Source of the DNA: Cryobacterium shii | GTDB taxonomy: Bacteria > Actinomycetota > Actinomycetes > Actinomycetales > Microbacteriaceae | Assembly: GCF_004402595.1 (NCBI RefSeq) | Contig: NZ_SOFY01000049.1 | Coordinates: 1 to 64,000, forward strand | DNA length: 64,000 nucleotides | Reading direction: 5' to 3' | Shown here: positions 1-64,000 of the stretch, piece after piece | How the letters are laid out: every line of letters starts with the position of its first letter | How positions within the stretch are numbered: position 1 is the first letter of the stretch | Made by a program: the position numbers and the translations under genes | Notes under the pieces: generated by a model | Told to the model about the DNA's origin: nothing | The model's database searches: none | Seen by the model: only the letters and a program-made list of their open reading frames with translations

Positions 1-1212
1 GTCGCGGGCGGTGGCCGCCCCGGCGGCCGCGCCGGTCGCCCCGGCGGCGGTCTGTGCCGCCCCGGCGGCGAGCGTCCGGCTCGAGGCCGGGAGCGGGTCG
101 AGCTGGGTTTTCAGGCCGGTGGTGAGGGCGCGGCCGGTGGCGAGTCCGCCGTCGACCGGGTCGAGCTGGGCGAGCACGGCATCGATCTGCGCGGCGCTGA
201 GGCCGTCATCCGTGAGTCGCGCTCGGATGGCGTCGCGGGCGTCGACCAGGGAGCCGGCCGCGCCGGCGAGCACCGAGTCCGCCTGGTCGGCGGCCGCGGC
301 CAGCGCGGGGGAGCCGTCCGCCAGTTTCTCCGTGCCCGCGGCGACCGCGGTGCTGCCGTCGGCGACCTGGCCGGTTCCGGTGGCCAGCGAGTCGAGCCCG
401 CTGGCGAGCCCGGCGGCTCCGTCGGAGACCTGGCCGGCGCCGGCGGCCACCTGACCCGTGCCGGTCGCGAGGCTGCCGATCCCGGTCGCGAGTGCGCTCG
501 CCCCGTCGAAGACCTGGCCGGTGGCGGTGGCGAGCCGGCCCGTGCCCGTGGCGAGCGTGCCGGTTCCGGTGGCGAGCTGCGCGGCGCCATCGGCGAGGCT
601 GGTGCTCCCGGTGCCGGCGGAGGCGATGCCATCCGTCACCCTGCCGGCCCCGTCAGCGGCCGTGCCCAGGCTCGAGCGCACGTCGGAGAGGCCGATCAGG
701 AGCCGGTCGGCGGCCTCCTTGTTGACCTTGGCGACGATGGCCTCGCGGATGGTCTGCGCCGCCTGGCTGCCGATGGTGGAGGCGAGGTAACTGTTGGTGT
801 CGTTCGTGGTCAGCCTGATGGTGGCCCGGGTGGGGGTCTCGCCGGCCGACGAGGCGATCGACTCGGAAAAGTTCCGGGGGATGGTGACGCTGAAGTCGTA
901 GGTCGCGTCGGCGACGCCCGCTTTGCCGGCGGCGGCGGAGACCTGGTGCCACCCGAAGGTGCCGTCGTCGATCAGCTGGGTGGCCACCTCGTGGCCGTAA
1001 TTGTGCTCCGCGCCGTCGACCTGGGCGCCCGTGTCGGAGACGATCAGGGCGACCGGCACGCGGTCGAGGCCGGCGTACGGGTCCTGGTTGGCCCACAGGT
1101 AGAGGCCGCCGTAGAGCACGGGCACGAGCAGGAGGGCGAGCAGGGCGATGCGCGACATCACGGTGGCGGTCAGCCGGGCGAGTTCGGCCCTGACCATGGC
1201 GAGGATCTTCAT
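1..1212 (-). CDS. YhgE/Pip family membrane protein, 3' end missing
   Basis: The gene runs off the left edge, so only the first 404 codons are visible. The N-terminus starts MKILAMVRAELARL and is followed by one strong membrane segment (about residues 18-37, ending in LYGGLYLWAN), the usual start of YhgE/Pip (phage-infection-protein-like) proteins. Residues from about 200 onward are a long series of Ala/Gly/Thr repeats of the type DGAxxLATGTGxLA, the helical spacer of this family. The C-terminal membrane block would lie outside the window. The start ATG overlaps the stop of the upstream ATPase-like gene by ATGA, so the two are translationally coupled. The substrate is unknown. Related proteins act in export or cell-envelope functions. 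Confidence 0.85.
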   Translation of the reverse strand, partial: MKILAMVRAELARLTATVMSRIALLALLLVPVLYGGLYLWANQDPYAGLDRVPVALIVSDTGAQVDGAEHNYGHEVATQLIDDGTFGWHQVSAAAGKAGVADATYDFSVTIPRNFSESIASSAGETPTRATIRLTTNDTNSYLASTIGSQAAQTIREAIVAKVNKEAADRLLIGLSDVRSSLGTAADGAGRVTDGIASAGTGSTSLADGAAQLATGTGTLATGTGRLATATGQVFDGASALATGIGSLATGTGQVAAGAGQVSDGAAGLASGLDSLATGTGQVADGSTAVAAGTEKLADGSPALAAAADQADSVLAGAAGSLVDARDAIRARLTDDGLSAAQIDAVLAQLDPVDGGLATGRALTTGLKTQLDPLPASSRTLAAGAAQTAAGATGAAAGAATARD

Positions 1213-1916
1213 CGGGCGTCGGCTCCGGCGTGGGCGTGGGTGAGTGCGGGGTTCGCGGCGGGAGTGCCGGGCCCGCTCGGAACGATGGAGACGGCCTCGC
1301 CGGAGGTCGTCACGACCAGGTCGGGGTCGAGGGCCGCGATCGCGTGCGCGGACGCGTCCCCGGCGATGACGAGAACGGCATACCCGCGGGCGCTGAGCCC
1401 GTTCGTGACCGTCCACCAGCCCAGCGGGTCGCCGCCGTGCCGGTCGGGAGAGCAGATCACGAGGCCCTCGACCCCGTCGCGCAGCACGGCGAGTTCGGTC
1501 AGCAGACGGATGCGCGCATCCGGTTCCAGATCGGCCATGCTCGAGCGGGCCTCGTCGGCCAGACCGAACGCGGCCAGCATCCGGGCCACGGCACGGCGGT
1601 GGCCGATCCGCCCGGCGAACATGAGCTCCTCGGCCACGACCTCGGCCACCGTGATGTCCGCGGCCGGCTCGCAGACGCCGGGGGCGTCGACGAGGGCGAC
1701 CAGGCTGCGGATCGCGCCGTAATCGGTGCGGTCGTCGACGGTGACCGTGCCGGAGTCCGGGCGCATCCGGCCGGAGGCGATCAGGCCCAGCACGGTCGGG
1801 CGGCGTTCCGTCTCGGCCCGGGCCAGTGTGACCGTTCCGGTGTGGAACTCGAGGGAGGTGAGGGGGAGGGCGGCCCGGTTCGGACCCTTCGAGACCTCGC
1901 TGAGGGTGACGCGCAT
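1209..1916 (-). CDS. Degenerate ABC-transporter ATPase-like protein paired with YhgE
   Basis: 235 residues with the general layout of an ABC ATP-binding subunit. LGLIASGRMRPDSGTVTVD (from about residue 43) matches the stretch that normally follows the P-loop, and the SLVALVDAPGVCEPAADITV segment matches the Q-loop region. The Walker A GxxGxGKS is absent: that position reads RAETERRPTVLGL. The ABC signature LSGGQ and a clear Walker B DE are also missing. This looks like a partner protein that kept the fold but lost nucleotide hydrolysis. It is the first gene of a two-gene unit with the YhgE gene (4-nt overlap), read from the palindrome at 1956-1969. The alternative is a divergent active ATPase whose motifs I cannot recognise. 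Confidence 0.7.
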   Translation of the reverse strand: MRVTLSEVSKGPNRAALPLTSLEFHTGTVTLARAETERRPTVLGLIASGRMRPDSGTVTVDDRTDYGAIRSLVALVDAPGVCEPAADITVAEVVAEELMFAGRIGHRRAVARMLAAFGLADEARSSMADLEPDARIRLLTELAVLRDGVEGLVICSPDRHGGDPLGWWTVTNGLSARGYAVLVIAGDASAHAIAALDPDLVVTTSGEAVSIVPSGPGTPAANPALTHAHAGADAR

Positions 1917-1955
1917 GCTGGAGCCTTCGTGTTCGGGGGCAGGTTCCTCAGGCTA

Positions 1956-1969
1956 ACTGACTAGTCAGT
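1956..1969. promoter_or_regulatory. Perfect 14-bp palindrome, candidate TetR operator
   Basis: ACTGACTAGTCAGT is its own reverse complement. It lies 40 bp upstream of the ATPase-like/YhgE operon and 154 bp upstream of the divergent TetR gene, a usual place for an operator of the neighbouring TetR regulator. Binding is inferred. Confidence 0.65.
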
Positions 1970-2122
1970 ACAAAAGCAACCCGGGGGGAGAGGATCACCC
2001 CGTCGTCACAGGCTGTGACCGGTCTGCGCGAGCCGAGCACCGGAGCCATCGACTCTAGACTGTGGGTCTCGGGTGCCGTTCTCGCGCTCCTGCTGGTCGG
2101 CTCGATCGCGAAAGGAACTCCC

Positions 2123-2716
2123 ATGGCACGTGCCACCGGAACGAAGCGCGCCATCCTGGACGCCACGCTGGAACTGGCCGCGACCAAGGGCATCAGCGGC
2201 ACCACGATGGACGAGGTCGCCGAGCGGGCGGGGGTGGCCAAGGGCAGCCTGTACTACAACTTCAGCTCGAAGGACCGACTGTTCGAGGAACTGCTGCTGG
2301 AGGGGGTCGGTGCGCTCGCCGAGATCCTCCGGGCGGCCCGCGGTGACCTGCGGGGGCGGGCGGCCATCGAGGCGCTCGTCGGGGCCCTGCTCGACCGGAT
2401 CGCATCCAACCCTGCGCTGGCGAAGCTGATGGCCTCGGAGATCTTCCGCACCGACCGCACCTGGCAGAAGTCGCTGTTCGCGCTGCGGCACGAGGCCCTC
2501 ACGGTCTTCGCCGAGGCGATCGCCGAGGCGAAACCGGAGTCGAGAGACCACGGCACGTGCGGCCTGATGGCGTCGAGTGTGTTCGGCGCGGTGCTGATGG
2601 CCGGCCTCGAGTGGCTGGTCTTCGAGCCCGAACGCCCCCGCGACGAGGTGGCCGCCGCGATCCTCGACTCCCTCTCCGGTGGGCTCCTCGGCGGGGATCG
2701 GCCCGCACCGCGTTAG
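2123..2716 (+). CDS. TetR/AcrR family transcriptional regulator
   Basis: 197 residues. The N-terminal helix-turn-helix covers about residues 27-48 (TTMDEVAERAGVAKGSLYYN), with the SLYYNF recognition-helix signature of TetR proteins; the rest is an all-helical ligand-binding domain. I chose the ATG at 2123 because AAAGGA lies about 8 nt upstream and the protein then begins at the usual distance from the HTH. An upstream in-frame ATG at 2015 would add 36 non-conserved residues. The gene is divergent from the YhgE operon and probably represses it through the palindrome at 1956-1969. The inducer is unknown. Confidence 0.88.
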   Translation: MARATGTKRAILDATLELAATKGISGTTMDEVAERAGVAKGSLYYNFSSKDRLFEELLLEGVGALAEILRAARGDLRGRAAIEALVGALLDRIASNPALAKLMASEIFRTDRTWQKSLFALRHEALTVFAEAIAEAKPESRDHGTCGLMASSVFGAVLMAGLEWLVFEPERPRDEVAAAILDSLSGGLLGGDRPAPR

Positions 2717-2719
2717 GAT
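2714..2719 (+). promoter_or_regulatory. -10 hexamer TAGGAT, leaderless start for the DUF3151 gene
   Basis: TAGGAT ends 5 nt before the GTG at 2725 and there is no Shine-Dalgarno sequence, so transcription probably begins at or next to the start codon. The hexamer overlaps the tetR stop codon. Confidence 0.45.
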
Positions 2720-2724
2720 CGAGT

Positions 2725-3219
2725 GTGACCGGCGACAACTTGATTGAGCAGCCCGAGACCCTTCTTCCCGCGGAACCGGAGGTGATCGAGGCTCTGCGGC
2801 GAACCACCGGCGAGGAGCTGGCAAGCGTCGTGGCGCAGCATCCGAAGTCCTCCCTGGCCTGGGCCGTGCTCGCGGACGCCACCCACCTGGAAGGTCGCAC
2901 GCTGGAGGCGTACGCCTACGCCCGCGTCGGCTACCACCGCGGCCTCGACGCGCTGCGCAAGGCCGGCTGGCACGGGCACGGCCCGGTGCGCTGGACGCAC
3001 GAACCCAACCGCGGTGTGCTGCGCGCGCTCTACGCGCTGCGCCGCGCCGCCGGCGAAATCGGTGAGCAGGACGAGTTCGACCGCCTGACTATTTTCCTGA
3101 ACGACTCCGATCCGACCGCGATCAGCCGCATCGACCAGCAGACCATCACGCCGGACGGCTACCGAGCCACCGACCCGGCCCCGCCCACCGAGGCGTTCTT
3201 TATCCGAGGAGAAAACTAA
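2725..3219 (+). CDS. DUF3151 family protein
   Basis: 164 residues starting at GTG 2725 (VTGDNLIEQPETLLP). The central block ASVVAQHPKSSLAWAVLADA and the motif AYAYARVGYHRGLDALR are typical of the actinobacterial DUF3151 family, which is found next to purA or fba in many genomes. No catalytic motif is visible; the helical, TPR-like pattern suggests a protein-binding role, but the function is unknown. The stop TAA at 3217-3219 is immediately followed by the purA ATG, so the two genes are probably co-transcribed. Confidence 0.85.
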   Translation: MTGDNLIEQPETLLPAEPEVIEALRRTTGEELASVVAQHPKSSLAWAVLADATHLEGRTLEAYAYARVGYHRGLDALRKAGWHGHGPVRWTHEPNRGVLRALYALRRAAGEIGEQDEFDRLTIFLNDSDPTAISRIDQQTITPDGYRATDPAPPTEAFFIRGEN

Positions 3220-4506
<1,287 letters not shown>

Positions 4507-4566
4507 TGTAGTTCGTACTTGTCCCGAGCGCTTCCCGTTCCCTTCTGTGCTTTTCCGTTCGCTTCT

Positions 4567-4624
4567 GTGGCCGTTCCGGTCGAGAGTGCCCGCTCCGGCG
4601 GTCACTCTCGACCGGAACGGCCAC
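4567..4624. repeat. Dispersed palindrome, family A copy 1
   Basis: Two perfect 22-bp arms (4567-4588 and 4603-4624) flank a 14-nt loop. The core is CCGTTCCGGTCGAGAGTG. Other copies are at 14357, 17036 and 33471, all with a 14-nt loop. It lies downstream of purA and has no T-tract, so it is not a standard intrinsic terminator. Together with the family C copy at 4760 it explains most of the gap 4507-4903. Confidence 0.9.
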
Positions 4625-4759
4625 TGTCGTTGCCAGGGGTGCTCTCCGCGGCCGGTGCGGCCAGTGCGGTTTCGGCCGCGCGGCGGGCCTGCGGTTTCGG
4701 GCGCGCGGCGGGCGGGTCGAGTGCCCGGGAAAGCCGCACCGACCGCAGCCCGGCCCCTG

Positions 4760-4842
4760 ACGAATTCGACGGAGATTTTGCTGCCCGGAGCCGGGAAACG
4801 GCCCGAGGCATCCGTTTTCGTGAAAATCTCCGTCGAATTCGT
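4760..4842. repeat. Dispersed palindrome, family C copy 1
   Basis: Perfect 20-bp arms (4760-4779, ACGAATTCGACGGAGATTTT, and 4823-4842) around a 43-nt interior containing CTGCCCGGAGCCGG and ending GCATCCGTTTTCGTG. An almost identical copy lies at 5640-5722, and the same interior occurs inverted at 49344 and 49747. It ends about 60 bp before the GNAT start codon. Confidence 0.92.
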
Positions 4843-4903
4843 TCGCGACGATCTGACTGCTGCCGTTCATTCGGCGGCAACCTGGCGCTGCCACAGTGTC
4901 GGA

Positions 4904-5563
4904 ATGACTGCCGAACGACCTCAGAGCATCGCCATCGTGGGCCACTTCGTGCGGCTCGAACCCCTCACCCGAGCGCTGCTGCCGGAGCTGCGTGACGCGA
5001 TCGCGCATCCGCTCGTCTTTGAGGGCGGATTCGGCGGCGGACCGGGTGGATTGCGGGCCGGCCTCGGCGAGTTCGCCGGCTGGGCGGATGCCTACGTGCA
5101 GTGGGCAGGGCTGCCCTACGCGGTGCGCCTGCTGGGTGGTGCGCACGACGGTGACCTCGTGGGCATGTCCACGCTCGGCGACCTGCACCTGGCGAACGAG
5201 TCGGCCCACCTGGGATGGACCGCCTATAATCCCCGGGTCTGGGGCACCGCCGTCAACGCGGAAACGAAGCTGCTGCTGCTCGGGCTGGCCTTCGACCACG
5301 GTTTCGGGCGGGTGAAGATCCAGGCTGATGTGATGAACGTGCGGTCCTGCGCGGCCGTCGCGGGCGTCGGCGCCACGTATGAGGGGATCGTTCGCCGTGA
5401 GCGGCGCCGGGCGGACGGCAGCTGGCGGGACACCGTGGTGTTCTCGATCCTCGACAGCGAGTGGCCCCGGGTGCGAGCCGGGCTGCGGGCGAGGCTCGAC
5501 GGGTACGGTGCACAGCCGGTCGAGTATCGGCAGCGGCCATTCGAAACGAGCGACGCGGCCTGA
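4904..5563 (+). CDS. GNAT family N-acetyltransferase
   Basis: 219 residues from the ATG at 4904 (MTAERPQSIAIVGHFVRLEP). The layout is that of RimJ/RimL-type acetyltransferases: the first strand VRLEPLTRALLPELRDAI, the acetyl-CoA-binding region around LGWTAYNPRVWGTAVNAETK, and the late segment VKIQADVMNVRSCAAVAGVGA, where the conserved Asn precedes the Ala-rich helix. It would transfer acetyl from acetyl-CoA to an amine or protein N-terminus; the substrate is unknown. No clear Shine-Dalgarno is visible. It stands alone between two family C palindromes, at 4760 and 5640. Confidence 0.85.
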   Translation: MTAERPQSIAIVGHFVRLEPLTRALLPELRDAIAHPLVFEGGFGGGPGGLRAGLGEFAGWADAYVQWAGLPYAVRLLGGAHDGDLVGMSTLGDLHLANESAHLGWTAYNPRVWGTAVNAETKLLLLGLAFDHGFGRVKIQADVMNVRSCAAVAGVGATYEGIVRRERRRADGSWRDTVVFSILDSEWPRVRAGLRARLDGYGAQPVEYRQRPFETSDAA

Positions 5564-5639
5564 CGGCGCGGTGCCGGTGCGGGCCGCGAGCCCCGCGCCT
5601 GCGTGGGGGCGGGCTCCGGGCTCCGGGCTGCGTGCCCTG

Positions 5640-5722
5640 ACGAATTCGACGGAGATTGTGCTGCCCGGAGCCGGAAACCGGCCGGCAGCATCCGTTTTCG
5701 TGAAAATCTCCGTCGAATTCGT
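5640..5722. repeat. Dispersed palindrome, family C copy 2
   Basis: 20-bp arms (5640-5659 and 5703-5722, one mismatch) with a 43-nt interior. Both arms and interior are nearly identical to the copy at 4760-4842, 880 bp away, which points to recent duplication. It lies between the GNAT and EamA genes. Confidence 0.92.
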
Positions 5723-5828
5723 TCGGTGCGGCAGAGGGATGGCGGGCGCGATCGGGTCGCTCCTGCCATTCCCCGGCGGGTTTCGGACGACGCGTTCCGC
5801 ACCGGCACCCCGCGCCGGCCGGGCGCGA

Positions 5829-5834
5829 TACAGT
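5829..5834 (+). promoter_or_regulatory. -10 hexamer TACAGT, leaderless EamA gene
   Basis: TACAGT is followed by six bases and then the GTG start at 5841, with no Shine-Dalgarno. This is the actinobacterial leaderless pattern. Confidence 0.55.
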
Positions 5835-5840
5835 CGGCTG

Positions 5841-6854
5841 GTGAGAGACGCCCCCGCCGCCGCGAAGACCCTAGTCACCCTCCAGTTCCTGGGCATGGGT
5901 GTGGTCTGGGGATCCAGCTTCCTGTTCATGAAGATCGCCCTGGACGGCGTCACGTTCGGCCAGGTCGCCTGGTCCCGGCTGGTGCTGGGCGGGCTCACCC
6001 TCGGCCTGATCGTGCTGATCAGCCGGCCGCGGGTGGCCACCGGGCCGGTGCTGCCGCGCGAGAAGATCGTCTGGCTGCATTTTTTGGTGATCGCGATCAC
6101 CGGATGCGTCGTGCCGCACCTTCTGTTCGCGTGGGCCGAGCAGTACGTGTCCTCGAGCCTGGCCAGCATCTACAACGCCGTCACCCCGATCATGACCGCG
6201 GTGATGGCGACGCTCGCGTTCCGGGTGGAGCGGCTCGCGCGAGCCCAGGTGGCGGGCATCCTCGTGGGGATCGCGGGGGTGGTCGTGATCATCGGGCCTT
6301 GGCGCTACGCGGCCCTGACCGGCGACCTCTGGGGCCAGCTGGCCTGCCTGGGCGCAGCGGTCTGCTACGGCTTCACCTTCGGGTACACCCGCCGGTTCCT
6401 CAGCGGGCGGCCGATCGCGGGCGCGACCTTCGCGTTCCTCAACATCGGGCTCGCCGGGGCGATCATGCTCGTGGCCACGCCGCTGGTGGCGTGGCATCCG
6501 GTGGCGCTGACCCTGCCGATCGTCGCCGGCCTGGTCGCCCTCGGGGCGCTCGGGACCGGAGTCGCCTACATCTGGAACATCAACGTGCTGCGCGCCTGGG
6601 GACCCACGAACGCGTCCACCGTGACCTACGTCACCCCGGTGGTCGGCGTGGTGCTCGGAGTGCTGGTACTCCGCGAGACGTTCTCCTGGCATGAACCGGT
6701 CGGCGCGGGGCTGGTGCTGCTCGGGATCCTGCTGACACAGCGGCGGCTGCGCCTGCCCCGGGCGCTGCCCCTGGCGCTGCGGGGGCGGCGGATGCGCGCC
6801 GAGGTCGACACTTCCGGTCCAGATCGACTGGCGCGCGAGGCTAATTCGACCTGA
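5841..6854 (+). CDS. EamA/DMT-superfamily permease
   Basis: 337 residues with about ten hydrophobic helices in two EamA repeats: the first from LVTLQFLGMGVVWGSSFLFM, the second from LWGQLACLGAAVCYGFTFGY. Members export small metabolites or amino acids; the substrate is not predictable. GTG 5841 is chosen because a -10 hexamer TACAGT lies 7 nt upstream; longer readings translate the family C palindrome. The C-terminal tail is odd: after LPRALPLALRGRRMRA, the last 20 or so residues (EVDTSGPDRLAREANST) are encoded by a family B palindromic repeat, which also supplies the stop codon. Confidence 0.87.
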   Translation: MRDAPAAAKTLVTLQFLGMGVVWGSSFLFMKIALDGVTFGQVAWSRLVLGGLTLGLIVLISRPRVATGPVLPREKIVWLHFLVIAITGCVVPHLLFAWAEQYVSSSLASIYNAVTPIMTAVMATLAFRVERLARAQVAGILVGIAGVVVIIGPWRYAALTGDLWGQLACLGAAVCYGFTFGYTRRFLSGRPIAGATFAFLNIGLAGAIMLVATPLVAWHPVALTLPIVAGLVALGALGTGVAYIWNINVLRAWGPTNASTVTYVTPVVGVVLGVLVLRETFSWHEPVGAGLVLLGILLTQRRLRLPRALPLALRGRRMRAEVDTSGPDRLAREANST

Positions 6855-6872
6855 ACTGTCGAACTCGGCGCG
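6795..6872. repeat. Dispersed palindrome, family B copy 1, overlapping the EamA 3' end
   Basis: Imperfect arms (6795-6824 and 6843-6872) with the shared core CGAGNTCGACANTTCNGGTC. The left arm and the loop lie in the EamA coding sequence, whose stop codon (6852-6854) falls in the right arm. Confidence 0.75.
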
Positions 6873-6893
6873 GACTGCGGGGGCGCGAGACGG

Positions 6894-6961
6894 CGCCGAA
6901 CTCGACACTTCCGGTCGAGATCGTCCGGTGTACCGGACGACCGGAACGGGCGACCTCGGCG
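6894..6961. repeat. Dispersed palindrome, family B copy 2
   Basis: Left arm 6894-6928 with core CACTTCCGGTCGAGATCG, right arm 6933-6961 lacking about 6 bp of the left. It sits 22 bp after copy 1, so this gap holds a tandem pair. Confidence 0.75.
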
Positions 6962-6987
6962 GGGGAGGCGAGCAGCGCACGAAACGG

Positions 6988-6993
6988 TATCGT
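6988..6993 (+). promoter_or_regulatory. -10 hexamer TATCGT, leaderless chorismate mutase
   Basis: TATCGT, six bases, then ATG at 7000. No Shine-Dalgarno is present. Confidence 0.5.
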
Positions 6994-6999
6994 CGAACC

Positions 7000-7401
7000 A
7001 TGGCTGCACACGAGGAATTGCCCGCCGGCGCGGGTCAGGAAGCGATCGACGAGCTCGGCAGCATCCGTCAGAGCATCGACAACATTGACGCCGCGCTGAT
7101 TCACCTGCTCGCGGAGCGCTTCAAGTTCACCCAGCAGGTGGGCCGGCTCAAGGCCACGCACGGCCTGCCGCCCGCCGACCCGGAGCGGGAGCTGTTGCAG
7201 ATCCAACGGCTGCGAGGCCTGGCCGAGGAGGCCCGCCTCGACCCGGGGTTCGCCGAGAAGTTCCTGAACTTCATCATCGCCGAGGTCATCCACCACCACG
7301 AGAAGATCGCCGGCACCGAGTCGGCGAGCACCGGTGCGCCGCGCGCGGCCGGGTCCCCGGCGCAGGCGGGCACCCCCGCGACCCCGTCCGCCTCCGCATG
7401 A
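7000..7401 (+). CDS. Chorismate mutase (AroQ class)
   Basis: 133 residues. The all-helical AroQ fold is clear: SIRQSIDNIDAALIHLLAER carries the first active-site Arg, FKFTQQVGRLKA the second Arg/Lys pair, and FLNFIIAEVIHHHEKI is the third helix. It converts chorismate to prephenate for Phe and Tyr synthesis in the cytosol. Residues from about 106 are a low-complexity Ala/Pro/Thr tail not seen in the core family. The ATG at 7000 follows a -10 hexamer by six bases, so the transcript is probably leaderless. The stop overlaps the next start by ATGA, making a two-gene operon with the SDR gene. Confidence 0.93.
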   Translation: MAAHEELPAGAGQEAIDELGSIRQSIDNIDAALIHLLAERFKFTQQVGRLKATHGLPPADPERELLQIQRLRGLAEEARLDPGFAEKFLNFIIAEVIHHHEKIAGTESASTGAPRAAGSPAQAGTPATPSASA

Positions 7402-8330
7402 GCGCGCGGACGGAACGACTCCCCGGCCAGTCCGGCAAGACCTTCGTCATCACCGGCGCCAACGCGGGCTTGGGATACTTCGCCAGCGAGCAGCTCGCCG
7501 CGGCGGGCGCCCACGTCGTGCTCGCCTGCCGCAATCCGGCCAAAACGGATGCCGCCCTCGCGGCCATCCGCGGCCGGGTGCCGGGCGCATCCGTGTCGGC
7601 CGTGCCGCTCGATACCGCCGATCTCGCCTCGGTGCGCATCGCGTCGGCCGCGCTGCTCGAGTTGCCCCGCATCGACGGTCTCATCCTCAACGCCGGGATC
7701 GTGCACCCGCCGCGCACCCGCGAGGTGAGCCCCGACGGCCACGAACTCGTGTTCGCAACCAACTACCTGGGCCATGTCGCGCTCACGATGCAGGTGACGC
7801 CCGTGCTGCGGCGCACCCCGGGCAGCCGGGTCGTGGCGCTGGGATCGATGATCTCACGTCTGCTGGACTCCTCGCTCGACGACCTGGAACTGGAGCACGG
7901 CTATAACCGGTGGCGTGCCTACGCCCAGTCGAAGATCGCGATGCAGGTGTTCGGGTTCGAGCTGGACCGGCGGCTGCGCGCGGCCGGGGCGGGCGGCGCT
8001 GACGGGGTGCAGAGCCTCGTCGCGCACCCCGGTTACTCGATCTCGGGGCTGACGCCGGGCATCCGTGGGGTGAACGAACCCTCGCGGGTCAGCCGTTTCG
8101 CCGACATCCTGCAGGGCGTCGCCGCACAGGGCAAGGACGTCGGCGCGTGGCCGATCGTGCGTGCCGCCGTCGACCCGGCCGCCCGCGGCGGCGACTACTA
8201 CGGCCCGCGCTATCTCACCCGGGGCGTCCCGAGCCTGCAGTCGCCGACGCGCACCTCGGTCAATCTCGCGGTCGCCGAGCGGCTCTGGTCGCGAACCGAG
8301 GCGATCCTCGGCGCCCCCTTCGCTCTCTAG
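7398..8330 (+). CDS. SDR family NAD(P)-dependent oxidoreductase
   Basis: 310 residues. The Rossmann cofactor motif TGANAGLG is at residues 19-26, NAG at 98-100, and the catalytic Ser150, Tyr175 and Lys179 (YAQSK) are all present, so it should be active. Arg45 after the second strand favours NADP(H). The overall form resembles the retinol-dehydrogenase/WW-domain-oxidoreductase-like group of classical SDRs. The substrate is unknown. Its start overlaps the chorismate mutase stop by 4 nt. Confidence 0.9.
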   Translation: MSARTERLPGQSGKTFVITGANAGLGYFASEQLAAAGAHVVLACRNPAKTDAALAAIRGRVPGASVSAVPLDTADLASVRIASAALLELPRIDGLILNAGIVHPPRTREVSPDGHELVFATNYLGHVALTMQVTPVLRRTPGSRVVALGSMISRLLDSSLDDLELEHGYNRWRAYAQSKIAMQVFGFELDRRLRAAGAGGADGVQSLVAHPGYSISGLTPGIRGVNEPSRVSRFADILQGVAAQGKDVGAWPIVRAAVDPAARGGDYYGPRYLTRGVPSLQSPTRTSVNLAVAERLWSRTEAILGAPFAL

Positions 8331-8349
8331 CGGCCCCGCCTCCGGCCCC

Positions 8350-8405
8350 GCGTGCGCTCAAAACGCCGCCAAGCCAGGTGGGATAGCGGCGTTTTGAGCG
8401 CACGC
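8350..8405. repeat. Palindrome, family D copy 1, possible bidirectional terminator
   Basis: Perfect 20-bp arms, GCGTGCGCTCAAAACGCCGC and its complement (8386-8405), around a 16-nt loop. It lies between the convergent SDR and DUF559 genes, so it could terminate both; no T-tract follows. Related copies are at 38757 and, decayed, at 9456 and 35350. Confidence 0.85.
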
Positions 8406-8421
8406 ACCGCCATAGGGGGCG

Positions 8422-9375
8422 TCAGGGGCGCCAACCGCGATCGAGAAGTGCGGTTCGGATCCGGGCGAGGATCGCTTGCGGGCGGTGGGATTTGTTGACA
8501 CGGATGACCCGCCATCCTTCTTCCATGGGCTCGTCCAGGCGGTCGATGTCGCGGTGAAACTGTTTTTCGTCTTCGCGGTGCTGCCCTCCGTCGTACTCGA
8601 TCAGGATCTTGTAGCGAACGTACGCAAGATCGCCCAGGGCCATGAAGGCGCCGTAGCGATTGAGGAGTGTCAGATTCACTTCCGGCTCCGGCAGGCCGGC
8701 CCGGACGATGAGGAGACGGAGCACTGTTTCCTTGGGAGAATCTGTGCGCGCACGCACCTGAGCCAGAGCCTCACGCAGGCGACGTGCACCGGGCAAGCCG
8801 GCCTGCCGTGCCACAGCCGACTGCAGCTCTGCCATCGTCGCCGGAGGCCGCTGGCGGCGCACGAGGGAGTCGCCCAGGATGATCAGTTCATCGAGGGTGA
8901 GAACGGTCGACAGTTGGACCCACGCGTCGACCTCTGACGCGACGGAGACATGTCCCACCGAGACGATGCGCACCCGGTCCAGGGGAATCAAATGCCCGCG
9001 CACACCCTTGCCGGTGCGGCGACTGGTCCGTACGCTCGTGCCGACGTCCACGAGTGACCTTTCGAGCAGCCGTGCGGGGAGCGGCAGCCCGTGGAGAAGC
9101 GCGGCCGTCGCGTGGCTGAAGAACTGATCTGCGGGCATCCGTACCGCGTAGTTGACGGCCTGGGTGCACACTGCGGCACGGATCCGGGCCCACCGGTCCG
9201 CGTCGCTGGTAGGAGCCGGAGCCTGGCTGGGGCCCGCGGGCGCGCGCACGCCGTGGAAGGGCCGCGCGAGGTCGCTGCGCCGCAGCCGCCCGGAATTGAC
9301 CCCCAGCCGACGAGCGTCGGCTACGGAAAAAGGCCCGTCACCAAGCTCGGACGGCAACTCCGAAGGCGGTCTCAT
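8422..9375 (-). CDS. DUF559 (Vsr-like nuclease fold) protein with AbiEi-like N-terminus
   Basis: 317 residues. The N-terminus (FSVADARRLGVNSGRLRRSD, then LARPFHGVRAP) matches the winged-helix AbiEi-antitoxin-like domain. The C-terminus carries a DUF559 core: LAYVRYKILIEYDGGQHRED with the acidic residue and the conserved Gln/His, then DIDRLDEPMEEGWRVIRVN. DUF559 has the very-short-patch-repair endonuclease fold. Such two-part proteins occur in several copies in Microbacteriaceae genomes and usually lack a toxin partner, as here. The function is unproven. It is convergent with the SDR gene. Confidence 0.85.
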   Translation of the reverse strand: MRPPSELPSELGDGPFSVADARRLGVNSGRLRRSDLARPFHGVRAPAGPSQAPAPTSDADRWARIRAAVCTQAVNYAVRMPADQFFSHATAALLHGLPLPARLLERSLVDVGTSVRTSRRTGKGVRGHLIPLDRVRIVSVGHVSVASEVDAWVQLSTVLTLDELIILGDSLVRRQRPPATMAELQSAVARQAGLPGARRLREALAQVRARTDSPKETVLRLLIVRAGLPEPEVNLTLLNRYGAFMALGDLAYVRYKILIEYDGGQHREDEKQFHRDIDRLDEPMEEGWRVIRVNKSHRPQAILARIRTALLDRGWRP

Positions 9376-9455
9376 CGCACGATGATGCCACCCCGCCGTC
9401 GCCCGTCCTGCACTCTCTCCACAGGCATCCGTGGGTGCGCTGACCGGCAGCGCTT

Positions 9456-9511
9456 GCGTGCGCGCAAAGCGCCGCTTCCGCCCCGGCGATGGCGGTCAGT
9501 TGGCCGCACGC
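9456..9511. repeat. Decayed family D palindrome
   Basis: Outer arms GCGTGCG/CGCACGC and inner CCGC/GCGG still pair, but the middle has diverged. It occupies part of the 193-bp gap between the DUF559 gene and purL. Confidence 0.45.
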
Positions 9512-9527
9512 GGGGGACGGAGGAGAA

Positions 9528-9564
9528 GCGGAGGAGCGGAGGAGCGGAGGAGCGGAGGAGCGGA
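9528..9564. repeat. 8-bp tandem repeat GCGGAGGA
   Basis: About 4.6 copies of GCGGAGGA end five bases before the purL stop codon. With the decayed palindrome they make up most of the purL-DUF559 gap. Confidence 0.9.
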
Positions 9565-9568
9565 ACCC

Positions 9569-11878
9569 TTACTGCGCGAAGCGGGAGGGGAGGGTGCTGC
9601 GGTGACGAGACTGCAGATCGGCCAGCGACACCGTGAACTGGCCCTGGATCTCCAGAGTCGACGAGGTCGAGTCGGTCACGCCGATGCGCAGCACGGGGTA
9701 GTTACGGCCCTCGCACAGGCCGAGGAACTTCACGTCGTCCTCGCGCGGAACCGACACGATCACGCGGCCGGCCGACTCCGAGAACAGGGCGACGGATGCG
9801 TCGATCCCGTCGCGCTCGCAGATGTCGCCGAGCCACACGCGGGCTCCGACCCCGAACCGGAGCACGGCTTCGGCCAGGGTCTGCGCGAGCCCGCCCGAGC
9901 TGAGGTCGTGCGCGCTGTCGATCAGGGCCTCGATCGAGGCCGCGTGCAGCAGCCCGGCGAGGGCGGCTTCGCCGGCCAGGTCGACCACGGGCGGGAGGCC
10001 GCCGAGGTGGTCGTGGATGACGCCGGCCCAGGCCGAGCCGTCGAGCTCCTCGCGGGTGACGCCGAGCAGGTAGATGTTGTGGCCGTCGTCCTGCCAGCCG
10101 CTGGGCACGCGGCGGGCGACGTCGTCGATCACGCCGAGCACGGCGACGACGGGGGTCGGGAAGATCGGCTGGTCGCCGGTCTGATTGTAGAAGGAGACGT
10201 TGCCGCCGGTGACCGGGATCTCGAGCGCCAGGCATCCGTCGGCCAGGCCGTCGACCGTCTTCGAGAACTGCCACATGACCTCGGGGTTCTCCGGCGAACC
10301 GAAGTTGAGGCAGTCGCTGATGCCGACCGGCACCGCGCCGGTGACGGCCACGTTGCGGTAGGCCTCGGCGAGGGCGAGCTGCGCGCCGCGGTACGGGTCG
10401 AGCTGGCAGTAGCGGCCGTTCGCGTCCGTGGCGATGACGAAGCCGAGGCCCGACTCCTCGTCGATGCGGATCATTCCCGCGTCGTCGGGGAACGAGAGGG
10501 CCGTGTTGCCCATCACGTAGCGGTCGTACTGGTCGGTGATCCAGCTCGGGTCGGCCAGGTTCGGCGAGCCGAGCAGGGCCAGGAACTGCTCGCGCAGCAC
10601 CGCGGCATCCGTCGAACGGGGCAGCGCGCAGGCGGTGTCGGCCTGCAGCGCGTCGAGCCAGGTCGGGTAGGCGACCGGACGGTCGTAGACCGGGCCGTCG
10701 ACGGCGACGGTGCGCGGATCGACGTTGACGATCTCTTCGCCGTGCCAGTCGATGATGAGGCGGCCGGAGTCGGTGACCTCGCCCAGCACGCTGGTCTCGA
10801 CGTCCCATTTGGCGGTCACCGCGAGGAAGCCGGCGAGCTTCTCCGGGGTGACGACGGCCATCATCCGTTCCTGGCTCTCGCTCATCAGGATCTCTTCGGC
10901 CGTCAGGGTCGGGTCGCGCAGCAGCACCTTGTCGAGCTCGATGAACATGCCGCCGTCGCCGTTGGAGGCGAGCTCGCTGGTGGCGCAGGAGATGCCCGCG
11001 GCGCCCAGGTCCTGGATGCCCTCGACGAGCTTGTCGCGGTAGAGCTCGAGGCAGCACTCGATCAGCACCTTCTCCGCGAACGGGTCGCCGACCTGCACGG
11101 CGGGCCGCTTGGTGGGGCCGCCTTCGGAGAAGGTGTCCGAGGCGAGAATGGATGCCCCGCCGATGCCGTCGCCGCCGGTGCGGGCTCCGAAGAGCACCAC
11201 CTGGTTGCCCGCGCCGGTGGCGTTGGCGAGGTGCAGGTCCTCGTGGCGCAGCACGCCCACGGAGAGCGCGTTGACGAGCGGGTTGCCCTGGTAGACCTTG
11301 TCGAACCAGGTCTCGCCGCCGATGTTGGGCAGGCCGAGGCAGTTGCCGTAGAAGGAGATGCCGGACACGACGCCGTGCACGACGCGGGCGGTGTCGGGGT
11401 CGTCGATGTCGCCGAAGCGGAGCGCGTCCATCACGGCGACCGGGCGCGCGCCCATCGAGATGATGTCGCGCACGATGCCGCCGACGCCGGTCGCGGCACC
11501 CTGGAACGGCTCGATGTAGGAGGGGTGGTTGTGCGATTCGATCTTGAACGTGACCGCCCAGCCCTCGCCGACATCCAGCACACCGGCGTTCTCGCCCATG
11601 CCGACCATGAGGTTCTTCTTCATGGCGGGGGAGACCTTCTCGCCGAACGAGCGCAGGTACTTCTTCGAGCTCTTGTAGGAGCAGTGCTCGCTCCACATCA
11701 CCGAATACATGGCGAGCTCGCCGCTCGTGGGGCGGCGGCCGAGGATCTGGCGGATCTCCGCGTACTCGCCCGGGGTCAGCCCCAGCGCGTCGAACGGCTG
11801 CTCTTTCTCGGGCGTCGCAATCGCGTTCGCAACGGTGTCGGCAATGCCGCGGGAGGGTGTGGTGGTAACAGCGGTCAC
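9569..11878 (-). CDS. purL: Phosphoribosylformylglycinamidine synthase subunit PurL
   Basis: 769 residues, the length of the small, PurS/PurQ-dependent PurL. It is the ATP-dependent synthetase subunit that converts FGAR to FGAM using ammonia passed from PurQ. Hallmarks are the N-terminal [14 protein letters not shown], the metal/ATP site [27 protein letters not shown] and [13 protein letters not shown] in the second half. The start ATG at 11878 gives [20 protein letters not shown]. The partner genes purQ and purS lie 2.6 kb away on the same strand, separated by three unrelated loci, so PurL is split from its complex partners here. Confidence 0.97.
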
Positions 11879-12014
11879 GAGGCGTTCTCCCAGGGATAGC
11901 GGATGCTTGACCCGTCGAGTCTACCCGCGCTCCGCGGCGCCGTGGCTGCGGTGTCCGCCGGGCGCCGGCTGCGCCCGGGCTGCGCCCTAGCTGCGGTCGG
12001 GCTGCGCGCCGGCT

Positions 12015-12080
12015 GCGCCCGGGGTGTGCCCTAGCTGCGCCCGGGGTGTGCCCTAGCTGCGCCCGGGGTGTGCCCTAGCT
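12015..12080. repeat. 22-bp tandem repeat, three copies
   Basis: Three exact copies of a 22-bp unit (12015-12036, 12037-12058, 12059-12080), with diverged partial copies to the left. The DUF3817 stop codon (12075-12077) lies in the last unit, so the array appears to be a repeated duplication of that gene's 3' end. Confidence 0.92.
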
Positions 12081-12536
12081 GCGGCCGCCGGGAGGGCCCA
12101 GCGTCAGCAGCACGGCCATGATCGCGGCAACAGCCACGACGAAACTGCTGATCAGCACGGCCGGACGGTTCAGCAGCCAGCGCAGCAGGGCACCCACCCA
12201 GGTGTGATCGCGCGGATCGTCCGTGGCGACGCGGCGCCAGTCGCCGTCGAGCCGGCCGGTGCGGTCCAGACGGATGTCGAACGGCACCGTCGCGTAGGGA
12301 ACGATCGCCGTGATCACGGCGAGCACCATCAGCCGGATCGGCCAGCGCTGGTTCAGGCCCACCAGGACGGCGGTCAGGGCGTAGGTGATGAAGACGAAAC
12401 CGTGCAGGGAGCCGAAGATCAGGAGCGGGGTGCCGCCGGCATCCGTCAGGTATTTGAGCACCATGCCGGTGATCAGGAGGGTCCAGGTCACGGCCTCGGC
12501 GATGGCGACGGTGCGGTAGAACAGGCGGGGAGACAC
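12075..12536 (-). CDS. DUF3817 family integral membrane protein
   Basis: 153 residues from the GTG at 12536 (VSPRLFYRTVAIAEAVTWTL). Three membrane segments are visible: residues about 5-25, then LLIFGSLHGFVFITYALTAV, and a C-terminal VLISSFVVAVAAIMAVLLTL. The motif SLHGFVFITYA is typical of DUF3817/YdzA-like proteins. CAGGAG lies 8-13 nt before the GTG, which decides the start. The function is unknown. The stop codon falls inside a 22-bp tandem array. Confidence 0.82.
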   Translation of the reverse strand: MSPRLFYRTVAIAEAVTWTLLITGMVLKYLTDAGGTPLLIFGSLHGFVFITYALTAVLVGLNQRWPIRLMVLAVITAIVPYATVPFDIRLDRTGRLDGDWRRVATDDPRDHTWVGALLRWLLNRPAVLISSFVVAVAAIMAVLLTLGPPGGRS

Positions 12537-12616
12537 GGGGAACACTCCTGGGGGGTGGGGAACGGGGTCGCCTCGATCTTCGCAGGATCGCGGGGCCCGG
12601 CGCATCCGCCGAAAGG

Positions 12617-13042
12617 ATGACTCCGCAGATCGGCAAGCCAGGTCGTGTCGGCGTGGTCCGGCCCTATGCAGGCGAACGAACCCGGTGCACACTGCACCTT
12701 CATGAGCACATCGGGGAAGACACTGCAGATCGAGCTCGAAGACGTCGGGGGACGTCGTGGTGGGCAGGCGTGCTCACCATCCTGGCCTCACAGACGGGCA
12801 GCATGACCCTCCGCTCCGTCGGCCGGGTCGACGGCGAACGCCGGTACAAGAGCGACATGTTCTCGTCGACCCGCACGGTCGTGCCGACGCCGCCGGAAGA
12901 GGCCTTCGCACCCGGGACGACCAAAAGCCTGACGAAACTGCGGCGTGAGATCGAAGCGGATGGCTGGGTCGAGACCGGCCGCGGACCGCAGCCGTATGCG
13001 TTCACCTTCGTGCGGCCCGACGGCACGACAAGCGGACCGTGA
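12617..13042 (+). CDS. Hypothetical protein, N-terminus uncertain, possible frameshift
   Basis: The C-terminal 90 residues look real. WWAGVLTILASQTGSMTLRS leads into a final block REIEADGWVETGRGPQPYAF that resembles the ending of small actinobacterial proteins of unknown function. The first 45 residues of this frame are Arg-rich and unconvincing. A better N-terminus, MSTSGKTLQIELEDVGG, starts at ATG 12702 in another frame and would need one frame change near 12750 to join the conserved part. So this is either a gene with a short N-terminus, a frameshifted gene, or a sequence error. It is divergent from the DUF3817 gene and 52 bp upstream of the broken aldo/keto reductase. Confidence 0.45.
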   Translation: MTPQIGKPGRVGVVRPYAGERTRCTLHLHEHIGEDTADRARRRRGTSWWAGVLTILASQTGSMTLRSVGRVDGERRYKSDMFSSTRTVVPTPPEEAFAPGTTKSLTKLRREIEADGWVETGRGPQPYAFTFVRPDGTTSGP

Positions 13043-13094
13043 CCACGCGGGGCGCACGGGCCGGCCGCCCAGCCGGCTGTGCCAGTCTGGAGGA

Positions 13095-14120
13095 ATGACG
13101 TACCTTCCCGCAGACACCCGTTACGACTCCATGCCCTACCGCCGCACGGGGCAGAGCGGCCTCAAACTGCCCGCGATCTCGCTCGGCCTCTGGCAGAACT
13201 TCGGCGGCACCGCGCCGCTGGAAACGCAGCGCGCCATCCTGCGCCGCGCCTTCGATCTGGGCGTCACCCACTTCGACCTGGCCAACAACTACGGCCCGCC
13301 CTACGGCAGCGCGGAGAGCAACTTCGGCGTGCACCTCGCGCGGGACTTCGCCCCGCACCGCGACGAACTCGTCATCTCCACCAAGGCCGGCTACGACATG
13401 TGGCCGGGGCCGTACGGCAACTTCGGCTCCCGCAAGTACCTGCTCTCAAGCCTCGACCAGTCCCTCGGCCGGATGGGCCTGGACCACGTCGACATCTTCT
13501 ACTCCCACCGGGCCGACCCCGACACCCCGCTCGAGGAGACCATGGGCGCCTTGCACACGGCTGTCACGAGTGGCCGGGCCCTGTAAGCCGGCATCTCGTC
13601 GTACTCGCCCGAGCGCACCCGCCAGGCGGCCGCGATCCTCGCCGAGATGGGCACACCGCTGCTGATCCACCAGCCCTCCTACTCGATGTTCAACCGCTGG
13701 GTCGAAGACGGACTGCTCGATACCCTCGACGACCTCGGCGTCGGCTGCATCGCTTTCTCCCCGCTGGCGCAGGGGCTGCTCACCGACCGGTACCTGAACG
13801 GGGTGCCGGAGGGCTCCCGCGCCTCGCAGGCCGGTTCGACGAGCCGCGACATGGTGAACGATGCGACGGTGGGGCGCATCCGTGCCCTGACCGAGATCGC
13901 GGATGCCCGCGGCCAGTCGCTCGCCCAGCTCGCCCTGTCCTGGGTGCTGCGGCGCGAAACCGTCACCTCGGCGCTCGTCGGCGCCTCCTCGGTTGCGCAG
14001 CTGGAGACCAACATCGCCGCCATCGACAACCTCGCGTTCACCGCGGGAGAGGTCACCGCGATCGACGAACACGCCGTCGACATGGGCATCAACCTGTGGG
14101 AGCCGTCCAGCGCCGTCTGA
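13095..14120 (+). pseudogene. Aldo/keto reductase (YghZ-like), interrupted by one in-frame TAA
   Basis: Reading from ATG 13095 (GGAGG just upstream) gives an almost complete aldo/keto reductase of about 341 residues: MPYRRTGQSGLKLPAISLGL, the NNYGPPYGSAESNFG loop typical of YghZ/Kv-beta-like members, the catalytic Lys in STKAGY and the His in YSHR. At 13584-13586 the frame reads TAA where relatives have Tyr (GRALYAGISSYSP), then continues in the same frame without further damage to the stop at 14118-14120 (LVGASSVAQLETNIAAIDNL near the end). One C-to-A change explains the break. It is a very recent pseudogene, a sequencing error, or a read-through case. The first part alone would lack half the barrel. 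Confidence 0.88.
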
Positions 14121-14148
14121 TCCCGGCGCGCGCCGTCTGATCTCGCGC

Positions 14149-14216
14149 CGAGTTCGACGGTTCCGGTCGAGTTAGCCGGGTCTGCCGGACGAACTCGACC
14201 GGAAGTGTCGAACTCG
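14149..14216. repeat. Dispersed palindrome, family B copy 3
   Basis: 25-bp arms (14149-14173 and 14192-14216, two mismatches) around an 18-nt loop; core GGTTCCGGTCGAGTT. It and the family A copy at 14357 fill much of the 371-bp gap between the convergent reductase and purQ. Confidence 0.88.
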
Positions 14217-14356
14217 ACGGATGCCGCGGGTGTAGAGGCGCCCGCGCGGACGCACAGGCGTGCGGACGCGCAGGACGCGACGGGCTCGCGGGGGCGGCAA
14301 CCCCGCGGCGCAGCAGCGGGCAGCCGGGTAAGCCGCCGGGAGCCCCGGACGACTTG

Positions 14357-14424
14357 CGAGAGTTCCCGTTCCGGTCGAGAGTGACCCTCGGAACGGGCAC
14401 TCTCGACCGGAACGGGAACTCTCG
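14357..14424. repeat. Dispersed palindrome, family A copy 2
   Basis: Perfect 27-bp arms (14357-14383, 14398-14424) with a 14-nt loop. The inner 18 bp match copies 1 and 3, and the outer part GAGAGTTCC repeats the inner GAGAGTG motif. Confidence 0.92.
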
Positions 14425-14491
14425 GGTTGACGGATGCAGCGGCCGCACGACGCGAGAGCCGGCGTCGAGTAACGGCGCCGAGCGGATGCTG

Positions 14492-15189
<698 letters not shown>

Positions 15190-15190
<1 letters not shown>

Positions 15191-15459
15191 CAGTGCGTCT
15201 CTCCGGCGGGCGCCTCCAGCACGTGGATGCCAACGACATCCTCGATCACGGAGTTGGAGAGCACTGTGTCGGCCAGTTCCCGCACCTCGGCGAGAACGGC
15301 GTCATCGACGTGACCCTCGACGGTGATCTCGAACCGCTTGCCCAGGCGGACACTGGTGAAGCGGGTCTTGCCGAGGCGACCGAGGGCGCCGGCGACGGCC
15401 TTCCCCTGCGGGTCGAGCAGCTCGGCCTTGGGCATGACTTCTACGACGATTGTTGGCAT
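15190..15459 (-). CDS. purS: Phosphoribosylformylglycinamidine synthase subunit PurS
   Basis: 89 residues, the normal size. [20 protein letters not shown], then the motif [15 protein letters not shown], match the small structural subunit that docks PurQ on PurL and helps channel ammonia. It is the first gene of the purS-purQ unit, and kynU ends 40 bp upstream of its start on the same strand. Confidence 0.95.
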
Positions 15460-15499
15460 GGCTCACTCCGGAGACGTCGGGGGGGTGGATTCCACGATT

Positions 15500-16903
15500 C
15501 TACAGGCCGACCCCCGCGCCGCCGCGCGAGCCGCCGAGACCGCCGGCGACGCTGCCGCCGAACCCGTTCGCGGGTGTCGCGCCGAGCCCGCTCTGCCCCA
15601 GCAGCACGCCCCGCAGCACGTCGCGGATCGCCGCGATGCCCTCGAACGTCTCGACGAAGCTGGTGCTGAGGGGGGACAGCCCGATCCGGAGGCCGTCGGG
15701 GGAGCGGAAATCGGGGATCACGTCGTGCTCCCACAAGATGCGGGTGACCTGGCCCATGGCCGGGTGGGTCACCGTGACGTGGCCGCCGCGGTGGGTGTGC
15801 TCGCGGGGCGAGGCGAGGGTGACGCCCAGCGGGGCCAGCCAGGCGTCGACGAGGGTGACCGCGAACTCGGTCAGCGCCACTGACTTCGCCCGCACCTGCT
15901 CGATGCCGGCCTCCTCGATCATCGCGATCGTGTCCTGCATGGCCAGCATCCCGACGATGGGCGGGGTTCCGCTCATGAAACGACGGATGCCGGCGGCCGG
16001 CACATACCCGGGGCCCATCGTGAAGACATCCTTCGTTCCCATCCAGCCCTGGATCGGCTGCGTGAGCACGTCCTGCAGGTCTCGGCGAACATAGCCGAAC
16101 GCCGGGGCGCCCGGGCCTCCGTTGAGGTACTTGTAGGAGCAGCCGACGGCCAGGTCGACGTCGCAGAGGTCGAGTTCGACCGCCACGGAGCCGACCGAGT
16201 GGCTGAGATCCCAGAGCACGAGCCCGCCCACGGCGTGCACCACCTCGGTGATCTGGCGCATGTCGGCGAGGAAACCCGAGCGGTAGGCGACATGGCTCAG
16301 CAGCACGAGGGCGGTCTGCGGGCCCACCGCCTGCCGCACCTGCTCGACCGTGACACCGCTGGCGGGATCGGAGTGGATCCAGTGCAGGGTGAGGCCGCGT
16401 TCGGCGGCGATGCCCTCGAGCAGGTAGCGGTCGGTCGGGAAGTTGTCGGTGTCGAGCACGATCTCGGTGCGCACCGGGTCGACGTCGATGCGGCGGTAGT
16501 CCACCGCGGCGCGAGCCAGCTTGTAGAGCAGCACGGTGGTGGAATCGCCCACGAAGACCTGGCCGGGGCCCGCGCCGAGCGCGGCGCGGCCGAGGTCGTC
16601 GCCGATCTTCAGGGGCAGGTCCATCCACTCCTCGTCCCAGCCGCGGATCAGTCGGGTGCCCCAGTCGTGGGTGAGGAAATCGGCGATGCGGGCCACGCTG
16701 GCCCGGGTCGGCCGGCCGAGGGAGTTGCCGTCGAGGTAGGCGAACGGGTTCGGGGACGCATCGGCCGTGGACCCTGTCTCGATCCCGACGAACTGCCGCC
16801 GGTAGTGGCCGAGGCCGTCGATGCGGTCCATCCGGCGGGCGAAGGCGAGGTGGGCGTCCTGGCCGCCGAGTCCGAGGGACGAGCTGTCGGTGCTGGGTGT
16901 CAT
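15500..16903 (-). CDS. kynU: Kynureninase
   Basis: 467 residues. This PLP enzyme cleaves kynurenine to anthranilate and alanine. FAYLDGNSLGRPTRAS is the family start motif, VGDSTTVLLYKL the phosphate-binding region, LVLWDLSHSVG holds the PLP-ring Asp, and the Schiff-base Lys is in CSYKYLNGGPG. The C-terminal 25 residues are a Gly/Ala-rich tail (ATPANGFGGSVAGGLGG) beyond the normal end. It is the last gene of the kynA, amidohydrolase, kynU group; the 163-bp gap upstream contains a family A palindrome. Confidence 0.96.
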   Translation of the reverse strand: MTPSTDSSSLGLGGQDAHLAFARRMDRIDGLGHYRRQFVGIETGSTADASPNPFAYLDGNSLGRPTRASVARIADFLTHDWGTRLIRGWDEEWMDLPLKIGDDLGRAALGAGPGQVFVGDSTTVLLYKLARAAVDYRRIDVDPVRTEIVLDTDNFPTDRYLLEGIAAERGLTLHWIHSDPASGVTVEQVRQAVGPQTALVLLSHVAYRSGFLADMRQITEVVHAVGGLVLWDLSHSVGSVAVELDLCDVDLAVGCSYKYLNGGPGAPAFGYVRRDLQDVLTQPIQGWMGTKDVFTMGPGYVPAAGIRRFMSGTPPIVGMLAMQDTIAMIEEAGIEQVRAKSVALTEFAVTLVDAWLAPLGVTLASPREHTHRGGHVTVTHPAMGQVTRILWEHDVIPDFRSPDGLRIGLSPLSTSFVETFEGIAAIRDVLRGVLLGQSGLGATPANGFGGSVAGGLGGSRGGAGVGL

Positions 16904-17035
16904 CTGGATTCCTCGAGTTCGAGCGGATCGGTGCGCCGTGCTGGCAGTATCCCACCCGCGCGGGGTGGCCCGCCACGGGTGCCGCCCGGGTGGGCACTGA
17001 GCCTACAGGCCCGGGTGGGCTGCCCCGCCGACGGA

Positions 17036-17085
17036 CCGTTCCGGTCGAGAGTGGCCGTTCCGCCGGTCACTCTCGACCGGAACGG
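17036..17085. repeat. Dispersed palindrome, family A copy 3, supplying a stop codon
   Basis: Perfect 18-bp arms (17036-17053, 17068-17085) with a 14-nt loop. The right arm contains the last codons, and its junction with the loop the TGA, of the amidohydrolase gene (stop at 17067-17069), so the palindrome sets that protein's C-terminus (RARSGRE). Confidence 0.9.
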
Positions 17086-18206
17086 GCTCGGTGACATCGG
17101 TGGCTTCGATGGGCTTCGGTGGCTTCGGCGGCTTCGGCGGCATCGGCGGCCCGCGCGGTGCACAGCCAGGCGCTGAAGGCGGCCGGGTCGTCGGGGCGCT
17201 CGCCGCGCAGCAGGGTGACGAGGCGGCCGGGGTCGGCCGGCGCCGGACCGTGTCGCTCGGGACCGGGCCGTCCCGGGGCGCGCAGCACGTTCCGAAAACG
17301 ACCGAGGTGCTCGGCCGTCAGCGCGCGGATCACGTCGTCACCGGTCAGCCCCGCAGCCAGCAGCGCGTCGATCTCCCGGCGGTTGAGCCCCACCGGCAGC
17401 GGTCCGTTGCCGAGGTCCGTGCCGTAGAGCACCTGGCCGCCCGCCCGGTGGAACCGGCGCAGATTGTCGACGGCTCGGTCGAAGTCGTCGTCGGGTTCGC
17501 CGTACCCGTGGATGTCGAGGGTGCTGATCCACGTCATCCGGCCGGCCATGGCCGCGAGCAGGGCGTCGTCCAACCGCTCGGTGAACGGCGTGTGCGCCAG
17601 CGCGTCCACCCCGCCGCGGAAGGCCCGGAGGGCCTGCCCGGCCCCCTCGGCGTGGGCCGCGACCGGCATCTCGTGCTCGTGGGCGCGGGCGACGATGGCC
17701 GAGAGCAGACCGTCGGACAGCACCGGCCCGGCCGCCGAGTTGAGCGTGACCTTGATCACGGATGCCCCGAGCACGAGTTGGGCGTCGACGACGACCGCGG
17801 CATCCGTCGCCCGGGCCACCAAACGGATGCTGCCGGCTGGCGCCCAGGACCGCCCGCTCGGGTAGCCGCCCGGCGCGGCCAGAAACTGTCCCGCGAACAC
17901 GGCCTCCGGCAGCCCCGCTCGCCCTTCCGCCGAGTTCGCCGCTTGCGGTCGAGTTCGACTGGCACGCGGGTCGAACTCGACCGGAACCGGCGAACTCGGC
18001 GAGCCCTGCGGCTCCTGCGGCTCCCCGGACTCGCGCGAACCCGGCGACTCCGGCCCGCTCGGGGTCCAGCCGCCCAAGTCGAGCACCCGCGCGATCCCGC
18101 CCGCGGTGAGCGGGGCCGGGTCGATCAGCGCCAGGTGCACGTGAGCGTCCAGGAAGCCGGGGAGCACGGTCGCGGCGGCCGGCCCGCGGGGCGCGGCCCG
18201 GGTCAT
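17067..18206 (-). CDS. Amidohydrolase-superfamily protein of the kynurenine operon, candidate formylkynurenine deformylase
   Basis: 379 residues. All metal-site positions of an amidohydrolase barrel are present: H22xH24 in PGFLDAHVHL, Lys152 (VIKVTLN, probably carboxylated), His185 (AAHAEG), His205 (LAHTPF) and Asp264 (YGTDLG). It starts 7 bp after the kynA stop and is followed by kynU, so it occupies the operon slot of arylformamidase (kynB), which is absent here. That role is inferred from position. A 70-bp family B palindrome is inserted in frame and translated as about residues 69-93, after a Ser/Pro/Glu-rich stretch. The C-terminus is an Ala/Glu repeat ending in a family A palindrome. 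Sequence between H24 and K152 is therefore far longer than needed by the fold. Confidence 0.8.
   Translation of the reverse strand: MTRAAPRGPAAATVLPGFLDAHVHLALIDPAPLTAGGIARVLDLGGWTPSGPESPGSRESGEPQEPQGSPSSPVPVEFDPRASRTRPQAANSAEGRAGLPEAVFAGQFLAAPGGYPSGRSWAPAGSIRLVARATDAAVVVDAQLVLGASVIKVTLNSAAGPVLSDGLLSAIVARAHEHEMPVAAHAEGAGQALRAFRGGVDALAHTPFTERLDDALLAAMAGRMTWISTLDIHGYGEPDDDFDRAVDNLRRFHRAGGQVLYGTDLGNGPLPVGLNRREIDALLAAGLTGDDVIRALTAEHLGRFRNVLRAPGRPGPERHGPAPADPGRLVTLLRGERPDDPAAFSAWLCTARAADAAEAAEATEAHRSHRCHRARSGRE
17929..18000. repeat. Dispersed palindrome, family B copy 4, inside the amidohydrolase gene
   Basis: 30-bp arms (17929-17958 and 17971-18000) with few mismatches around a 12-nt loop; core GGTCGAGTTCGA. 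It is translated in frame as roughly SPVPVEFDPRASRT followed by RPQAANSAEG. Confidence 0.88.
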
Positions 18207-18213
18207 CCGTGCC

Positions 18214-19068
18214 TCACGTTCCGAGCTCGGTGCGCACGGCGAAGAGCTCGGGGAAGAAGGTCAGCTCGAGCGCCTTCTGCAGGAAGGCGGCGCCGCTCGA
18301 CCCGCCGGTGCCGGTTTTCATGCCGATGATGCGTTGCACGGTCTTGAGGTGGCGGAAGCGCCAGAGCTGGAAGTTGTCCTCGAGGTCGACGAGTTCTTCG
18401 CAGGCCTCGTAGGCGCCCCAGTGCTCGGTGGAGTTCTCGTAGATGCCGCGGAACGTCGTGACGAGTTCCGGATGCAGCACCCAGGCCTCGGTGACGTCCC
18501 GCTCCAGCACGGCGGCGGGGATGGAGAAGCCCTGGCGGTGCAGGTAGCGCAGGAACTCGTCGTAGATGCTCGGAGCCGCGAGCATCTCGGACAGGAGCGC
18601 GTGCGCATCCGGGTCGCTCTCGAACACGCTGAGCATGCGCCGGTTCTTGTTGCCGAGCGCGAACTCGACGGCCCGGTATTGGTAGGACTGGAAGCCGGAG
18701 GAGTTTCCCAGGAAGTGCCGGAACTCGGCGTACTCGCTCGGGGTGAGGGTGGCCAGCACCGACCACTGCTCGGTCAGGGTGCGCTGGATGTGCTTGACCC
18801 GGGCGATGCACTTGAGCGCCGGGGCGATCTGGTCCCGGCGCAGGAACGCGGTCGCGGCGCGCAGCTCGTGCAGCACCAGCTTGAGCCAGAGCTCGGTCGT
18901 CTGGTGCTGGATGATGAAGAGCAGCTCGTCGTGGTGCTCGGGGGTGCTGACCGGCTTCTGGGCGCCCAGCAGGGTGTCCAGGTCCAGATAGGAGCCGTAG
19001 CTCATCCGTTCCCGGAAATCGGTGACGATCTCGGGGTCGAACTCCCGGGTGTTCTTTTCGACCGGCAT
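18214..19068 (-). CDS. kynA: Tryptophan 2,3-dioxygenase
   Basis: 284 residues from the ATG at 19068 ([20 protein letters not shown]), with GGAG 7-10 nt upstream; longer in-frame starts would read through the divergent tetR promoter. The haem enzyme opens the indole ring of tryptophan to N-formylkynurenine. [19 protein letters not shown] and [19 protein letters not shown] form the substrate pocket with the catalytic His, [17 protein letters not shown] is a family hallmark, and [13 protein letters not shown] carries the haem-ligand His before GTGGSSG. First gene of the kyn operon, divergent from a TetR gene that may control it. Confidence 0.97.
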
Positions 19069-19188
19069 GGTGCTCCGTTCCGTTCGTGGGCTGACTGCAT
19101 TCTGGGGGACTGCCCGGACAGGCGCAACATCTCGGCACCCGACCGAGGGTCGTGGAGGAATCCCTCCGCGACGCCAAGGTTCGGGTCC

Positions 19189-19194
19189 TAGAAT
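19189..19194 (+). promoter_or_regulatory. -10 hexamer TAGAAT, leaderless tetR gene
   Basis: TAGAAT, seven bases, then ATG 19202, with no Shine-Dalgarno. The imperfect palindrome GAGGAATCCCTC (19155-19166) lies between it and kynA and could be an operator. Confidence 0.5.
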
Positions 19195-19201
19195 CAACTC
19201 C

Positions 19202-19948
19202 ATGACTTCGTCCGAATCGACCCCGCAGGACGGGGCCCAGCCGAGACGGCGAGATGCCCGACAGAACCGTGAACGTCTGATCGTCGAGGCTCGGGCGCTG
19301 ATCGCCGTGAACGGCGTCGACGCGTCCCTGGAGGAAATCGCCCGCCGCGCCGACGTGGGCGTGGCCACGCTCTACCGCAACTTCCCGACCCGCGACGACC
19401 TGGTGCGGGCCCTGCACGATCTCGCTCTGGCCGAACTGGCCACCGTGCGTGACGAGATCGCCGCCGCCCCCACGGCCTGGGCCGGCATCGTCGTCTACAC
19501 CGAGCGCGTCGCGGAATGGCTCGTCGCCGACCCGTCGCTCCCACCCATCCTCAGGCGGATGGAGACGATCGACCCGAGCGTCGGCAAGGGCACCGCGTTC
19601 CAGGGCGTCATCACCTCCCTGGTCGCGCAGGCGAAGAAGGACGGCGACCTTCGGCCGGACGTAGACGCCGTCGACCTGGCCGTGCTGGTCACAATGGTGG
19701 GCTCGCTGGGCCTGCTCGGCGGCGCCTACAGCGGCCAGTGGCGGCGGCAACTGTCCGTCGTCCTCGACGGACTGCGCTCGCCCGACCGCGACCGGCCCAG
19801 GCTGCCGGGGCGTCCGCTGCGGTCGCGCGAATTCCAGGCGGCCGTGCACGGCCTGTCCCGGCGGGCCACCCGCGCTGCGTCGCGCGGCAACGCGGCCGGA
19901 CCGTCCGGACCGGCTGGATCCGCCGGACCGGCCGGGCCCGGGGCCTAG
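19202..19948 (+). CDS. TetR/AcrR family regulator, divergent from kynA
   Basis: 248 residues. After a charged N-terminus, [20 protein letters not shown] leads into the [23 protein letters not shown] (about residues 39-58), the TLYRNF form typical of TetR proteins. The effector domain is followed by a long Arg/Pro/Gly tail from about residue 195. Its position back-to-back with kynA makes it a candidate regulator of tryptophan catabolism. Its stop TAG directly touches the ATG of the LacI gene, so it could instead be co-transcribed with that gene. Confidence 0.87.
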
Positions 19949-21043
19949 ATGAAGGCCGCGACCGTCTACGACGTCGCCGCCCATGCGGGGGTGTCGATCG
20001 CGACGGTCTCACGGGTGCTCCGTCGTCCGGGTGATGTACGCGCATCCACCAGGGCCCGCGTGCTGGCATCGGTGCAGGAGCTGGGCTACGTGCCGAGTGC
20101 CAGCGCCCGCAGCCTGGCCGCGCGCCGCACCGGCGTGCTCGGACTGTTCTTCCCGAGCATCGACGACGAGGAGAACCAGGCCGAGGCCGTCTTCGAGCAG
20201 GACACCCAGGTGCAGCTGGTCGTGGACATCCCCGACACCGGAGAGGTGCGCCCGCCGAACCTCTACTTCGACGAGGTGCTGCGCGGGAGCGAACGTGAGG
20301 CCTGGCGGCACGGCTTCGCCCTGATGGTCGGCGTCGGCCGCGGTTCGAACCCGGCCGCAATGGTCAACGACATCGCCGGCCGGGTCGACGGGATGGCGGT
20401 GCTCGCGCGCAGCGTTCCGGACGAACTGCTCGACCACGTCTCCCGGCGCATCCCGGTGGTGCTGATCGCCGGGCCGCGTCGCGGCGACGATTACGACCAC
20501 GTCAGCGTGAGCAACACCGAGGGCATGCGCGCCCTGACGGGGCACCTGCTCGATCGGCACGGGGTGAGGGACCCGGTGTACGTCGCAGGTCCGGCGGACT
20601 CGCCCGACGACGCCGAGCGGCACCTGGGCTTCCGGCAGGCCCTCGAGGCGGCCGGCATCGACCCGGCCGCGCTGCCGGTGCTGCGCGGCAACTTCTCCCG
20701 GGTGCAGGCGCGAGCCGTCGCCGAGGAACTCCTCGCGGCCGGGACGCTGCCGCGGGCCCTGGTCTGCGGCAACGACCAGATGGCCCTGGGCCTGCTGGAC
20801 GTGTTCGGCCCGGCGGGCGTGCGAGTGCCCGTGGACGTGATCGTGACCGGGTTCGACGGGATCGACGCCGGCCGCCTCTCGACCCCGCGCCTGACCACGG
20901 TGCACCAGCCGATGGGGGACCTGGGCCGCGCCGCGGTGAGGGCCATGCTCAGCCGGCTCGAGCACCCGGACCAGCCGCCGATCACCTCCCGCCTCCCCGT
21001 CAAGGTGCTGCTGCGGGAAAGTTCAGAGGGCGCGTCCGCCTGA
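19949..21043 (+). CDS. LacI family transcriptional regulator, probably of the beta-glucoside locus
   Basis: 364 residues. The N-terminal HTH TVYDVAAHAGVSIATVSRVL and hinge STRARVLASVQELGYVPSAS are textbook LacI. The periplasmic-binding-like effector domain has its final VTGFDGIDAGRLSTPRLTTV. It lies just upstream of an ABC importer, a hydrolase and a GH1 beta-glucosidase, and a LacI-type operator (21324-21337) overlaps the importer promoter. It therefore most likely represses that operon until a beta-glucoside binds. The start ATG abuts the stop of the tetR gene with no spacer. Confidence 0.93.
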   Translation: MKAATVYDVAAHAGVSIATVSRVLRRPGDVRASTRARVLASVQELGYVPSASARSLAARRTGVLGLFFPSIDDEENQAEAVFEQDTQVQLVVDIPDTGEVRPPNLYFDEVLRGSEREAWRHGFALMVGVGRGSNPAAMVNDIAGRVDGMAVLARSVPDELLDHVSRRIPVVLIAGPRRGDDYDHVSVSNTEGMRALTGHLLDRHGVRDPVYVAGPADSPDDAERHLGFRQALEAAGIDPAALPVLRGNFSRVQARAVAEELLAAGTLPRALVCGNDQMALGLLDVFGPAGVRVPVDVIVTGFDGIDAGRLSTPRLTTVHQPMGDLGRAAVRAMLSRLEHPDQPPITSRLPVKVLLRESSEGASA

Positions 21044-21125
21044 GCCGGGATCCCGGGTGAGCCCTGGCCCGCGCGCCTTCGCCCACCTCGCCCGCCCGCG
21101 TGCCCGAACCCCAGCCGCGGGCGTG

Positions 21126-21210
21126 AACCAATTCGACGGAGATTTTGCCGGAATCAGGCTGAAACAGCCCGATTCCGGGTTTTTGGAGCAGTATCTCCGT
21201 CGAATTGGTT
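21126..21210. repeat. Dispersed palindrome, family C copy 3
   Basis: 18-bp perfect arms (21126-21143, AACCAATTCGACGGAGAT, and 21193-21210) around a 49-nt interior that itself contains GAATCAGGCTG/CAGCCCGATTC. It lies in the 385-bp gap after the LacI gene; the rest of the gap holds the importer promoter. Confidence 0.88.
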
Positions 21211-21309
21211 AGGGGCCGGGGGAAGCGGGGCGGGGGCCGCCGGAGGGCGCGGGGATTCGGGCGTCCGGGCATCCGTTTGCGCGTCTCAACAGCACAATGG
21301 ATATTTTTC

Positions 21310-21339
21310 TTGCGTCCAGCGAATGTAAGCGCATACAGT
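21310..21339 (+). promoter_or_regulatory. Promoter of the ABC importer operon
   Basis: -35 TTGCGT (21310-21315), 18-nt spacer, -10 TACAGT (21334-21339). The start would be near 21346, giving an 80-nt leader before the SBP gene. Confidence 0.6.
21324..21337. promoter_or_regulatory. LacI-family operator
   Basis: TGTAAGCGCATACA is palindromic except for one pair and has the central CG of LacI/GalR sites. It overlaps the -10 hexamer, a position that would block transcription. Confidence 0.65.
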
Positions 21340-21428
21340 AGAGGCATCGCCTCAGGTATTCCCGTTCGGTAGCGATACCGGCCTCGCTGCCGTATAGGTC
21401 AACGACGACACAAAGGATTTCAAGAGCA

Positions 21429-23081
21429 ATGAAGCAATTGAGAGGGCACATCCTACGAACGGCCTTCGCCGTGGTGGGCGTGACCGCACTGCTGGCTACC
21501 AGCGCGTGCAGCATGAACGTCAAAAATCAAGCGAGCGGCCCCAGCGACGGGTCCCTGCTCGTCGCGGCCGACAACGGCTCTCCCACGTTCGAGAAGAACT
21601 TCAACCCGTTCTCCACGAGCAAGCGCGTCGCCACCACCTATATGTACGAACCGCTGCGGGTCACCAACACGCTCGACGGCACCGCGACCCCGTTCCTCGC
21701 CACCGGCAACACCCTGCCGGACGCCAAGACCGTCGTCTACGACATCCGTACCGGTGTGAAGTGGTCCGACGGCACGGCCTTCACCCCGGCCGACGTGCTC
21801 TACACGTTCAACCTCGTCAAGGCGACTCCCGCCCTCGACACCTGGGGCGTCTGGCAGCACATCGAGAGCCTCGAGGTCGTCGGCGACACCGTCGTCTTCC
21901 ACCTCAAGACGGAGGATGTTCCCGCCGCCTCCATCATCGACCAGCAGCTGATCGTTCCCGAGCACATCTGGAAAGACGTGAAGGACCCGGTCACCTGGAA
22001 GAACGAGAAGCCCGTCACCACCGGCCCGTTCGTGCTGGACACCTTCACCGCCAACCAGTACACGCTCAAGAAGAACGTGGACTACTGGCAGGCCGACAAG
22101 GTCGCCGTGGAGAAGCTCGTGCTCCCCGCCGCCAACAGCCAGCTCGACGTCGTCAAGAACGGCTACGACTGGGCCTACGCGTTCATCACGGATGTCGAGG
22201 GCACCTGGGTCAACGCCGACAAGCAGCACAACAAGTACTGGTTCCCCCCGGGCGGCACGATCACCCTGTCCCCGAACCTGACCAGGGCGCCGTACAACGA
22301 CGTGAACTTCCGCCAGGGCCTGAGCCTGGCGCTCGACCGGGAGAAGATCGCCACGGATGCCGAACAGGGTTACGTGGATGCCGCCGGCCAGTCCGGACTC
22401 CTGCTCCCGAACCAGGAAGCGTGGCTGAACGCCGACCTTCCCAACGAAGGAGTCGTGGCGCAGGACAAGACGGCCGCACTGGCTGCCTTCGCGAAGGCCG
22501 GCTACACCCAGCAGGGCGACAAGATGGTCGACGCCAGCGGCACGCAGTTGAGCATCAACATCCTCACCGCCAACGGCTACACCGACTGGCTCCAGGGCCT
22601 GCAGACCGTGCAGTCCCAGCTCGGCGCGCTCGGCATCGACGTCAAGCTCAGCCAGCCGCAGCCGGCCGCCTACACCGAGGCGCTCAGCAAGGGTGACTTC
22701 GATATCGCCATGAACAGCTTCGGCGGCACCGGCAGCGTCTTCCAGGACATGAACACGCTCCTGAACAGCGAATTCGCCACCCCGATCGGCACCGGCACCA
22801 CCGGCAACTACGGTCGCTTCAGCGACCCGAAGGTGGACGCCCTGCTGGCCCAGCTCAAGGCCTCGACCGACGAGACCGAACAGAAGGCCATCTCCGCCCA
22901 GCTGCAGACCGTGCTCTACGAGCAGCTGCCCGTGATCAGCATGTTCTACGGCGGCCTCTGGGGCCTCTCCAGCGACAAGAACTTCACCAACTGGCCCAGT
23001 GAGAAGAACGCCTACGCTCCGCCGAACACGTGGAACTCGACCCCGCTGCTCATCCTCACGAATCTGAAGAAGGCGAAGTAA
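21429..23081 (+). CDS. ABC importer substrate-binding lipoprotein (family 5, peptide/oligosaccharide type)
   Basis: 550 residues. A lipoprotein signal (hydrophobic AFAVVGVTALLATSAC, lipidated Cys27) anchors it outside the membrane. The family 5 (DppA/OppA-like) fold shows in FNPFSTSKRVATTYMYEPL, DIRTGVKWSDGTAFTPADVL, and FRQGLSLALDREKIATDAEQ. Family 5 proteins bind peptides, but in several Thermotoga and actinobacterial loci they bind beta-gluco-oligosaccharides. The LacI regulator upstream and GH1 enzyme downstream favour a beta-glucoside ligand here (inference). First gene of a five-gene operon. Confidence 0.9.
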   Translation: MKQLRGHILRTAFAVVGVTALLATSACSMNVKNQASGPSDGSLLVAADNGSPTFEKNFNPFSTSKRVATTYMYEPLRVTNTLDGTATPFLATGNTLPDAKTVVYDIRTGVKWSDGTAFTPADVLYTFNLVKATPALDTWGVWQHIESLEVVGDTVVFHLKTEDVPAASIIDQQLIVPEHIWKDVKDPVTWKNEKPVTTGPFVLDTFTANQYTLKKNVDYWQADKVAVEKLVLPAANSQLDVVKNGYDWAYAFITDVEGTWVNADKQHNKYWFPPGGTITLSPNLTRAPYNDVNFRQGLSLALDREKIATDAEQGYVDAAGQSGLLLPNQEAWLNADLPNEGVVAQDKTAALAAFAKAGYTQQGDKMVDASGTQLSINILTANGYTDWLQGLQTVQSQLGALGIDVKLSQPQPAAYTEALSKGDFDIAMNSFGGTGSVFQDMNTLLNSEFATPIGTGTTGNYGRFSDPKVDALLAQLKASTDETEQKAISAQLQTVLYEQLPVISMFYGGLWGLSSDKNFTNWPSEKNAYAPPNTWNSTPLLILTNLKKAK

Positions 23082-23195
23082 CCAACCATCGCCCCGCGAG
23101 CGCGGGTGGGTGCCCCTGGGGGGACTCGCCCGCGCTCCTCTCCCTGGTGCATTTCCCGGTTTGAAATGCCGACTCAGACTCGAAAGGAACGACCC

Positions 23196-24176
23196 GTGCG
23201 CTACACGCTGAGCAAGGTCGGCCTGCTGCTGCTCACCCTGTGGGCGGCCGTCACGCTGAACTTCCTCCTCCCGCGGCTCATGCCCGGCTCCCCGGCGGAC
23301 GCCGCCATCGCCAAACTCGCCCAGAACGGCCCGGTCAGTCCCTCGACCCGCGCCGCCATCGAGGCCCAGCTGGGCGTGCCAACGGGCAGCGCCTGGGACC
23401 AGTACCTGCAATACCTGAACAATGTGGTGCACTTCGACTTCGGCGTCTCGTACACCTTCTTCCCGCAGAGCGTCGCGAGCCTCGTGGCAACCGCCTTGCC
23501 GTGGACGCTGGTGCTCGTCGGGTTCGTTACCATCGTCGCCTTCATCTTCGGCACCCTGCTCGGCGTCCTCGCCGCCTGGAAGCGTGGCAGCTGGCTCGAC
23601 ACCCTGCCCACCGTCGGCGGCACCTTCGCCAGCGCGTTCCCGTACTTCTGGACGGCCCTGCTGCTGCTCTTCTTCCTCGGCTATGTGGCGGGCTGGTTCC
23701 CGACCTCCGGGGCCTACAGCAGCTCGGCGACGCCCGACTTCTCGGTCGCGTTCCTGCTGGATGCGCTCTACCACTCGATCCTGCCGGCCACCACGATCCT
23801 GATCACCTCTCTCGGCGGCTGGATCCTGGGCATGCGCAGCACCATGATCAACACGCTCGGCGACGACTACGTCACCTTCGCGGAGGCGAACGGACTGCAC
23901 CCGCGCACCGTCGCCATCCGTTATGCCGCCCGCAACGCCATCCTGCCCAACCTCACCTCGTTCGGGCTCGCGCTCGGCGGCGTCGTCGGCGGATCCCTGC
24001 TCGTGGAGCGCGTCTTCAACTATCCGGGGGTCGGCTACCTGCTCTACACGGCAGTGGTCAACCAGGACTTCCCCCTCATGCAGGCCCTGTTCCTGATCAT
24101 CACGATCAGTGTGCTGCTGGCCAACTTCATAGTCGACATCCTGTACGGCATTCTCGACCCGAGGACGAGACGATGA
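23196..24176 (+). CDS. ABC importer permease (DppB type)
   Basis: 326 residues from GTG 23196 (VRYTLSKVGLLLLTLWAAVT), chosen because GAAAGGAAC lies just upstream. It has the usual six membrane segments, the N-terminal NFLLPRLMPGSPADAAIAKL typical of DppB, and the EAA loop YVTFAEANGLHPRTVAIRYA that contacts the ATPase. The C-terminal FNYPGVGYLLYTAVVNQDFP block is conserved in this subfamily. The stop overlaps the next permease start by ATGA. Confidence 0.93.
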   Translation: MRYTLSKVGLLLLTLWAAVTLNFLLPRLMPGSPADAAIAKLAQNGPVSPSTRAAIEAQLGVPTGSAWDQYLQYLNNVVHFDFGVSYTFFPQSVASLVATALPWTLVLVGFVTIVAFIFGTLLGVLAAWKRGSWLDTLPTVGGTFASAFPYFWTALLLLFFLGYVAGWFPTSGAYSSSATPDFSVAFLLDALYHSILPATTILITSLGGWILGMRSTMINTLGDDYVTFAEANGLHPRTVAIRYAARNAILPNLTSFGLALGGVVGGSLLVERVFNYPGVGYLLYTAVVNQDFPLMQALFLIITISVLLANFIVDILYGILDPRTRR

Positions 24177-25114
24177 CCCCCACCAGAACGATCATCCCGC
24201 CCACGTCGATCGTGAAGACGATGTCGCCGGGCGACCACGCCGGCACGGCCAACCCGCTGCGCGTTCTCTGGCGGGCCTTCGCCACCATCTGGAGCGTGCC
24301 CAAGGCCCGGATCGGCGTGGCCATGCTCGGAGTCTTCGTGCTGGTCGCGATCTTCGCCCCGCTGCTGGCGCCCTACGCCGCGACCGACAACTCCTTCGGC
24401 CGCAGCGAGGACATGAGCGCCGCGCACTGGCTCGGCACCACCGCAGCCGGCCAGGATGTGCTGTCCCAGCTCATCTACGGTGCCCGCGTCTCCGTGTTCG
24501 TCGGCTTCGTCGCCGGCCTGCTGTCCACGATCATCGCGGTGTTGATCGGATTGAGCTGGGGCTACCTGAGGGGCTTCGCCGGTGAAGTGATCAACTTCAT
24601 CGTCAACCTCTTCCTCGTCATCCCGGCCCTCCCGCTGATGATCGTCATCGCCGCCTACCTGCAAAACGGCGGCATCGGCATGATCGTGCTGGTCGTCGTG
24701 ATCACCGGCTGGGCCTGGGGCGCCCGGGTGCTGCGCTCGCAGACCCAGTCCCTGCGCTCCCGCGACTTCGTCACGGCCGCCATCTTCAGCGGCGAGAGCC
24801 CGTCCCGGATCGTGTTCCGGGAGATCCTGCCCAACATGACCTCGCTCATCGTCGGCAGCTTCTTCGGGGCCTCGACCGCGGCGATCCTCGCCGAAGCGGG
24901 CCTGGAGTTCCTGGGCCTGGGCGACTCGACCACGGTCAGCTGGGGCACCATGCTCTTCTGGGCGCAGAACAGCAACGCCCTCCTGACCGGCCAGTGGGTG
25001 CTGCTCTTCGCCCCCGGCCTCTGCATCTCACTGCTGGCCACCTCCATGAGCCTGATCAACTTCGGCGTCGACGGGCTGAGCAATCCGCGCCTCCGAGAAG
25101 GAGCAAAACGATGA
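24173..25114 (+). CDS. ABC importer permease (DppC type)
   Basis: 313 residues. The DppC/OppC pattern is complete: a cytoplasmic N-terminus, first helix IGVAMLGVFVLVAIFAPLLA, HWLGTTAAGQDVLSQLIYGA, and the ATPase-contact loop RSRDFVTAAIFSGESPSRIV. It ends SLINFGVDGLSNPRLREGAK. It pairs with the preceding permease to form the channel. Both ends overlap neighbours by ATGA, so the operon is tightly coupled. Confidence 0.94.
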   Translation: MTPTRTIIPPTSIVKTMSPGDHAGTANPLRVLWRAFATIWSVPKARIGVAMLGVFVLVAIFAPLLAPYAATDNSFGRSEDMSAAHWLGTTAAGQDVLSQLIYGARVSVFVGFVAGLLSTIIAVLIGLSWGYLRGFAGEVINFIVNLFLVIPALPLMIVIAAYLQNGGIGMIVLVVVITGWAWGARVLRSQTQSLRSRDFVTAAIFSGESPSRIVFREILPNMTSLIVGSFFGASTAAILAEAGLEFLGLGDSTTVSWGTMLFWAQNSNALLTGQWVLLFAPGLCISLLATSMSLINFGVDGLSNPRLREGAKR

Positions 25115-26877
25115 GTCTCGTCAGCGTGCAGGGCCTGTTCGTGGTCTACGAACCGCAGGGTGCCCTTCCGGTTCCCGCGGTGCGGAACGTCTCCTTCGAC
25201 CTCGAGCAGGGCGACTTCGTCGGCCTGGTGGGCGAGTCCGGGTCGGGAAAATCGACCCTGGGCTTCGCCCTGACCGGCCTGTCCAAGCCGCCGGCGCGGG
25301 TCAGCGCCGGCAGCATCCTCTTCGACGGTGTCGACATCGCCGGCATGACACCGGCCCAGCTGCGCGTGCAGCGGCACGGCGGCTTCGCCATGGTGCTGCA
25401 GTCGGGGATGAACGCGCTGAACCCGGTGCGCAGCATCCGTGACCATTTCTTCGACATCTTCACCGCCCACGGCCACGTGTCCAAACGTGACCGCGAGGCT
25501 CGGGCGATCGAGCTGGTCGGCAAGGTCGAACTGCCCGCGAGCGTGCTCGACCGGTTCTCCGGCGAGCTGAGCGGCGGGATGCGCCAGCGCGTCTCGATCG
25601 CGCTGGCCCTCTCCCTGGAACCGCGCCTGATGGTCTTCGACGAGCCGACGACGGCCCTCGACGTGCTCGTGCAGCACGCCGTGATGGACACCATCCGGGA
25701 GCTGCAGAAGTCCGAGAAGTTCACGGCCGTGCTGATCAGCCACGACCTGGGCATGGTGCTCGAGGTGACCGAACGGGTGATGGTCATGCACGACGGGCTC
25801 GTCGTGGAGGACGCGCTCGCCGCCGAGATCCTGGCCGCGCCGCAGCATCCGTACACCCGGATGCTGCTCAGCCACTACGGCGATCCGCGTGCGGCCGTCG
25901 TGGAGGTGCCCGGGCTGGCGGCCCGCGGCGGGGACCGGGCAACGGATGTCGCGGTCGCCGCGGCCGGGAACGCCCCGGTCACCGTGACCGGCGACACGCT
26001 CGACACGCTCGAGCCGGTCGCCGCGCCCGCTGCGCCGCCGGCTTCGACCGTGCGCCGCCGGGAAGGCCGCGCCGCCCGCGAAGCCATCGTGGTGACCAAT
26101 GTGTCGAAGATCTACCAGCGGCCCAGCCGCGGCGAAGAGCCCGTCTGCGCGGTCAACAACGTGTCGTTCACCCTCGAACCCGGGGCGTCGATGGCGCTGG
26201 TGGGGGCGAGCGGCAGCGGCAAGAGCACCATCGCCAAGCTGATCACCGGGGTGGAGCGTCCGACCAGCGGCAGCATCACCTTCGGCGACCTGCAGATCGA
26301 CACGATCAAGCGGCGGCAGCTCAAGCGGCTGCACACCGAGGTGCAGATGGTGTTCCAGGACCCGTACGCGGCGCTCAACCCGCTGCACACGGTGGAGTAC
26401 ATCCTGACCCGGCCGATCCTGAACTTCTCCAGGCTGCGCGGTCGCGACGCCCGGGCCCGCGTGCTCGAACTGCTCGAGACCGTGGGGCTGACCCCGGTCG
26501 AGCAGTTCGCCGCCCGGCTGCCGCACCAGCTCTCCGGCGGGCAGCGCCAGCGCGTGGTGATCGCCCGGGCGCTGGCCAGCGACCCGCAGGTGATCATCGC
26601 CGACGAGCCGGTCTCGATGCTCGACGTGTCGCTGCGGGCCGGGGTGCTCGCGCTGCTCGACAGCCTGCGCGAGACCTGGGGCGTGAGTATGCTCTACATC
26701 ACTCACGACCTGCTCAGCGCCCGCCTGGTCACCGACCAGATCATGGTGCTCAACAGCGGGGCGGTGGTCGAGGAGGGCCGCACGGCCGACGTGCTGCAGA
26801 ACCCGCAGGACGAGTACACCATCCGGCTGCTCGAGGCCATCCCGCACCCGACCGTGGGCGGGCTGGTGCAGTCGTGA
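25111..26877 (+). CDS. Fused double ABC ATPase (DppD-DppF type)
   Basis: 588 residues with two complete nucleotide-binding domains in one chain. Domain 1 (about 1-265) has Walker A GESGSGKST, signature LSGGMRQR, Walker B LMVFDEPTTALD. Domain 2 (about 330-585) has Walker A GASGSGKST, signature LSGGQRQR and VIIADEPVSMLD. The linker (about 270-330) is Ala/Val/Pro-rich. In most peptide-type importers these are two proteins. It powers the permease pair encoded upstream and overlaps both neighbours by 4 nt. Confidence 0.95.
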   Translation: MSLVSVQGLFVVYEPQGALPVPAVRNVSFDLEQGDFVGLVGESGSGKSTLGFALTGLSKPPARVSAGSILFDGVDIAGMTPAQLRVQRHGGFAMVLQSGMNALNPVRSIRDHFFDIFTAHGHVSKRDREARAIELVGKVELPASVLDRFSGELSGGMRQRVSIALALSLEPRLMVFDEPTTALDVLVQHAVMDTIRELQKSEKFTAVLISHDLGMVLEVTERVMVMHDGLVVEDALAAEILAAPQHPYTRMLLSHYGDPRAAVVEVPGLAARGGDRATDVAVAAAGNAPVTVTGDTLDTLEPVAAPAAPPASTVRRREGRAAREAIVVTNVSKIYQRPSRGEEPVCAVNNVSFTLEPGASMALVGASGSGKSTIAKLITGVERPTSGSITFGDLQIDTIKRRQLKRLHTEVQMVFQDPYAALNPLHTVEYILTRPILNFSRLRGRDARARVLELLETVGLTPVEQFAARLPHQLSGGQRQRVVIARALASDPQVIIADEPVSMLDVSLRAGVLALLDSLRETWGVSMLYITHDLLSARLVTDQIMVLNSGAVVEEGRTADVLQNPQDEYTIRLLEAIPHPTVGGLVQS

Positions 26878-27812
26878 GCGTCTTCCTCGAATCGTCGGAT
26901 TTCTCCGCCGCCTCGGACGCCTTCGGCGAGTACGGCCTCGCCGGGGTGGGCTGGGACGGGGTCGGCCCGTTCGGCGCGCTCCCGGTGCCGCTGACGGATG
27001 CCGTCGCGCACCTGGGCCTGGACCTCCCGGTCGGACGCCTGACCGGGTTGCGCTCCCGGCCGGTGGGGCCCAGCCGCGGAACGGTGCTGCTCGTGCCGGG
27101 TTTCACCGGTTCGAAGGAGGACTTCGGCGGTTTCCTGCCCCTGCTCGCCGCCCACGGCTGGGACGCCTGGAGCTACAGCCAGCGCGGCCAGGCGGACTCC
27201 GCGGCGCCGGTCGGCGAAGAGAACTACACCCTCGAACTCTTCGCCCGGGACGCGGTCGCCGTGGCCGCCCTGATCGGCCGCGACGGTCCGGTACACCTGC
27301 TCGGGCACAGCTTCGGCGGTGTCGTGGCCCGGGCCGCGGCCATCCGGTCGCCCCGGAGCTTCTCCGACCTCACGCTGCTCTGCTCGGGCCCGCACGGCTG
27401 GGCCGGCCGGCTGGACCGGGAGGAGACGATCATCCGTTCCCGCGGTTCTGCGGCCTTGTGGGACGAGGACAATCCGCACACGGTCGGCCGGGCCGACGCG
27501 GAGCTCACCGCCGACGAGGCCTTCCGCCGGTTGCGGATGGGGCGCACCAGCGACGACAGCCTGCTCGGCGCGGCGGAGATCCTCTCCGACCCGACCGACA
27601 CCACGGCCGAGCTGCTCGGGACCGGGCTCGACGTGCTGGTCGCGCACGGCGCCGACGACCCCGCCTGGCCGCAGGAGTGGCAGCGCACCATGGCTTCCCG
27701 GCTCGATGGCACCTACGAGATCATTCCGGACGCGGCACACTCGCCGCAACGGGAGAACCCGGTCGCGACCGCGGCCGTGCTCGACCGTTTCTGGTCCCGC
27801 CGCGTCGGCTAG
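26874..27812 (+). CDS. Alpha/beta-fold hydrolase
   Basis: 312 residues from GTG 26874, overlapping the ATPase stop by GTGA. The oxyanion strand VLLVPGFTGSKEDFGGF, the nucleophile elbow LLGHSFGG (Ser146) and the late His in DAAHSPQRENP give a complete catalytic triad pattern. It has no signal peptide, so it acts in the cytosol, possibly removing acyl or ester groups from the imported compound before the GH1 enzyme acts (inference). Last gene of the importer operon; the GH1 gene starts 70 bp later. Confidence 0.88.
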   Translation: MSVFLESSDFSAASDAFGEYGLAGVGWDGVGPFGALPVPLTDAVAHLGLDLPVGRLTGLRSRPVGPSRGTVLLVPGFTGSKEDFGGFLPLLAAHGWDAWSYSQRGQADSAAPVGEENYTLELFARDAVAVAALIGRDGPVHLLGHSFGGVVARAAAIRSPRSFSDLTLLCSGPHGWAGRLDREETIIRSRGSAALWDEDNPHTVGRADAELTADEAFRRLRMGRTSDDSLLGAAEILSDPTDTTAELLGTGLDVLVAHGADDPAWPQEWQRTMASRLDGTYEIIPDAAHSPQRENPVATAAVLDRFWSRRVG

Positions 27813-27882
27813 GGCCATCCTCGTCGGGCCGCGTGGCTCATCCGTTCATCGTTTTTCACCGCAAGTGCAACAAGGAGTTATC

Positions 27883-29058
27883 GTGCTGAACTTTCCCAAC
27901 GGCTTCCTCTGGGGTGCCGCCACGGCCGCCCACCAGATCGAGGGCAACAACGTCAACAACGACTGGTGGGTGAAGGAGCACGCCGTCGGCACGCAGATCG
28001 TCGAGCCCAGCGGCGACGCCATGGACAGCTACCACCGGTTCGGCGAAGATATGAAGCTACTCGCCGACGCCGGCCTGAACTCCTACCGGTTCAGCATCGA
28101 ATGGAGCCGGATCGAGCCGGAGCCCGGTTTCGTCTCCCGCGCCGAGATCGACCACTACCGACGGATGGTCGACACGGCCCTCGAGTGCGGGCTCAACCCG
28201 GTCGTCACCCTGATGCACTTCACCGTGCCGCAGTGGATGTTCGAGAAGGGCTTCTGGCGCAACCCCGACGCGCCAGAGCTGTTCGCCCGGTTCACCGAAC
28301 TGACCCTGCCGATCGTGGCCGACGGCGTCGACTACGTCTGCACGATCAACGAGCCCAACATCGCGGCCATGCTCGCCGGCGGGGAGAGCGCCGCCAACCT
28401 GGTGGCCTTCGGCCTGCCGCGGCCCGACCTGCAGGTGGCCGACGCGCTGCTCGCGTCGCACAAGGCCTCCCGTGAGGTGCTCGCCTCGGTGCCCGGCCTG
28501 AAGTCCGGTTGGACCGTCGCGACCCAGGCGTTCCACTCCACCGGCGAGCCCGGAGCGGACGAGAAGCTGCGCGAATACGCCTACCCGAGCGACGACTGGT
28601 ACCTGGAGAACGCGCGCGGCGACGACTTCATCGGCGTGCAGGCGTACACCCGCACGTTCGTGGGCCCGGACGGCCCCCTCCCGGTTCGGGACGACGTGGA
28701 GACCACGCTCACCGGCTGGGAGTTCTTCCCGCCGGCGCTCGAACTCGGCGTGCGCGCCGCCTGGGAGCTCAGCGGGCACGTGCCGGTCATGGTCACCGAG
28801 AACGGTATCGCCACCGCGGACGACACCCGCCGGATCGACTACACGGATGGCGCCCTCCGCGGCCTGCACGCCGCGATCGAGGACGGCATCGAGGTGCTGG
28901 GCTACCTGCACTGGAGCGCCCTGGACAACTACGAGTGGGCGAGCGGGTTCCGGCCCACGTTCGGGCTGATCGCGGTGGACCGCGAGACCTTCGTGCGCAC
29001 GCCCAAGCCGAGCCTGGCCTGGCTCGGCGAGGTCGCCAGGCGCAACGGGCTCGTCTAG
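27883..29058 (+). CDS. Glycoside hydrolase family 1 beta-glucosidase
   Basis: 391 residues, shorter than the usual 440-480 of GH1. GTG 27883 is preceded by AAGGAG. Diagnostic features are FPNGFLWGAATAAHQIEGNN at the N-terminus, the acid/base Glu157 in TINEPN, the nucleophile Glu306 in VTENGIAT, and LDNYEWASGFRPTFGLI near the end. It lacks a signal peptide and would cleave imported beta-glucosides in the cytosol. The short length reflects trimmed loops; both catalytic residues are intact. Confidence 0.93.
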   Translation: MLNFPNGFLWGAATAAHQIEGNNVNNDWWVKEHAVGTQIVEPSGDAMDSYHRFGEDMKLLADAGLNSYRFSIEWSRIEPEPGFVSRAEIDHYRRMVDTALECGLNPVVTLMHFTVPQWMFEKGFWRNPDAPELFARFTELTLPIVADGVDYVCTINEPNIAAMLAGGESAANLVAFGLPRPDLQVADALLASHKASREVLASVPGLKSGWTVATQAFHSTGEPGADEKLREYAYPSDDWYLENARGDDFIGVQAYTRTFVGPDGPLPVRDDVETTLTGWEFFPPALELGVRAAWELSGHVPVMVTENGIATADDTRRIDYTDGALRGLHAAIEDGIEVLGYLHWSALDNYEWASGFRPTFGLIAVDRETFVRTPKPSLAWLGEVARRNGLV

Positions 29059-29071
29059 CCGCCCGGGCGCC

Positions 29072-29140
29072 GGCGCTGCTGCTGGCGCTGCTGGCGCTGC
29101 TGGCGCTGCTGGTGGCGCTGCTGGTGGCGCTGCTGCTGGC
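29072..29140. repeat. Low-complexity GCTGCTGGC-type tandem array
   Basis: Imperfect 9- and 12-bp units built from GGCGCTGCT and GGTGGCGCTGCT begin 13 bp after the GH1 stop. They share the 334-bp gap 29059-29392 with two palindromes. Confidence 0.85.
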
Positions 29141-29184
29141 CCGGGCGCGGGAGCGGCTGCCGCCGAGCGGGCCGCCTCAGGATG

Positions 29185-29255
29185 CCGAGAGTCGTCATTT
29201 CGGCCGAATGTCGCCGCCCCAGCGGGTCACGTCGGCACAAACGGCGAGTCTCGGC
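29185..29255. repeat. Degenerate palindrome
   Basis: Arms 29185-29205 (GCCGAGAGTCGTCATTT...) and 29235-29255 pair imperfectly around about 29 nt. It may be a distant member of the dispersed palindrome families. Confidence 0.5.
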
Positions 29256-29266
29256 GGCATTTCTGC

Positions 29267-29338
29267 GCCGAGTTCGTCCGTTCCGGTCGAGTTCGCCTGG
29301 TGCGCCGGTCGATCTCGACCGGACGTGGCGACCTCGGC
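29267..29338. repeat. Dispersed palindrome, family B copy 5
   Basis: 29-bp arms (29267-29295, 29310-29338; six mismatches) with a 14-nt loop; core CGTTCCGGTCGAGTTCG. Confidence 0.85.
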
Positions 29339-29392
29339 GGGCGCGGCGCGGGCGCGGCGCGGGCGCGGCACTGTGGGGCGCGGCGCCGCGGG

Positions 29393-30262
29393 CTACTTCG
29401 TGCGCACCACGATCTGGTTGCCCCACGGGTCGTCGAAGCCGAGGGTCTGCCCGTCGTGACGGGTCTGCACTCCGAAGTGGGACATCCGTTCGTTCAGGGC
29501 GCCGATGTCGTCGGTGCCGGGAAGGATGATGTCGACCTCGCCGAGCCCGAGGGCCAGGCGGCGCCGGCCGGAGCCCGTGCTGTTCCAGGTGTTCATGGCC
29601 ATGTGGTGGTGGTAGCCGCCGGCGGAGACGAACAGGGCCGAGCCGCCGAGGCTGGCCGTGGCCTCGAAGCCGAGCCGGTCCACGTAGAACTCGCGGGCCG
29701 TGGCGACATCGCCGACGGAGAGGTGCACGTGGCCGACGATCGCGGTGCCGGTCGACGGATGCGCCTGCCCGTCCCGGGTGAGGTGCTCGCCGATGAAGGC
29801 GTTGGGGTCGAGGTAGAGGGTGGCCATCTCGACCTGGCCGTGGGTCCAGCTCCACTCGGTGCGGTCGCGGTCCCAGTAGAGCTCGATCCCGTTGCCCTCG
29901 GGGTCGTTGAAGTAGAAGGCCTGGCTGACCAAGTGATCGGCGCTGCCGGTGAACGATCCCGGATGCGTCGTGCCCACCGAGTAGACGGCCGCGGCGAGCT
30001 GCGCCTGCGTCTCGAACAGGATCGCGGTGTGGAAGAGTCCGCTCGACCGCGGCTCGGCGGCGGCCAACTCCGGGGCGTGCTGCAGGATCACGATCGGCGT
30101 GCTCCCGCGGCCGAGCACGGCGATCGGGCCGTCGTGGCTCAGCAGCGTGAGGGTCGCCGCATCCCGGTAGTACGCGATCATGGCGTCGAGGTTTCCGACG
30201 CGCAGGGTCACCGCGCCCATCCCGGTCGACGCGGGCAGGAGGTCGTTCGCAGATCTCGTCAC
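29393..30262 (-). CDS. Two-domain VOC family protein (CatE-like extradiol dioxygenase fold)
   Basis: 289 residues from GTG 30262 (VTRSANDLLPASTGMGAVTL). Two vicinal-oxygen-chelate modules are seen: the first from AVTLRVGNLDAMIAYYRDAA, the second from GHVHLSVGDVATAREFYVDR. FYFNDPEGNGIELYWDRD has the metal Glu, and GHVHLSV the metal His, of catechol-2,3-dioxygenase-like proteins; the last strand is FDDPWGNQIVVRTK. The substrate is unknown. A second VOC gene lies 59 bp upstream on the same strand. Confidence 0.88.
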   Translation of the reverse strand: MTRSANDLLPASTGMGAVTLRVGNLDAMIAYYRDAATLTLLSHDGPIAVLGRGSTPIVILQHAPELAAAEPRSSGLFHTAILFETQAQLAAAVYSVGTTHPGSFTGSADHLVSQAFYFNDPEGNGIELYWDRDRTEWSWTHGQVEMATLYLDPNAFIGEHLTRDGQAHPSTGTAIVGHVHLSVGDVATAREFYVDRLGFEATASLGGSALFVSAGGYHHHMAMNTWNSTGSGRRRLALGLGEVDIILPGTDDIGALNERMSHFGVQTRHDGQTLGFDDPWGNQIVVRTK

Positions 30263-30321
30263 ACCTGCGTTAACGGATGCCGCGCGCCCCGTATTCCGCC
30301 GGCGGGCGACGGGCGGCCCGC

Positions 30322-30699
30322 TCAGTCCTCGTGCAGCTGGATCAGGTTGCCGCAGGTGTCGTCGAAGAGAACGGAGGTGCCGGAGGCATCCGTGCTCGGT
30401 TCGCCGATGAAATGCACGCCGAGGGCGCGGAGTCGCTCGTACTCGGCGCGCACATCGGGGGAGCCGAACACGATGGCCGGCAGGCCGAGGCTGCGGATGC
30501 CCTGCGCGTACTTCTGGGACACCCTGTTGTCGCTGGGCTCGAGGAGGAGGCCGACGCCGTCGGGATCTTCCGGGGACTTCACGACATAGAGCTGGTGCTC
30601 CGGCATCGTCAGCAATTCCTGGAATCCGAGCACGGACGTGTAGAAGTCGAACGCAGCGGCGGGGTCGTTCACGTGGACACTGCACATCTTGATACGCAT
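30322..30699 (-). CDS. VOC family protein (glyoxalase/bleomycin-resistance fold)
   Basis: 125 residues, a single-gene pair of VOC modules: MRIKMCSVHVNDPAAAFDFY, then a middle LLEPSDNRVSQKYAQG, and the C-terminal LFDDTCGNLIQLHED where the Glu of a metal site would lie. Most are of unknown function; some bind antibiotics or act on glyoxals. Same strand as the two-domain VOC gene and possibly co-transcribed with it. Confidence 0.88.
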   Translation of the reverse strand: MRIKMCSVHVNDPAAAFDFYTSVLGFQELLTMPEHQLYVVKSPEDPDGVGLLLEPSDNRVSQKYAQGIRSLGLPAIVFGSPDVRAEYERLRALGVHFIGEPSTDASGTSVLFDDTCGNLIQLHED

Positions 30700-30792
30700 G
30701 CGCGGAGCGTATCATTTTGCGGCCCGGAGCCGCGAAACTGTGACGCGCCGCGTCGTCGAGGAGGCCTCCGCCGGGCTGCGTCCGGCGCGGGA

Positions 30793-31770
30793 TTACGCCG
30801 CGGAGGCGGCGTGCGTCAGGCGTTCGAGCAGCTCGAGGTAGCGGGCCGCGGTCTGCTCGATGATCTCGGCCGGGAGCTCCGGCGGAGTGCCCGTCTGGTC
30901 CCAGTGGGCGGCGAGCCAGTCGCGAACGATCTGCTTGTCGAAGCTGGCCATCCGTTGCTCGGGCGTCGTGCCCGACTGCCAGAGGGAGGCGTCCCAGTAG
31001 CGGCTCGAGTCGCTGGTGAGCACCTCGTCGGCAAGCGTGATGACGCCGGTGACGCGGTCGGCGCCGAACTCGAACTTGGTGTCGGCGAGAATCACGCCGG
31101 CCTTCTCGGCGATGCCGGAGGCGCGGCCGAAGATCTCCAGCGACAGGCGACGCAGCTCGGCGGCGACGGATGCCCCGACCAGCTCCACCGTGCGTTCGAA
31201 CGAGATGTTCTCGTCGTGCTCGCCCATCGGGGCCTTCCAGGCGGGAGTGTAGATGGGCTCCGGCAGGCGGTCGCCGTTCTGCAGGCCGGCGGGCAGCGGG
31301 ATGCCGCACACCGTCCGGGCGGTCTGGTATTCCTTCCAGCCCGATCCGGTCAGGTACCCGCGCACGACGCATTCGATCGGGAACATGTCCAGCGTCTTGC
31401 AGAGCATGGCGCGCCCGGCGACGGCCGCCGGGATCAGGCTGGTGACCGCGCCGTTGACGGTGTGGTCCGGCAGGAGGTGGTTGGGGATGCCCGCGAGCTG
31501 GTCGAACCACCACAGGCTGAGGGTGGTGAGCAGTTCGCCCTTGCCGGGGATGCCGGGTTCCAGCACGTGGTCGAAAGCGCTGACGCGGTCGCTGGCGACC
31601 ACGAGCACGCGCGCGGCGGTGGCGAGGTCGGCGGCGGCATCCGTGTTTTGGTCCTGGTCCTGGTCCTGGTCCTGGGGAACGTAGAGGTCGCGCACCTTGC
31701 CCGAGTAGGCGTGGCGCCAGCCCGGAAGGTCGAGCGGGACGGATGCGGTGGGCTGGTCGTGTGCGGTCAC
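30793..31770 (-). CDS. purC: Phosphoribosylaminoimidazole-succinocarboxamide synthase
   Basis: 325 residues, the long PurC form. It joins CAIR and aspartate using ATP. WRHAYSGKVRDLYVP, VASDRVSAFDHVLEPGIPGK, ECVVRGYLTGSGWKEYQ and LADTKFEFGAD are family motifs. GTG 31770 is preferred over GTG 31788 because GAGAAT, a -10-like hexamer, lies 7 nt upstream of it. After DLYVP the chain carries an acidic DQDQDQDQ insert from a hexanucleotide repeat (about 31651-31676), in a surface loop before the LVVASDRVSAF strand. Confidence 0.95.
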   Translation of the reverse strand: MTAHDQPTASVPLDLPGWRHAYSGKVRDLYVPQDQDQDQDQNTDAAADLATAARVLVVASDRVSAFDHVLEPGIPGKGELLTTLSLWWFDQLAGIPNHLLPDHTVNGAVTSLIPAAVAGRAMLCKTLDMFPIECVVRGYLTGSGWKEYQTARTVCGIPLPAGLQNGDRLPEPIYTPAWKAPMGEHDENISFERTVELVGASVAAELRRLSLEIFGRASGIAEKAGVILADTKFEFGADRVTGVITLADEVLTSDSSRYWDASLWQSGTTPEQRMASFDKQIVRDWLAAHWDQTGTPPELPAEIIEQTAARYLELLERLTHAASAA

Positions 31771-31984
31771 GGCTACATTCTCGCGCACCAGCGCTCGTTG
31801 GCGCGAACGATCGGCTCGTCGGACGGGCTGGTGCCGCTCGCCCGGGGGGCTTACTCAGGAGAATCGCGCTGCCGGCGTCATTCGCCCGCGTGTTTCCGGG
31901 CGGTTCGGGCCGGTTCTCGCCGAGCGTCCTGAGTTGGCCACAACCGAGTCGGCGCCCGGGGTGGCGAGCCTCTCCGCCGGGGGC

Positions 31985-32078
31985 TGCATAACTACTGCAA
32001 TTCGCTGCCCGGCGCTTGGTCCGCCGCGCGATTCCGGGAATCCGTCGAGACGGAGCGCGAAATTGCCGGAGTTATGCA
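31985..32078. repeat. Long-loop palindrome in the purC-purD gap
   Basis: Arms TGCATAACTACTGCAATTCG (31985-32005) and its imperfect complement (32057-32078) around about 51 nt. A second weak pair (ACTCAGGA near 31853 and TCCTGAGT near 31927) lies beside it. No gene is visible in 31771-32128. Confidence 0.65.
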
Positions 32079-32128
32079 CATCGCGGACAGGGAAGGCGGG
32101 CGACTCTGCCGAGTGCGCGGTCCAGTGC

Positions 32129-33397
32129 TCAGTCGGCGACGCGCGCGGCGATGTCGGTGCGGTACTGGGCTCCCTCGAGGGTGATCAGGGCGAGAGCCTC
32201 GTAGGCGCGGGCGCGGGCATCCGTGAAGCCGTCGCCGACCGCGACGACGCTGAGCACCCGCCCGCCGGTGGAGACGAGGGCGCCGTCGATCACGGCGGTC
32301 GCCGCGTGCGCGACCGTGACGCCGGACACGCCGGATACCGCGCCGAGCCCGCCCAGCGGACGCCCGGTGACGGGCGCATCCGGGTAGTTCTCGCTGGCGA
32401 GCACGACCGTGACGCAGGCGTTGGCCGAGAAGACCGGGCGGGCCAGGCCGCCGAGCCCCCCGGTGGATGCAGCGAGCAGCAGGCCGGACAGCGGCGTGAC
32501 CAGGCGGGGCAGCACGACCTGGGTTTCCGGGTCGCCGAACCGGGCGTTGAATTCGATCACCCGGATGCCGTCGACGGTCAGAATGAGCCCGCAGTAGAGC
32601 AGCCCGATGAAGGGGGTGGCTTCGGCGGCCAGCTGGCGCACGGTGGGGAGAGCGATCGTCTCGATGACCTCGTCGATGAAGGCCTGTTCGCTGCCGAATT
32701 CGGCGTCGAGCCAGGGCAGCGGCGAGTAGGCGCCCATGCCGCCGGTGTTGGGGCCGAGGTCGCCGTCGCCGAGGCGCTTGTAGTCCTGGGCGGGGGATAG
32801 CGGCAGCACAGTGTGGCCGTCGCTGAGCAGGAAAAGGGAGACCTCCTGCCCGTCGAGGAATTCCTCGATCAGCACGCTGCCGTGCTGCAGCCAGAAGGTG
32901 GCGTGGGCGAGCGCGGCGTCGCGGTCTGAGGTGACGAGCACGCCTTTGCCGGCGGCGAGTCCGTCGGCCTTGACTACGTAGGGGGCGCCGAATTCGTCCA
33001 GTGCGGAGGTGGCCTCGGCGAGCGAGCCGGCACGCTCGGCGCGTCCGGTGGGTACGCCGGCGGTGTCCATGATGCGCTTGGCGAAGGTCTTGCTGCCTTC
33101 GAGGGCGGCCGCGGCCTGGCCGGGCCCGAAGACGGGGATTCCGCGGGTGCGCAGCGCATCGGCGACACCGGCGACCAGGGGGGCCTCCGGCCCGACCACG
33201 ACCAGCTCGATGCCGTTCAGGTTCGCGTAGTTGGTGACCTGCTCGGGGTCGGCCGGGTCGAGCGGCACCACCGGCACATCCCGGGCGATCCCGGCGTTGC
33301 CGGGCGCGGCCACGATGTCATGGCGGGGCTCCTCGCGGAGCAGCGCGGTGATGATGGCGTGCTCGCGGGCACCGGAACCGAGGACCAGAATCTTCAC
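32129..33397 (-). CDS. purD: Phosphoribosylamine-glycine ligase
   Basis: 422 residues, normal for GARS. It is an ATP-grasp enzyme joining phosphoribosylamine and glycine, the second purine step. [16 protein letters not shown] is the N-domain start, [14 protein letters not shown] the ATP-binding loop, [12 protein letters not shown] and [19 protein letters not shown] the catalytic metal site. The last 90 residues contain a Gly/Val-rich stretch around [14 protein letters not shown]. It is the last clear gene on this strand before a repeat-filled 424-bp gap. Confidence 0.97.
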
Positions 33398-33470
33398 CCC
33401 GTCAGGTTAGCGGATGCCGTCGCTCCCGCTACGTCCACGGCGCGCCTCCGCGGCGCGGGACTCGTGGCCC

Positions 33471-33538
33471 CGAGAGTGCCCGTTCCGGTCGAGAGTGGCC
33501 GGCGGAACGGGCGCGCTCGACCGGAACGGGCACACTCG
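33471..33538. repeat. Dispersed palindrome, family A copy 4
   Basis: 27-bp arms (33471-33497 and 33512-33538, three mismatches) with a 14-nt loop, in the divergent purD/SCP gap. Confidence 0.88.
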
Positions 33539-33735
33539 AGCTCGCGGATGGCGTGGGCAGCTGGGATCGCGGGGGAGTGTCGTGCTGTCGCGGGGGAGTG
33601 TCGTGGAGTGTCGTGCGGTCTCGGGGGAGTTGCGCGGGATGCGCGATGGCCCGGGATGGCGCGCGGCTGTTGCGCGGAAGCTGCGCCGCTGCGCGCGTGG
33701 CGCGCCACCGGCGCAGCGGCGCAGCGCGGGGGGCG

Positions 33736-33809
33736 GGGGGCACTGAGCGGCTCGTGCACGCGGGGGCACCGAGCAGCGCGCGGGGGCACTGAGCGGCTCG
33801 TGCACGCGG
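33736..33809. repeat. 28-bp direct repeat upstream of the SCP-like gene
   Basis: Identical 28-bp segments at 33736-33763 and 33782-33809 (GGGGGCACTGAGCGGCTCGT and on). Further left are repeats of GGGGGAGTGTCGTG (about 33576-33616) and a GC-only inverted repeat of GCTGCGCCGCTGCGC near 33680-33725. The gap 33398-33821 holds only such repeats. Confidence 0.88.
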
Positions 33810-33821
33810 CAGACTGGAGGC

Positions 33822-34181
33822 ATGGCACGAGCGAGGATCGACGACGGGGCGGGACGCGCGGCGGTGCGCGCGTTCGCGGCGGAGCAGGCGGCGGCGAGCC
33901 GGGACATCCGTGCGCTCGCAGTGCGCTACACGCTGCAGCTGCTGGCCGAGCAGGCCGCCGGCAACACCCTCGAGGTGCGGGTGCCGCCCTTCGGCGCCGT
34001 GCAGTGCATCGCCGGGCCGCGTCACACCCGCGGCACACCGCCGAACGTCGTCGAGACGGATGCCGCCACCTGGCTCGCCCTCGTCACCGGCACCCTGGCC
34101 TGGCCCGACGGGCTCGCGACCGGGCGCATCCACGCGTCCGGGAGCCGGGCCGACCTCGCCGCGCACCTCCCGCTGCTCTAG
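33822..34181 (+). CDS. Sterol-carrier-family protein linked to purine genes
   Basis: 119 residues. The core LEVRVPPFGAVQCIAGPRHT followed by RGTPPNVVETDAATWLALVT is strongly conserved in a sterol-carrier-like family found beside purF and purM in many actinobacteria, including mycobacteria. SCP-2-like folds bind lipids, but the role of this branch is unknown. The ATG lies after GACTGGAGGC. The final IHASGSRADLAAHLPLL matches the family ending, so the gene is intact. Confidence 0.85.
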   Translation: MARARIDDGAGRAAVRAFAAEQAAASRDIRALAVRYTLQLLAEQAAGNTLEVRVPPFGAVQCIAGPRHTRGTPPNVVETDAATWLALVTGTLAWPDGLATGRIHASGSRADLAAHLPLL

Positions 34182-34311
34182 TCCGCGCTGCCCCGTCCCG
34201 CCGGCAGACCCGCTCGAGTTCCGCTCGAGCCGCTCTCCCGCCCGCTCTCCCGCCCGCTCTCGTGACCATGACTGTGACGGGGTCGGGGAGCGCGGGGTGC
34301 GCGGGAGGCTG

Positions 34312-35307
34312 TCAGGCGAGGATCGCGGTGACCTCAGCGAGGGTGGGCATCGAACTCGTCGCGCCCGGCCGTGTGACCGCCACGGACGATGCGACCGTCG
34401 CCCAGCGCACCGCATCGATCATGGCCGTCGCGCTGATGGACCGCCCGCCGATGGCCGCACCACCGGCACCACCCGCACCAACGCCAGCACCTCGACCCGC
34501 ATCGCCGCCACCGGCTCCCGCGCCGCGGTCCGCGCCCGCGGCCAGCTGGGCGACGAGCACACCCACGAACGTGTCGCCGGCCGCGGTCGTATCGACGGCG
34601 CGCACCGGACGGGCCGGGGCCAGGCCCAGCACGGAGCCGTCGAACGCGACCACGGAGCCCTCCGCGCCCAGGGTGACGATCGCCCAGGTGCCGCCGGCGC
34701 TGAGCAGCTCGGCCGCCCGCACCGGGTCGCTCTGGCCGGTGAGGGCGGCGGCCTCGAGCCGGCCCGGCACGATCAGGTCGACCAGGTCGAGGAACCCGTC
34801 CGGCAGTGTCACCACCGGCGCCGGGGTGAGCACCGTGAAGACTCCGGCTGCCCGCGCCGCCGCGAGTCCCTCCACCAGCGCCGAGACGGGCAGTTCGCAC
34901 TGCATCATCAGGAACGCCGCGCGCTCGATCGCCTCGCGTTGGGTGCGGCTCAGCGCGGTCAGTGCGGCGTTGGCGCCGGGAACGACGACGATCGAGTTCT
35001 CGCCCGAGTCGACGACGGCAGTATGCGCCGTGCCGGTCGGCTCGACGGCTGATTCCAGCCCGTCGTCCGGGATCCCCTCGCGCGCCAGCAGCCGGCGGAT
35101 CTGCTCTCCGTGTGCGTCCTCGCCGACCATCCCCAGGAAGTCCACCCCCGCGTCGAGCCGGGCTGCGGCGACCGCCTGGTTCAGTCCCGCGCCGCCGGGC
35201 TCAGAACTGAAACCGGTTCCGAAAAGCGTCTCACCCGGCCGCGGCAACCGCGGCTGCCGCACGACGAGGTTCACGTTGGCGCTACCGAGTACCGCGATCC
35301 TGTTCAC
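34312..35307 (-). CDS. PfkB family carbohydrate kinase, ribokinase-like
   Basis: 331 residues from GTG 35307 (VNRIAVLGSANVNLVVRQPR). The ribokinase pattern is present: GSANVNLVV, GGAGLNQAVAAARLD, ATP-site AIVTLGAEGSVVAF, and the anion-hole/catalytic base DTTAAGDTFVGVLV. Between that and the final helices a Gly/Ala-rich insert of about 35 residues (AGAGGGDAGRGAGVGAGGAG) interrupts the fold. It probably phosphorylates ribose or a nucleoside. It is convergent with the SCP-like gene. Confidence 0.88.
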   Translation of the reverse strand: MNRIAVLGSANVNLVVRQPRLPRPGETLFGTGFSSEPGGAGLNQAVAAARLDAGVDFLGMVGEDAHGEQIRRLLAREGIPDDGLESAVEPTGTAHTAVVDSGENSIVVVPGANAALTALSRTQREAIERAAFLMMQCELPVSALVEGLAAARAAGVFTVLTPAPVVTLPDGFLDLVDLIVPGRLEAAALTGQSDPVRAAELLSAGGTWAIVTLGAEGSVVAFDGSVLGLAPARPVRAVDTTAAGDTFVGVLVAQLAAGADRGAGAGGGDAGRGAGVGAGGAGGAAIGGRSISATAMIDAVRWATVASSVAVTRPGATSSMPTLAEVTAILA

Positions 35308-35349
35308 CGCACCAGTCTCGCATCCGCCCGGCTGAGCGCAGGTGCCCAC

Positions 35350-35405
35350 GCGTGCGCCCCACCTGCCGCTATCCGCCTCGGCAAGGCGACAACTTGGGCG
35401 CACGC
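35350..35405. repeat. Decayed family D palindrome
   Basis: 10-bp outer arms (GCGTGCGCCC/GGGCGCACGC) with a 36-nt interior containing CCGCTATCC, also found (inverted) in the interior of the family D copy at 8350. Confidence 0.55.
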
Positions 35406-35491
35406 GCGATAGATCGCGGGATCACGCGGCGGCCGCAGCCGCCCGGGGAACGCCCAGCCTCGGTCCCGCGCGCCCGTGCGAGAATAGGGAG

Positions 35492-35941
35492 GTGACTTCA
35501 GCCCAGCAACCCGAGCACCTGTCCGCGGAGTCCGGAGCCGGCGAGTCCGGAGCCGGCGAGTCCGAAGCCGTCGAGTCCGGAGCCGGCGAGTCCGGAGCCG
35601 GCGAGACCGTGGTCGACAAGGCCAGCGTCACCGTGCGCCGTTCGCCGCGCTACTTCAACTTCATGATCCTCGGGGCCGTGATCGGTGCGATCACCGCCTT
35701 CATCCTCACCCTCGCCTTCCCGGCGAACGCCGAATTCGGCGCGGCCCAGGTCTTCGGATTCCTGCTGCTCGCCGGCATCGCCCTTGGCGTCACCGTCGGC
35801 GCCGTCGCCGCGATCGTGATCGACCGTGTGATCGGCCGCCGTGCCCGCACGGTCGTCGTCGATAGACTGAACGCCCAAGGTTTGCGCGACGCCGGGGCAC
35901 CGGATTCCGCATCCGGCTCCCGTCTTTCCGACCAGAACTGA
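35492..35941 (+). CDS. Two-TM conserved membrane protein upstream of purF
   Basis: 149 residues from GTG 35492. The N-terminal 40 residues are an acidic array of five ESGAG/ESEAV units from a 15-bp repeat. Then follows TVRRSPRYFNFMILGAVIGA, two membrane helices (about 54-73 and 83-108), and a basic IDRVIGRRARTVVVDRLNA tail. The RRSPRYFNFM block and gene position before purF are shared with other actinobacteria. The function is unknown. Confidence 0.75.
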   Translation: MTSAQQPEHLSAESGAGESGAGESEAVESGAGESGAGETVVDKASVTVRRSPRYFNFMILGAVIGAITAFILTLAFPANAEFGAAQVFGFLLLAGIALGVTVGAVAAIVIDRVIGRRARTVVVDRLNAQGLRDAGAPDSASGSRLSDQN

Positions 35942-35953
35942 GAACGCACGAAT

Positions 35954-36009
35954 CTCAGAGCCCCGCACAACTCAGAGCACGCGATTCTCGGAGCCTAAGA
36001 ACTCAGAGC
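35954..36009. repeat. Four spaced CTCAGAGC octamers before purF
   Basis: CTCAGAGC at 35954, 35971 and 36002, and CTCGGAGC at 35987, spaced 15-17 bp, fill the gap to purF. They may be regulatory half-sites or a decayed tandem array. Confidence 0.7.
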
Positions 36010-36034
36010 ACTGACAGTAAAAGAGGCATCCATT

Positions 36035-37645
36035 TTGGCTGGTGGCGACGGACTATTAAGTCACGATCTTCTTCCCGGTGAGAAGGGGCCGCAGGATGCC
36101 TGTGGCGTCTTCGGTGTCTGGGCGCCCGGCGAAGAGGTGGCCAAGCTCAGCTACTTCGGCCTGTACGCCCTGCAGCACCGCGGCCAGGAATCGGCCGGCA
36201 TCGCCACCAGTGACGGCTCCAAGATCCTGATCTACAAGGACATGGGCCTGGTCTCCCAGGTCTTCAACGAGGCCGCGTTGAGCACCCTGATCGGCCATAT
36301 CGCCGTCGGGCACACCCGCTACTCGACCACCGGCTCGTCGAGCTGGCAGAACGCGCAGCCGACCCTCGGTCGCACCTCGGGCGGCACGGTCGCCCTCGGC
36401 CACAACGGCAACCTCACCAACACGGCCGAACTCCTGCAGCTCGTGCACGAGCGCTACCCGAAGGTGGAGGGCGAGCTCGCCCGCGGCAACACCACCGACA
36501 CCGCCGTGATCACCGCGCTGTTCACCGGCGACCTCGACCACACCCTGGAAGCCACGGCGCTCGAGGTGCTGCCCCGCCTCCGCGGCGCCTTCTGCCTCGT
36601 CTTCATGGACGAGACCACCCTCTACGCCGCCCGCGACCCGCAGGGCGTTCGCCCGCTGGTGCTGGGCCGCCTCGAGCGTGGCTGGGTCGTCGCCTCCGAA
36701 ACCGCCGCCCTCGACATCGTCGGCGCCAGCTTCGTGCGCGAGGTCGAGCCGGGCGAGCTGATCACCATCGACGAGGACGGCCTGCGCACGCAGCGTTTCG
36801 CCGAGGCGAAGCCCGCCGGCTGCGTGTTCGAATACGTCTACCTGGCCCGCCCCGATACGACCATCGCCGGCCGTGGGGTGCACGAGGCGCGGGTCGAGAT
36901 GGGTCGCCGCCTGGCCCAGGAATACCCGGTCGAGGCCGACCTGGTCATCCCGACCCCCGAATCCGGCACGCCGGCCGCGATCGGCTATGCGCAGGCCTCC
37001 GGCATCCCGTTCGGCCAGGGCCTGGTGAAGAACTCCTACGTGGGACGCACCTTCATCCAGCCGTCCGAGACCATCCGGCAGCGCGGCATCAAGCTCAAGC
37101 TCAACCCGCTCAAGGCCGTGATCAAGGGCAAGCGCCTGATCGTCGTCGACGACTCGATCGTGCGTGGCAACACCCAGCGCGCCCTGGTCAGCATGCTGCG
37201 GGAAGCCGGCGCCGCCGAGGTGCACGTGCGCATCTCGAGCCCGCCGATCACCTGGCCATGCTTCTACGGCATCGATTTCGCCTCCCGGGCCGAACTCATC
37301 GCGACCGGCCTCGGCGTCGACGAGGTGCGCCAGGCCATCGGCGCCGACTCGCTCGGTTACCTGTCACCCGAGGGCATGATCGCCGCCACCGAGCAGCCGC
37401 CCGAACGCCTGTGCACGGCCTGCTTCACCGGCGTCTACCCGATCCCGCTGCCCGACTCGGCGCACCTGGGCAAGAACCTGCTCGAACGACCCGCCGCAGC
37501 CTCGAATGGATGCGACCCGGGCCCCGACTCGGAATTCGAGCCTCTGCTCGACCCCGCTGAGCGCCTCGACCTCGACCCTCTTCACGAAGAAACCCTGGTC
37601 AAACAGGGCAAGTCCCCGATCGGCGATCCAGGAAGACAAGAATGA
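36035..37645 (+). CDS. purF: Amidophosphoribosyltransferase
   Basis: 536 residues, first enzyme of purine synthesis (PRPP + Gln to phosphoribosylamine). TTG 36035 is the likely start. The N-terminal propeptide ends at Cys23 (DACGVFG), the nucleophile released by processing, as in long-form PurF. ALQHRGQESAGIATSDG and GHTRYSTTGSSSWQNAQP are the glutaminase motifs, and LIVVDDSIVRGNTQ is the PRPP loop. LCTACFTGVYP carries the late Cys pair of the iron-sulphur form. Overlaps purM by ATGA. Confidence 0.97.
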   Translation: MAGGDGLLSHDLLPGEKGPQDACGVFGVWAPGEEVAKLSYFGLYALQHRGQESAGIATSDGSKILIYKDMGLVSQVFNEAALSTLIGHIAVGHTRYSTTGSSSWQNAQPTLGRTSGGTVALGHNGNLTNTAELLQLVHERYPKVEGELARGNTTDTAVITALFTGDLDHTLEATALEVLPRLRGAFCLVFMDETTLYAARDPQGVRPLVLGRLERGWVVASETAALDIVGASFVREVEPGELITIDEDGLRTQRFAEAKPAGCVFEYVYLARPDTTIAGRGVHEARVEMGRRLAQEYPVEADLVIPTPESGTPAAIGYAQASGIPFGQGLVKNSYVGRTFIQPSETIRQRGIKLKLNPLKAVIKGKRLIVVDDSIVRGNTQRALVSMLREAGAAEVHVRISSPPITWPCFYGIDFASRAELIATGLGVDEVRQAIGADSLGYLSPEGMIAATEQPPERLCTACFTGVYPIPLPDSAHLGKNLLERPAAASNGCDPGPDSEFEPLLDPAERLDLDPLHEETLVKQGKSPIGDPGRQE

Positions 37646-38745
37646 GCAACGCTTCATATGCGGCAGCCGGAGTAGACACCGCGGCCGGCGACCTGGCCGT
37701 CTCCCTGATGAAGGCCGCCGTCTCCAAGACGCACGGCCCCGAGGTGCTCGGCGGTTTCGGCGGTTTCGCCGGCCTCTACGACGTATCGTTCCTCACCTCC
37801 TACCGCCGCCCGCTGCTGGCCACGTCCACGGATGGCGTCGGCACCAAGGTCGCGATCGCCCAGGCCATCGACAAGCACGACACCATCGGCCAGGACCTGG
37901 TCGGGATGGTCGTCGACGACATTGTCGTGGTCGGGGCCCGCCCGCTCTTCATGACCGACTACATCGCCTGCGGCAAGGTCGTCCCCGAACGCATCGCGGA
38001 CATCGTCGCCGGCATCGCCCGCGCCTGCGCCGACACCGGAACCGCCCTCGTCGGGGGCGAGACCGCCGAGCACCCCGGCCTGCTCGGCGTGGACGACTAC
38101 GACGTCGCCGGCGCCGCCACCGGCGTGGTGGAGGCCGACCAGGTGCTCGGCGCCGAGAACGTGCGCCACGGCGACGTCGTCGTGGCGATGGCCTCCTCCG
38201 GGCTGCACTCCAACGGCTACTCGCTCGTGCGGCACATCCTCGCACAGCGCGGCATCGGCTACACCGACACCTCCGCCGAGCTCGGCGGCGTGGTCGGCGA
38301 GGTGCTGCTGGAGCCGACCCGCCTCTACACCGGACCGCTGCTCAGCGTGCTGGCCGACCCCGAACTGGCCGGCGTCGTGCACTCGCTCAGCCACGTCACC
38401 GGCGGCGGCATCGCGGCGAACCTCGCCCGCGTGCTCCCGCTCGGGGCCTGGGTCGAGGTCGACCGGTCCACCTGGTCCCCGTCCCCCGTCTTCCGGGTGC
38501 TCAGCGACATGGCGGGCGCCTCGCTGGAGAGCTCGGAGGGAACCTGGAACCTGGGTGTGGGCATGTTCGCCGTCGTCTCGGCGGATGCCGCGTCATCCGT
38601 GATCGCACGTCTCGCCGCCGACGGGATCCCGGCCTGGGTCGCCGGCCGCGTGTCGACCGCGCCGCACGACCTCGCGGGCTTCGAGCAGGGCGTCAAGGGC
38701 GTCAACGGCGGGGCCGTGCGCCTAGTCGGCGGTTACGCGAACTAG
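37642..38745 (+). CDS. purM: Phosphoribosylformylglycinamidine cyclo-ligase
   Basis: 367 residues. It converts FGAM to AIR with ATP. TSTDGVGTKVAIAQAIDKHD is the ATP/metal loop, VGGETAEHPGLL and ASSGLHSNGYSLVRHIL are AIR-synthase motifs, and HVTGGGIAANLARVLP is in the second domain. Its ATG overlaps the purF stop, so PurF and PurM are coupled, as in other actinobacteria, where the next gene is also a DUF3073 gene on the opposite strand. Confidence 0.97.
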   Translation: MSNASYAAAGVDTAAGDLAVSLMKAAVSKTHGPEVLGGFGGFAGLYDVSFLTSYRRPLLATSTDGVGTKVAIAQAIDKHDTIGQDLVGMVVDDIVVVGARPLFMTDYIACGKVVPERIADIVAGIARACADTGTALVGGETAEHPGLLGVDDYDVAGAATGVVEADQVLGAENVRHGDVVVAMASSGLHSNGYSLVRHILAQRGIGYTDTSAELGGVVGEVLLEPTRLYTGPLLSVLADPELAGVVHSLSHVTGGGIAANLARVLPLGAWVEVDRSTWSPSPVFRVLSDMAGASLESSEGTWNLGVGMFAVVSADAASSVIARLAADGIPAWVAGRVSTAPHDLAGFEQGVKGVNGGAVRLVGGYAN

Positions 38746-38756
38746 TCGGTCGCCGC

Positions 38757-38808
38757 GTGCGTTCAAATGGCCGCCATCGATGAAACGATGGCGGCCATTT
38801 GAGCGCAC
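38757..38808. repeat. Palindrome, family D copy 2, probable terminator
   Basis: 23-bp arms (38757-38779, 38786-38808, one mismatch) with a 6-nt loop. Outer arms GTGCGYTCAAA match the copy at 8350. Placed between the convergent purM and DUF3073 genes. Confidence 0.88.
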
Positions 38809-38865
38809 ACGCGAACGGATGATGCCCGGCGGTGACGGAGGGGGCCGACAGGGAGGGGCGCGGGG

Positions 38866-39126
38866 CTAGGCGCGCTTCTGCTCGTCTTCGGTCGCGTAGT
38901 GATCGACGTATTGGTCGTCGTCGTCGCCAGAAGCATCGTCGGAGCCCTTACCGGGCTTGCCGGCTTCGTATTCCGGCCACTTCGCCAGGTCTTCGTCGAG
39001 GCGCGGGTCATCGACCGGATGCCCGGTGAGCTCGCGTTCGAGCGCGTTGTAGTTGGTGTCCGGGCTGAAATACTTCAGCTCGCGGGCGACCTTGGTGTGC
39101 TTTGCTTTTTGACGGCCGCGCCCCAT
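38866..39126 (-). CDS. DUF3073 family protein
   Basis: 86 residues from the ATG at 39126, with AGGGGG upstream. MGRGRQKAKHTKVARELKYF and SPDTNYNALERELTG are the conserved DUF3073 signature; the rest is acidic and disordered (SDDASGDDDDQYVDHYATED). The basic start suggests nucleic-acid contact, but the function is unknown. The family is regularly located next to purM in actinobacteria, as here. Confidence 0.92.
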   Translation of the reverse strand: MGRGRQKAKHTKVARELKYFSPDTNYNALERELTGHPVDDPRLDEDLAKWPEYEAGKPGKGSDDASGDDDDQYVDHYATEDEQKRA

Positions 39127-39304
39127 GCGTGACCCCCTAACGATGCCAGGCCGGGTGAGGAGTGAATCTCCCGGGAGTTGCCGAACGGAATGGTGAAAAC
39201 TAGCCGTCAGTTTAGCATGATGACCCGCAGGCCCCACTGACGCGCTTGACGCTGTGCACTGCTCTGAAACCGCGCACTCGCTAGTGTACGACCGCGCGCT
39301 GGGA

Positions 39305-39679
39305 TCAGCCTGAGCGGGCGAGCAGATACCCGGCGCCGCAGGCGAGGAATCCGAGCAGCAGAGTGCCGACCAGGTTGACCGCGCCGGCCCGCCAGCGCCC
39401 CCTGAGCAGGAGTTCGACCGTCTCGACGCTCCAGGTGCTGAAGGTGGTCAGCCCGCCGCAGACGCCGGTCAGGAGGATCAGGCGCAGTTCCAGAGAGACG
39501 GCCGCGCGCTCGGCCAGTCCGAGCACGACGCCGCCGACCAGCGCGCCCACAACGTTCACGATCAGCACGCCCAGGGGGAGTCGTCCGGGGCCGGCCGGCA
39601 GGGCGCGGGACACCAGGAAACGGATGACCGCTGCCGCGCCGCCGCAGACGAGCACGCCGAGGACCAAGCCGACGCTCAC
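39305..39679 (-). CDS. crcB: Fluoride channel CrcB/FluC, subunit 1
   Basis: 124 residues, four membrane helices. The pore motif GVCGGLTTFSTW and the N-terminal GGAAAVIRFLVSR are those of Fluc fluoride channels. GTG 39679 overlaps the upstream crcB stop by GTGA. Two adjacent crcB genes usually encode a heterodimeric channel in Gram-positive bacteria. Confidence 0.93.
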   Translation of the reverse strand: MSVGLVLGVLVCGGAAAVIRFLVSRALPAGPGRLPLGVLIVNVVGALVGGVVLGLAERAAVSLELRLILLTGVCGGLTTFSTWSVETVELLLRGRWRAGAVNLVGTLLLGFLACGAGYLLARSG

Positions 39680-40098
39680 GGGGTGACCCCGGCATCCGTG
39701 CCGCCGAGTGGAAGGCGCTCTGCCGCGGCCCGGCCGCCCAGCCGGAGTCCCAGCGCCGCTGCCGCGAATCCGAGCAGGAGCGTGGCCGCGAGATAGGCCC
39801 AGGCCAGCGGCGAGAAACCCGCGGAGACCAGCGCCACCAGCGAGACCATCACGGCGGAGAAGGTCGTGAACGAGCCGAGCACGCCGCCCCCGAGGGCCGC
39901 CTTGAGCCAGGACGGCACGGCCGGCCGGGTCCAGAGGCCGGCCACCAGCCAGCCGAGCAGGAACGCGCCGACGACATTGGCGAGGAGCGTGCCGGCCGGG
40001 AATTCGGCGTCAGCGTGCGGGAGGGCCAGGTCGATTCCGAGCCGGAGGCCGGTGCCGGCCATTCCGCCCAGGAAGACGGCCGACCCCAGCCGCAGCAT
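39676..40098 (-). CDS. crcB: Fluoride channel CrcB/FluC, subunit 2
   Basis: 140 residues from ATG 40098 (MLRLGSAVFLGGMAGTGLRL). The GGVLGSFTTFSAVM pore segment and ANVVGAFLLGWLVAGLW helix match CrcB. It is the first of the pair. Longer in-frame readings from 40404 translate the permease gene in another frame and are not conserved. No fluoride riboswitch was recognised upstream. Confidence 0.92.
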   Translation of the reverse strand: MLRLGSAVFLGGMAGTGLRLGIDLALPHADAEFPAGTLLANVVGAFLLGWLVAGLWTRPAVPSWLKAALGGGVLGSFTTFSAVMVSLVALVSAGFSPLAWAYLAATLLLGFAAAALGLRLGGRAAAERLPLGGTDAGVTP

Positions 40099-40100
40099 GG

Positions 40101-42236
40101 CTACTTTCGCTTTCGCCGGCGGGCGGCCGACGGCCGCGACTTCGGCGGGGTGACGCCCACGACGGCCGACTGCCTGACCGGGATCTCCTTGGTGGCCGGG
40201 GCGAGCGGTCGCCGTGGGATCGGGCGGGGACGCACGGGCTCGCCGCGCCGGTCCTGCCCGGGCACGGGGCGTGAGCGCCGCCCGTAGATGAGCTCGGAGG
40301 AGTCGAGCAGCCAGGGCACGAGCGCGATGGTGACGCCGTGCACGAGCATCAGTTTCTGGCGCAGCCGCCGGGCCTTGTGGTTGTGCAGCAGGCTCTCCCA
40401 CCAATGCCCCACGATGTAGATCGGCGTGTACACGGTGACGACCTCGGAGCCGTGGTCCTCGCGACGATCCTTGATGTAGCTGATCAACGGCCAGCTGATG
40501 TCCCGGTAGGGAGACTGCACGATGTGCAGCGGCACCTGGATGTTCTGCTTCACCCAGGCGCGCTTGAGCTCCTTGGTCTCCTCGTTGTCGATCGAGATGT
40601 GCACGGCCTCGATGCTCTCGTGCCGGGCGGCGATCGCGTAGTCGAGTGCCTTGAGCACGGGCTTCTGCATCTTGCCCACCAGCACGATCGCGTGGTCGCC
40701 CTGGGAGCCGAACGTCGTCTCCGAGTCGACTTCGATTTCCTTGGCGACGTCCCGGTAGTACCGGTTGACGCCGAGCATGAGGGTGAACAGCACCGGCATC
40801 AGCACGAACACGAGCCAGGCGCCGTGGGTGAACTTGGTGATGGTCACCACGATCAGCACCACCCCGGTCAGGAGGGCGCCGAAACCGTTGATGGACAGGC
40901 TGGCGACGATGGATGCCCGGTTCGGCGGGTTCGTCTTGAGCAGGGACAGCCAGTGCCGCACCATGCCGGTCTGCCCGAGCGTGAAGGAGACGAAGACGCC
41001 GATGATGTACAGCTGGATCAGCACGGTCAGGTTGGCCTGGTAGATGACCAGGATCACACAGGCGAAGAACGCGAGCAGCAGCACGCCGTTCGAGTAGATC
41101 AGGCGGTCACCGCGGGTGCTGAGCGACTTCGGCGCGTAGGAGTCCTTGGCGAGCACCGAGCCGAGCAGGGGGAAGCCGTTGAACGCCGTGTTGGCGGCCA
41201 GGAGGAGCACGGCCGCGGTCGCGGCCTGCAGCACGAAGAACATGATCGAGTTGTTGCCGAAGGTGGCCGCCGCGATCTGCGCGATCAGGCTGCGCTGCGG
41301 GGAGGTGGCGCATTCCTGCCAGCCGATCAAGTCGCAGGGGTTCTCCGCGTAGTGCACCTTGGAGAAGAGGGCCAGGGTCGTCAGCCCGACGAAGAGCGTG
41401 ATGGCGATGCCACCCATGAGCACCAGCGTGCGCTGGGCGTTCTTTACCTTGGGATGCTTGAACGCGGGCACCCCGTTGGCGATCGCCTCGACGCCGGTGA
41501 GCGCGCTGCATCCGCTGGCGAAGGATCGCAGCAGCAGCAGGATGAACGCGGACTGGGCGAGGTTCTGGGCCTCCACCTCGTAGCCCGCGGATTCGGCCAT
41601 CGGGGTGTCGCCCAGGGCGACCCGGGTGAGACCGACGACGACCATCAGGAGCACGCTCGCGATGAAGAGGTAGGTCGGGATGGCGAACGCCTTGCTGGAT
41701 TCGTGCACACCCCGCAGGTTGACCGCCGCCAGCAGGATCACGAAGAAGACGGCGAACTCCACCCGGAAGGGAGCGAGTCCCGGGAGGGCGGAGATGATGT
41801 TATCCACGCCGCTGGCCACCGACACGACCACGGTCATGACGTAGTCCACCAGCAGGGCGGAGGCGACGACCAGGCCGGCCTTCTCGCCGAGGTTCTTGTG
41901 CGCGACCTCGTAGTCGCCGCCGCCGGACGGGTACGCCTTGATCAGCTGGCGGTAGGAGGCGGTGACCACCACGAGCAGCAGCACGACGACGGCCGCGACC
42001 CACGGTGCGAAGCTGAGAAAGGCCAGCCCGCCGAGGGTGAGGATCATCAGGAGCTCTTGCGGGGCGTAGGCCACGCTCGACAGCGGGTCGCTCGCGAAGA
42101 TCGGCAGGGCGAGGTGCTTGGGCAGCAACTGGCCTTCGAGCTTCTCCGTCGAGAGAGGGTCGCCGATGATCCACCGTTTCGGTGATCGTGTTTCTGGTGC
42201 CGGGGGGCTTACCTCTGGAGTCACGAGGGTCGACAC
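40101..42236 (-). CDS. APC-superfamily permease, KimA/YdaO-like potassium importer
   Basis: 711 residues from GTG 42236 (VSTLVTPEVSPPAPETRSPK), with AAGGGAG at the right distance; an upstream TTG lacks one. After IGDPLSTEKLEGQLLP the N-terminal half has about 12 helices, with SDPLSSVAYAPQELLMILTL and SYRQLIKAYPSGGGDYEVAH, which closely follow the Bacillus KimA potassium transporter. The C-terminal soluble part (EVDSETTFGSQGDHAIVLVG on) is universal-stress-protein-like, where c-di-AMP acts in KimA. The end is a basic tail RRPLAPATKEIPVR ... RRKRK. Upstream of the divergent-side MarR gene. Confidence 0.82.
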   Translation of the reverse strand: MSTLVTPEVSPPAPETRSPKRWIIGDPLSTEKLEGQLLPKHLALPIFASDPLSSVAYAPQELLMILTLGGLAFLSFAPWVAAVVVLLLVVVTASYRQLIKAYPSGGGDYEVAHKNLGEKAGLVVASALLVDYVMTVVVSVASGVDNIISALPGLAPFRVEFAVFFVILLAAVNLRGVHESSKAFAIPTYLFIASVLLMVVVGLTRVALGDTPMAESAGYEVEAQNLAQSAFILLLLRSFASGCSALTGVEAIANGVPAFKHPKVKNAQRTLVLMGGIAITLFVGLTTLALFSKVHYAENPCDLIGWQECATSPQRSLIAQIAAATFGNNSIMFFVLQAATAAVLLLAANTAFNGFPLLGSVLAKDSYAPKSLSTRGDRLIYSNGVLLLAFFACVILVIYQANLTVLIQLYIIGVFVSFTLGQTGMVRHWLSLLKTNPPNRASIVASLSINGFGALLTGVVLIVVTITKFTHGAWLVFVLMPVLFTLMLGVNRYYRDVAKEIEVDSETTFGSQGDHAIVLVGKMQKPVLKALDYAIAARHESIEAVHISIDNEETKELKRAWVKQNIQVPLHIVQSPYRDISWPLISYIKDRREDHGSEVVTVYTPIYIVGHWWESLLHNHKARRLRQKLMLVHGVTIALVPWLLDSSELIYGRRSRPVPGQDRRGEPVRPRPIPRRPLAPATKEIPVRQSAVVGVTPPKSRPSAARRRKRK

Positions 42237-42305
42237 TACTCCCTTGCACACTTCTGACAAAACAGTGACAGAGTGCCGACCCTGCGGCGTGTCGCCTGCG
42301 CGGGG

Positions 42306-42746
42306 TCAGTGCGTGTGTGACGCCTCGATAACCCGCCACAGCGACCGGCGCAGAACATCGAGTTCATCCATGCTCATTCCGAGCCTGTCGATGATGCGCG
42401 GGGGGATCGTGCGGGCCTCCTCGCGCAGCAGGCGCCCGGCGTCGGTGAGGGATACGTCGAGCACGCGTTCGTCGTGTTCGTTGCGCTCCCGGGTGACCAA
42501 ACCGGCGACCTCCAGCCGCTTCAGGAGCGGCGACAGGGTGGCCGGCTCGAGGCGGAGCTCCACGGCGAGGTCCTTCACCGAGCGGGGGCTGCGCCCCCAG
42601 AGCGCCAGCATGACCAGGTACTGCGGATGGGTGAGCCCATAGGGCTCGAGGATCGGGCGGTAGATCGAGATCACGCTGCGCGACGCGATCGCCAGCGCGA
42701 AGCAGACCTGGTCCTCGAGGCGGAGGAGGTCGGCGGCATCCGTCAC
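42306..42746 (-). CDS. MarR family regulator, OhrR-like
   Basis: 146 residues from GTG 42746. LEDQVCFALAIASRSVISIY places the redox-sensing Cys at residue 15, as in OhrR proteins, and YRPILEPYGLTHPQYLVMLA plus VKDLAVELRLEPATLSPLLK form the dimer and HTH regions. The wing is NEHDERVLDVSLTDAG. It should sense organic hydroperoxides, but no ohr gene is in this window. The divergent promoter holds a palindrome that overlaps its neighbour's -10 hexamer. Confidence 0.87.
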   Translation of the reverse strand: MTDAADLLRLEDQVCFALAIASRSVISIYRPILEPYGLTHPQYLVMLALWGRSPRSVKDLAVELRLEPATLSPLLKRLEVAGLVTRERNEHDERVLDVSLTDAGRLLREEARTIPPRIIDRLGMSMDELDVLRRSLWRVIEASHTH

Positions 42747-42771
42747 TCGGGCAACCTTCCATCGGCTTTAG

Positions 42772-42783
42772 TTAGTACACTAA
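42772..42783. promoter_or_regulatory. MarR/OhrR-type operator and -10 element
   Basis: TTAGTACACTAA is palindromic apart from its centre pair. TACACT (42776-42781) inside it is the -10 of the gene at 42789, seven bases upstream of the ATG, so one site could control both directions. Confidence 0.65.
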
Positions 42784-42788
42784 TGATT

Positions 42789-43055
42789 ATGACACGTACT
42801 AACAAGAAGCCGCGCGCCGAGCGCGGCCTGGCCGGCGTCATCGCCCGCCTCAACGGCCGGCTCCTGCCCTGGATCGGCCCGCCGCCCCTCGGGCCGTACG
42901 ACACGGTCAGTGCAGAAGAGGTGCAGGCGACGCAGGCCCGATCGGTTTGCCCCATCTGCGGGGCCCTGATGTCCCTGCACGAGATCGACCGCTCGGGGGA
43001 GCGCACGCAGGTGCACCACCCCACCCCCGAGCAGGTCGCCGAGCGCTCCGCCTGA
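42789..43055 (+). CDS. Small hypothetical protein with a CxxC motif
   Basis: 88 residues. The N-terminus is basic (TRTNKKPRAERGLAGVIARL), and the C-terminal half has RSVCPICGALMSLHEIDRSG followed by HHP, so it may hold a metal by one CxxC plus His. I do not recognise a family. The ATG at 42789 follows a -10 hexamer by seven bases, a leaderless start; an ATG at 42783 is also in frame. It shares a promoter region with the OhrR-like gene and is a candidate target of it. Confidence 0.7.
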   Translation: MTRTNKKPRAERGLAGVIARLNGRLLPWIGPPPLGPYDTVSAEEVQATQARSVCPICGALMSLHEIDRSGERTQVHHPTPEQVAERSA

Positions 43056-43101
43056 CGGCGGGTTGCGCGGCGGCCCGCACGGGTTCAGCGGCAGAGGTGG
43101 T

Positions 43102-43746
43102 TCAGCGGGAGAGTGAGGCGAGGATGCCCTCGCGCACCTCGGCCAGGCGGCGGCGCAGCTCCGGCACGGTGTCGGTGGGCACCAGCGAGCGGGAGGCCTG
43201 CCCGCGCAGGTCCGCCCGCAGCTGCTGACGGAATTCGTTCAACACCATGTCGGCCTCGTGGATGGCGCGACTCGACTCGGCCCGCGGGTCCGCGCCCGGA
43301 CCGGTGCTTCCGGAGCCGCTCGTGCCTGTGCCGCCGGCTCCCCGGACGGGACCCTCTCCCCTGGCCTGGCGTTTGGCGGAGGCCAGGTCGGCGCGCAGAC
43401 TCTTCATCGCCGCGGTGACTCCCGAGCGCACCTCATCGGCCAGCCGCCGAACGGAGTCCGTGACCTCGGTCTCGATCGCGTCGAGTTCACCCTGGCGGGC
43501 GAGCAGTTCGGCGCGTCCGGCGTCGGTGATCTCGTAGACGGTCTTACGGCCGTCCGTCGACTTGGTGACCAGGCCTTCCTCTTCCAGCTTGGCCAGGCGC
43601 GGGTAGATCGTTCCGGCGCTGGGAATATAGGTTCCGCCGAACCGGTCGCTGAGCGCCTGGATCAGCTCATAGCCGTGCCGGGGCTGTTCGGCCAGCAGGC
43701 TGAGCAGGTAGAGGCGCAGGCTGCCGTGCGCGAAGACGGGGGTCAT
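43102..43746 (-). CDS. PadR family transcriptional regulator
   Basis: 214 residues from ATG 43746. The winged HTH is clear in LLSLLAEQPRHGYELIQALS and IPSAGTIYPRLAKLEEEGLV with TVYEITDAGRAELLARQ. The C-terminal half is a long, charged helical region with a Gly/Ser-rich break around residue 135. The ATG overlaps the DUF4097 stop by ATGA, so it is the second gene of that operon. It is likely to bind the palindrome at 44659-44676 and control the operon. Confidence 0.9.
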   Translation of the reverse strand: MTPVFAHGSLRLYLLSLLAEQPRHGYELIQALSDRFGGTYIPSAGTIYPRLAKLEEEGLVTKSTDGRKTVYEITDAGRAELLARQGELDAIETEVTDSVRRLADEVRSGVTAAMKSLRADLASAKRQARGEGPVRGAGGTGTSGSGSTGPGADPRAESSRAIHEADMVLNEFRQQLRADLRGQASRSLVPTDTVPELRRRLAEVREGILASLSR

Positions 43747-44606
43747 TCCCACACCTCCCCGGCCGTGTCGGCGGCGGACTCGCCCTGGGGGCCGCCGGCC
43801 TCGGCGCTCCGCCGCACCACGGAGATGTCACCGGAGACCGAGTTGGCGTACAGGTCGAGCCAGCTGCCGTCGAGCACGCCGGTGCTGGATTCGTAGCCCT
43901 TGCCGAAGGTGCCGCGGATCGTCTGGTCGTCGAGCTGCAGGGTGCCGGACACGGTATTGAGGTGGTACTTGGTCCCGACGTCCGCGCCGAGGCGCACGGT
44001 CAGGTTGCCGCTGACCGTGTTCGTGTTGATGGAATCCGGGGTGCCCTCGATGTCGAGGAAGACATCGCTGGTGACGCCGTCGAGGCTGAACCTGCGGATG
44101 TCGCCGCTGGCCGTGATCTCGCCGGAGACCGTGTGCGCGACGATGCTGCCGTCGTGGTTGCGCACCTGCATCTCGCCGTTCACGCCATTGAGCTCGAGGT
44201 CGCCGGTCACCCCGTCGACCACGATGTCGCCCGACACAGTGCTGACGCGGCCGCCGTTGCGGAGCCCGGAGATCAGGGCGTCGGCCGTGATCACGCCGAA
44301 TTTCAGCGCGACGTCGCGGGGGACCATGATGCTGACGTCGGCCTTCGCGGTGCCGCGGAATGAGGCGAACACCTCGATGAAGTTGTCCCAGCGCAGCTGG
44401 GGGTGGTCGATCTCCAGGGTGTCGCCGTCGAGCGAGATCTTGAGATCCTTGCCGCTCACGCTGTGCACTTCAACCCGGGTCACCGGGTCGTCGTGGCCGA
44501 TGACGTCGATCTTGCCGCCGATCATGCCCACCTTGAGATTGCGCACCAGCTCGATATCGATCACCTTGGTTTGTCCAGGGGTGACCAGCCATTTTTCCAG
44601 GGCCAT
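43743..44606 (-). CDS. DUF4097 beta-strand repeat protein
   Basis: 287 residues from ATG 44606 with AAGGAG upstream. The body is a beta-solenoid: repeated short strands with VSGDI, VTGDLELNG, VNGEMQVRN, VSGEITASG, VSGNLTVRLG and VSGTLQLDD, typical of DUF4097 (adhesin-like/YvlB-like) proteins. There is no signal peptide. First gene of a two-gene unit with PadR; such pairs are common in actinobacteria and of unknown role, possibly linked to cell-envelope stress. Confidence 0.88.
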   Translation of the reverse strand: MALEKWLVTPGQTKVIDIELVRNLKVGMIGGKIDVIGHDDPVTRVEVHSVSGKDLKISLDGDTLEIDHPQLRWDNFIEVFASFRGTAKADVSIMVPRDVALKFGVITADALISGLRNGGRVSTVSGDIVVDGVTGDLELNGVNGEMQVRNHDGSIVAHTVSGEITASGDIRRFSLDGVTSDVFLDIEGTPDSINTNTVSGNLTVRLGADVGTKYHLNTVSGTLQLDDQTIRGTFGKGYESSTGVLDGSWLDLYANSVSGDISVVRRSAEAGGPQGESAADTAGEVWE

Positions 44607-44658
44607 TGAATTCTCCTTCGTGCCGCGGCATCCGTGTGAAGCGGATGCCCACAGGTTT

Positions 44659-44700
44659 GTCGCGATATATCGCGACGTGTTCGAATCAAGATATATCGCG
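44659..44700. promoter_or_regulatory. PadR-type operator pair
   Basis: A perfect 18-bp palindrome, GTCGCGATATATCGCGAC (44659-44676), and a second half GATATATCGCG (44690-44700) lie 53-94 bp upstream of the DUF4097 start. ATATAT-centred sites of this kind are bound by PadR regulators. They also overlap the probable -10 region. Confidence 0.7.
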
Positions 44701-44780
44701 TTTCTGTGAATGGCAAGTGTGGCGGTCAGGTTCGCGGTGCCCGGATGAGGCATTCTGGAGGCAGGCATGGGGGGAATGCA

Positions 44781-46103
44781 GTGGAAATTTTCATGGGGGA
44801 TCGCATCGGAGCACGCAGGGGGAGGTTGCGCCGGCGCAGATCGATCAGGCCGGTGGCGCTGGTTGTCGCAGCCGTCGTGGTGTCGGGCGTCCTGTCGGGA
44901 TGTTCACCGGACGCCGGCGGGGGCGGGCACCGGAAAGGCGGGGCATTCACGGTCGATGTCACCGAGCGCCTGGACGCGGCCGTGGCCGACGCGATCGGCC
45001 GGTCCGGGGCATCCGGGGCCGTGGTGGGCGTCTGGGCCGACGGAACCGGCGAATGGGAGGCCGCGCCGGGGACGACGACCATCGGCGGCACGGAGGCGAT
45101 GAGCACGGAGATGCGGTTCCGGATCGGGACGAACACCACCGCGATGACCTGCACCGTGTTACTCCGGCTCGTGGAGGAGGGCACGGTCGCGCTCGACGAC
45201 CCGGTCGCCACCTACCTGGGCCGCCTCGTCGGCGTCGGGGACATCACCCTCGGCCAGCTGTGTCAGAACACGTCCAGTCTGGCCGGCCAGGACACGGAAC
45301 AGACGGCTCAGTTCGTGAACAACCCGACCCGCTCCTGGCCGGCGCTGGAGCTTGTGTCGAATGGACTGTCCGCGCCCCGGACGGGTGCGCCGGGTGGCAC
45401 CTGGGTGCAGTCGAGCACCGGGATCGTTCTGCTCGGCATGGCGCTCGAGCAGGCCACCGGCAAGGATTGGCGCGCGCTCTACCGCCAGTACATCTTCAAC
45501 CCGTTGAACCTGGATGACACCTCGTTCCCGGCTGCCGACGACCTGCAGATCCCCGGCGCGCATCCGCAGGGCTACGCGACGCAGCGCAGCACGGACGGCC
45601 AGCCGAACTGCGAGATCATGCTCGACGACACCGAGCTGTCCATCTCGATGACCGGTGTGGCCGGCGGCGTCGTCTCGACACTGGCGGACATGCGCACGTG
45701 GGCGGACGTGCTCGCCGTGGGCAGTGTGCTCGGCCCGGCATCCGTGGAGGTCCAGTGGTCCACCGTGGCGCAGGACGCCAACGCTCCCGCCTGGCGGCGC
45801 TACGGCCTGGGCGCCGAGCAGCTGGGCCCGCTGCGCGGGCGGGCGGGGGCGATCCCCGGATTCATCTCGGCGACCCTGTCCGATCCCGCCGGGGGTCTGA
45901 CGGTGGTGGTCGCGCTGAACAACTCGACCGCCGGAGGCAACTTCGCCCTGGCGCTGGCCCGGCAGCTGGCCGCCATCGCCACCCCGGCCACGGCGGCCGG
46001 CACGGACCGGGAGCCGCTGACCCTGCCCTGGTCGGAGGACGCGGCCCGGGCCGACCTCGAGGCGGGGACGGTGTGCCCGGTTCCGGCGGCGGCCGCGGGG
46101 TAG
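44781..46103 (+). CDS. Beta-lactamase-fold lipoprotein lacking catalytic residues
   Basis: 440 residues from GTG 44781 (GGGGGG upstream); ATG 44793 is an alternative. An Arg-rich start, a hydrophobic helix and the lipobox LSGC (Cys41) indicate a surface lipoprotein. The fold follows class C/serine-hydrolase proteins: FRIGTNTTAMTCTVLLRLVE, then EEGTVALDDPVATYL. The SxxK active-site motif is replaced by TNTT (Thr117, Thr120), the YxN is replaced around WVQSSTGIVLLGM, and the HxG loop reads GAIPGFIS. It is probably a non-catalytic binder or scaffold. The gene ends just before a hexanucleotide array. Confidence 0.8.
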   Translation: MEIFMGDRIGARRGRLRRRRSIRPVALVVAAVVVSGVLSGCSPDAGGGGHRKGGAFTVDVTERLDAAVADAIGRSGASGAVVGVWADGTGEWEAAPGTTTIGGTEAMSTEMRFRIGTNTTAMTCTVLLRLVEEGTVALDDPVATYLGRLVGVGDITLGQLCQNTSSLAGQDTEQTAQFVNNPTRSWPALELVSNGLSAPRTGAPGGTWVQSSTGIVLLGMALEQATGKDWRALYRQYIFNPLNLDDTSFPAADDLQIPGAHPQGYATQRSTDGQPNCEIMLDDTELSISMTGVAGGVVSTLADMRTWADVLAVGSVLGPASVEVQWSTVAQDANAPAWRRYGLGAEQLGPLRGRAGAIPGFISATLSDPAGGLTVVVALNNSTAGGNFALALARQLAAIATPATAAGTDREPLTLPWSEDAARADLEAGTVCPVPAAAAG

Positions 46104-46170
46104 CTCAGCTTCAGTCTCAGTCTCAGTCTCAGTCTCAGTCTCAGTCTCAGTCTCAGTCTCAGTCTCAGTA
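46104..46170. repeat. Hexanucleotide tandem repeat (TCAGTC)
   Basis: About ten perfect TCAGTC units (46111-46170) fill the gap between convergent genes. The CPBP stop codon (46165-46167) is inside the last unit. Confidence 0.95.
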
Positions 46171-47004
46171 GACGAAGATCGGCAGCCAGTCCCGCGTGTG
46201 CGCGTGCACGATCACCAGGAAGACCACCAGGTCGAACAGCAGGTGCACGCACACGACGTAGGTCAGTGACTTGGTGAGCTTGAATGTGTAGCCCTGCAGC
46301 AGCGCGAACGGGAAGGTCATCAGCGGGCCCCAGCTCTGGTAGCCCAGCTCCCAGAGGAACGAGGTGAAGATGACGGCCTGCAGCAGGTTCGCCTGCCAGT
46401 CGGGGAAGTGCCGGCGCAGCAGGGCGAACGCCGTGCAGATGAAGAACAGTTCGTCCCAGATGCCCACGAAGCCCACGCCCACGAAAAGCCGGGCGATCTC
46501 GTCGGGAGCGGTGACCGTCGGCCAGTTGCGGTACGCCCCCGACCGAATGAAATAGGTCGGCAGGATGAGGTAGCCCAGCAGCACCACGAGCGGCAGGTAC
46601 CAGCGCTCCAGGGCGGTCCAGCGCTGGCCGGTGCGGATCGGGAACCGGATGGCGTGGTCGCGGTAGAGGTAGCGCGAGGCCAGGTACGGCACGAGCACCG
46701 AGAGGGTGAGCACGCTGCCCATCAGGGCCATGTTCGGGTAGCTGATGTGGGCCTCGACCGAGATAGTGCTGATGATCAGCAGCCCGACCGCGATCAGAAG
46801 CAGGTCCCGGAACAGGGCCCGGTCGATCAGGAAGGCGAGCCCGACCGCGGCGGCGAGCACGGTGTAGCCGGAGACCGGGTCGCGCAGACCGAACAGCAGC
46901 ACGGCCGAGGCCGAGAGCAGCGCCGCCGGCAGCAGTCCCCAGGAGGCGCGCGGGGCCATCCGTGGGGCCGAAGTCGTCGTTTCGGGTGCCGCGCCATCGT
47001 GCAT
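46165..47004 (-). CDS. CPBP family intramembrane metalloprotease
   Basis: 279 residues with about eight membrane helices. The CAAX-protease/bacteriocin-processing motifs appear in FVGIWDELFFICTAFALLRR and the late metal-ligand segment YVVCVHLLFDLVVFLVIVH. The first Glu pair is WDE rather than the common EE, so activity is not certain. Members process prenylated or peptide substrates or give self-immunity to bacteriocins. The start lies 68 bp from the divergent M20 gene; the 3' end touches the TCAGTC repeat. Confidence 0.8.
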   Translation of the reverse strand: MHDGAAPETTTSAPRMAPRASWGLLPAALLSASAVLLFGLRDPVSGYTVLAAAVGLAFLIDRALFRDLLLIAVGLLIISTISVEAHISYPNMALMGSVLTLSVLVPYLASRYLYRDHAIRFPIRTGQRWTALERWYLPLVVLLGYLILPTYFIRSGAYRNWPTVTAPDEIARLFVGVGFVGIWDELFFICTAFALLRRHFPDWQANLLQAVIFTSFLWELGYQSWGPLMTFPFALLQGYTFKLTKSLTYVVCVHLLFDLVVFLVIVHAHTRDWLPIFVY

Positions 47005-47059
47005 GCCACATGGTACCGAACCGCTCTCGCAAACGGGTGGGCGGGGCGCACCCGGCCGC

Positions 47060-47065
47060 TAGGTT
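47060..47065 (+). promoter_or_regulatory. -10 hexamer TAGGTT, leaderless M20 gene
   Basis: TAGGTT, six bases, then GTG at 47072. Confidence 0.55.
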
Positions 47066-47071
47066 GGGGGT

Positions 47072-48241
47072 GTGAATCCAGAGCCAGGACCCGACCCGGT
47101 CGCCGTGATGCAGGCGCTCATCGCCATCGATTCGGTCAACCCCGACCTCGTGCCGGGCGCGGCCGGCGAACGTATGATCGCGGCCTGGTGCGCCGACTGG
47201 CTCACCGGCCACGGGTTCGAGGTGCACCGCCTCGAGCGGCACCCCGGGCGCCCCACGATCGTCGGGCTCAGACGCGGCACCGGCGGCGGGCGATCCCTGA
47301 TGCTCAACGGCCACCTCGACACCGTCGGGGTCGGCGGCTACCTCGGCGACCCGTTCGCCGGCGAACGGCGGGACGGACGCGTGTTCGGGCGCGGCTCCTT
47401 CGATATGAAGGGCGGGGTCGCCGCCATCCTCGTCGCGGCGGCGCGCGCCACGAGCGGAGGGACCTCCGGGGTGTCCGCGCTCGCCGGGGACGTGCTCGTC
47501 ACCCTCGTCGCCGACGAGGAGTTCGGCAGCCTCGGCACCGAGGAGGCGCTGGCCCGGTTCCGCGCCGACGCGGCGATCGTGGCCGAGCCCAGCGAACTGT
47601 GCCTCACGCTCGCGCACCGGGGCTTCGCCTGGTTCGAGGTTGAGCTCACCGGACTCGCCGCCCACGGCTCCCAGCCGGAGCGGGGCGTCGACGCCATCGC
47701 GCACGCCGGGCTGGTGCTCTCCGCCCTCGACGGGCTGCGGGCGGAGATCGAGGCGGCGCCGGCGCATCCGCTGCTCGGTCACGGCACCGTGCGGGTCTCG
47801 ACCATCACCGGGGGCACGGATGCCGCAACCGTCGCCGCGGTCTGCACCCTCACGATCGAGCGGCGCACGCTGCCCGGGCAGACCCCCGACGCAGTCGAGG
47901 CCGAACTCCGGGGCCTCCTCGACCGGCTCGCGGCGGGCGTGCCCGACTTCGCCTACCGGCTCACCCGGCTGGTCGCCCGGGCCGCGTTCGAGGCCGACCC
48001 GGCCTGGGCGATCGTGCGCACGCTCAGCGCCCAGGCCGAGCGGGTGCTCGGCCACAGCCAGACGGTGCGCGGCGAGCCCTTCTGGACCGACGCGGGACTG
48101 ATCCACGAGGCGGGCATCCCGTGCCTGGTCGTGGGCGTGGCCGGCGGCGGCGCGCACGCCGACACGGAGTGGGCGGATGAGGCATCCGTCTACCGGCTGA
48201 CCGATATGCTGGCCGGCACGATCGCCGACTTCTGCGGCTGA
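47072..48241 (+). CDS. M20 family peptidase/deacylase (ArgE/DapE type)
   Basis: 389 residues. The di-zinc site is complete: MLNGHLDTVGVGG (His/Asp), FGRGSFDMKGGVAAILVAA, LVADEEFGSLGTEEAL (Glu-Glu), VAEPSELCL, and the final GVAGGGAHADTEW. The GRGSFDMKGG block marks the ArgE/DapE group, which removes acyl groups from N-acyl amino acids or releases succinate from diaminopimelate precursors. The substrate is not clear. Standalone, divergent from the CPBP gene, from a leaderless GTG. Confidence 0.9.
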   Translation: MNPEPGPDPVAVMQALIAIDSVNPDLVPGAAGERMIAAWCADWLTGHGFEVHRLERHPGRPTIVGLRRGTGGGRSLMLNGHLDTVGVGGYLGDPFAGERRDGRVFGRGSFDMKGGVAAILVAAARATSGGTSGVSALAGDVLVTLVADEEFGSLGTEEALARFRADAAIVAEPSELCLTLAHRGFAWFEVELTGLAAHGSQPERGVDAIAHAGLVLSALDGLRAEIEAAPAHPLLGHGTVRVSTITGGTDAATVAAVCTLTIERRTLPGQTPDAVEAELRGLLDRLAAGVPDFAYRLTRLVARAAFEADPAWAIVRTLSAQAERVLGHSQTVRGEPFWTDAGLIHEAGIPCLVVGVAGGGAHADTEWADEASVYRLTDMLAGTIADFCG

Positions 48242-48250
48242 GCGGCTGCG

Positions 48251-48325
48251 CCCGGTCCCCCTGCCCGTCCCCCTGCCCGTCCCCCTGCCCGTCCCCCTGC
48301 CCGTCCCCCTTCCCGTCCCCCTTCC
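48251..48325. repeat. 12-bp tandem repeat CCCGTCCCCCTG
   Basis: About six copies, the last two with CTT in place of CTG, in the 120-bp gap between the convergent M20 and YczE genes. The opposite strand is G-rich and could form a quadruplex. Confidence 0.93.
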
Positions 48326-48361
48326 TCCTCTCGCGGCTCTCGCGGCCGGTGGGGCGGGGCG

Positions 48362-49024
48362 TCAGTTGGCGGGGCTGTCGATCGAGGGTTCCGTGGGGGT
48401 CGTGTCGCCTTCGAGGGCCTCCTCGAGCCGGGGGTCCGCGGCGGCGGCCGGGAGGGTGATCGCGAAGAGCGGGATGGTCCAGTGGCAGAGCGGGCCGACG
48501 AGCACCGCGAAGAGAACCGTGCCGATGCCCACGTTGCCGCCGAGGGCCCAGCCGATGCCGAGCACGATGACCTCGATGCCGGTGCGCACGATCCAGATGC
48601 GCCAGCCGGTGCGTTTGTGCAGGCCGGTCATCAACCCGTCGCGCGGGCCGGGGCCGAAGTGTGCGCCGATGTAGAGGCCGGTTGCCACCGCGAGAGTCAG
48701 CAGGCCGGCCGCGAACAGGAGCACGCGTAGCCAGAGGTCGAGGTCCGCCGGGATCAGTCGCAGGCCGACATCCGCTGCCGGTCCGACCAGGAGCGCGTTC
48801 AGCACGGTGCCGACGCCGGGCTTCTGCCGGATCGGGATCCAGAGCAGCAGCACCACACCGCTGATCAGGATGGTGACGAGCCCAAAGCCGAGGTGGGTGC
48901 GGCTGTCGATGCCCTGCGTGAGCACGTCCCAGGGGGCGACGCCGATGCCGCCGCGCACGATCAGCGCGATCCCGATGCCGTACAGGAAGAGGCCGATGAG
49001 CAGCTGGGTGAGACGACGGGTCAT
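48362..49024 (-). CDS. YczE/YyaS/YitT family membrane protein
   Basis: 220 residues with five to six helices. RRLTQLLIGLFLYGIGIALI followed by GGIGVAPWDVLTQGI and GPGPRDGLMTGL are the YczE signature. These proteins are often encoded opposite a MocR/PLP-type regulator; here the opposite side holds only a decayed gene fragment. The function is unknown, possibly small-molecule transport. The 435-bp gap on its 5' side (49025-49459) contains TTGGCCTGTCGCCAA, a palindrome at about 49046-49060. Confidence 0.87.
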   Translation of the reverse strand: MTRRLTQLLIGLFLYGIGIALIVRGGIGVAPWDVLTQGIDSRTHLGFGLVTILISGVVLLLWIPIRQKPGVGTVLNALLVGPAADVGLRLIPADLDLWLRVLLFAAGLLTLAVATGLYIGAHFGPGPRDGLMTGLHKRTGWRIWIVRTGIEVIVLGIGWALGGNVGIGTVLFAVLVGPLCHWTIPLFAITLPAAAADPRLEEALEGDTTPTEPSIDSPAN

Positions 49025-49196
49025 GGAACACCATCCAATGGCACTATTGGCCTGTCGCCAAATTCCGCAACCCGACCGGCCAAATCATGCCATGCCGGCC
49101 GAGGGCGTCAGCGGGTGCTCGCCGCCGCCGGCCAGGGCACGGTGCTGATCAGCGAGGAGGACATCGTCGAATTCGTTAGGTGGCCCGAATCGTGTC

Positions 49197-49313
49197 TTTG
49201 GCGAGTTCATGCGGTTTCCGGCATATGCGGACCCCGGCCTGGTCAGCACACCCGTTCTCGACCAACTGATCATCACTCGCCGGCTGACCGAGGTGCCCGC
49301 CATCCTGCAGTAG
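49197..49313 (+). pseudogene. 3' fragment of an unidentified gene
   Basis: One frame here reads FGEFMRFPAYADPGLVSTPV then LDQLIITRRLTEVPAILQ and a stop, with protein-like composition and third-position GC, but no start or upstream domain. It begins next to a half family C palindrome arm (TCGAATTCGTTAGG near 49166-49180). I infer a gene remnant left by a deletion or repeat insertion; the parent family is not recognised. Confidence 0.4.
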
Positions 49314-49343
49314 CGCCGCAGTCAACTCCGCCCCGCGCGCACC

Positions 49344-49420
49344 AATTCGACGGAGATTTTGGCGATTTGGGGCCGTCATGCCCCAAAACAGGCTCCGGGG
49401 AGCAAAATCTCCGTCGAATT
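49344..49420. repeat. Dispersed palindrome, family C copy 4
   Basis: 17-bp arms (49344-49360, 49404-49420) with a 43-nt interior. The last 22 nt of the interior (CCAAAACAGGCTCCGGGGAG...) are shared with copy 5. Confidence 0.92.
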
Positions 49421-49459
49421 CGTTAGGGGCGTGGGCTGCGGAGTGTCCTCACCGCCGGG

Positions 49460-49663
49460 CTAGTCCTCGAGGACGAAAGTCACTTCGATGACGACGTCCC
49501 ACGAGGTGATTTTGCCGTCGTCGACGACGACCTTCTGCTCCTTGACCCAGGCCCCGGAGATGCCGCGCAGGGTCCTGTGGGCCCGCTCGATCCCGGCCGA
49601 GACGGCATCCTCGAATGACTTCTCGGACCGGACGCTCAGTGTTGTCACGCGTGCCACAGACAT
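49460..49663 (-). CDS. Dodecin family flavin-binding protein
   Basis: 67 residues from ATG 49663, preceded by GAGGAG. MSVARVTTLSVRSEKSFEDA and the helix VSAGIERAHRTLRGISGAWV lead to VDDGKITSWDVVIEVTFVLE, the dodecin pattern with the flavin-stacking Trp (TSWDV). Dodecins form dodecameric shells that store riboflavin, FMN or CoA. Standalone between two family C palindromes. Confidence 0.92.
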   Translation of the reverse strand: MSVARVTTLSVRSEKSFEDAVSAGIERAHRTLRGISGAWVKEQKVVVDDGKITSWDVVIEVTFVLED

Positions 49664-49746
49664 GGTTGCTCCTCTATACATGGATTACTCGGGCTGATGG
49701 GGCTTCGTGCCGCTGAGGGTACGCCGATCCGCCGATCCGCGCCCGC

Positions 49747-49829
49747 ACCAATTCGACGGAGATTTTGCCGAAATCGGGCTGTTTCGGTCCAAAACAGGCT
49801 CCGGGGAGCAAAATCTCCGTCGAATTGGT
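49747..49829. repeat. Dispersed palindrome, family C copy 5
   Basis: Perfect 20-bp arms (49747-49766, 49810-49829) with a 43-nt interior, nearly the same as copy 4. It lies between dodecin and the DUF4232 gene. Confidence 0.93.
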
Positions 49830-49905
49830 TAGAGGCACGAGCCTGGGGGCGGGCGCGGTGCCCAACCTTCCGGGCGAGGGCGGCCGGGAACGCTGAGTCG
49901 CTGCG

Positions 49906-50559
49906 CTAGAACGAGACGGGGGCGGGGGCCAGCGGTCGGGTGCGCACCAGCACCGTGCTGTCGTCGCTGCAACCCTCGATCGGGTTCGGCGTGGCCACAC
50001 GCTCGGCCGCGTCCCACTCCGGCAGGGTCACGGCGAGGGCGGTGACCGGCACGATCGCGCAATCCGGGTGCGCGCCCGCCTGCGTGAGGTGCAGCAGGCT
50101 GTAAGCGGATGCGCCGGGCGCCACCGGCACAACGCTCACGGTGCTCTCTTCGACGCCGGACACCGCCCCGATCGTCTCACCGGAGTTGGAGTCGATCAGA
50201 GTAACCACCGGGTAGCCCTGGACCGAACACTCCACCGAGCCGGTGTTCGTCAGCCGCAGGTCCCAGTAGAAGCTGCTCATGCCGCTGTCATGGGGCCGGG
50301 CCTGCAGCGACAGCGCCAGGTGGTCGCGGGTACAGACGCCCGGTTCGGCGCGGGGTGGCGTGGTCGGCGTCGCGGTCGGCGCCGCTGAGGCGGTCGGAGT
50401 GGTCGTCGCCGTCGGGGTGGCCGCCGTGGTCGAACGCGGTGACTGGGAACCGCCGACCGGGCCGCGGGCGGGCGCCGCGCATCCGGCCAGCACCAGAACC
50501 ACCGCAGCGCACTCGAGCCAGGTTGCCTGTACCCGCCCGAGACTCCGCATCCCCGTCAT
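49906..50559 (-). CDS. DUF4232 lipoprotein
   Basis: 217 residues. A signal sequence ends in a lipobox (AAVVLVLAGC, Cys27), followed by a Thr/Ala/Pro-rich spacer (about residues 40-70, STTAATPTATTTPT) and a DUF4232 beta domain from GVCTRDHLALSLQARPHDSG to the end, including LRLTNTGSVECSVQGYPVVT. DUF4232 proteins are exported and of unknown function in actinobacteria. Divergent from the kinase gene. Confidence 0.87.
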   Translation of the reverse strand: MTGMRSLGRVQATWLECAAVVLVLAGCAAPARGPVGGSQSPRSTTAATPTATTTPTASAAPTATPTTPPRAEPGVCTRDHLALSLQARPHDSGMSSFYWDLRLTNTGSVECSVQGYPVVTLIDSNSGETIGAVSGVEESTVSVVPVAPGASAYSLLHLTQAGAHPDCAIVPVTALAVTLPEWDAAERVATPNPIEGCSDDSTVLVRTRPLAPAPVSF

Positions 50560-50645
50560 AGCCTCAGTGTGGCACCATCGGGCCAGCGGCGCCCGCCGGA
50601 GATGAGTGTGGCGAATGATGTGAGAAATCGTCCTCGCGGGTGTCC

Positions 50646-50651
50646 TAGACT
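50646..50651 (+). promoter_or_regulatory. -10 hexamer TAGACT of the kinase gene
   Basis: TAGACT is followed about 20 bp later by AAGGGGGG and the ATG at 50673, so this gene has a short leader with a strong Shine-Dalgarno. Confidence 0.5.
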
Positions 50652-50672
50652 AATCCTCAAAAGGGGGGTCCG

Positions 50673-52037
50673 ATGACCGAGGGATCACCGGGTTTCCTGA
50701 ACGGCCGTTACCGGTTGAAGGACCTGATCGGCCGTGGCGGCATGGCCTCGGTTTACCGCGCCACCGACGAGCGGTTGGGCCGGGACGTCGCGATCAAGAT
50801 CTTCGATGCCGCCGCCGCGACCGAGATCGACATCGCACGGCAGCAAGCGGAGATCAACGTCCTGGCGAGCCTGAACCACCACAGCGTGACCACACTGTTC
50901 GACGTCGGCGTGCACCGCGCAGACGCCGGGCGGCCGCGGATCTACCTGGTGATGGAACTCGTGGCCGGGGCGGACCTCCGGCGCAGGCTCGACCAGGACC
51001 CGCTGTCCACCCGCCACATCGCGCAGGTCGGTTACGACCTCGCCGAGGGCCTGGACTACATCCACGGCCGCGGGGTCGTGCACCGTGACATCAAACCGGC
51101 CAATATTCTCCTGGCCGAATACAGCTCCGATTCGAGAACGCGGGCCAGGCTCACCGATTTCGGCATCGCCCTGTTCCCGGACGCCGCGCGGATGACCAAC
51201 CAGGGCCTGACGACCGGCACGGCCGCCTACCTCAGCCCCGAACAGGCCCGCGGCGACCGGGTGGGCCCTCCCAGCGACATCTACGCCCTGGGACTCGTGC
51301 TCCTGGAATGCTTCACCGGCGAGACGGCGTTTCCCGGACAGCCCGTCCAGTCGGCCGTGGCCAGGCTCCTTCGGGATCCGGCCATGCCGGAGACCCTCGC
51401 TCCGGCGTGGCGCGATCTGCTCACGTCGATGCTGGCACGCGACCCCGAGCAGCGCCCGCCCGCCGCGGATGTCGTGCTCGCCCTGCGGCAGGCTGTCATC
51501 GCCGAAACCGGCCGGCACCGCGTCATGGAGACTCACCACCTGGACGCCGATGAACCCCAGCGGCTCGACGAGGTGGCCCGCCTCGAGATTCTCGACACCC
51601 CTCCGGACGGCACCTTCGACCGGATCGCAGCCCTCGCCGCGCGGGTGTTCTCCGTGCCGATCGCCATCGTCAGCATCGTTGACACCGACCGAATCTGGTT
51701 CAAGGCACATCACGGACTCGACCTCAAGGAGATCCCGCGCGACCCCGGGCTCTGTGCGTCGGCCATTCTCTCCAAAGGCCCGTGGTTGATAGAGGATGCC
51801 CGCCGCGATCCGCGCGCGCTGGCGAACCCGCTCGTGGCCGAGGGGTTCGGCCTGCAGTTCTACGCCGGCGTTCCGCTGACGACCCAGAACGGGTACAACC
51901 TGGGCACTCTGTGCGTGCTGGACCACGAGCCACGAACGGTGACAGCGGAGGAGATCGCCACCCTCGAAGACCTGGCCGCGCTCGTGATGAACGAGCTCGA
52001 ACTCCGCCTCGAAAGCCGCCGCGCAGTCCACCACTAG
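50673..52037 (+). CDS. Serine/threonine protein kinase fused to a GAF domain
   Basis: 454 residues. The N-terminal kinase (about 13-275) has the GRGGMASVY loop, Lys42, catalytic HRD (137-139) and DFG (162-164), so it should be active. A linker leads to a GAF domain (about 294-448): EILDTPPDGTFDRIAALAAR, VSIVDTDRIWFKAHHGLDLK, LCASAILSKGPWLIEDARRD, GFGLQFYAGVPLTTQNGYNL. There is no membrane segment, so unlike PknB-type kinases it is cytosolic, and the GAF may sense a small ligand or redox state. Standalone between divergent DUF4232 and downstream dps genes. Confidence 0.93.
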   Translation: MTEGSPGFLNGRYRLKDLIGRGGMASVYRATDERLGRDVAIKIFDAAAATEIDIARQQAEINVLASLNHHSVTTLFDVGVHRADAGRPRIYLVMELVAGADLRRRLDQDPLSTRHIAQVGYDLAEGLDYIHGRGVVHRDIKPANILLAEYSSDSRTRARLTDFGIALFPDAARMTNQGLTTGTAAYLSPEQARGDRVGPPSDIYALGLVLLECFTGETAFPGQPVQSAVARLLRDPAMPETLAPAWRDLLTSMLARDPEQRPPAADVVLALRQAVIAETGRHRVMETHHLDADEPQRLDEVARLEILDTPPDGTFDRIAALAARVFSVPIAIVSIVDTDRIWFKAHHGLDLKEIPRDPGLCASAILSKGPWLIEDARRDPRALANPLVAEGFGLQFYAGVPLTTQNGYNLGTLCVLDHEPRTVTAEEIATLEDLAALVMNELELRLESRRAVHH

Positions 52038-52054
52038 TTCGAATGGGCACCTGA

Positions 52055-52060
52055 TACAGT
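52055..52060 (+). promoter_or_regulatory. -10 hexamer TACAGT of the dps gene
   Basis: TACAGT followed by an 80-bp leader with AGAGGGGCG before the GTG at 52139. No clear -35 is visible. Confidence 0.4.
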
Positions 52061-52138
52061 GCTGTCTGAATCCAAACGGGGGCACCGGCTGGCAAGCGGC
52101 CGAGACGTGTTTCCCCCATCTGAGAGGGGCGCAACACC

Positions 52139-52633
52139 GTGAAGGCATCAGCAGAACTCGGCTCCAACCTGCAATCCGTGCTCGTCGACCTGATCGAGCT
52201 GCACGTGCAGGGCAAGCAGGCGCACTGGAGCGTCGTCGGCAAGAACTTCCGCGACCTGCACCTGCAGCTCGATGAGATCATCGACGACGCCCGGCTGTTC
52301 TCCGACGAACTCGCCGAGCGGATGCGTGCACTCGACTCCCTGCCGGACGGACGCAGCGAGACGGTCACCGCGACCACCCACCTGGCCAAGTTCCCGGCCG
52401 GAGAGGTGGACACCGCCGAGACGGTCGGCCTGATCACCGACCGCCTGAACGCGACGGTCGACAACATCCGTGCCGTGCACGACGCGGTCGACGAGGAAGA
52501 CCCGACCAGCGCCGACATCCTGCACGGTTTCATCGAGAAGCTGGAACAGTACGCCTGGATGGTCAGCGCCGAGAACCGCACCCCACGCAAGCCCACGGCC
52601 AAGGCGCCGACCAAGCCGGTCGGCAAGGCCTGA
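52139..52633 (+). CDS. Dps family DNA-protection/ferritin-like protein
   Basis: 164 residues from GTG 52139. The ferroxidase region HVQGKQAHWSVVGKNFRDLH and LQLDEIIDDARLFSDELAER is the Dps hallmark (His and Asp/Glu iron ligands at the dimer interface). The C-terminal tail PRKPTAKAPTKPVGKA is Lys/Pro-rich, a probable DNA-binding tail. It stores iron and protects DNA from peroxide. The acyl-CoA dehydrogenase-like gene starts 74 bp later on the same strand. Confidence 0.93.
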   Translation: MKASAELGSNLQSVLVDLIELHVQGKQAHWSVVGKNFRDLHLQLDEIIDDARLFSDELAERMRALDSLPDGRSETVTATTHLAKFPAGEVDTAETVGLITDRLNATVDNIRAVHDAVDEEDPTSADILHGFIEKLEQYAWMVSAENRTPRKPTAKAPTKPVGKA

Positions 52634-52707
52634 GGCACAAGCCTGAGCTTCAGTTCAACGCGCCGGCGAGCGGACTCGGCGCGGTCGGCACGACACAGGG
52701 GGTCGGT

Positions 52708-53793
52708 GTGACGCGGATCGAGAGCGCGAAACCGGTCTGGCTGACCCCGATCGGGAAGCGCACGGCGGAGGCCGGTCTGCGCGATGCCGCGACGGCGGCC
52801 TGTGCCGTGAACGGTGACGCCGCGCGGGCCCTGGACCTGGCCCGCGCGCTCGGCGGCAGTGTTCCCCGGCCGGGATCGGGGCAGACGCGCCGGCTGTTCG
52901 AGACGCTGGCCTCCCTCGCCGCGGCAGACCTCACGGCGGGGCGGGTCGTCGAGGCGCACCTGGACGCGCTCGCCATCCTGGACCAGGCCGGCGTCGACCC
53001 GGCCGGGCTCGTCGGCGGTGGCACCACGGAATCGAGCTGGGGCGTCTTCGCCGCCGAAGGCGCGGGGAGCCGGCTCGACGCGCGGCCGGCCGGCGCGGCC
53101 GGCGGCGGGTCGTGGCAGCTCGACGGCACGAAACCCTGGTGCTCGCTCGCCCGCTCGCTCAGCCACGCCCTCGTCACGGCACACACCTCGGCCACCACCC
53201 GGAGGCTGTTCGAAGTCGACCTGGCCGACCCCGGGATCACCGTCCACACGGAGGCGTGGGTGGGTCGAGGGCTCCCGGCCGTACCCAGCGGACCCGTCGA
53301 GTTCCGGGGCGTCCGGGCCCGGCCGGTCGGGGACGACGGCTGGTACCTCCGCCGACCGGGCTTCGCCTGGGGTGGGATCGGCGTCGCGGCCTGCTGGTGG
53401 GGCGGCGCCGTCGGCGTGGCCAGGCGGGTCTGGGAGTCCGTGCTCGAGCGGGAACCCGATCAGATCGCGCTCGCGCACCTGGGCGCCCTCGACCTCGCGC
53501 TGACGACAGCCGGGGTCTCCCTGACTGACGCGGCTGCCGCGATCGACGCCGGGGATGCCGCCGGGGAGCAGGGCGCCCTCCTCGCGGCGCGGGTGCGCGG
53601 CCAGGTCGCGCGCACGGTCGACGAGGTGATCACTCGAACCGGCCACGCGCTCGGCCCCGCACCGCTCGCCCTCGAGGCCCGGCACTCCGCTCGCGTCTCC
53701 GATCTGCAGCTGTACGTGCGCCAGCACCACGCCGAACGGGACGACGCGGCGCTCGGCCGCCGGCTGCGGGATGCCGGCGTATCCCCGTGGTGA
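52708..53793 (+). CDS. Acyl-CoA dehydrogenase-like protein of the PIG-L/NodS operon
   Basis: 361 residues from GTG 52708, close to the length of this family. GGTTESSWGVFAAEGAGSRL and LDGTKPWCSLARSLSHALVT correspond to the FAD-binding middle strands, and GIGVAACWWGGAVGVARRVW to the start of the C-terminal helical domain. The catalytic Glu position is not obvious. In similar clusters this gene accompanies a PIG-L deacetylase, a NodS-like methyltransferase and a glycosyltransferase. It overlaps the fusion gene by GTGA, so the three genes form one operon. Confidence 0.82.
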   Translation: MTRIESAKPVWLTPIGKRTAEAGLRDAATAACAVNGDAARALDLARALGGSVPRPGSGQTRRLFETLASLAAADLTAGRVVEAHLDALAILDQAGVDPAGLVGGGTTESSWGVFAAEGAGSRLDARPAGAAGGGSWQLDGTKPWCSLARSLSHALVTAHTSATTRRLFEVDLADPGITVHTEAWVGRGLPAVPSGPVEFRGVRARPVGDDGWYLRRPGFAWGGIGVAACWWGGAVGVARRVWESVLEREPDQIALAHLGALDLALTTAGVSLTDAAAAIDAGDAAGEQGALLAARVRGQVARTVDEVITRTGHALGPAPLALEARHSARVSDLQLYVRQHHAERDDAALGRRLRDAGVSPW

Positions 53794-55280
53794 GCTTCAG
53801 CCACACGGATGCCGGCACGCCCGAGAACCTGTGGGCGGCGGCGCATCGGGAGGCCGTCGCAGCGGGTGAAGCGGCATCCGTCGGCTCGGTGGCCCCCGGA
53901 TCCGGACCACTGTCGCCGGCACCGCCGGTGCAGGCACTGTGCGTCGACGACTTGCTCCGGCTCGTCGTGATCGCTGCGCACCCCGACGACGAGACCCTCG
54001 GCGCCGGCGGGCTGATCGCGTGGGCCGGGCGGGCCGGAGTCCCGGTGACGGTCGTGGTGCTCACCAACGGTGAGGCCTCCCATCCCGGGTCCGGCACGCA
54101 CGACCCCGCGCGGCTCGCGGCATTGCGCCGGGTCGAGGTGACGGCGGCCATCGCAGCGCTGGCACCCTCGGCGTTGGTGCGCCTGCTCGACCTCCCCGAC
54201 GGAACCCTGGCCGGGCATCGTGACGAGGCGTCCCGAGCGATTTCCGCCGAGATCGGCTCGGACGGACCGGGAACCTGGCTGGTCGCCCCCTGGACGCTGG
54301 ACGGACATCCGGACCACGCTGCGGCGGCAGAGGCCGCCTGCCACGCCGCTCGCGGCCGGGGCGTCAGTCTCTTCGCATACCCGATCTGGGCCTGGCACTG
54401 GTCCACGCCCGGGGACCCGGTCTGGTCGGACGGCGTGATTCGCACCCTGGAGCTGGCACCCGAAGACCGTCGGCGTAAGACCCGGGCGATGGCCCTGCAT
54501 GTCAGCCAGGTGCAGCCGCTCTCCGGGCTGACCGGAGACGAACCGATCATCCAGGCGGCTTTTGCCGCGCACTTCGAACGCGGGTATGAGACCTTCATCG
54601 AGATCGAGATCGAGATGGAGATCGAGATGGAGATCGAGATGGAGATGGAGGTCGAGGTCGAGGTCGAGGTCGAACCGAGCCTGTCCGGTGCCTTCTTCGA
54701 GGAGTTCTACGCCGGGAAGCGTGACCCCTGGGGGTTCGAGACCCGGTGGTACGAGGAGCGCAAGCGATCCCTGACCCTGGCGGCCTTGCCTCGCAAACAA
54801 TTCCGGGCGGCGCTGGAACTGGGCTGCTCGATCGGCGTCCTCACGGCCGGCCTGGCCGACCGGTGCGACACCGTCGCCGCGGTCGACGTCGCGGAGCAGC
54901 CGCTGCGGGAGGCCCGAGCCCGGCTGGCCGCACACCCCGGCGTCACCTTCGCCCGGCGCACCCTGCCCGCCGAGTGGCCGGAGGGCAGCTTCGACCTGAT
55001 CGTGTTCTCCGAGGTCGGCTACTACTTCTCGGCGGTGGAGCTGCGCGAGGTGCTCCGGCGATGCCGCGGCAGCATGGCACCCGGTGGCGTGATCGTGGCC
55101 TGCCACTGGAGGCATCCGGTGCCCGAGTATCCGTTGAACGGCGACCAGGTGCACGCAGAACTCGGCAGGCTGGCCGGGTTCGAGCGCACGGTGGAGCATC
55201 GGGAACGCGACTTCCTGCTCGAGGTGTTCGAAGCCGCGCCGACGCGCTCGGTCGCGCAACGCGAAGGCCTGACACCGTGA
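53790..55280 (+). CDS. PIG-L family deacetylase fused to a NodS-like SAM methyltransferase
   Basis: 496 residues in two enzymes. Residues about 55-268 are a PIG-L/LmbE deacetylase: VVIAAHPDDETLGAGG (zinc His64, Asp66/Asp67) and LDGHPDHAAAAEAA (second His motif), which removes acetyl from GlcNAc-type groups. Residues 271-295 are 25 alternating Glu and Ile/Met/Val residues from a hexanucleotide repeat, acting as a linker. Residues 296-496 are a NodS-like class I methyltransferase (FYAGKRDPWGFETRWYEERK, SAM loop LELGCSIGVLT). NodS N-methylates a sugar after deacetylation, so the fusion may deacetylate then methylate one amino sugar (inference). Overlaps both neighbours by GTGA. Confidence 0.9.
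   Translation: MSFSHTDAGTPENLWAAAHREAVAAGEAASVGSVAPGSGPLSPAPPVQALCVDDLLRLVVIAAHPDDETLGAGGLIAWAGRAGVPVTVVVLTNGEASHPGSGTHDPARLAALRRVEVTAAIAALAPSALVRLLDLPDGTLAGHRDEASRAISAEIGSDGPGTWLVAPWTLDGHPDHAAAAEAACHAARGRGVSLFAYPIWAWHWSTPGDPVWSDGVIRTLELAPEDRRRKTRAMALHVSQVQPLSGLTGDEPIIQAAFAAHFERGYETFIEIEIEMEIEMEIEMEMEVEVEVEVEPSLSGAFFEEFYAGKRDPWGFETRWYEERKRSLTLAALPRKQFRAALELGCSIGVLTAGLADRCDTVAAVDVAEQPLREARARLAAHPGVTFARRTLPAEWPEGSFDLIVFSEVGYYFSAVELREVLRRCRGSMAPGGVIVACHWRHPVPEYPLNGDQVHAELGRLAGFERTVEHRERDFLLEVFEAAPTRSVAQREGLTP
54600..54674. repeat. In-frame hexanucleotide array encoding an (E-I/M/V) linker
   Basis: Units of GAGATC, GAGATG and GAGGTC alternate over 75 bp and translate as residues 271-295 of the fusion protein, joining its two catalytic domains. 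Confidence 0.95.
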
Positions 55281-56041
55281 CGGTCGGCGGGGCGGTCGGC
55301 GAGGCGATCGACAGGGTCATCGTCGTGGTCCCGGCCCGTGATGAGGAGGAGCTCCTGCCACGGTGCCTGGCCGCGTTGACCGTGGCGGTCGGGGAGGTCG
55401 CCCGCGTGGCAGGCGAGGCGCCGCCCGTGATCGAGGTCGTGGTCGTGCTCGACCGGTGCAGCGACGGCACGGCCGAGGTCGCTGCTGACTGGCCTGCGTT
55501 CGCGAGCATCAGCACGGACGGTGGCGGCGTCGGCCTTGCCCGCCGGGCGGGGGCGCGGCACCTGCTCCCGACGTTGACCCACTTCTCCACCGCGACGTGG
55601 ATCGCGACGACGGATGCCGACTCCGCCGTGCCGCCGAACTGGCTGACCGCGCAGCTCGCCTTCGCCCGCAACTCCGTCGATCTCGTGCTGGGAACCGTGG
55701 TGCCTGACGACCGGCTGTCCGACGGAGGCAGGGAACTGTGGGACGCCGCGCACCGGCTGGTAGAAGGGCACCCCCATGTGCACGGCGCGAACCTCGGGGT
55801 GCGTGCCGACCGGTACCTGCAGGCCGGCGAATTCGCCCTCGTCGACGGGAACGAGGATGTGCGGCTGGTTTCGGCGCTGCGCCGCCTCGGGGTGAGCGAG
55901 ATTCGTACCGAACTGATCCCCGTGCTCACCTCCGGTCGGCTCGCCGGGCGCGCCCCGGCGGGATTCGCCGGCTATCTGCGTGACCAGGCGGCGGGGGCCC
56001 GGGTCGGTGTGCTGCCCGACGCGGCAGACGTTTCGCTCTAG
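55277..56041 (+). CDS. Glycosyltransferase family 2
   Basis: 254 residues from GTG 55277. RVIVVVPARDEEELLPRCLA is the GT2 nucleotide-sugar start, VVVLDRCSDGTAEVAAD and TWIATTDADSAVPPNWL carry the DxD-like DAD motif for the metal. There are no membrane helices. The GTGA overlap with the fusion gene makes it the third gene of the operon, probably adding the sugar that is then deacetylated and methylated, or the reverse. Confidence 0.9.
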   Translation: MTVGGAVGEAIDRVIVVVPARDEEELLPRCLAALTVAVGEVARVAGEAPPVIEVVVVLDRCSDGTAEVAADWPAFASISTDGGGVGLARRAGARHLLPTLTHFSTATWIATTDADSAVPPNWLTAQLAFARNSVDLVLGTVVPDDRLSDGGRELWDAAHRLVEGHPHVHGANLGVRADRYLQAGEFALVDGNEDVRLVSALRRLGVSEIRTELIPVLTSGRLAGRAPAGFAGYLRDQAAGARVGVLPDAADVSL

Positions 56042-56063
56042 AGTCCTCAAAACGGCGGTGCCC

Positions 56064-57320
56064 TCAAAACGGCGCGTCGTCCGGGGGATCTGCGGTCGGC
56101 GGCCCGGTCGGGAGCACGGTGGCGGGCTCGGTGACGAAGTCCCGACCCGTTGGGGACGTCCAGGTCAGGATGCCGCCCGGTTGCTGGGTGACGGTCCACC
56201 GGGTCTGGGTTTTCAGAGCGTGGTTGGGTTTGCACAGGTGTGCGAGGTTGTCGTGCGCGGTCTCGCCGAGCAGGGCCCAGTCGTGGCTGTGGTCGACTTC
56301 CGCACCCCTCGCCGCCCGATGGCAACCCGGAAAACGGCAGGTCTCGTCACGGAGGCGGAGGAATCGGCGCATGGCCTTGGGCGTCTTGTACCGGTCCCGG
56401 CCCACCGAGAGCACTACGCCCGTCTCCGGGTGGGTGAGCAGCCGGGTGAAACTCGGCGCCCGCGATGCCAGATCCCGCGCCGTCGCGGGGTCGATCGGTC
56501 CGTACCCTTCCAGGTAGCCGGGTTCCTCGCTGTGCCCGAGGAGCGTCATCACCGGGACGGTCACGTGCACGGTGGCTTTGACGCCGGTGCCGACGCCGGT
56601 CGGGGTGACTCCGTTGATCAGCAGGTCGCTGATCACGTCTGTGCGCACCTGCGTGAGCGTGCGCTTCTCGCCGAGGCCCTGCAGGCTCACGGCGAGGTCG
56701 TTGGCGCGGGCGAAGATCGCCTGCACCAGCTCCGCGCCCGTCGTCAGGTAGAGGGTCGCCATCCCGTCGGCCTCCGCCTGCACGCACGAGGACCGCTCCG
56801 CGATCGACCGCGCGTGCCTCGCCGTGATCGTCTCCGGGTGTAGCCGTTCCCGGAGCAGCCTGGCCTTGTGCTTGAGCTTCGAAACGGTCAGGATCTGCGC
56901 AGCGGGCAGCAGGGCCTGTTCGAAGGCGGCGAGCCCCTCGGTGGGGATCGACCAGGCCTGCCCAAGAATCGTTTGCGCGTGCCGGTAACTGAACAGACCG
57001 TCTCTCAGTGCGGCCCGCGTCGCGGGGAGGTCCTCGGCCAGGGCCCGGCTCTCCGCGAGCAGGGTCTCCGCGGTGCGCTCCGGGATCCGCAGCGTCACGG
57101 CCAGTTCGCTGGAGAGCTCCCGTCTCGCGATCTCCGTCTGGTCCCAGAGGGACTGCGCTCCCCGCGGGATCTCCGCCGCGTGCGCCTCACTGAAGCGGCG
57201 CGCAGCCTCCACGGCATCGGCCCGCAGGGCGAAGCCTTGCGCGATCACCCGATCGGCGGCCGCAACGGCGTCGAAGAGCAGCCCGAGCTGCTCCTGGGTG
57301 GTGCTCACGGTGGTGGACAT
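56064..57320 (-). CDS. DUF222/HNH endonuclease
   Basis: 418 residues. The long N-terminal DUF222 region is helical (RRFSEAHAAEIPRGAQSLWD on). The C-terminal HNH domain has RLRDETCRFPGCHRAARGAE, VDHSHDWALLGETAHDNLAH and LCKPNHALKTQTRW, with both Cys and the catalytic His residues. Many actinobacteria carry several copies of this family, often near mobile or repeated sequences; the function is unknown. Two copies of CCTCAAAACGGCG at 56043-56075 flank its 3' end. Confidence 0.9.
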   Translation of the reverse strand: MSTTVSTTQEQLGLLFDAVAAADRVIAQGFALRADAVEAARRFSEAHAAEIPRGAQSLWDQTEIARRELSSELAVTLRIPERTAETLLAESRALAEDLPATRAALRDGLFSYRHAQTILGQAWSIPTEGLAAFEQALLPAAQILTVSKLKHKARLLRERLHPETITARHARSIAERSSCVQAEADGMATLYLTTGAELVQAIFARANDLAVSLQGLGEKRTLTQVRTDVISDLLINGVTPTGVGTGVKATVHVTVPVMTLLGHSEEPGYLEGYGPIDPATARDLASRAPSFTRLLTHPETGVVLSVGRDRYKTPKAMRRFLRLRDETCRFPGCHRAARGAEVDHSHDWALLGETAHDNLAHLCKPNHALKTQTRWTVTQQPGGILTWTSPTGRDFVTEPATVLPTGPPTADPPDDAPF

Positions 57321-57520
57321 GCCTCGACTCTAGGCGCACCCTCCGACATCCCCTGAGAACAGGAAAAGCCGGTGGATAACTTGATCAAGCTGCTTTTGTG
57401 GAGGACGAGAGCAGGCTCTCACCCGCGCCGGATCCGGTACCGGACGTGAGCACGCACGGGGGAACCCAGTGCGACCAGCGGGTGATCGAACTCGTCGACC
57501 ATGCTCATCCGCAACCGCTC

Positions 57521-57715
57521 TCAGTGGGGCGGGAGAGCACCGCATTGCCTCGGGATCCGTCCGGCTCCACGACTCGCTCGCCGGGGAAAGCTCGCACCTC
57601 GTACTGCCGGACCGGCACCGCGAACGATCACCTCGGTAGTGGTGCCGCCGCCGTTCCGCCACGGGACCGGCACGCGCTCGGTGGCCGGCAGCCAGGCCAG
57701 GCCGGCGTCAGGCAT
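57521..57715 (-). pseudogene. hutD: Truncated hutD
   Basis: ATG 57715 overlaps the hutI stop by 8 bases, as expected for an operon. The first 33 residues, MPDAGLAWLPATERVPVPWR then NGGGTTTEVIVRG, contain the HutD signature WRNGGGTT. After about 57616 the frame loses all similarity (AGPAVRGASFPRRASRGAG...) and stops at 57521, whereas HutD normally has about 190 residues. No other HutD segment is seen before the HNH gene. The rest of the gene was lost by a deletion or rearrangement. Confidence 0.8.
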
Positions 57716-58940
57716 CCGTGCGACCAGAGGCATCAGAGCCACCAGAGCCGTCCAGCCCATCCGAGCCCTCCAGCCCACAGAGCCGGCTCCGCACGCCCCG
57801 CCGCCAGACGGCCAAGGTGAGCGGCACCCCCGGCCGGTAGGCCAGATGGGCGACGGATGGCGCGTCGAGCACCTGCAGGTCTGCCCACCCGCCCACCCGC
57901 AGCGACCCGGCCGCATCCGCCCCGTTCTCGCGGCCGACTGCCGCGGCGGCACCGCGGGTCGCCGCCCAGACGGCCTCGTCGATGGTCAGCCCCATCTGCA
58001 GCACCGCCGTCGAAACACAGAACGGCATCGACGTCGTGTACGAGGTGCCCGGGTTGCAGTTGGTGGCCAGGGCGATCCTCGCCCCTGCGCCGAGCAGCCT
58101 CCGGGCCGGCGGGAACGGCTGCCGGGTGGACAGGTCGCAGGCCGGCAGCAGCGTCGCCACGGTCGCCCCGCCCGCGAGCGCCTCGATGTCGCGCTCCTTC
58201 AGGTGATTGCAGTGGTCGACGCTCGCGGCGCCGAGCTCGACCGCGAGCCGCACCCCGCCGCTGAAGCCGAGCTGGTTGCCGTGCACGCGCACGCCGAGGC
58301 CGGCCGCGCGGCCGGCGAGCAGCACCTCCCGGCTCTCCTCCACGTCGAACGCGCCGACCTCGCAGAACGCGTCGATGTAGTCGGCATAAGGGGCCACCGC
58401 GGCGAGCATCGGCCCGGTGACCAGATCGAGGTAGTCGCGCCGGTCGATTCCGTCCGGCACGAGGTGGGCGCCGAGGAACGTGACCACGTCGGCCACGGAT
58501 GTCGCGGCGCGCGCCGACCGGGTCTCGCTCGCCAGGTCGAGGCCGTAGCCGGTCTTCGTCTCCAGGAACGTGGTGCCCTGGGCCTCGGCCTCCCGCCGCA
58601 GCCGGGCGGCTCCCCGGGCGAGCTGTTCCTCGCTCGCCGCCCGGGTCGCGGCCACGGTGGTGTTGATGCCGCCCGCGGCATAGCGCTGCCCCGCCATCCG
58701 GGCCTCGAATTCCGCGGCCCGGTCGCCCGCGAAGACCAGGTGGGTGTGCGTGTCGACCCAGCCGGGCAGCACGGCGCGACCGCCGACATCCGTGCGGGTG
58801 TCGGCCGCGGGGGCCGCGGAGGCCGGGCCGATCCACAGGATCCGGCCCGCCTCGATCACGAGCGCGGCGTCGTTGAGGCGGGCGCGGTCATCGGCCTGGG
58901 TGGTCAGTTCGCGGATGCCGGTGATCAGTTCGGTGGTCAT
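57708..58940 (-). CDS. hutI: Imidazolonepropionase
   Basis: 410 residues. LPGWVDTHTHLVFAGDRAAEF gives the first two His metal ligands, and the remaining ligands lie in VRVHGNQLGFSGG, SVDHCNHLKERDIE and ATNCNPGTSYTTSMPFCVS. It opens imidazolonepropionate to formiminoglutamate. The C-terminus is a Gly/Ser-rich tail LEGSDGLDGSGGSDASG from a short in-frame repeat. Its start overlaps the hutF stop by ATGA, so hutF, hutI and the broken hutD are one unit. Confidence 0.96.
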   Translation of the reverse strand: MTTELITGIRELTTQADDRARLNDAALVIEAGRILWIGPASAAPAADTRTDVGGRAVLPGWVDTHTHLVFAGDRAAEFEARMAGQRYAAGGINTTVAATRAASEEQLARGAARLRREAEAQGTTFLETKTGYGLDLASETRSARAATSVADVVTFLGAHLVPDGIDRRDYLDLVTGPMLAAVAPYADYIDAFCEVGAFDVEESREVLLAGRAAGLGVRVHGNQLGFSGGVRLAVELGAASVDHCNHLKERDIEALAGGATVATLLPACDLSTRQPFPPARRLLGAGARIALATNCNPGTSYTTSMPFCVSTAVLQMGLTIDEAVWAATRGAAAAVGRENGADAAGSLRVGGWADLQVLDAPSVAHLAYRPGVPLTLAVWRRGVRSRLCGLEGSDGLDGSGGSDASGRTDA

Positions 58941-60484
58941 GGTCGGTCTCCTGGTGCGCGACTGGCAGTGTCTGAAGAGGCCGGATCGACGGCGGCAGCG
59001 GCAGTAGAAAGGGATGCGGTGGCGGAGTCGTCGACCGCTTCAAGCGCGTCGGCCGCGTCAAGTTCGGCGAGGGCGTCCCGCAGCAGGACCTCGGGACGCA
59101 GCGAGCCCCCGGGGCCGGCCGCGGTCCCGCCGGGAACGAGAATGCCCGCGTCGGCGACGACCCGGCCGCCCACGATCACCCGGCGCACGTCGGCCGCCGT
59201 GGCCGTCAGCGGCAGCTGGCCCGGCAGCGACCCGGCGGTGCGGATGCTGTCGGCGGCCACCTCCACCAGGTCGCAGAGGTCTCCCGGACGCGACCGGTTG
59301 TCGCCGAGGCCGAGGCACACATAGCCGTTCCGGCTCCCGGCGGACAGGAGTTCGGCCGGGGCGAAACGGCCGCGCCGGCCCGACGCGAGCCGCTCGCCCG
59401 CCTCCAGGCCGCGCAGTTCGAGCAGGGGGTCGACGACGGCGTTCTGGTCGGAGCCGATAGCGATCCGGGCGCCGGCCTGCTGCAGTCGGAGGGCGGGGCC
59501 GATCCCGTCGCCCAGGTCGGCCTCCGTGGTCGGGCAGATCACGACCGTTGCCCCGGATGCCCCGATCAGCGCCACATCGTCGTCGGTGAGGTGCGTGGCG
59601 TGCACGAGGCTCAGCCGCGGCTCGAGCGCGCCGATCCCGGCGAGGACGCCGGTCGGGGTGCCGCCGTAGGCGGCCAGGCAGTCCGCGTTCTCCTGCGGCT
59701 GCTCGGACACGTGAATGTGCAGGGGAACGCCAGCGGGCAGCCCTCGCAGCACCTCGCGCATCGCGTCGGGCGTCACGGCGCGCACGGAGTGGATCGCGGC
59801 GCCCAGGCTGATCCGGGGGTCGGCATCCGTCTCGCTGTGCGCTCCCATCCCGGTCTCGGCGGCTGCGTCGCTCGCGAGCGCTGCGCGCAGCGAGTGCCAC
59901 CGCGCCAGCCAGCCGGCCGCCGAGCCGTCGCCGAACGCGCGCTGGCCCGGCTCGAGCGGTGACCCGATGCCGCCGGCCAGGTAGAGCGTGTCGAGCAGCA
60001 CCAGACGGATGCCGACCGACCGCGCCGCCTCCGCCAGCGCGAGCTCCATGGCGTGTTCCCGGGGGTACCGGCTGCCGTCTTGCCGGTGGTGCAGGTAGTG
60101 GAACTCGCCGACCGCGGTGAACCCGCTGACCAGCATCTCGGCGAAAACCGCGCGGGCCAGCGCGAAGTAGCGGTCGGGGTCGAGGCGGCCGGCCACCCGG
60201 TACATCTCCTCGCGCCACTGCCAGAAGTCGCCGCCGCCGGCGTGGGTGCGGCCGCGCAGCGCCCGGTGGAACGCGTGCGAGTGGGCGTTGGCCAGCCCGG
60301 GCAGCACGGTGCCGAGCCGCACGTCCGTCGATCGCGGCAGGGTTCCGGGCGTGACCCGGGTGATGCGGCCGTCCGCGGCGGCCTCGAGCCGCACGCCGGG
60401 AGTCGGCACTCCGTCGATCAGCAGGGTCTCGCACCAGTAGGCGACCGCCGAAGCGCCGGCGGGCTCGCCCGTCGCCGCGCTCAC
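58937..60484 (-). CDS. hutF: Formimidoylglutamate deiminase
   Basis: 515 residues from GTG 60484, overlapping the M20 stop by GTGA. The amidohydrolase core has LPGLANAHSHAFHRALRGRT, IHVSEQPQENADC, LVHATHLTDDD and GSDQNAVVDPLLELRGLEAG, characteristic of HutF. It turns formiminoglutamate into N-formylglutamate and ammonia. The last 60 residues are an Ala/Asp/Ser-rich tail (DSATASLSTAAAAVDPASSD) beyond the normal end. Confidence 0.95.
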   Translation of the reverse strand: MSAATGEPAGASAVAYWCETLLIDGVPTPGVRLEAAADGRITRVTPGTLPRSTDVRLGTVLPGLANAHSHAFHRALRGRTHAGGGDFWQWREEMYRVAGRLDPDRYFALARAVFAEMLVSGFTAVGEFHYLHHRQDGSRYPREHAMELALAEAARSVGIRLVLLDTLYLAGGIGSPLEPGQRAFGDGSAAGWLARWHSLRAALASDAAAETGMGAHSETDADPRISLGAAIHSVRAVTPDAMREVLRGLPAGVPLHIHVSEQPQENADCLAAYGGTPTGVLAGIGALEPRLSLVHATHLTDDDVALIGASGATVVICPTTEADLGDGIGPALRLQQAGARIAIGSDQNAVVDPLLELRGLEAGERLASGRRGRFAPAELLSAGSRNGYVCLGLGDNRSRPGDLCDLVEVAADSIRTAGSLPGQLPLTATAADVRRVIVGGRVVADAGILVPGGTAAGPGGSLRPEVLLRDALAELDAADALEAVDDSATASLSTAAAAVDPASSDTASRAPGDRP

Positions 60485-61692
60485 AGCAGGCTCCGCAGCA
60501 GCGCCTCGAGCGCGTCGATCCCGGCCACGCAGTCCTCGACCTCGGCGAATTCCTCCGGCGAGTGCGAGATGCCGGTGGGGTTGCGTACGAAGAGCATGGC
60601 GCTGGGCACGCTCGCGGACAGCACGCCGGCGTCGTGCCCCGCGCCGGTGGGCAGCGCCGGCACCCCGCCGAGCGCAGCGGCGAACCGCCCCGCGAGCGCT
60701 GCGTCGAAGGCCACGGTGCCGGTCCAGGATTCCTCGGTGACGGCGACGGAGCATCCGTTCAGGCTCACCGCCCGCTCGACCTGGGCCGTGATCGCGGCGA
60801 CGAGCGCGCGCGTGCCGGCCTCGGTGTCGCACCGGGCATCGAGCCAGGCGTGCACGCTCGACGCGATCACGTTGGTGCCGCCGGGCACGACCTCGAGGCG
60901 GCCGACGGTCGCGCGGGCGCCCGGGATCGCCGCCGCGGTCTCCTGCACGGCGACGATTGCGCGGGCGGCGGCTACCATCGGGTCGCGGCGCCCGGTCATC
61001 AGGGTGGTGCCGGCGTGGTTGCCCTGGCCGGACACGGTCAGCCGCCAGCGCCCGTGCGCCAGGATCGACGAGGCCACGGCCACCGGCCGGCCCAGGTCGA
61101 TCAGGCCGCGGCCCTGCTCCACGTGCAGTTCGAGGAAGAGGCCGATCCGGGCCAGGGCCTCCGGGTCGGCTCCGAGCCGCCGCGGGTCGAGCCCGGCCGT
61201 GGCGGCGGCCTCGGCCAGGGTGATGCCGTCGGCATCCGTCAGGGCGCGCGCCCGGTCGGCGTCGATGCCGCCGGTCAGGAGCCTCGAGCCCAGGCAGGCG
61301 ATCCCGAACCGGGATCCCTCCTCCTCGGCGAAGACCAGCACCGCGCAGGGACGGGAGGGCGTGAAGCCGGATGCCTGCAGCCGGCCGATCGCCTCCAGCG
61401 CGCTGACGACGCCGAGCGGGCCGTCGTAGGCGCCGCCGCCCGGCACGGAATCCAGGTGGCTGCCGGTGACGACGGCATCCGGCCCCGGGGTTCCCCACCA
61501 GGCCCAGAGGTTGCCGTTGCGGTCCGTCTCGACCGCGAGCCCGAGACGCTCGGCGCGCAGGGCGAACCAGGCCCGCAACTCGAGGTCGGGCCCCTGCCAG
61601 AGTTGGCGCGAATACCCGCCGCGGCGGGCATCCCGGCCGATGTCGGCGATCTCGGCGAGACCGGCGAGGGTCCCGTGGGCCAGTTCGCTCAC
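60481..61692 (-). CDS. M20 family amidohydrolase in the hut operon, candidate N-formylglutamate deformylase
   Basis: 403 residues from GTG 61692, with GGGAG upstream. It is an allantoate/N-carbamoyl-amino-acid amidohydrolase-type M20 protein: TGSHLDSVPGGGAYDGPLGV, FAEEEGSRFGIACLGSRLLT, LELHVEQGRGLIDLGRPV and TGAGHDAGVLS contain the metal site. It sits between hutU and hutF. Because hutF makes N-formylglutamate and no hutG is visible, this enzyme probably removes the formyl group (inference). Allantoate hydrolysis is the alternative. Confidence 0.87.
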   Translation of the reverse strand: MSELAHGTLAGLAEIADIGRDARRGGYSRQLWQGPDLELRAWFALRAERLGLAVETDRNGNLWAWWGTPGPDAVVTGSHLDSVPGGGAYDGPLGVVSALEAIGRLQASGFTPSRPCAVLVFAEEEGSRFGIACLGSRLLTGGIDADRARALTDADGITLAEAAATAGLDPRRLGADPEALARIGLFLELHVEQGRGLIDLGRPVAVASSILAHGRWRLTVSGQGNHAGTTLMTGRRDPMVAAARAIVAVQETAAAIPGARATVGRLEVVPGGTNVIASSVHAWLDARCDTEAGTRALVAAITAQVERAVSLNGCSVAVTEESWTGTVAFDAALAGRFAAALGGVPALPTGAGHDAGVLSASVPSAMLFVRNPTGISHSPEEFAEVEDCVAGIDALEALLRSLL

Positions 61693-61870
61693 TCTGACTC
61701 CCACTCCCACATTGCGCACGTAACCGCTCGCGCGCCGCCGGCTCCGAGCCCGTGAGGGGTCCCACATCGACCCTCAAAGGGCTCGCGAAGGTCGATGTGG
61801 GACCCCTCACGGAAGAAATGAGCGAACAACCCCGCAGCCCCGACTGCCGGGCTCACTCCGACTCCCACAT
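61687..61870. repeat. Hairpin insert flanked by direct repeats between hutU and the M20 gene
   Basis: A perfect 21-bp stem (61752-61772, GTGAGGGGTCCCACATCGACC, and 61790-61810) with a 17-nt loop. It is flanked by near-identical direct repeats GCTCACTCCGACTCCCACAT (61851-61870) and the 61687-61712 copy, each reading the end of hutU (MWESE stop). The original junction was probably a hutU/M20 overlap that was duplicated when the hairpin entered. Confidence 0.8.
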
Positions 61871-63511
61871 CGGCACGCGCAGGCCGCGTTCGCGGGCGAC
61901 TTCTTCGGCCCGCTCGTAGCCGGCGTCGACGTGCCGCATCACCCCGGTGCCGGGGTCGTTGGTGAGCACGCGCTCGATCTTCTCGGCCGCCAGGGGGGTG
62001 CCGTCGGCCACGATGACCTGGCCGGCGTGGATGCTGCGGCCGATCCCGACGCCGCCGCCGTGGTGGATCGACACCCAGGTGGCGCCGGACGCCGTGTTCA
62101 GCAGGGCGTTCAGCAGCGGCCAGTCGGCGATCGCGTCGGAGCCGTCTTTCATGCCTTCGGTCTCCCGGTACGGCGACGCGACCGAGCCGGAGTCGAGGTG
62201 GTCGCGGCCGATCACGATCGGGGCACTGAGCTCGCCCGACGCGACCATCTCGTTGAACTTGATCCCGGCGAGGTGGCGTTCCTTGTAGCCGAGCCAGCAG
62301 ATCCGGGCTGGCAGGCCCTCGAAGTGAACCTTCCCCTGCGCTTTCGTGATCCACCGGCGCAGGGGCTCGTCCTCGGGGAACAGCTCGACGATCGCCCTGT
62401 CGGTGGCCGCGATGTCGGCCGGGTCGCCCGAGAGCGCCACCCAGCGGAACGGCCCCTTGCCCTCCGCGAACAGGGGGCGGATATACGCGGGCACGAACCC
62501 CGGGAAGTCGAACGCGCGCGCGCAGCCGCCCAATTGCGCCTCGGCCCGGATCGAGTTGCCGTAGTCGAAGACCTCGGCGCCGGCATCCTGGAAGCCCACC
62601 ATTGCGGTGACCTGCTTCGCCATGGATGCCCGGGCCCGCTCCGTGAACTCCTCCGGCTTCGCGGCCGCGTAGGCGTGCCACTCCGCCACGGTGACGCCCT
62701 CAGGCAGGTAGGCGAGCGGGTCGTGCGAGCTGGTCTGGTCGGTGACGATGTCGATCGGAACCCGGCGTTCGAGCAGTTCGGCGAACACGGTGGCCGCGTT
62801 GCCGACCACGCCCACCGACAGGGCGCGCTTCTCGGCCTTCGCCGCGAGCACACGGGCGACGGCGTCGTCGAGGTCGGTCGCCAGCTCGTTGAGGTAGCCG
62901 TGCTCGACCCGGCGCCTCAGCCGGCTCTCGTCGACGTCGACGATCAGCACGGCCCCCTCGTTCATCGTGACGGCGAGCGGCTGGGCGCCGCCCATGCCGC
63001 CGGCGCCCCCGGTGAGGGTGAGGGTGCCGGCCAGGGTTCCACCGAACCTCTTGGCGGCCACGGCGGCGAAGGTTTCATAGGTGCCCTGCAGGATGCCCTG
63101 GGTGCCGATGTAGATCCAGGAACCGGCCGTCATCTGGCCGTACATGGTCAGCCCGAGCGCCTCGAGGCGGCGGAATTCCGGCCAGGTGGCCCAGTCGCCG
63201 ACCAGGTTGGAGTTGGCGATCAACACCCGCGGCGCCCACTCGTGGGTGCGGAACACGCCCACCGGCTTGCCGGACTGCACGAGCAGGGTCTCGTCCTTCT
63301 CCAGCGTGGTGAGGGTGCGCACGATCGCGTCGTAGGCCTCCCAGCTGCGCGCGGCCTTGCCGGTCCCGCCGTAGACGACCAGGTTCTCCGGGTGCTCGGC
63401 GACCTCCGGGTCGAGGTTGTTCATCAGCATCCGCAGCGGCCCCTCGGTCTGCCAGCTCTTCGCGGTCAGCTCGGTTCCGCGGGCGGCGCGCACGGGGCGG
63501 GATTCGGACAT
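61853..63511 (-). CDS. hutU: Urocanate hydratase
   Basis: 552 residues, the normal length. It adds water to urocanate using tightly bound NAD as an electrophile. The NAD-binding [50 protein letters not shown] and [20 protein letters not shown] are conserved. It is the first gene of the hut operon here; hutH is not in the window. The IclR gene upstream on the same strand is the likely regulator. Confidence 0.97.
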
Positions 63512-63583
63512 CGGTGTCTCCTTCAGTGTTCGCGGAATGTTCGGGTTCGTGGGGCGTCGGTTTTCGTGGGCTCGTCGGTGAGG

Positions 63584-64000
63584 TCAGGACGGAGCGGGGA
63601 GGCGCTCGTCGCGGCCTAGGCCCGCCGACACCTGCCCGGCGGCGCGCGCGAGCAGGGGGCCGTAGCGACCGATATCGCCCGGCGTCACCCGGTAGCTGGG
63701 GATGACCAGGCTGAGGGCTGCGACGACGTTCGCTTCGGAACGAATGGGCGCGGCGAGGGCCGTGACATCCGTTTCGACGCCACGTTCGACGACGACGTAA
63801 CCGGCCGTCGGGGTCTGCCTGGCGAGGACCTGCCCGGCAGCGGACCCGTCGAGTGGCACGGTGCGGCCGACCCAGTTCGCGTGGCGCACGGAATGGGTGC
63901 CCGGGGCGATGGCGATGTAGAGGGCGGATCGGTCGTGGCCCGCCACGCTCAGGTAGACGGATTCGCCGGTGTCGGCGACGAGTCGTTCCATGGCCGGGCG
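63584..64000 (-). CDS. IclR family regulator, 5' end missing
   Basis: Only the effector half is present: SVYLSVAGHDRSALYIAIAP, VPLDGSAAGQVLARQ and VAALSLVIPSYRVTPGDIGR match the IclR ligand-binding domain. The HTH lies beyond the right edge. Placed upstream of the hut operon, so it probably controls histidine use. Confidence 0.87.
   Translation of the reverse strand, partial: RPAMERLVADTGESVYLSVAGHDRSALYIAIAPGTHSVRHANWVGRTVPLDGSAAGQVLARQTPTAGYVVVERGVETDVTALAAPIRSEANVVAALSLVIPSYRVTPGDIGRYGPLLARAAGQVSAGLGRDERLPAPS

Follow-up and report, generated by a model that had tools for sequence, protein, structure and literature searches.

The analysed window, a 64,000 nt stretch of DNA from Cryobacterium shii, carries three overlapping genes on the forward strand, directly preceded by a Dps/ferritin-like gene that we do not count as part of the pathway. 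The features considered here are:

52139–52633, forward strand: Dps/ferritin-like gene (PF00210, E 5e-20)
52708–53793, forward strand: acyl-CoA dehydrogenase (ACAD)-like flavoenzyme gene, 361 aa, GTG start and TGA stop
53787–55280, forward strand: fused PIG-L deacetylase/NodS-like methyltransferase gene, a single open frame of 497 aa
53790–53793, forward strand: GTGA, 4 nt stop/start overlap of the ACAD-like and fused genes
53964–54347, forward strand: PIG-L domain, aa 60–187 (PF02585, E 7e-25; 88.4 bits, cut-off 28.2)
53976–53993, forward strand: PIG-L motif AHPDDE, aa 64–69
54306–54317, forward strand: PIG-L motif HPDH, aa 174–177
54597–54673, forward strand: 6-bp tandem repeat ATCGAG (12.8 copies, 90% match) coding for the interdomain linker
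54681–55244, forward strand: NodS-like class I methyltransferase domain, aa 299–486 (PF08242, PF05401)
55277–55280, forward strand: GTGA, 4 nt stop/start overlap of the fused and GT2 genes
55277–56041, forward strand: GT2 glycosyltransferase gene, 254 aa (PF00535, E 2.7e-13)

The fused gene starts at 53787 or at a second GTG at 53790, and the 4 nt overlaps with both flanking genes reported in the first-pass annotation are present in the sequence. The claim that a zinc deacetylase and a NodS-type methyltransferase form one chain also stands, as both lie in a single frame and have Pfam matches above the cut-offs. The N-terminal domain was assigned to PIG-L because it passes the PF02585 cut-off and contains both the HPDDE and HxxH motifs; residues A64, H65, P66, D67, D68, E69, H174, D176, and H177 are invariant in 32/32 fused sequences (alignment A5). 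In the methyltransferase domain, PF08242 (aa 343–436, E 7e-12) and PF05401, the NodS family (aa 312–432, E 3e-11; 44 bits, cut-off 24), both score above their Pfam cut-offs, while the domain fails the NCBIfam equivalog cut-off for true NodS (62.4 vs. 300 bits). Among the matches listed, C. fucosi was the closest named relative, with 91% identity over the methyltransferase. An AlphaFold model of the whole protein (mean pLDDT 89.7, pTM 0.66) showed low confidence only at residues 39–43 and in the linker (285–293), a pattern suggestive of two folded domains whose relative placement is loose. Judged by fold and conserved motifs, the PIG-L zinc site and the SAM pocket assumed by the earlier reading would both be formed.

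Structures were compared by re-ranking Foldseek matches with VIA-align. The nearest solved structure to the methyltransferase domain was NodS. Entry 4ISC, judged by its title a putative Pseudomonas syringae methyltransferase from structural genomics, is single-domain, unlike the fused protein, and in related Pseudomonas the methyltransferase gene is separate from that for PIG-L. The PIG-L domain matched BC1534, BshB, LnmX, and chitobiose deacetylases. It shares fold and metal motif with BshB, MshB, LnmX, Dbv21, and diacetylchitobiose deacetylase, but differs from the known PIG-L deacetylases in having a methyltransferase fused to it or encoded by an overlapping gene, and it falls under every BshB, MshB, and Mca equivalog cut-off. 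These scores bear on the idea that the locus serves to make or recycle a redox metabolite of low molecular weight, like bacillithiol, N-methyl-bacillithiol, or mycothiol (GlcNAc-X, then deacetylated and methylated), which would explain the catalase and Dps neighbors described below. We regard this idea as quite unlikely, since the NCBIfam scores are all far below the cut-offs (BshB1, 49.1 of 182.5 bits; BshB2, 43.7 of 195.25; MshB, 25.5 of 224.35; Mca, 18.8 of 277.15), the annotated neighbors include no recurring cysteine ligase or thiol gene, and the same genome has a separate MshA-like gene (C38:10794–12005) with a weak PIG-L match adjoining it (C38:10408–10773). Identity with the mycothiol or bacillithiol enzymes was thus rejected on widely missed cut-offs; MshA-type genes occur elsewhere in the genome, none of them reaching the MshA cut-off.

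An acidic linker, IEIEIEMEIEMEIEMEMEVEVEVEVE, encoded by the ATCGAG repeat, connects the two domains. Because a 6-bp tandem repeat is a type of sequence prone to assembly error, the fusion could be explained as an assembly artefact, or a repeat-mediated frameshift, in this genome alone. We rejected this explanation, whose probability is negligible, because the relatives are also fused in frame, with linkers unlike that of the window, and because a change in copy number of a 6-bp unit preserves the frame. All 20 loci fetched from the search of related genomes were fused; they comprise the window's own locus and 19 others, three of which come from outside the close relatives but within the order or genus. 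The methyltransferase alignment, scanned against named genomes, gave at least 593 confirmed relatives, and 62 of the best 80 of 593 were also fused. The other fused proteins have linkers of different lengths and compositions, with no common sequence; within the window's clade these consist of short tandem repeats, the unit here being 6 bp long and C. psychrotolerans (L031) having a TEPES repeat.

Matches to both halves were found in 18/24 genomes of the genus (all but G001, G006, G009, G017, G019, and G022), and 12 homologs that aligned over their full length were 48–80% identical to the fused protein, which together exclude chance as the origin of the fusion. The answer to the proposal to look for the fusion in other genomes is thus that it recurs widely. 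Among the best 80 of 593 relatives, the 62 fused loci were nearly all from Micrococcales (Microbacteriaceae, Cellulomonadaceae, Promicromonosporaceae, and Sanguibacteraceae, together with one Arthrobacter, Luteimicrobium, two unclassified Actinomycetales, and one Jatrophihabitans MAG), and the 18 split loci were from five Pseudomonas, Micromonosporaceae, Nocardiopsidaceae, Geodermatophilaceae, Streptosporangiaceae, and Rhodococcoides; these best 80 lean to near relatives and so cannot show where fusions are absent. The genes were also split in all 18 plasmid loci examined, being adjacent or overlapping, often by ATGA. In a quickly built tree (90 rows, of which 66 were fused and 24 split, with L090 omitted), the fused/split label needed 2 changes vs. 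21.4 after shuffling, and the starred branches force only one, which makes a single fusion event plausible without proving it. From these sequence comparisons, the fusion probably arose once, in an ancestor of Micrococcales. It is therefore less striking than the first-pass annotation held, being common across that order while the same genes are separate elsewhere, and interest is better placed on the four-function module described below. In Cellulosimicrobium sp. CUA-896, a 718-aa frame (L057:9194–11347) runs from PIG-L through the methyltransferase to GT2, which may reflect a triple fusion or else a frameshift.

As judged from sequence, the conserved unit is a module of ACAD-like, PIG-L, NodS-like, and GT2 functions that occurs in at least four phyla (Actinomycetota, Pseudomonadota, Deinococcota, and Cyanobacteriota). 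The genes were all on the same strand, in the order ACAD-like, PIG-L, methyltransferase, GT2, in 74/80 genome loci (best 80 of 593); of the other six, L063 and L100 are truncated by contig ends, L056 and L090 have no GT2 match, and in L082 and L106 the GT2 gene has moved. A GT2 homolog was present in 77/80 genome loci (best 80 of 593) and in 17/18 plasmid loci, and the same 17 plasmid loci hold all four functions, the exception being Roseomonas L108, without GT2. The GT2 gene occupies four different positions across the module loci: besides the usual one, the opposite strand carries it in two Deinococcus, Bradyrhizobium, Komagataeibacter, Jiella, and Nostoc, it lies upstream in Roseivivax, Methylobacterium, and Rhodococcoides, and a Streptosporangiaceae MAG has it between the ACAD-like and PIG-L genes. 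That the module is kept together despite rearrangement argues for a single pathway. Conversely, three Cryobacterium loci (L014/G016, L010/G015, and L006/G020) keep the fused gene with the ACAD-like or GT2 gene missing or reduced, which argues against strict dependence among the parts; in L014, the PIG-L metal motif is altered and reads HPYDE. The PIG-L and methyltransferase genes are always adjacent, and fused in one large clade, as would fit two successive steps on one amine. We found no description of the four-function set in the open-access literature, nor a product assigned to it, in agreement with the earlier suggestion that the product may not yet be described; each part belongs to a known family, and it is the combination that appears undescribed in that literature.

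The first-pass annotation saw no pathway or product in the window, but a context for these genes does emerge once other loci are considered: stress and trehalose genes (dps, catalases, ots, tre, and glg) recur beside the set. In Comamonas antarctica, otsA, the ACAD-like, PIG-L, methyltransferase, and GT2 genes, and otsB are touching genes in a row, and on two Acinetobacter plasmids a catalase gene lies upstream of the set, with otsA and otsB following 2 to 4 kb downstream. For P. syringae, an operon glgA-treZ-malQ-treY-PSPTO3129-glgX has been described (PMC8982409). Relatives of malQ, treY, DUF2934, and glgX were present in 4/5 Pseudomonas loci, and no more than 30 bases separate glgX from the start of the ACAD-like gene in P. 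viridiflava and P. turukhanskensis. In P. syringae, the four module genes presumably follow glgX as PSPTO3131 to 3134. In 11 of the 19 Cryobacterium genomes that carry the operon, dps was found at a distance of about 2 kb or less, where random placement of the one to three dps matches per genome would give 0.15 genomes within 10 kb; since these genomes are related, the 11 cases are not independent. Among the best 80 of 593 genome loci, dps was found in 16, a Mn-catalase gene in nine, a KatE-type catalase gene in two, and treY in four, so that 30/80 have at least one of these and 50/80 have none of them. Genes with stress keywords were found in 11/16 annotated plasmid loci vs. 1/12 control stretches taken from four of these plasmids (Fisher p 0.002), a value that is indicative only, since the keywords were picked after the loci had been seen. 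Taken together, the neighborhood suggests a role in stress protection.

The module could modify an envelope glycolipid or glycan, with GT2 placing GlcNAc on a lipid or polymer, PIG-L deacetylating it, the NodS-like domain methylating it, and the ACAD-like enzyme desaturating an acyl chain. PIG-L enzymes act on GlcNAc-PI and on hopanoid or phospholipid GlcNAc, the GT2s weakly match the NCBIfam families HpnB, HpnI, and EPS, and further glycosyltransferases adjoin the set in some plasmid loci (Paracoccus, Jiella), among them a GT4 beside the Paracoccus set with a weak NCBIfam match to N-acetylglucosaminyl phosphatidylglycerol synthase. Nevertheless, we consider this alternative unlikely: hydropathy showed no membrane-length hydrophobic stretch in the window GT2 and no membrane segments in 9/10 GT2s checked, the Pseudomonas, Acinetobacter, and Comamonas contexts are of trehalose synthesis, not lipid synthesis, and the canonical acyl-CoA dehydrogenase catalytic glutamate is not in its usual place in the ACAD-like protein.

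The annotation of this last gene as acyl-CoA dehydrogenase-like is right as to fold, since the protein has the ACAD fold, but its being an ordinary acyl-CoA dehydrogenase is doubtful. The window protein scores 26.9 bits against the Pfam ACAD domain, under the cut-off of 33.3, while a Deinococcus member (L022) passes both the N- and C-domain cut-offs. The glutamate of the YEGT motif is absent from its usual place in the family, where R338-Q339, invariant or nearly so, are found; an acidic residue at 343, in 15/16 (A3) and 43/45 (A4) sequences, could serve as the catalytic Glu, and G222 stands at what we take to be the site of the isovaleryl-CoA dehydrogenase catalytic Glu. An hhalign alignment to a canonical ACAD ended short of the C-terminus. 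Two flavin monooxygenases led an ACAD by 0.5 to 2 bits in the profile comparison (MsuC, 55.5 bits; TdsC, 53.8; the acyl-CoA dehydrogenase 2dvl, 53.3) and were tied with isovaleryl-CoA dehydrogenases in VIA-align Z; nitrososynthases were not among the 50 matches listed in the structural comparison, which excludes nothing. Of the ACAD-fold monooxygenases, which include MsuC, DszC/TdsC, and the nitrososynthases ORF36 and DnmZ, MsuC and TdsC are thus among the best profile matches, and a His and a Ser of both MsuC and TdsC align with the conserved His84 and Ser146 of the family. From these comparisons, the protein may be a flavin oxygenase rather than an ordinary acyl-CoA dehydrogenase, and a family annotated as the latter would then leave lipid metabolism. 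No flavin reductase recurred in the fetched flanks (one query, from a single locus), and it may be encoded elsewhere. In Deinococcus radiophilus (L109:5698–7947), the ACAD-like protein has about 380 additional N-terminal residues with only sub-threshold glycoside hydrolase matches.

Starting from the observed gene set, its recurrence, the folds, the conserved motifs, and the neighborhood, we infer the enzyme activities (from fold), the order of the steps, the sugar, the acceptor, and induction by stress as follows. In the cytosol, GT2 would join a small acceptor to an N-acetylated sugar, most likely GlcNAc; removal of the acetyl group by PIG-L would then free an amine, the NodS-like domain would methylate this amine, and the ACAD-fold flavoenzyme would oxidize the methylated product, perhaps at the nitrogen. 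Trehalose as the acceptor is a guess from gene position. The fusion would stand in for the tight gene overlap seen elsewhere and hold two successive steps together. By analogy with the Nod factor route, and with NodS as nearest structure, the earlier suggestion of successive deacetylation and N-methylation of the freed amine is still the most natural reading. NodB is a polysaccharide deacetylase, of a family other than PIG-L, and NodC is a membrane protein; here, the deacetylase is PIG-L, the GT2 is soluble, and there is no nodulation context, so that the module would follow the NodB/NodS logic of deacetylating and then methylating, but in a stress setting, through a different deacetylase family, and with a flavoenzyme added. 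We tentatively read the module as a conserved four-function pathway whose product, made when cells face desiccation, osmotic, or oxidative stress, is an amino-sugar glycoside that is small, soluble, and N-methylated; to this reading we give somewhat less than an even chance.

The product might otherwise be a small specialized metabolite, i.e., a signal or antibiotic-like amino-sugar compound, to which the stress-gene neighbors would be incidental. The patchy distribution (6/24 genomes of the genus without matches to both halves), the presence of the set on plasmids of several genera, and profile matches of the methyltransferase and the flavoenzyme to enzymes that act on amino sugars in antibiotic pathways (gentamicin N-3″ methyltransferase, CalS10, nitrososynthases, and DnmZ) are consistent with this; we nevertheless find it quite unlikely, given one fixed core set over four phyla and no recurring exporter, resistance, or assembly-line gene in the annotated loci. 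The MFS genes beside four loci were unlike each other, and single-locus queries for a shared exporter or flavin reductase gave no relatives beside the other operons.

Returning to the stress-linked glycoside pathway, a set so widespread, kept through rearrangement and, in several lineages, inserted in trehalose operons, very probably has a useful product. Should that product be an N-methylated amino-sugar protectant, it would represent a novel type of compatible solute or stress metabolite, recognizable by a simple genetic signature; the Micrococcales fusion marks out two successive steps of the pathway. In its boldest form, the proposal is that at least four phyla share an undescribed stress metabolite. 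This would be an N-methylated amino-sugar glycoside, which might be permethylated (betaine-like) or N-oxygenated and might be built on trehalose or made alongside it, with the ACAD-like protein as an amino-sugar oxygenase and two steps welded together in Micrococcales; in all its parts, this proposal is rather unlikely.

Several other features surround the operon in the window. Just 5′ of dps, positions 50,673–52,037 encode a protein kinase domain and a GAF domain in one protein, and a related kinase is found near four other loci (L022, L029, L030, and L052). A DUF222 (13E12-type) gene lies directly downstream of GT2 on the reverse strand (56,064–57,320). A perfect 6-bp tandem repeat, TCAGTC (9.8 copies, 46,111–46,169), occupies the 3′ end of a forward-strand CDS beside a convergent reverse-strand gene and, with a 12-bp repeat at 48,250–48,322 and the array at 54,597, makes up several short tandem arrays in the region.
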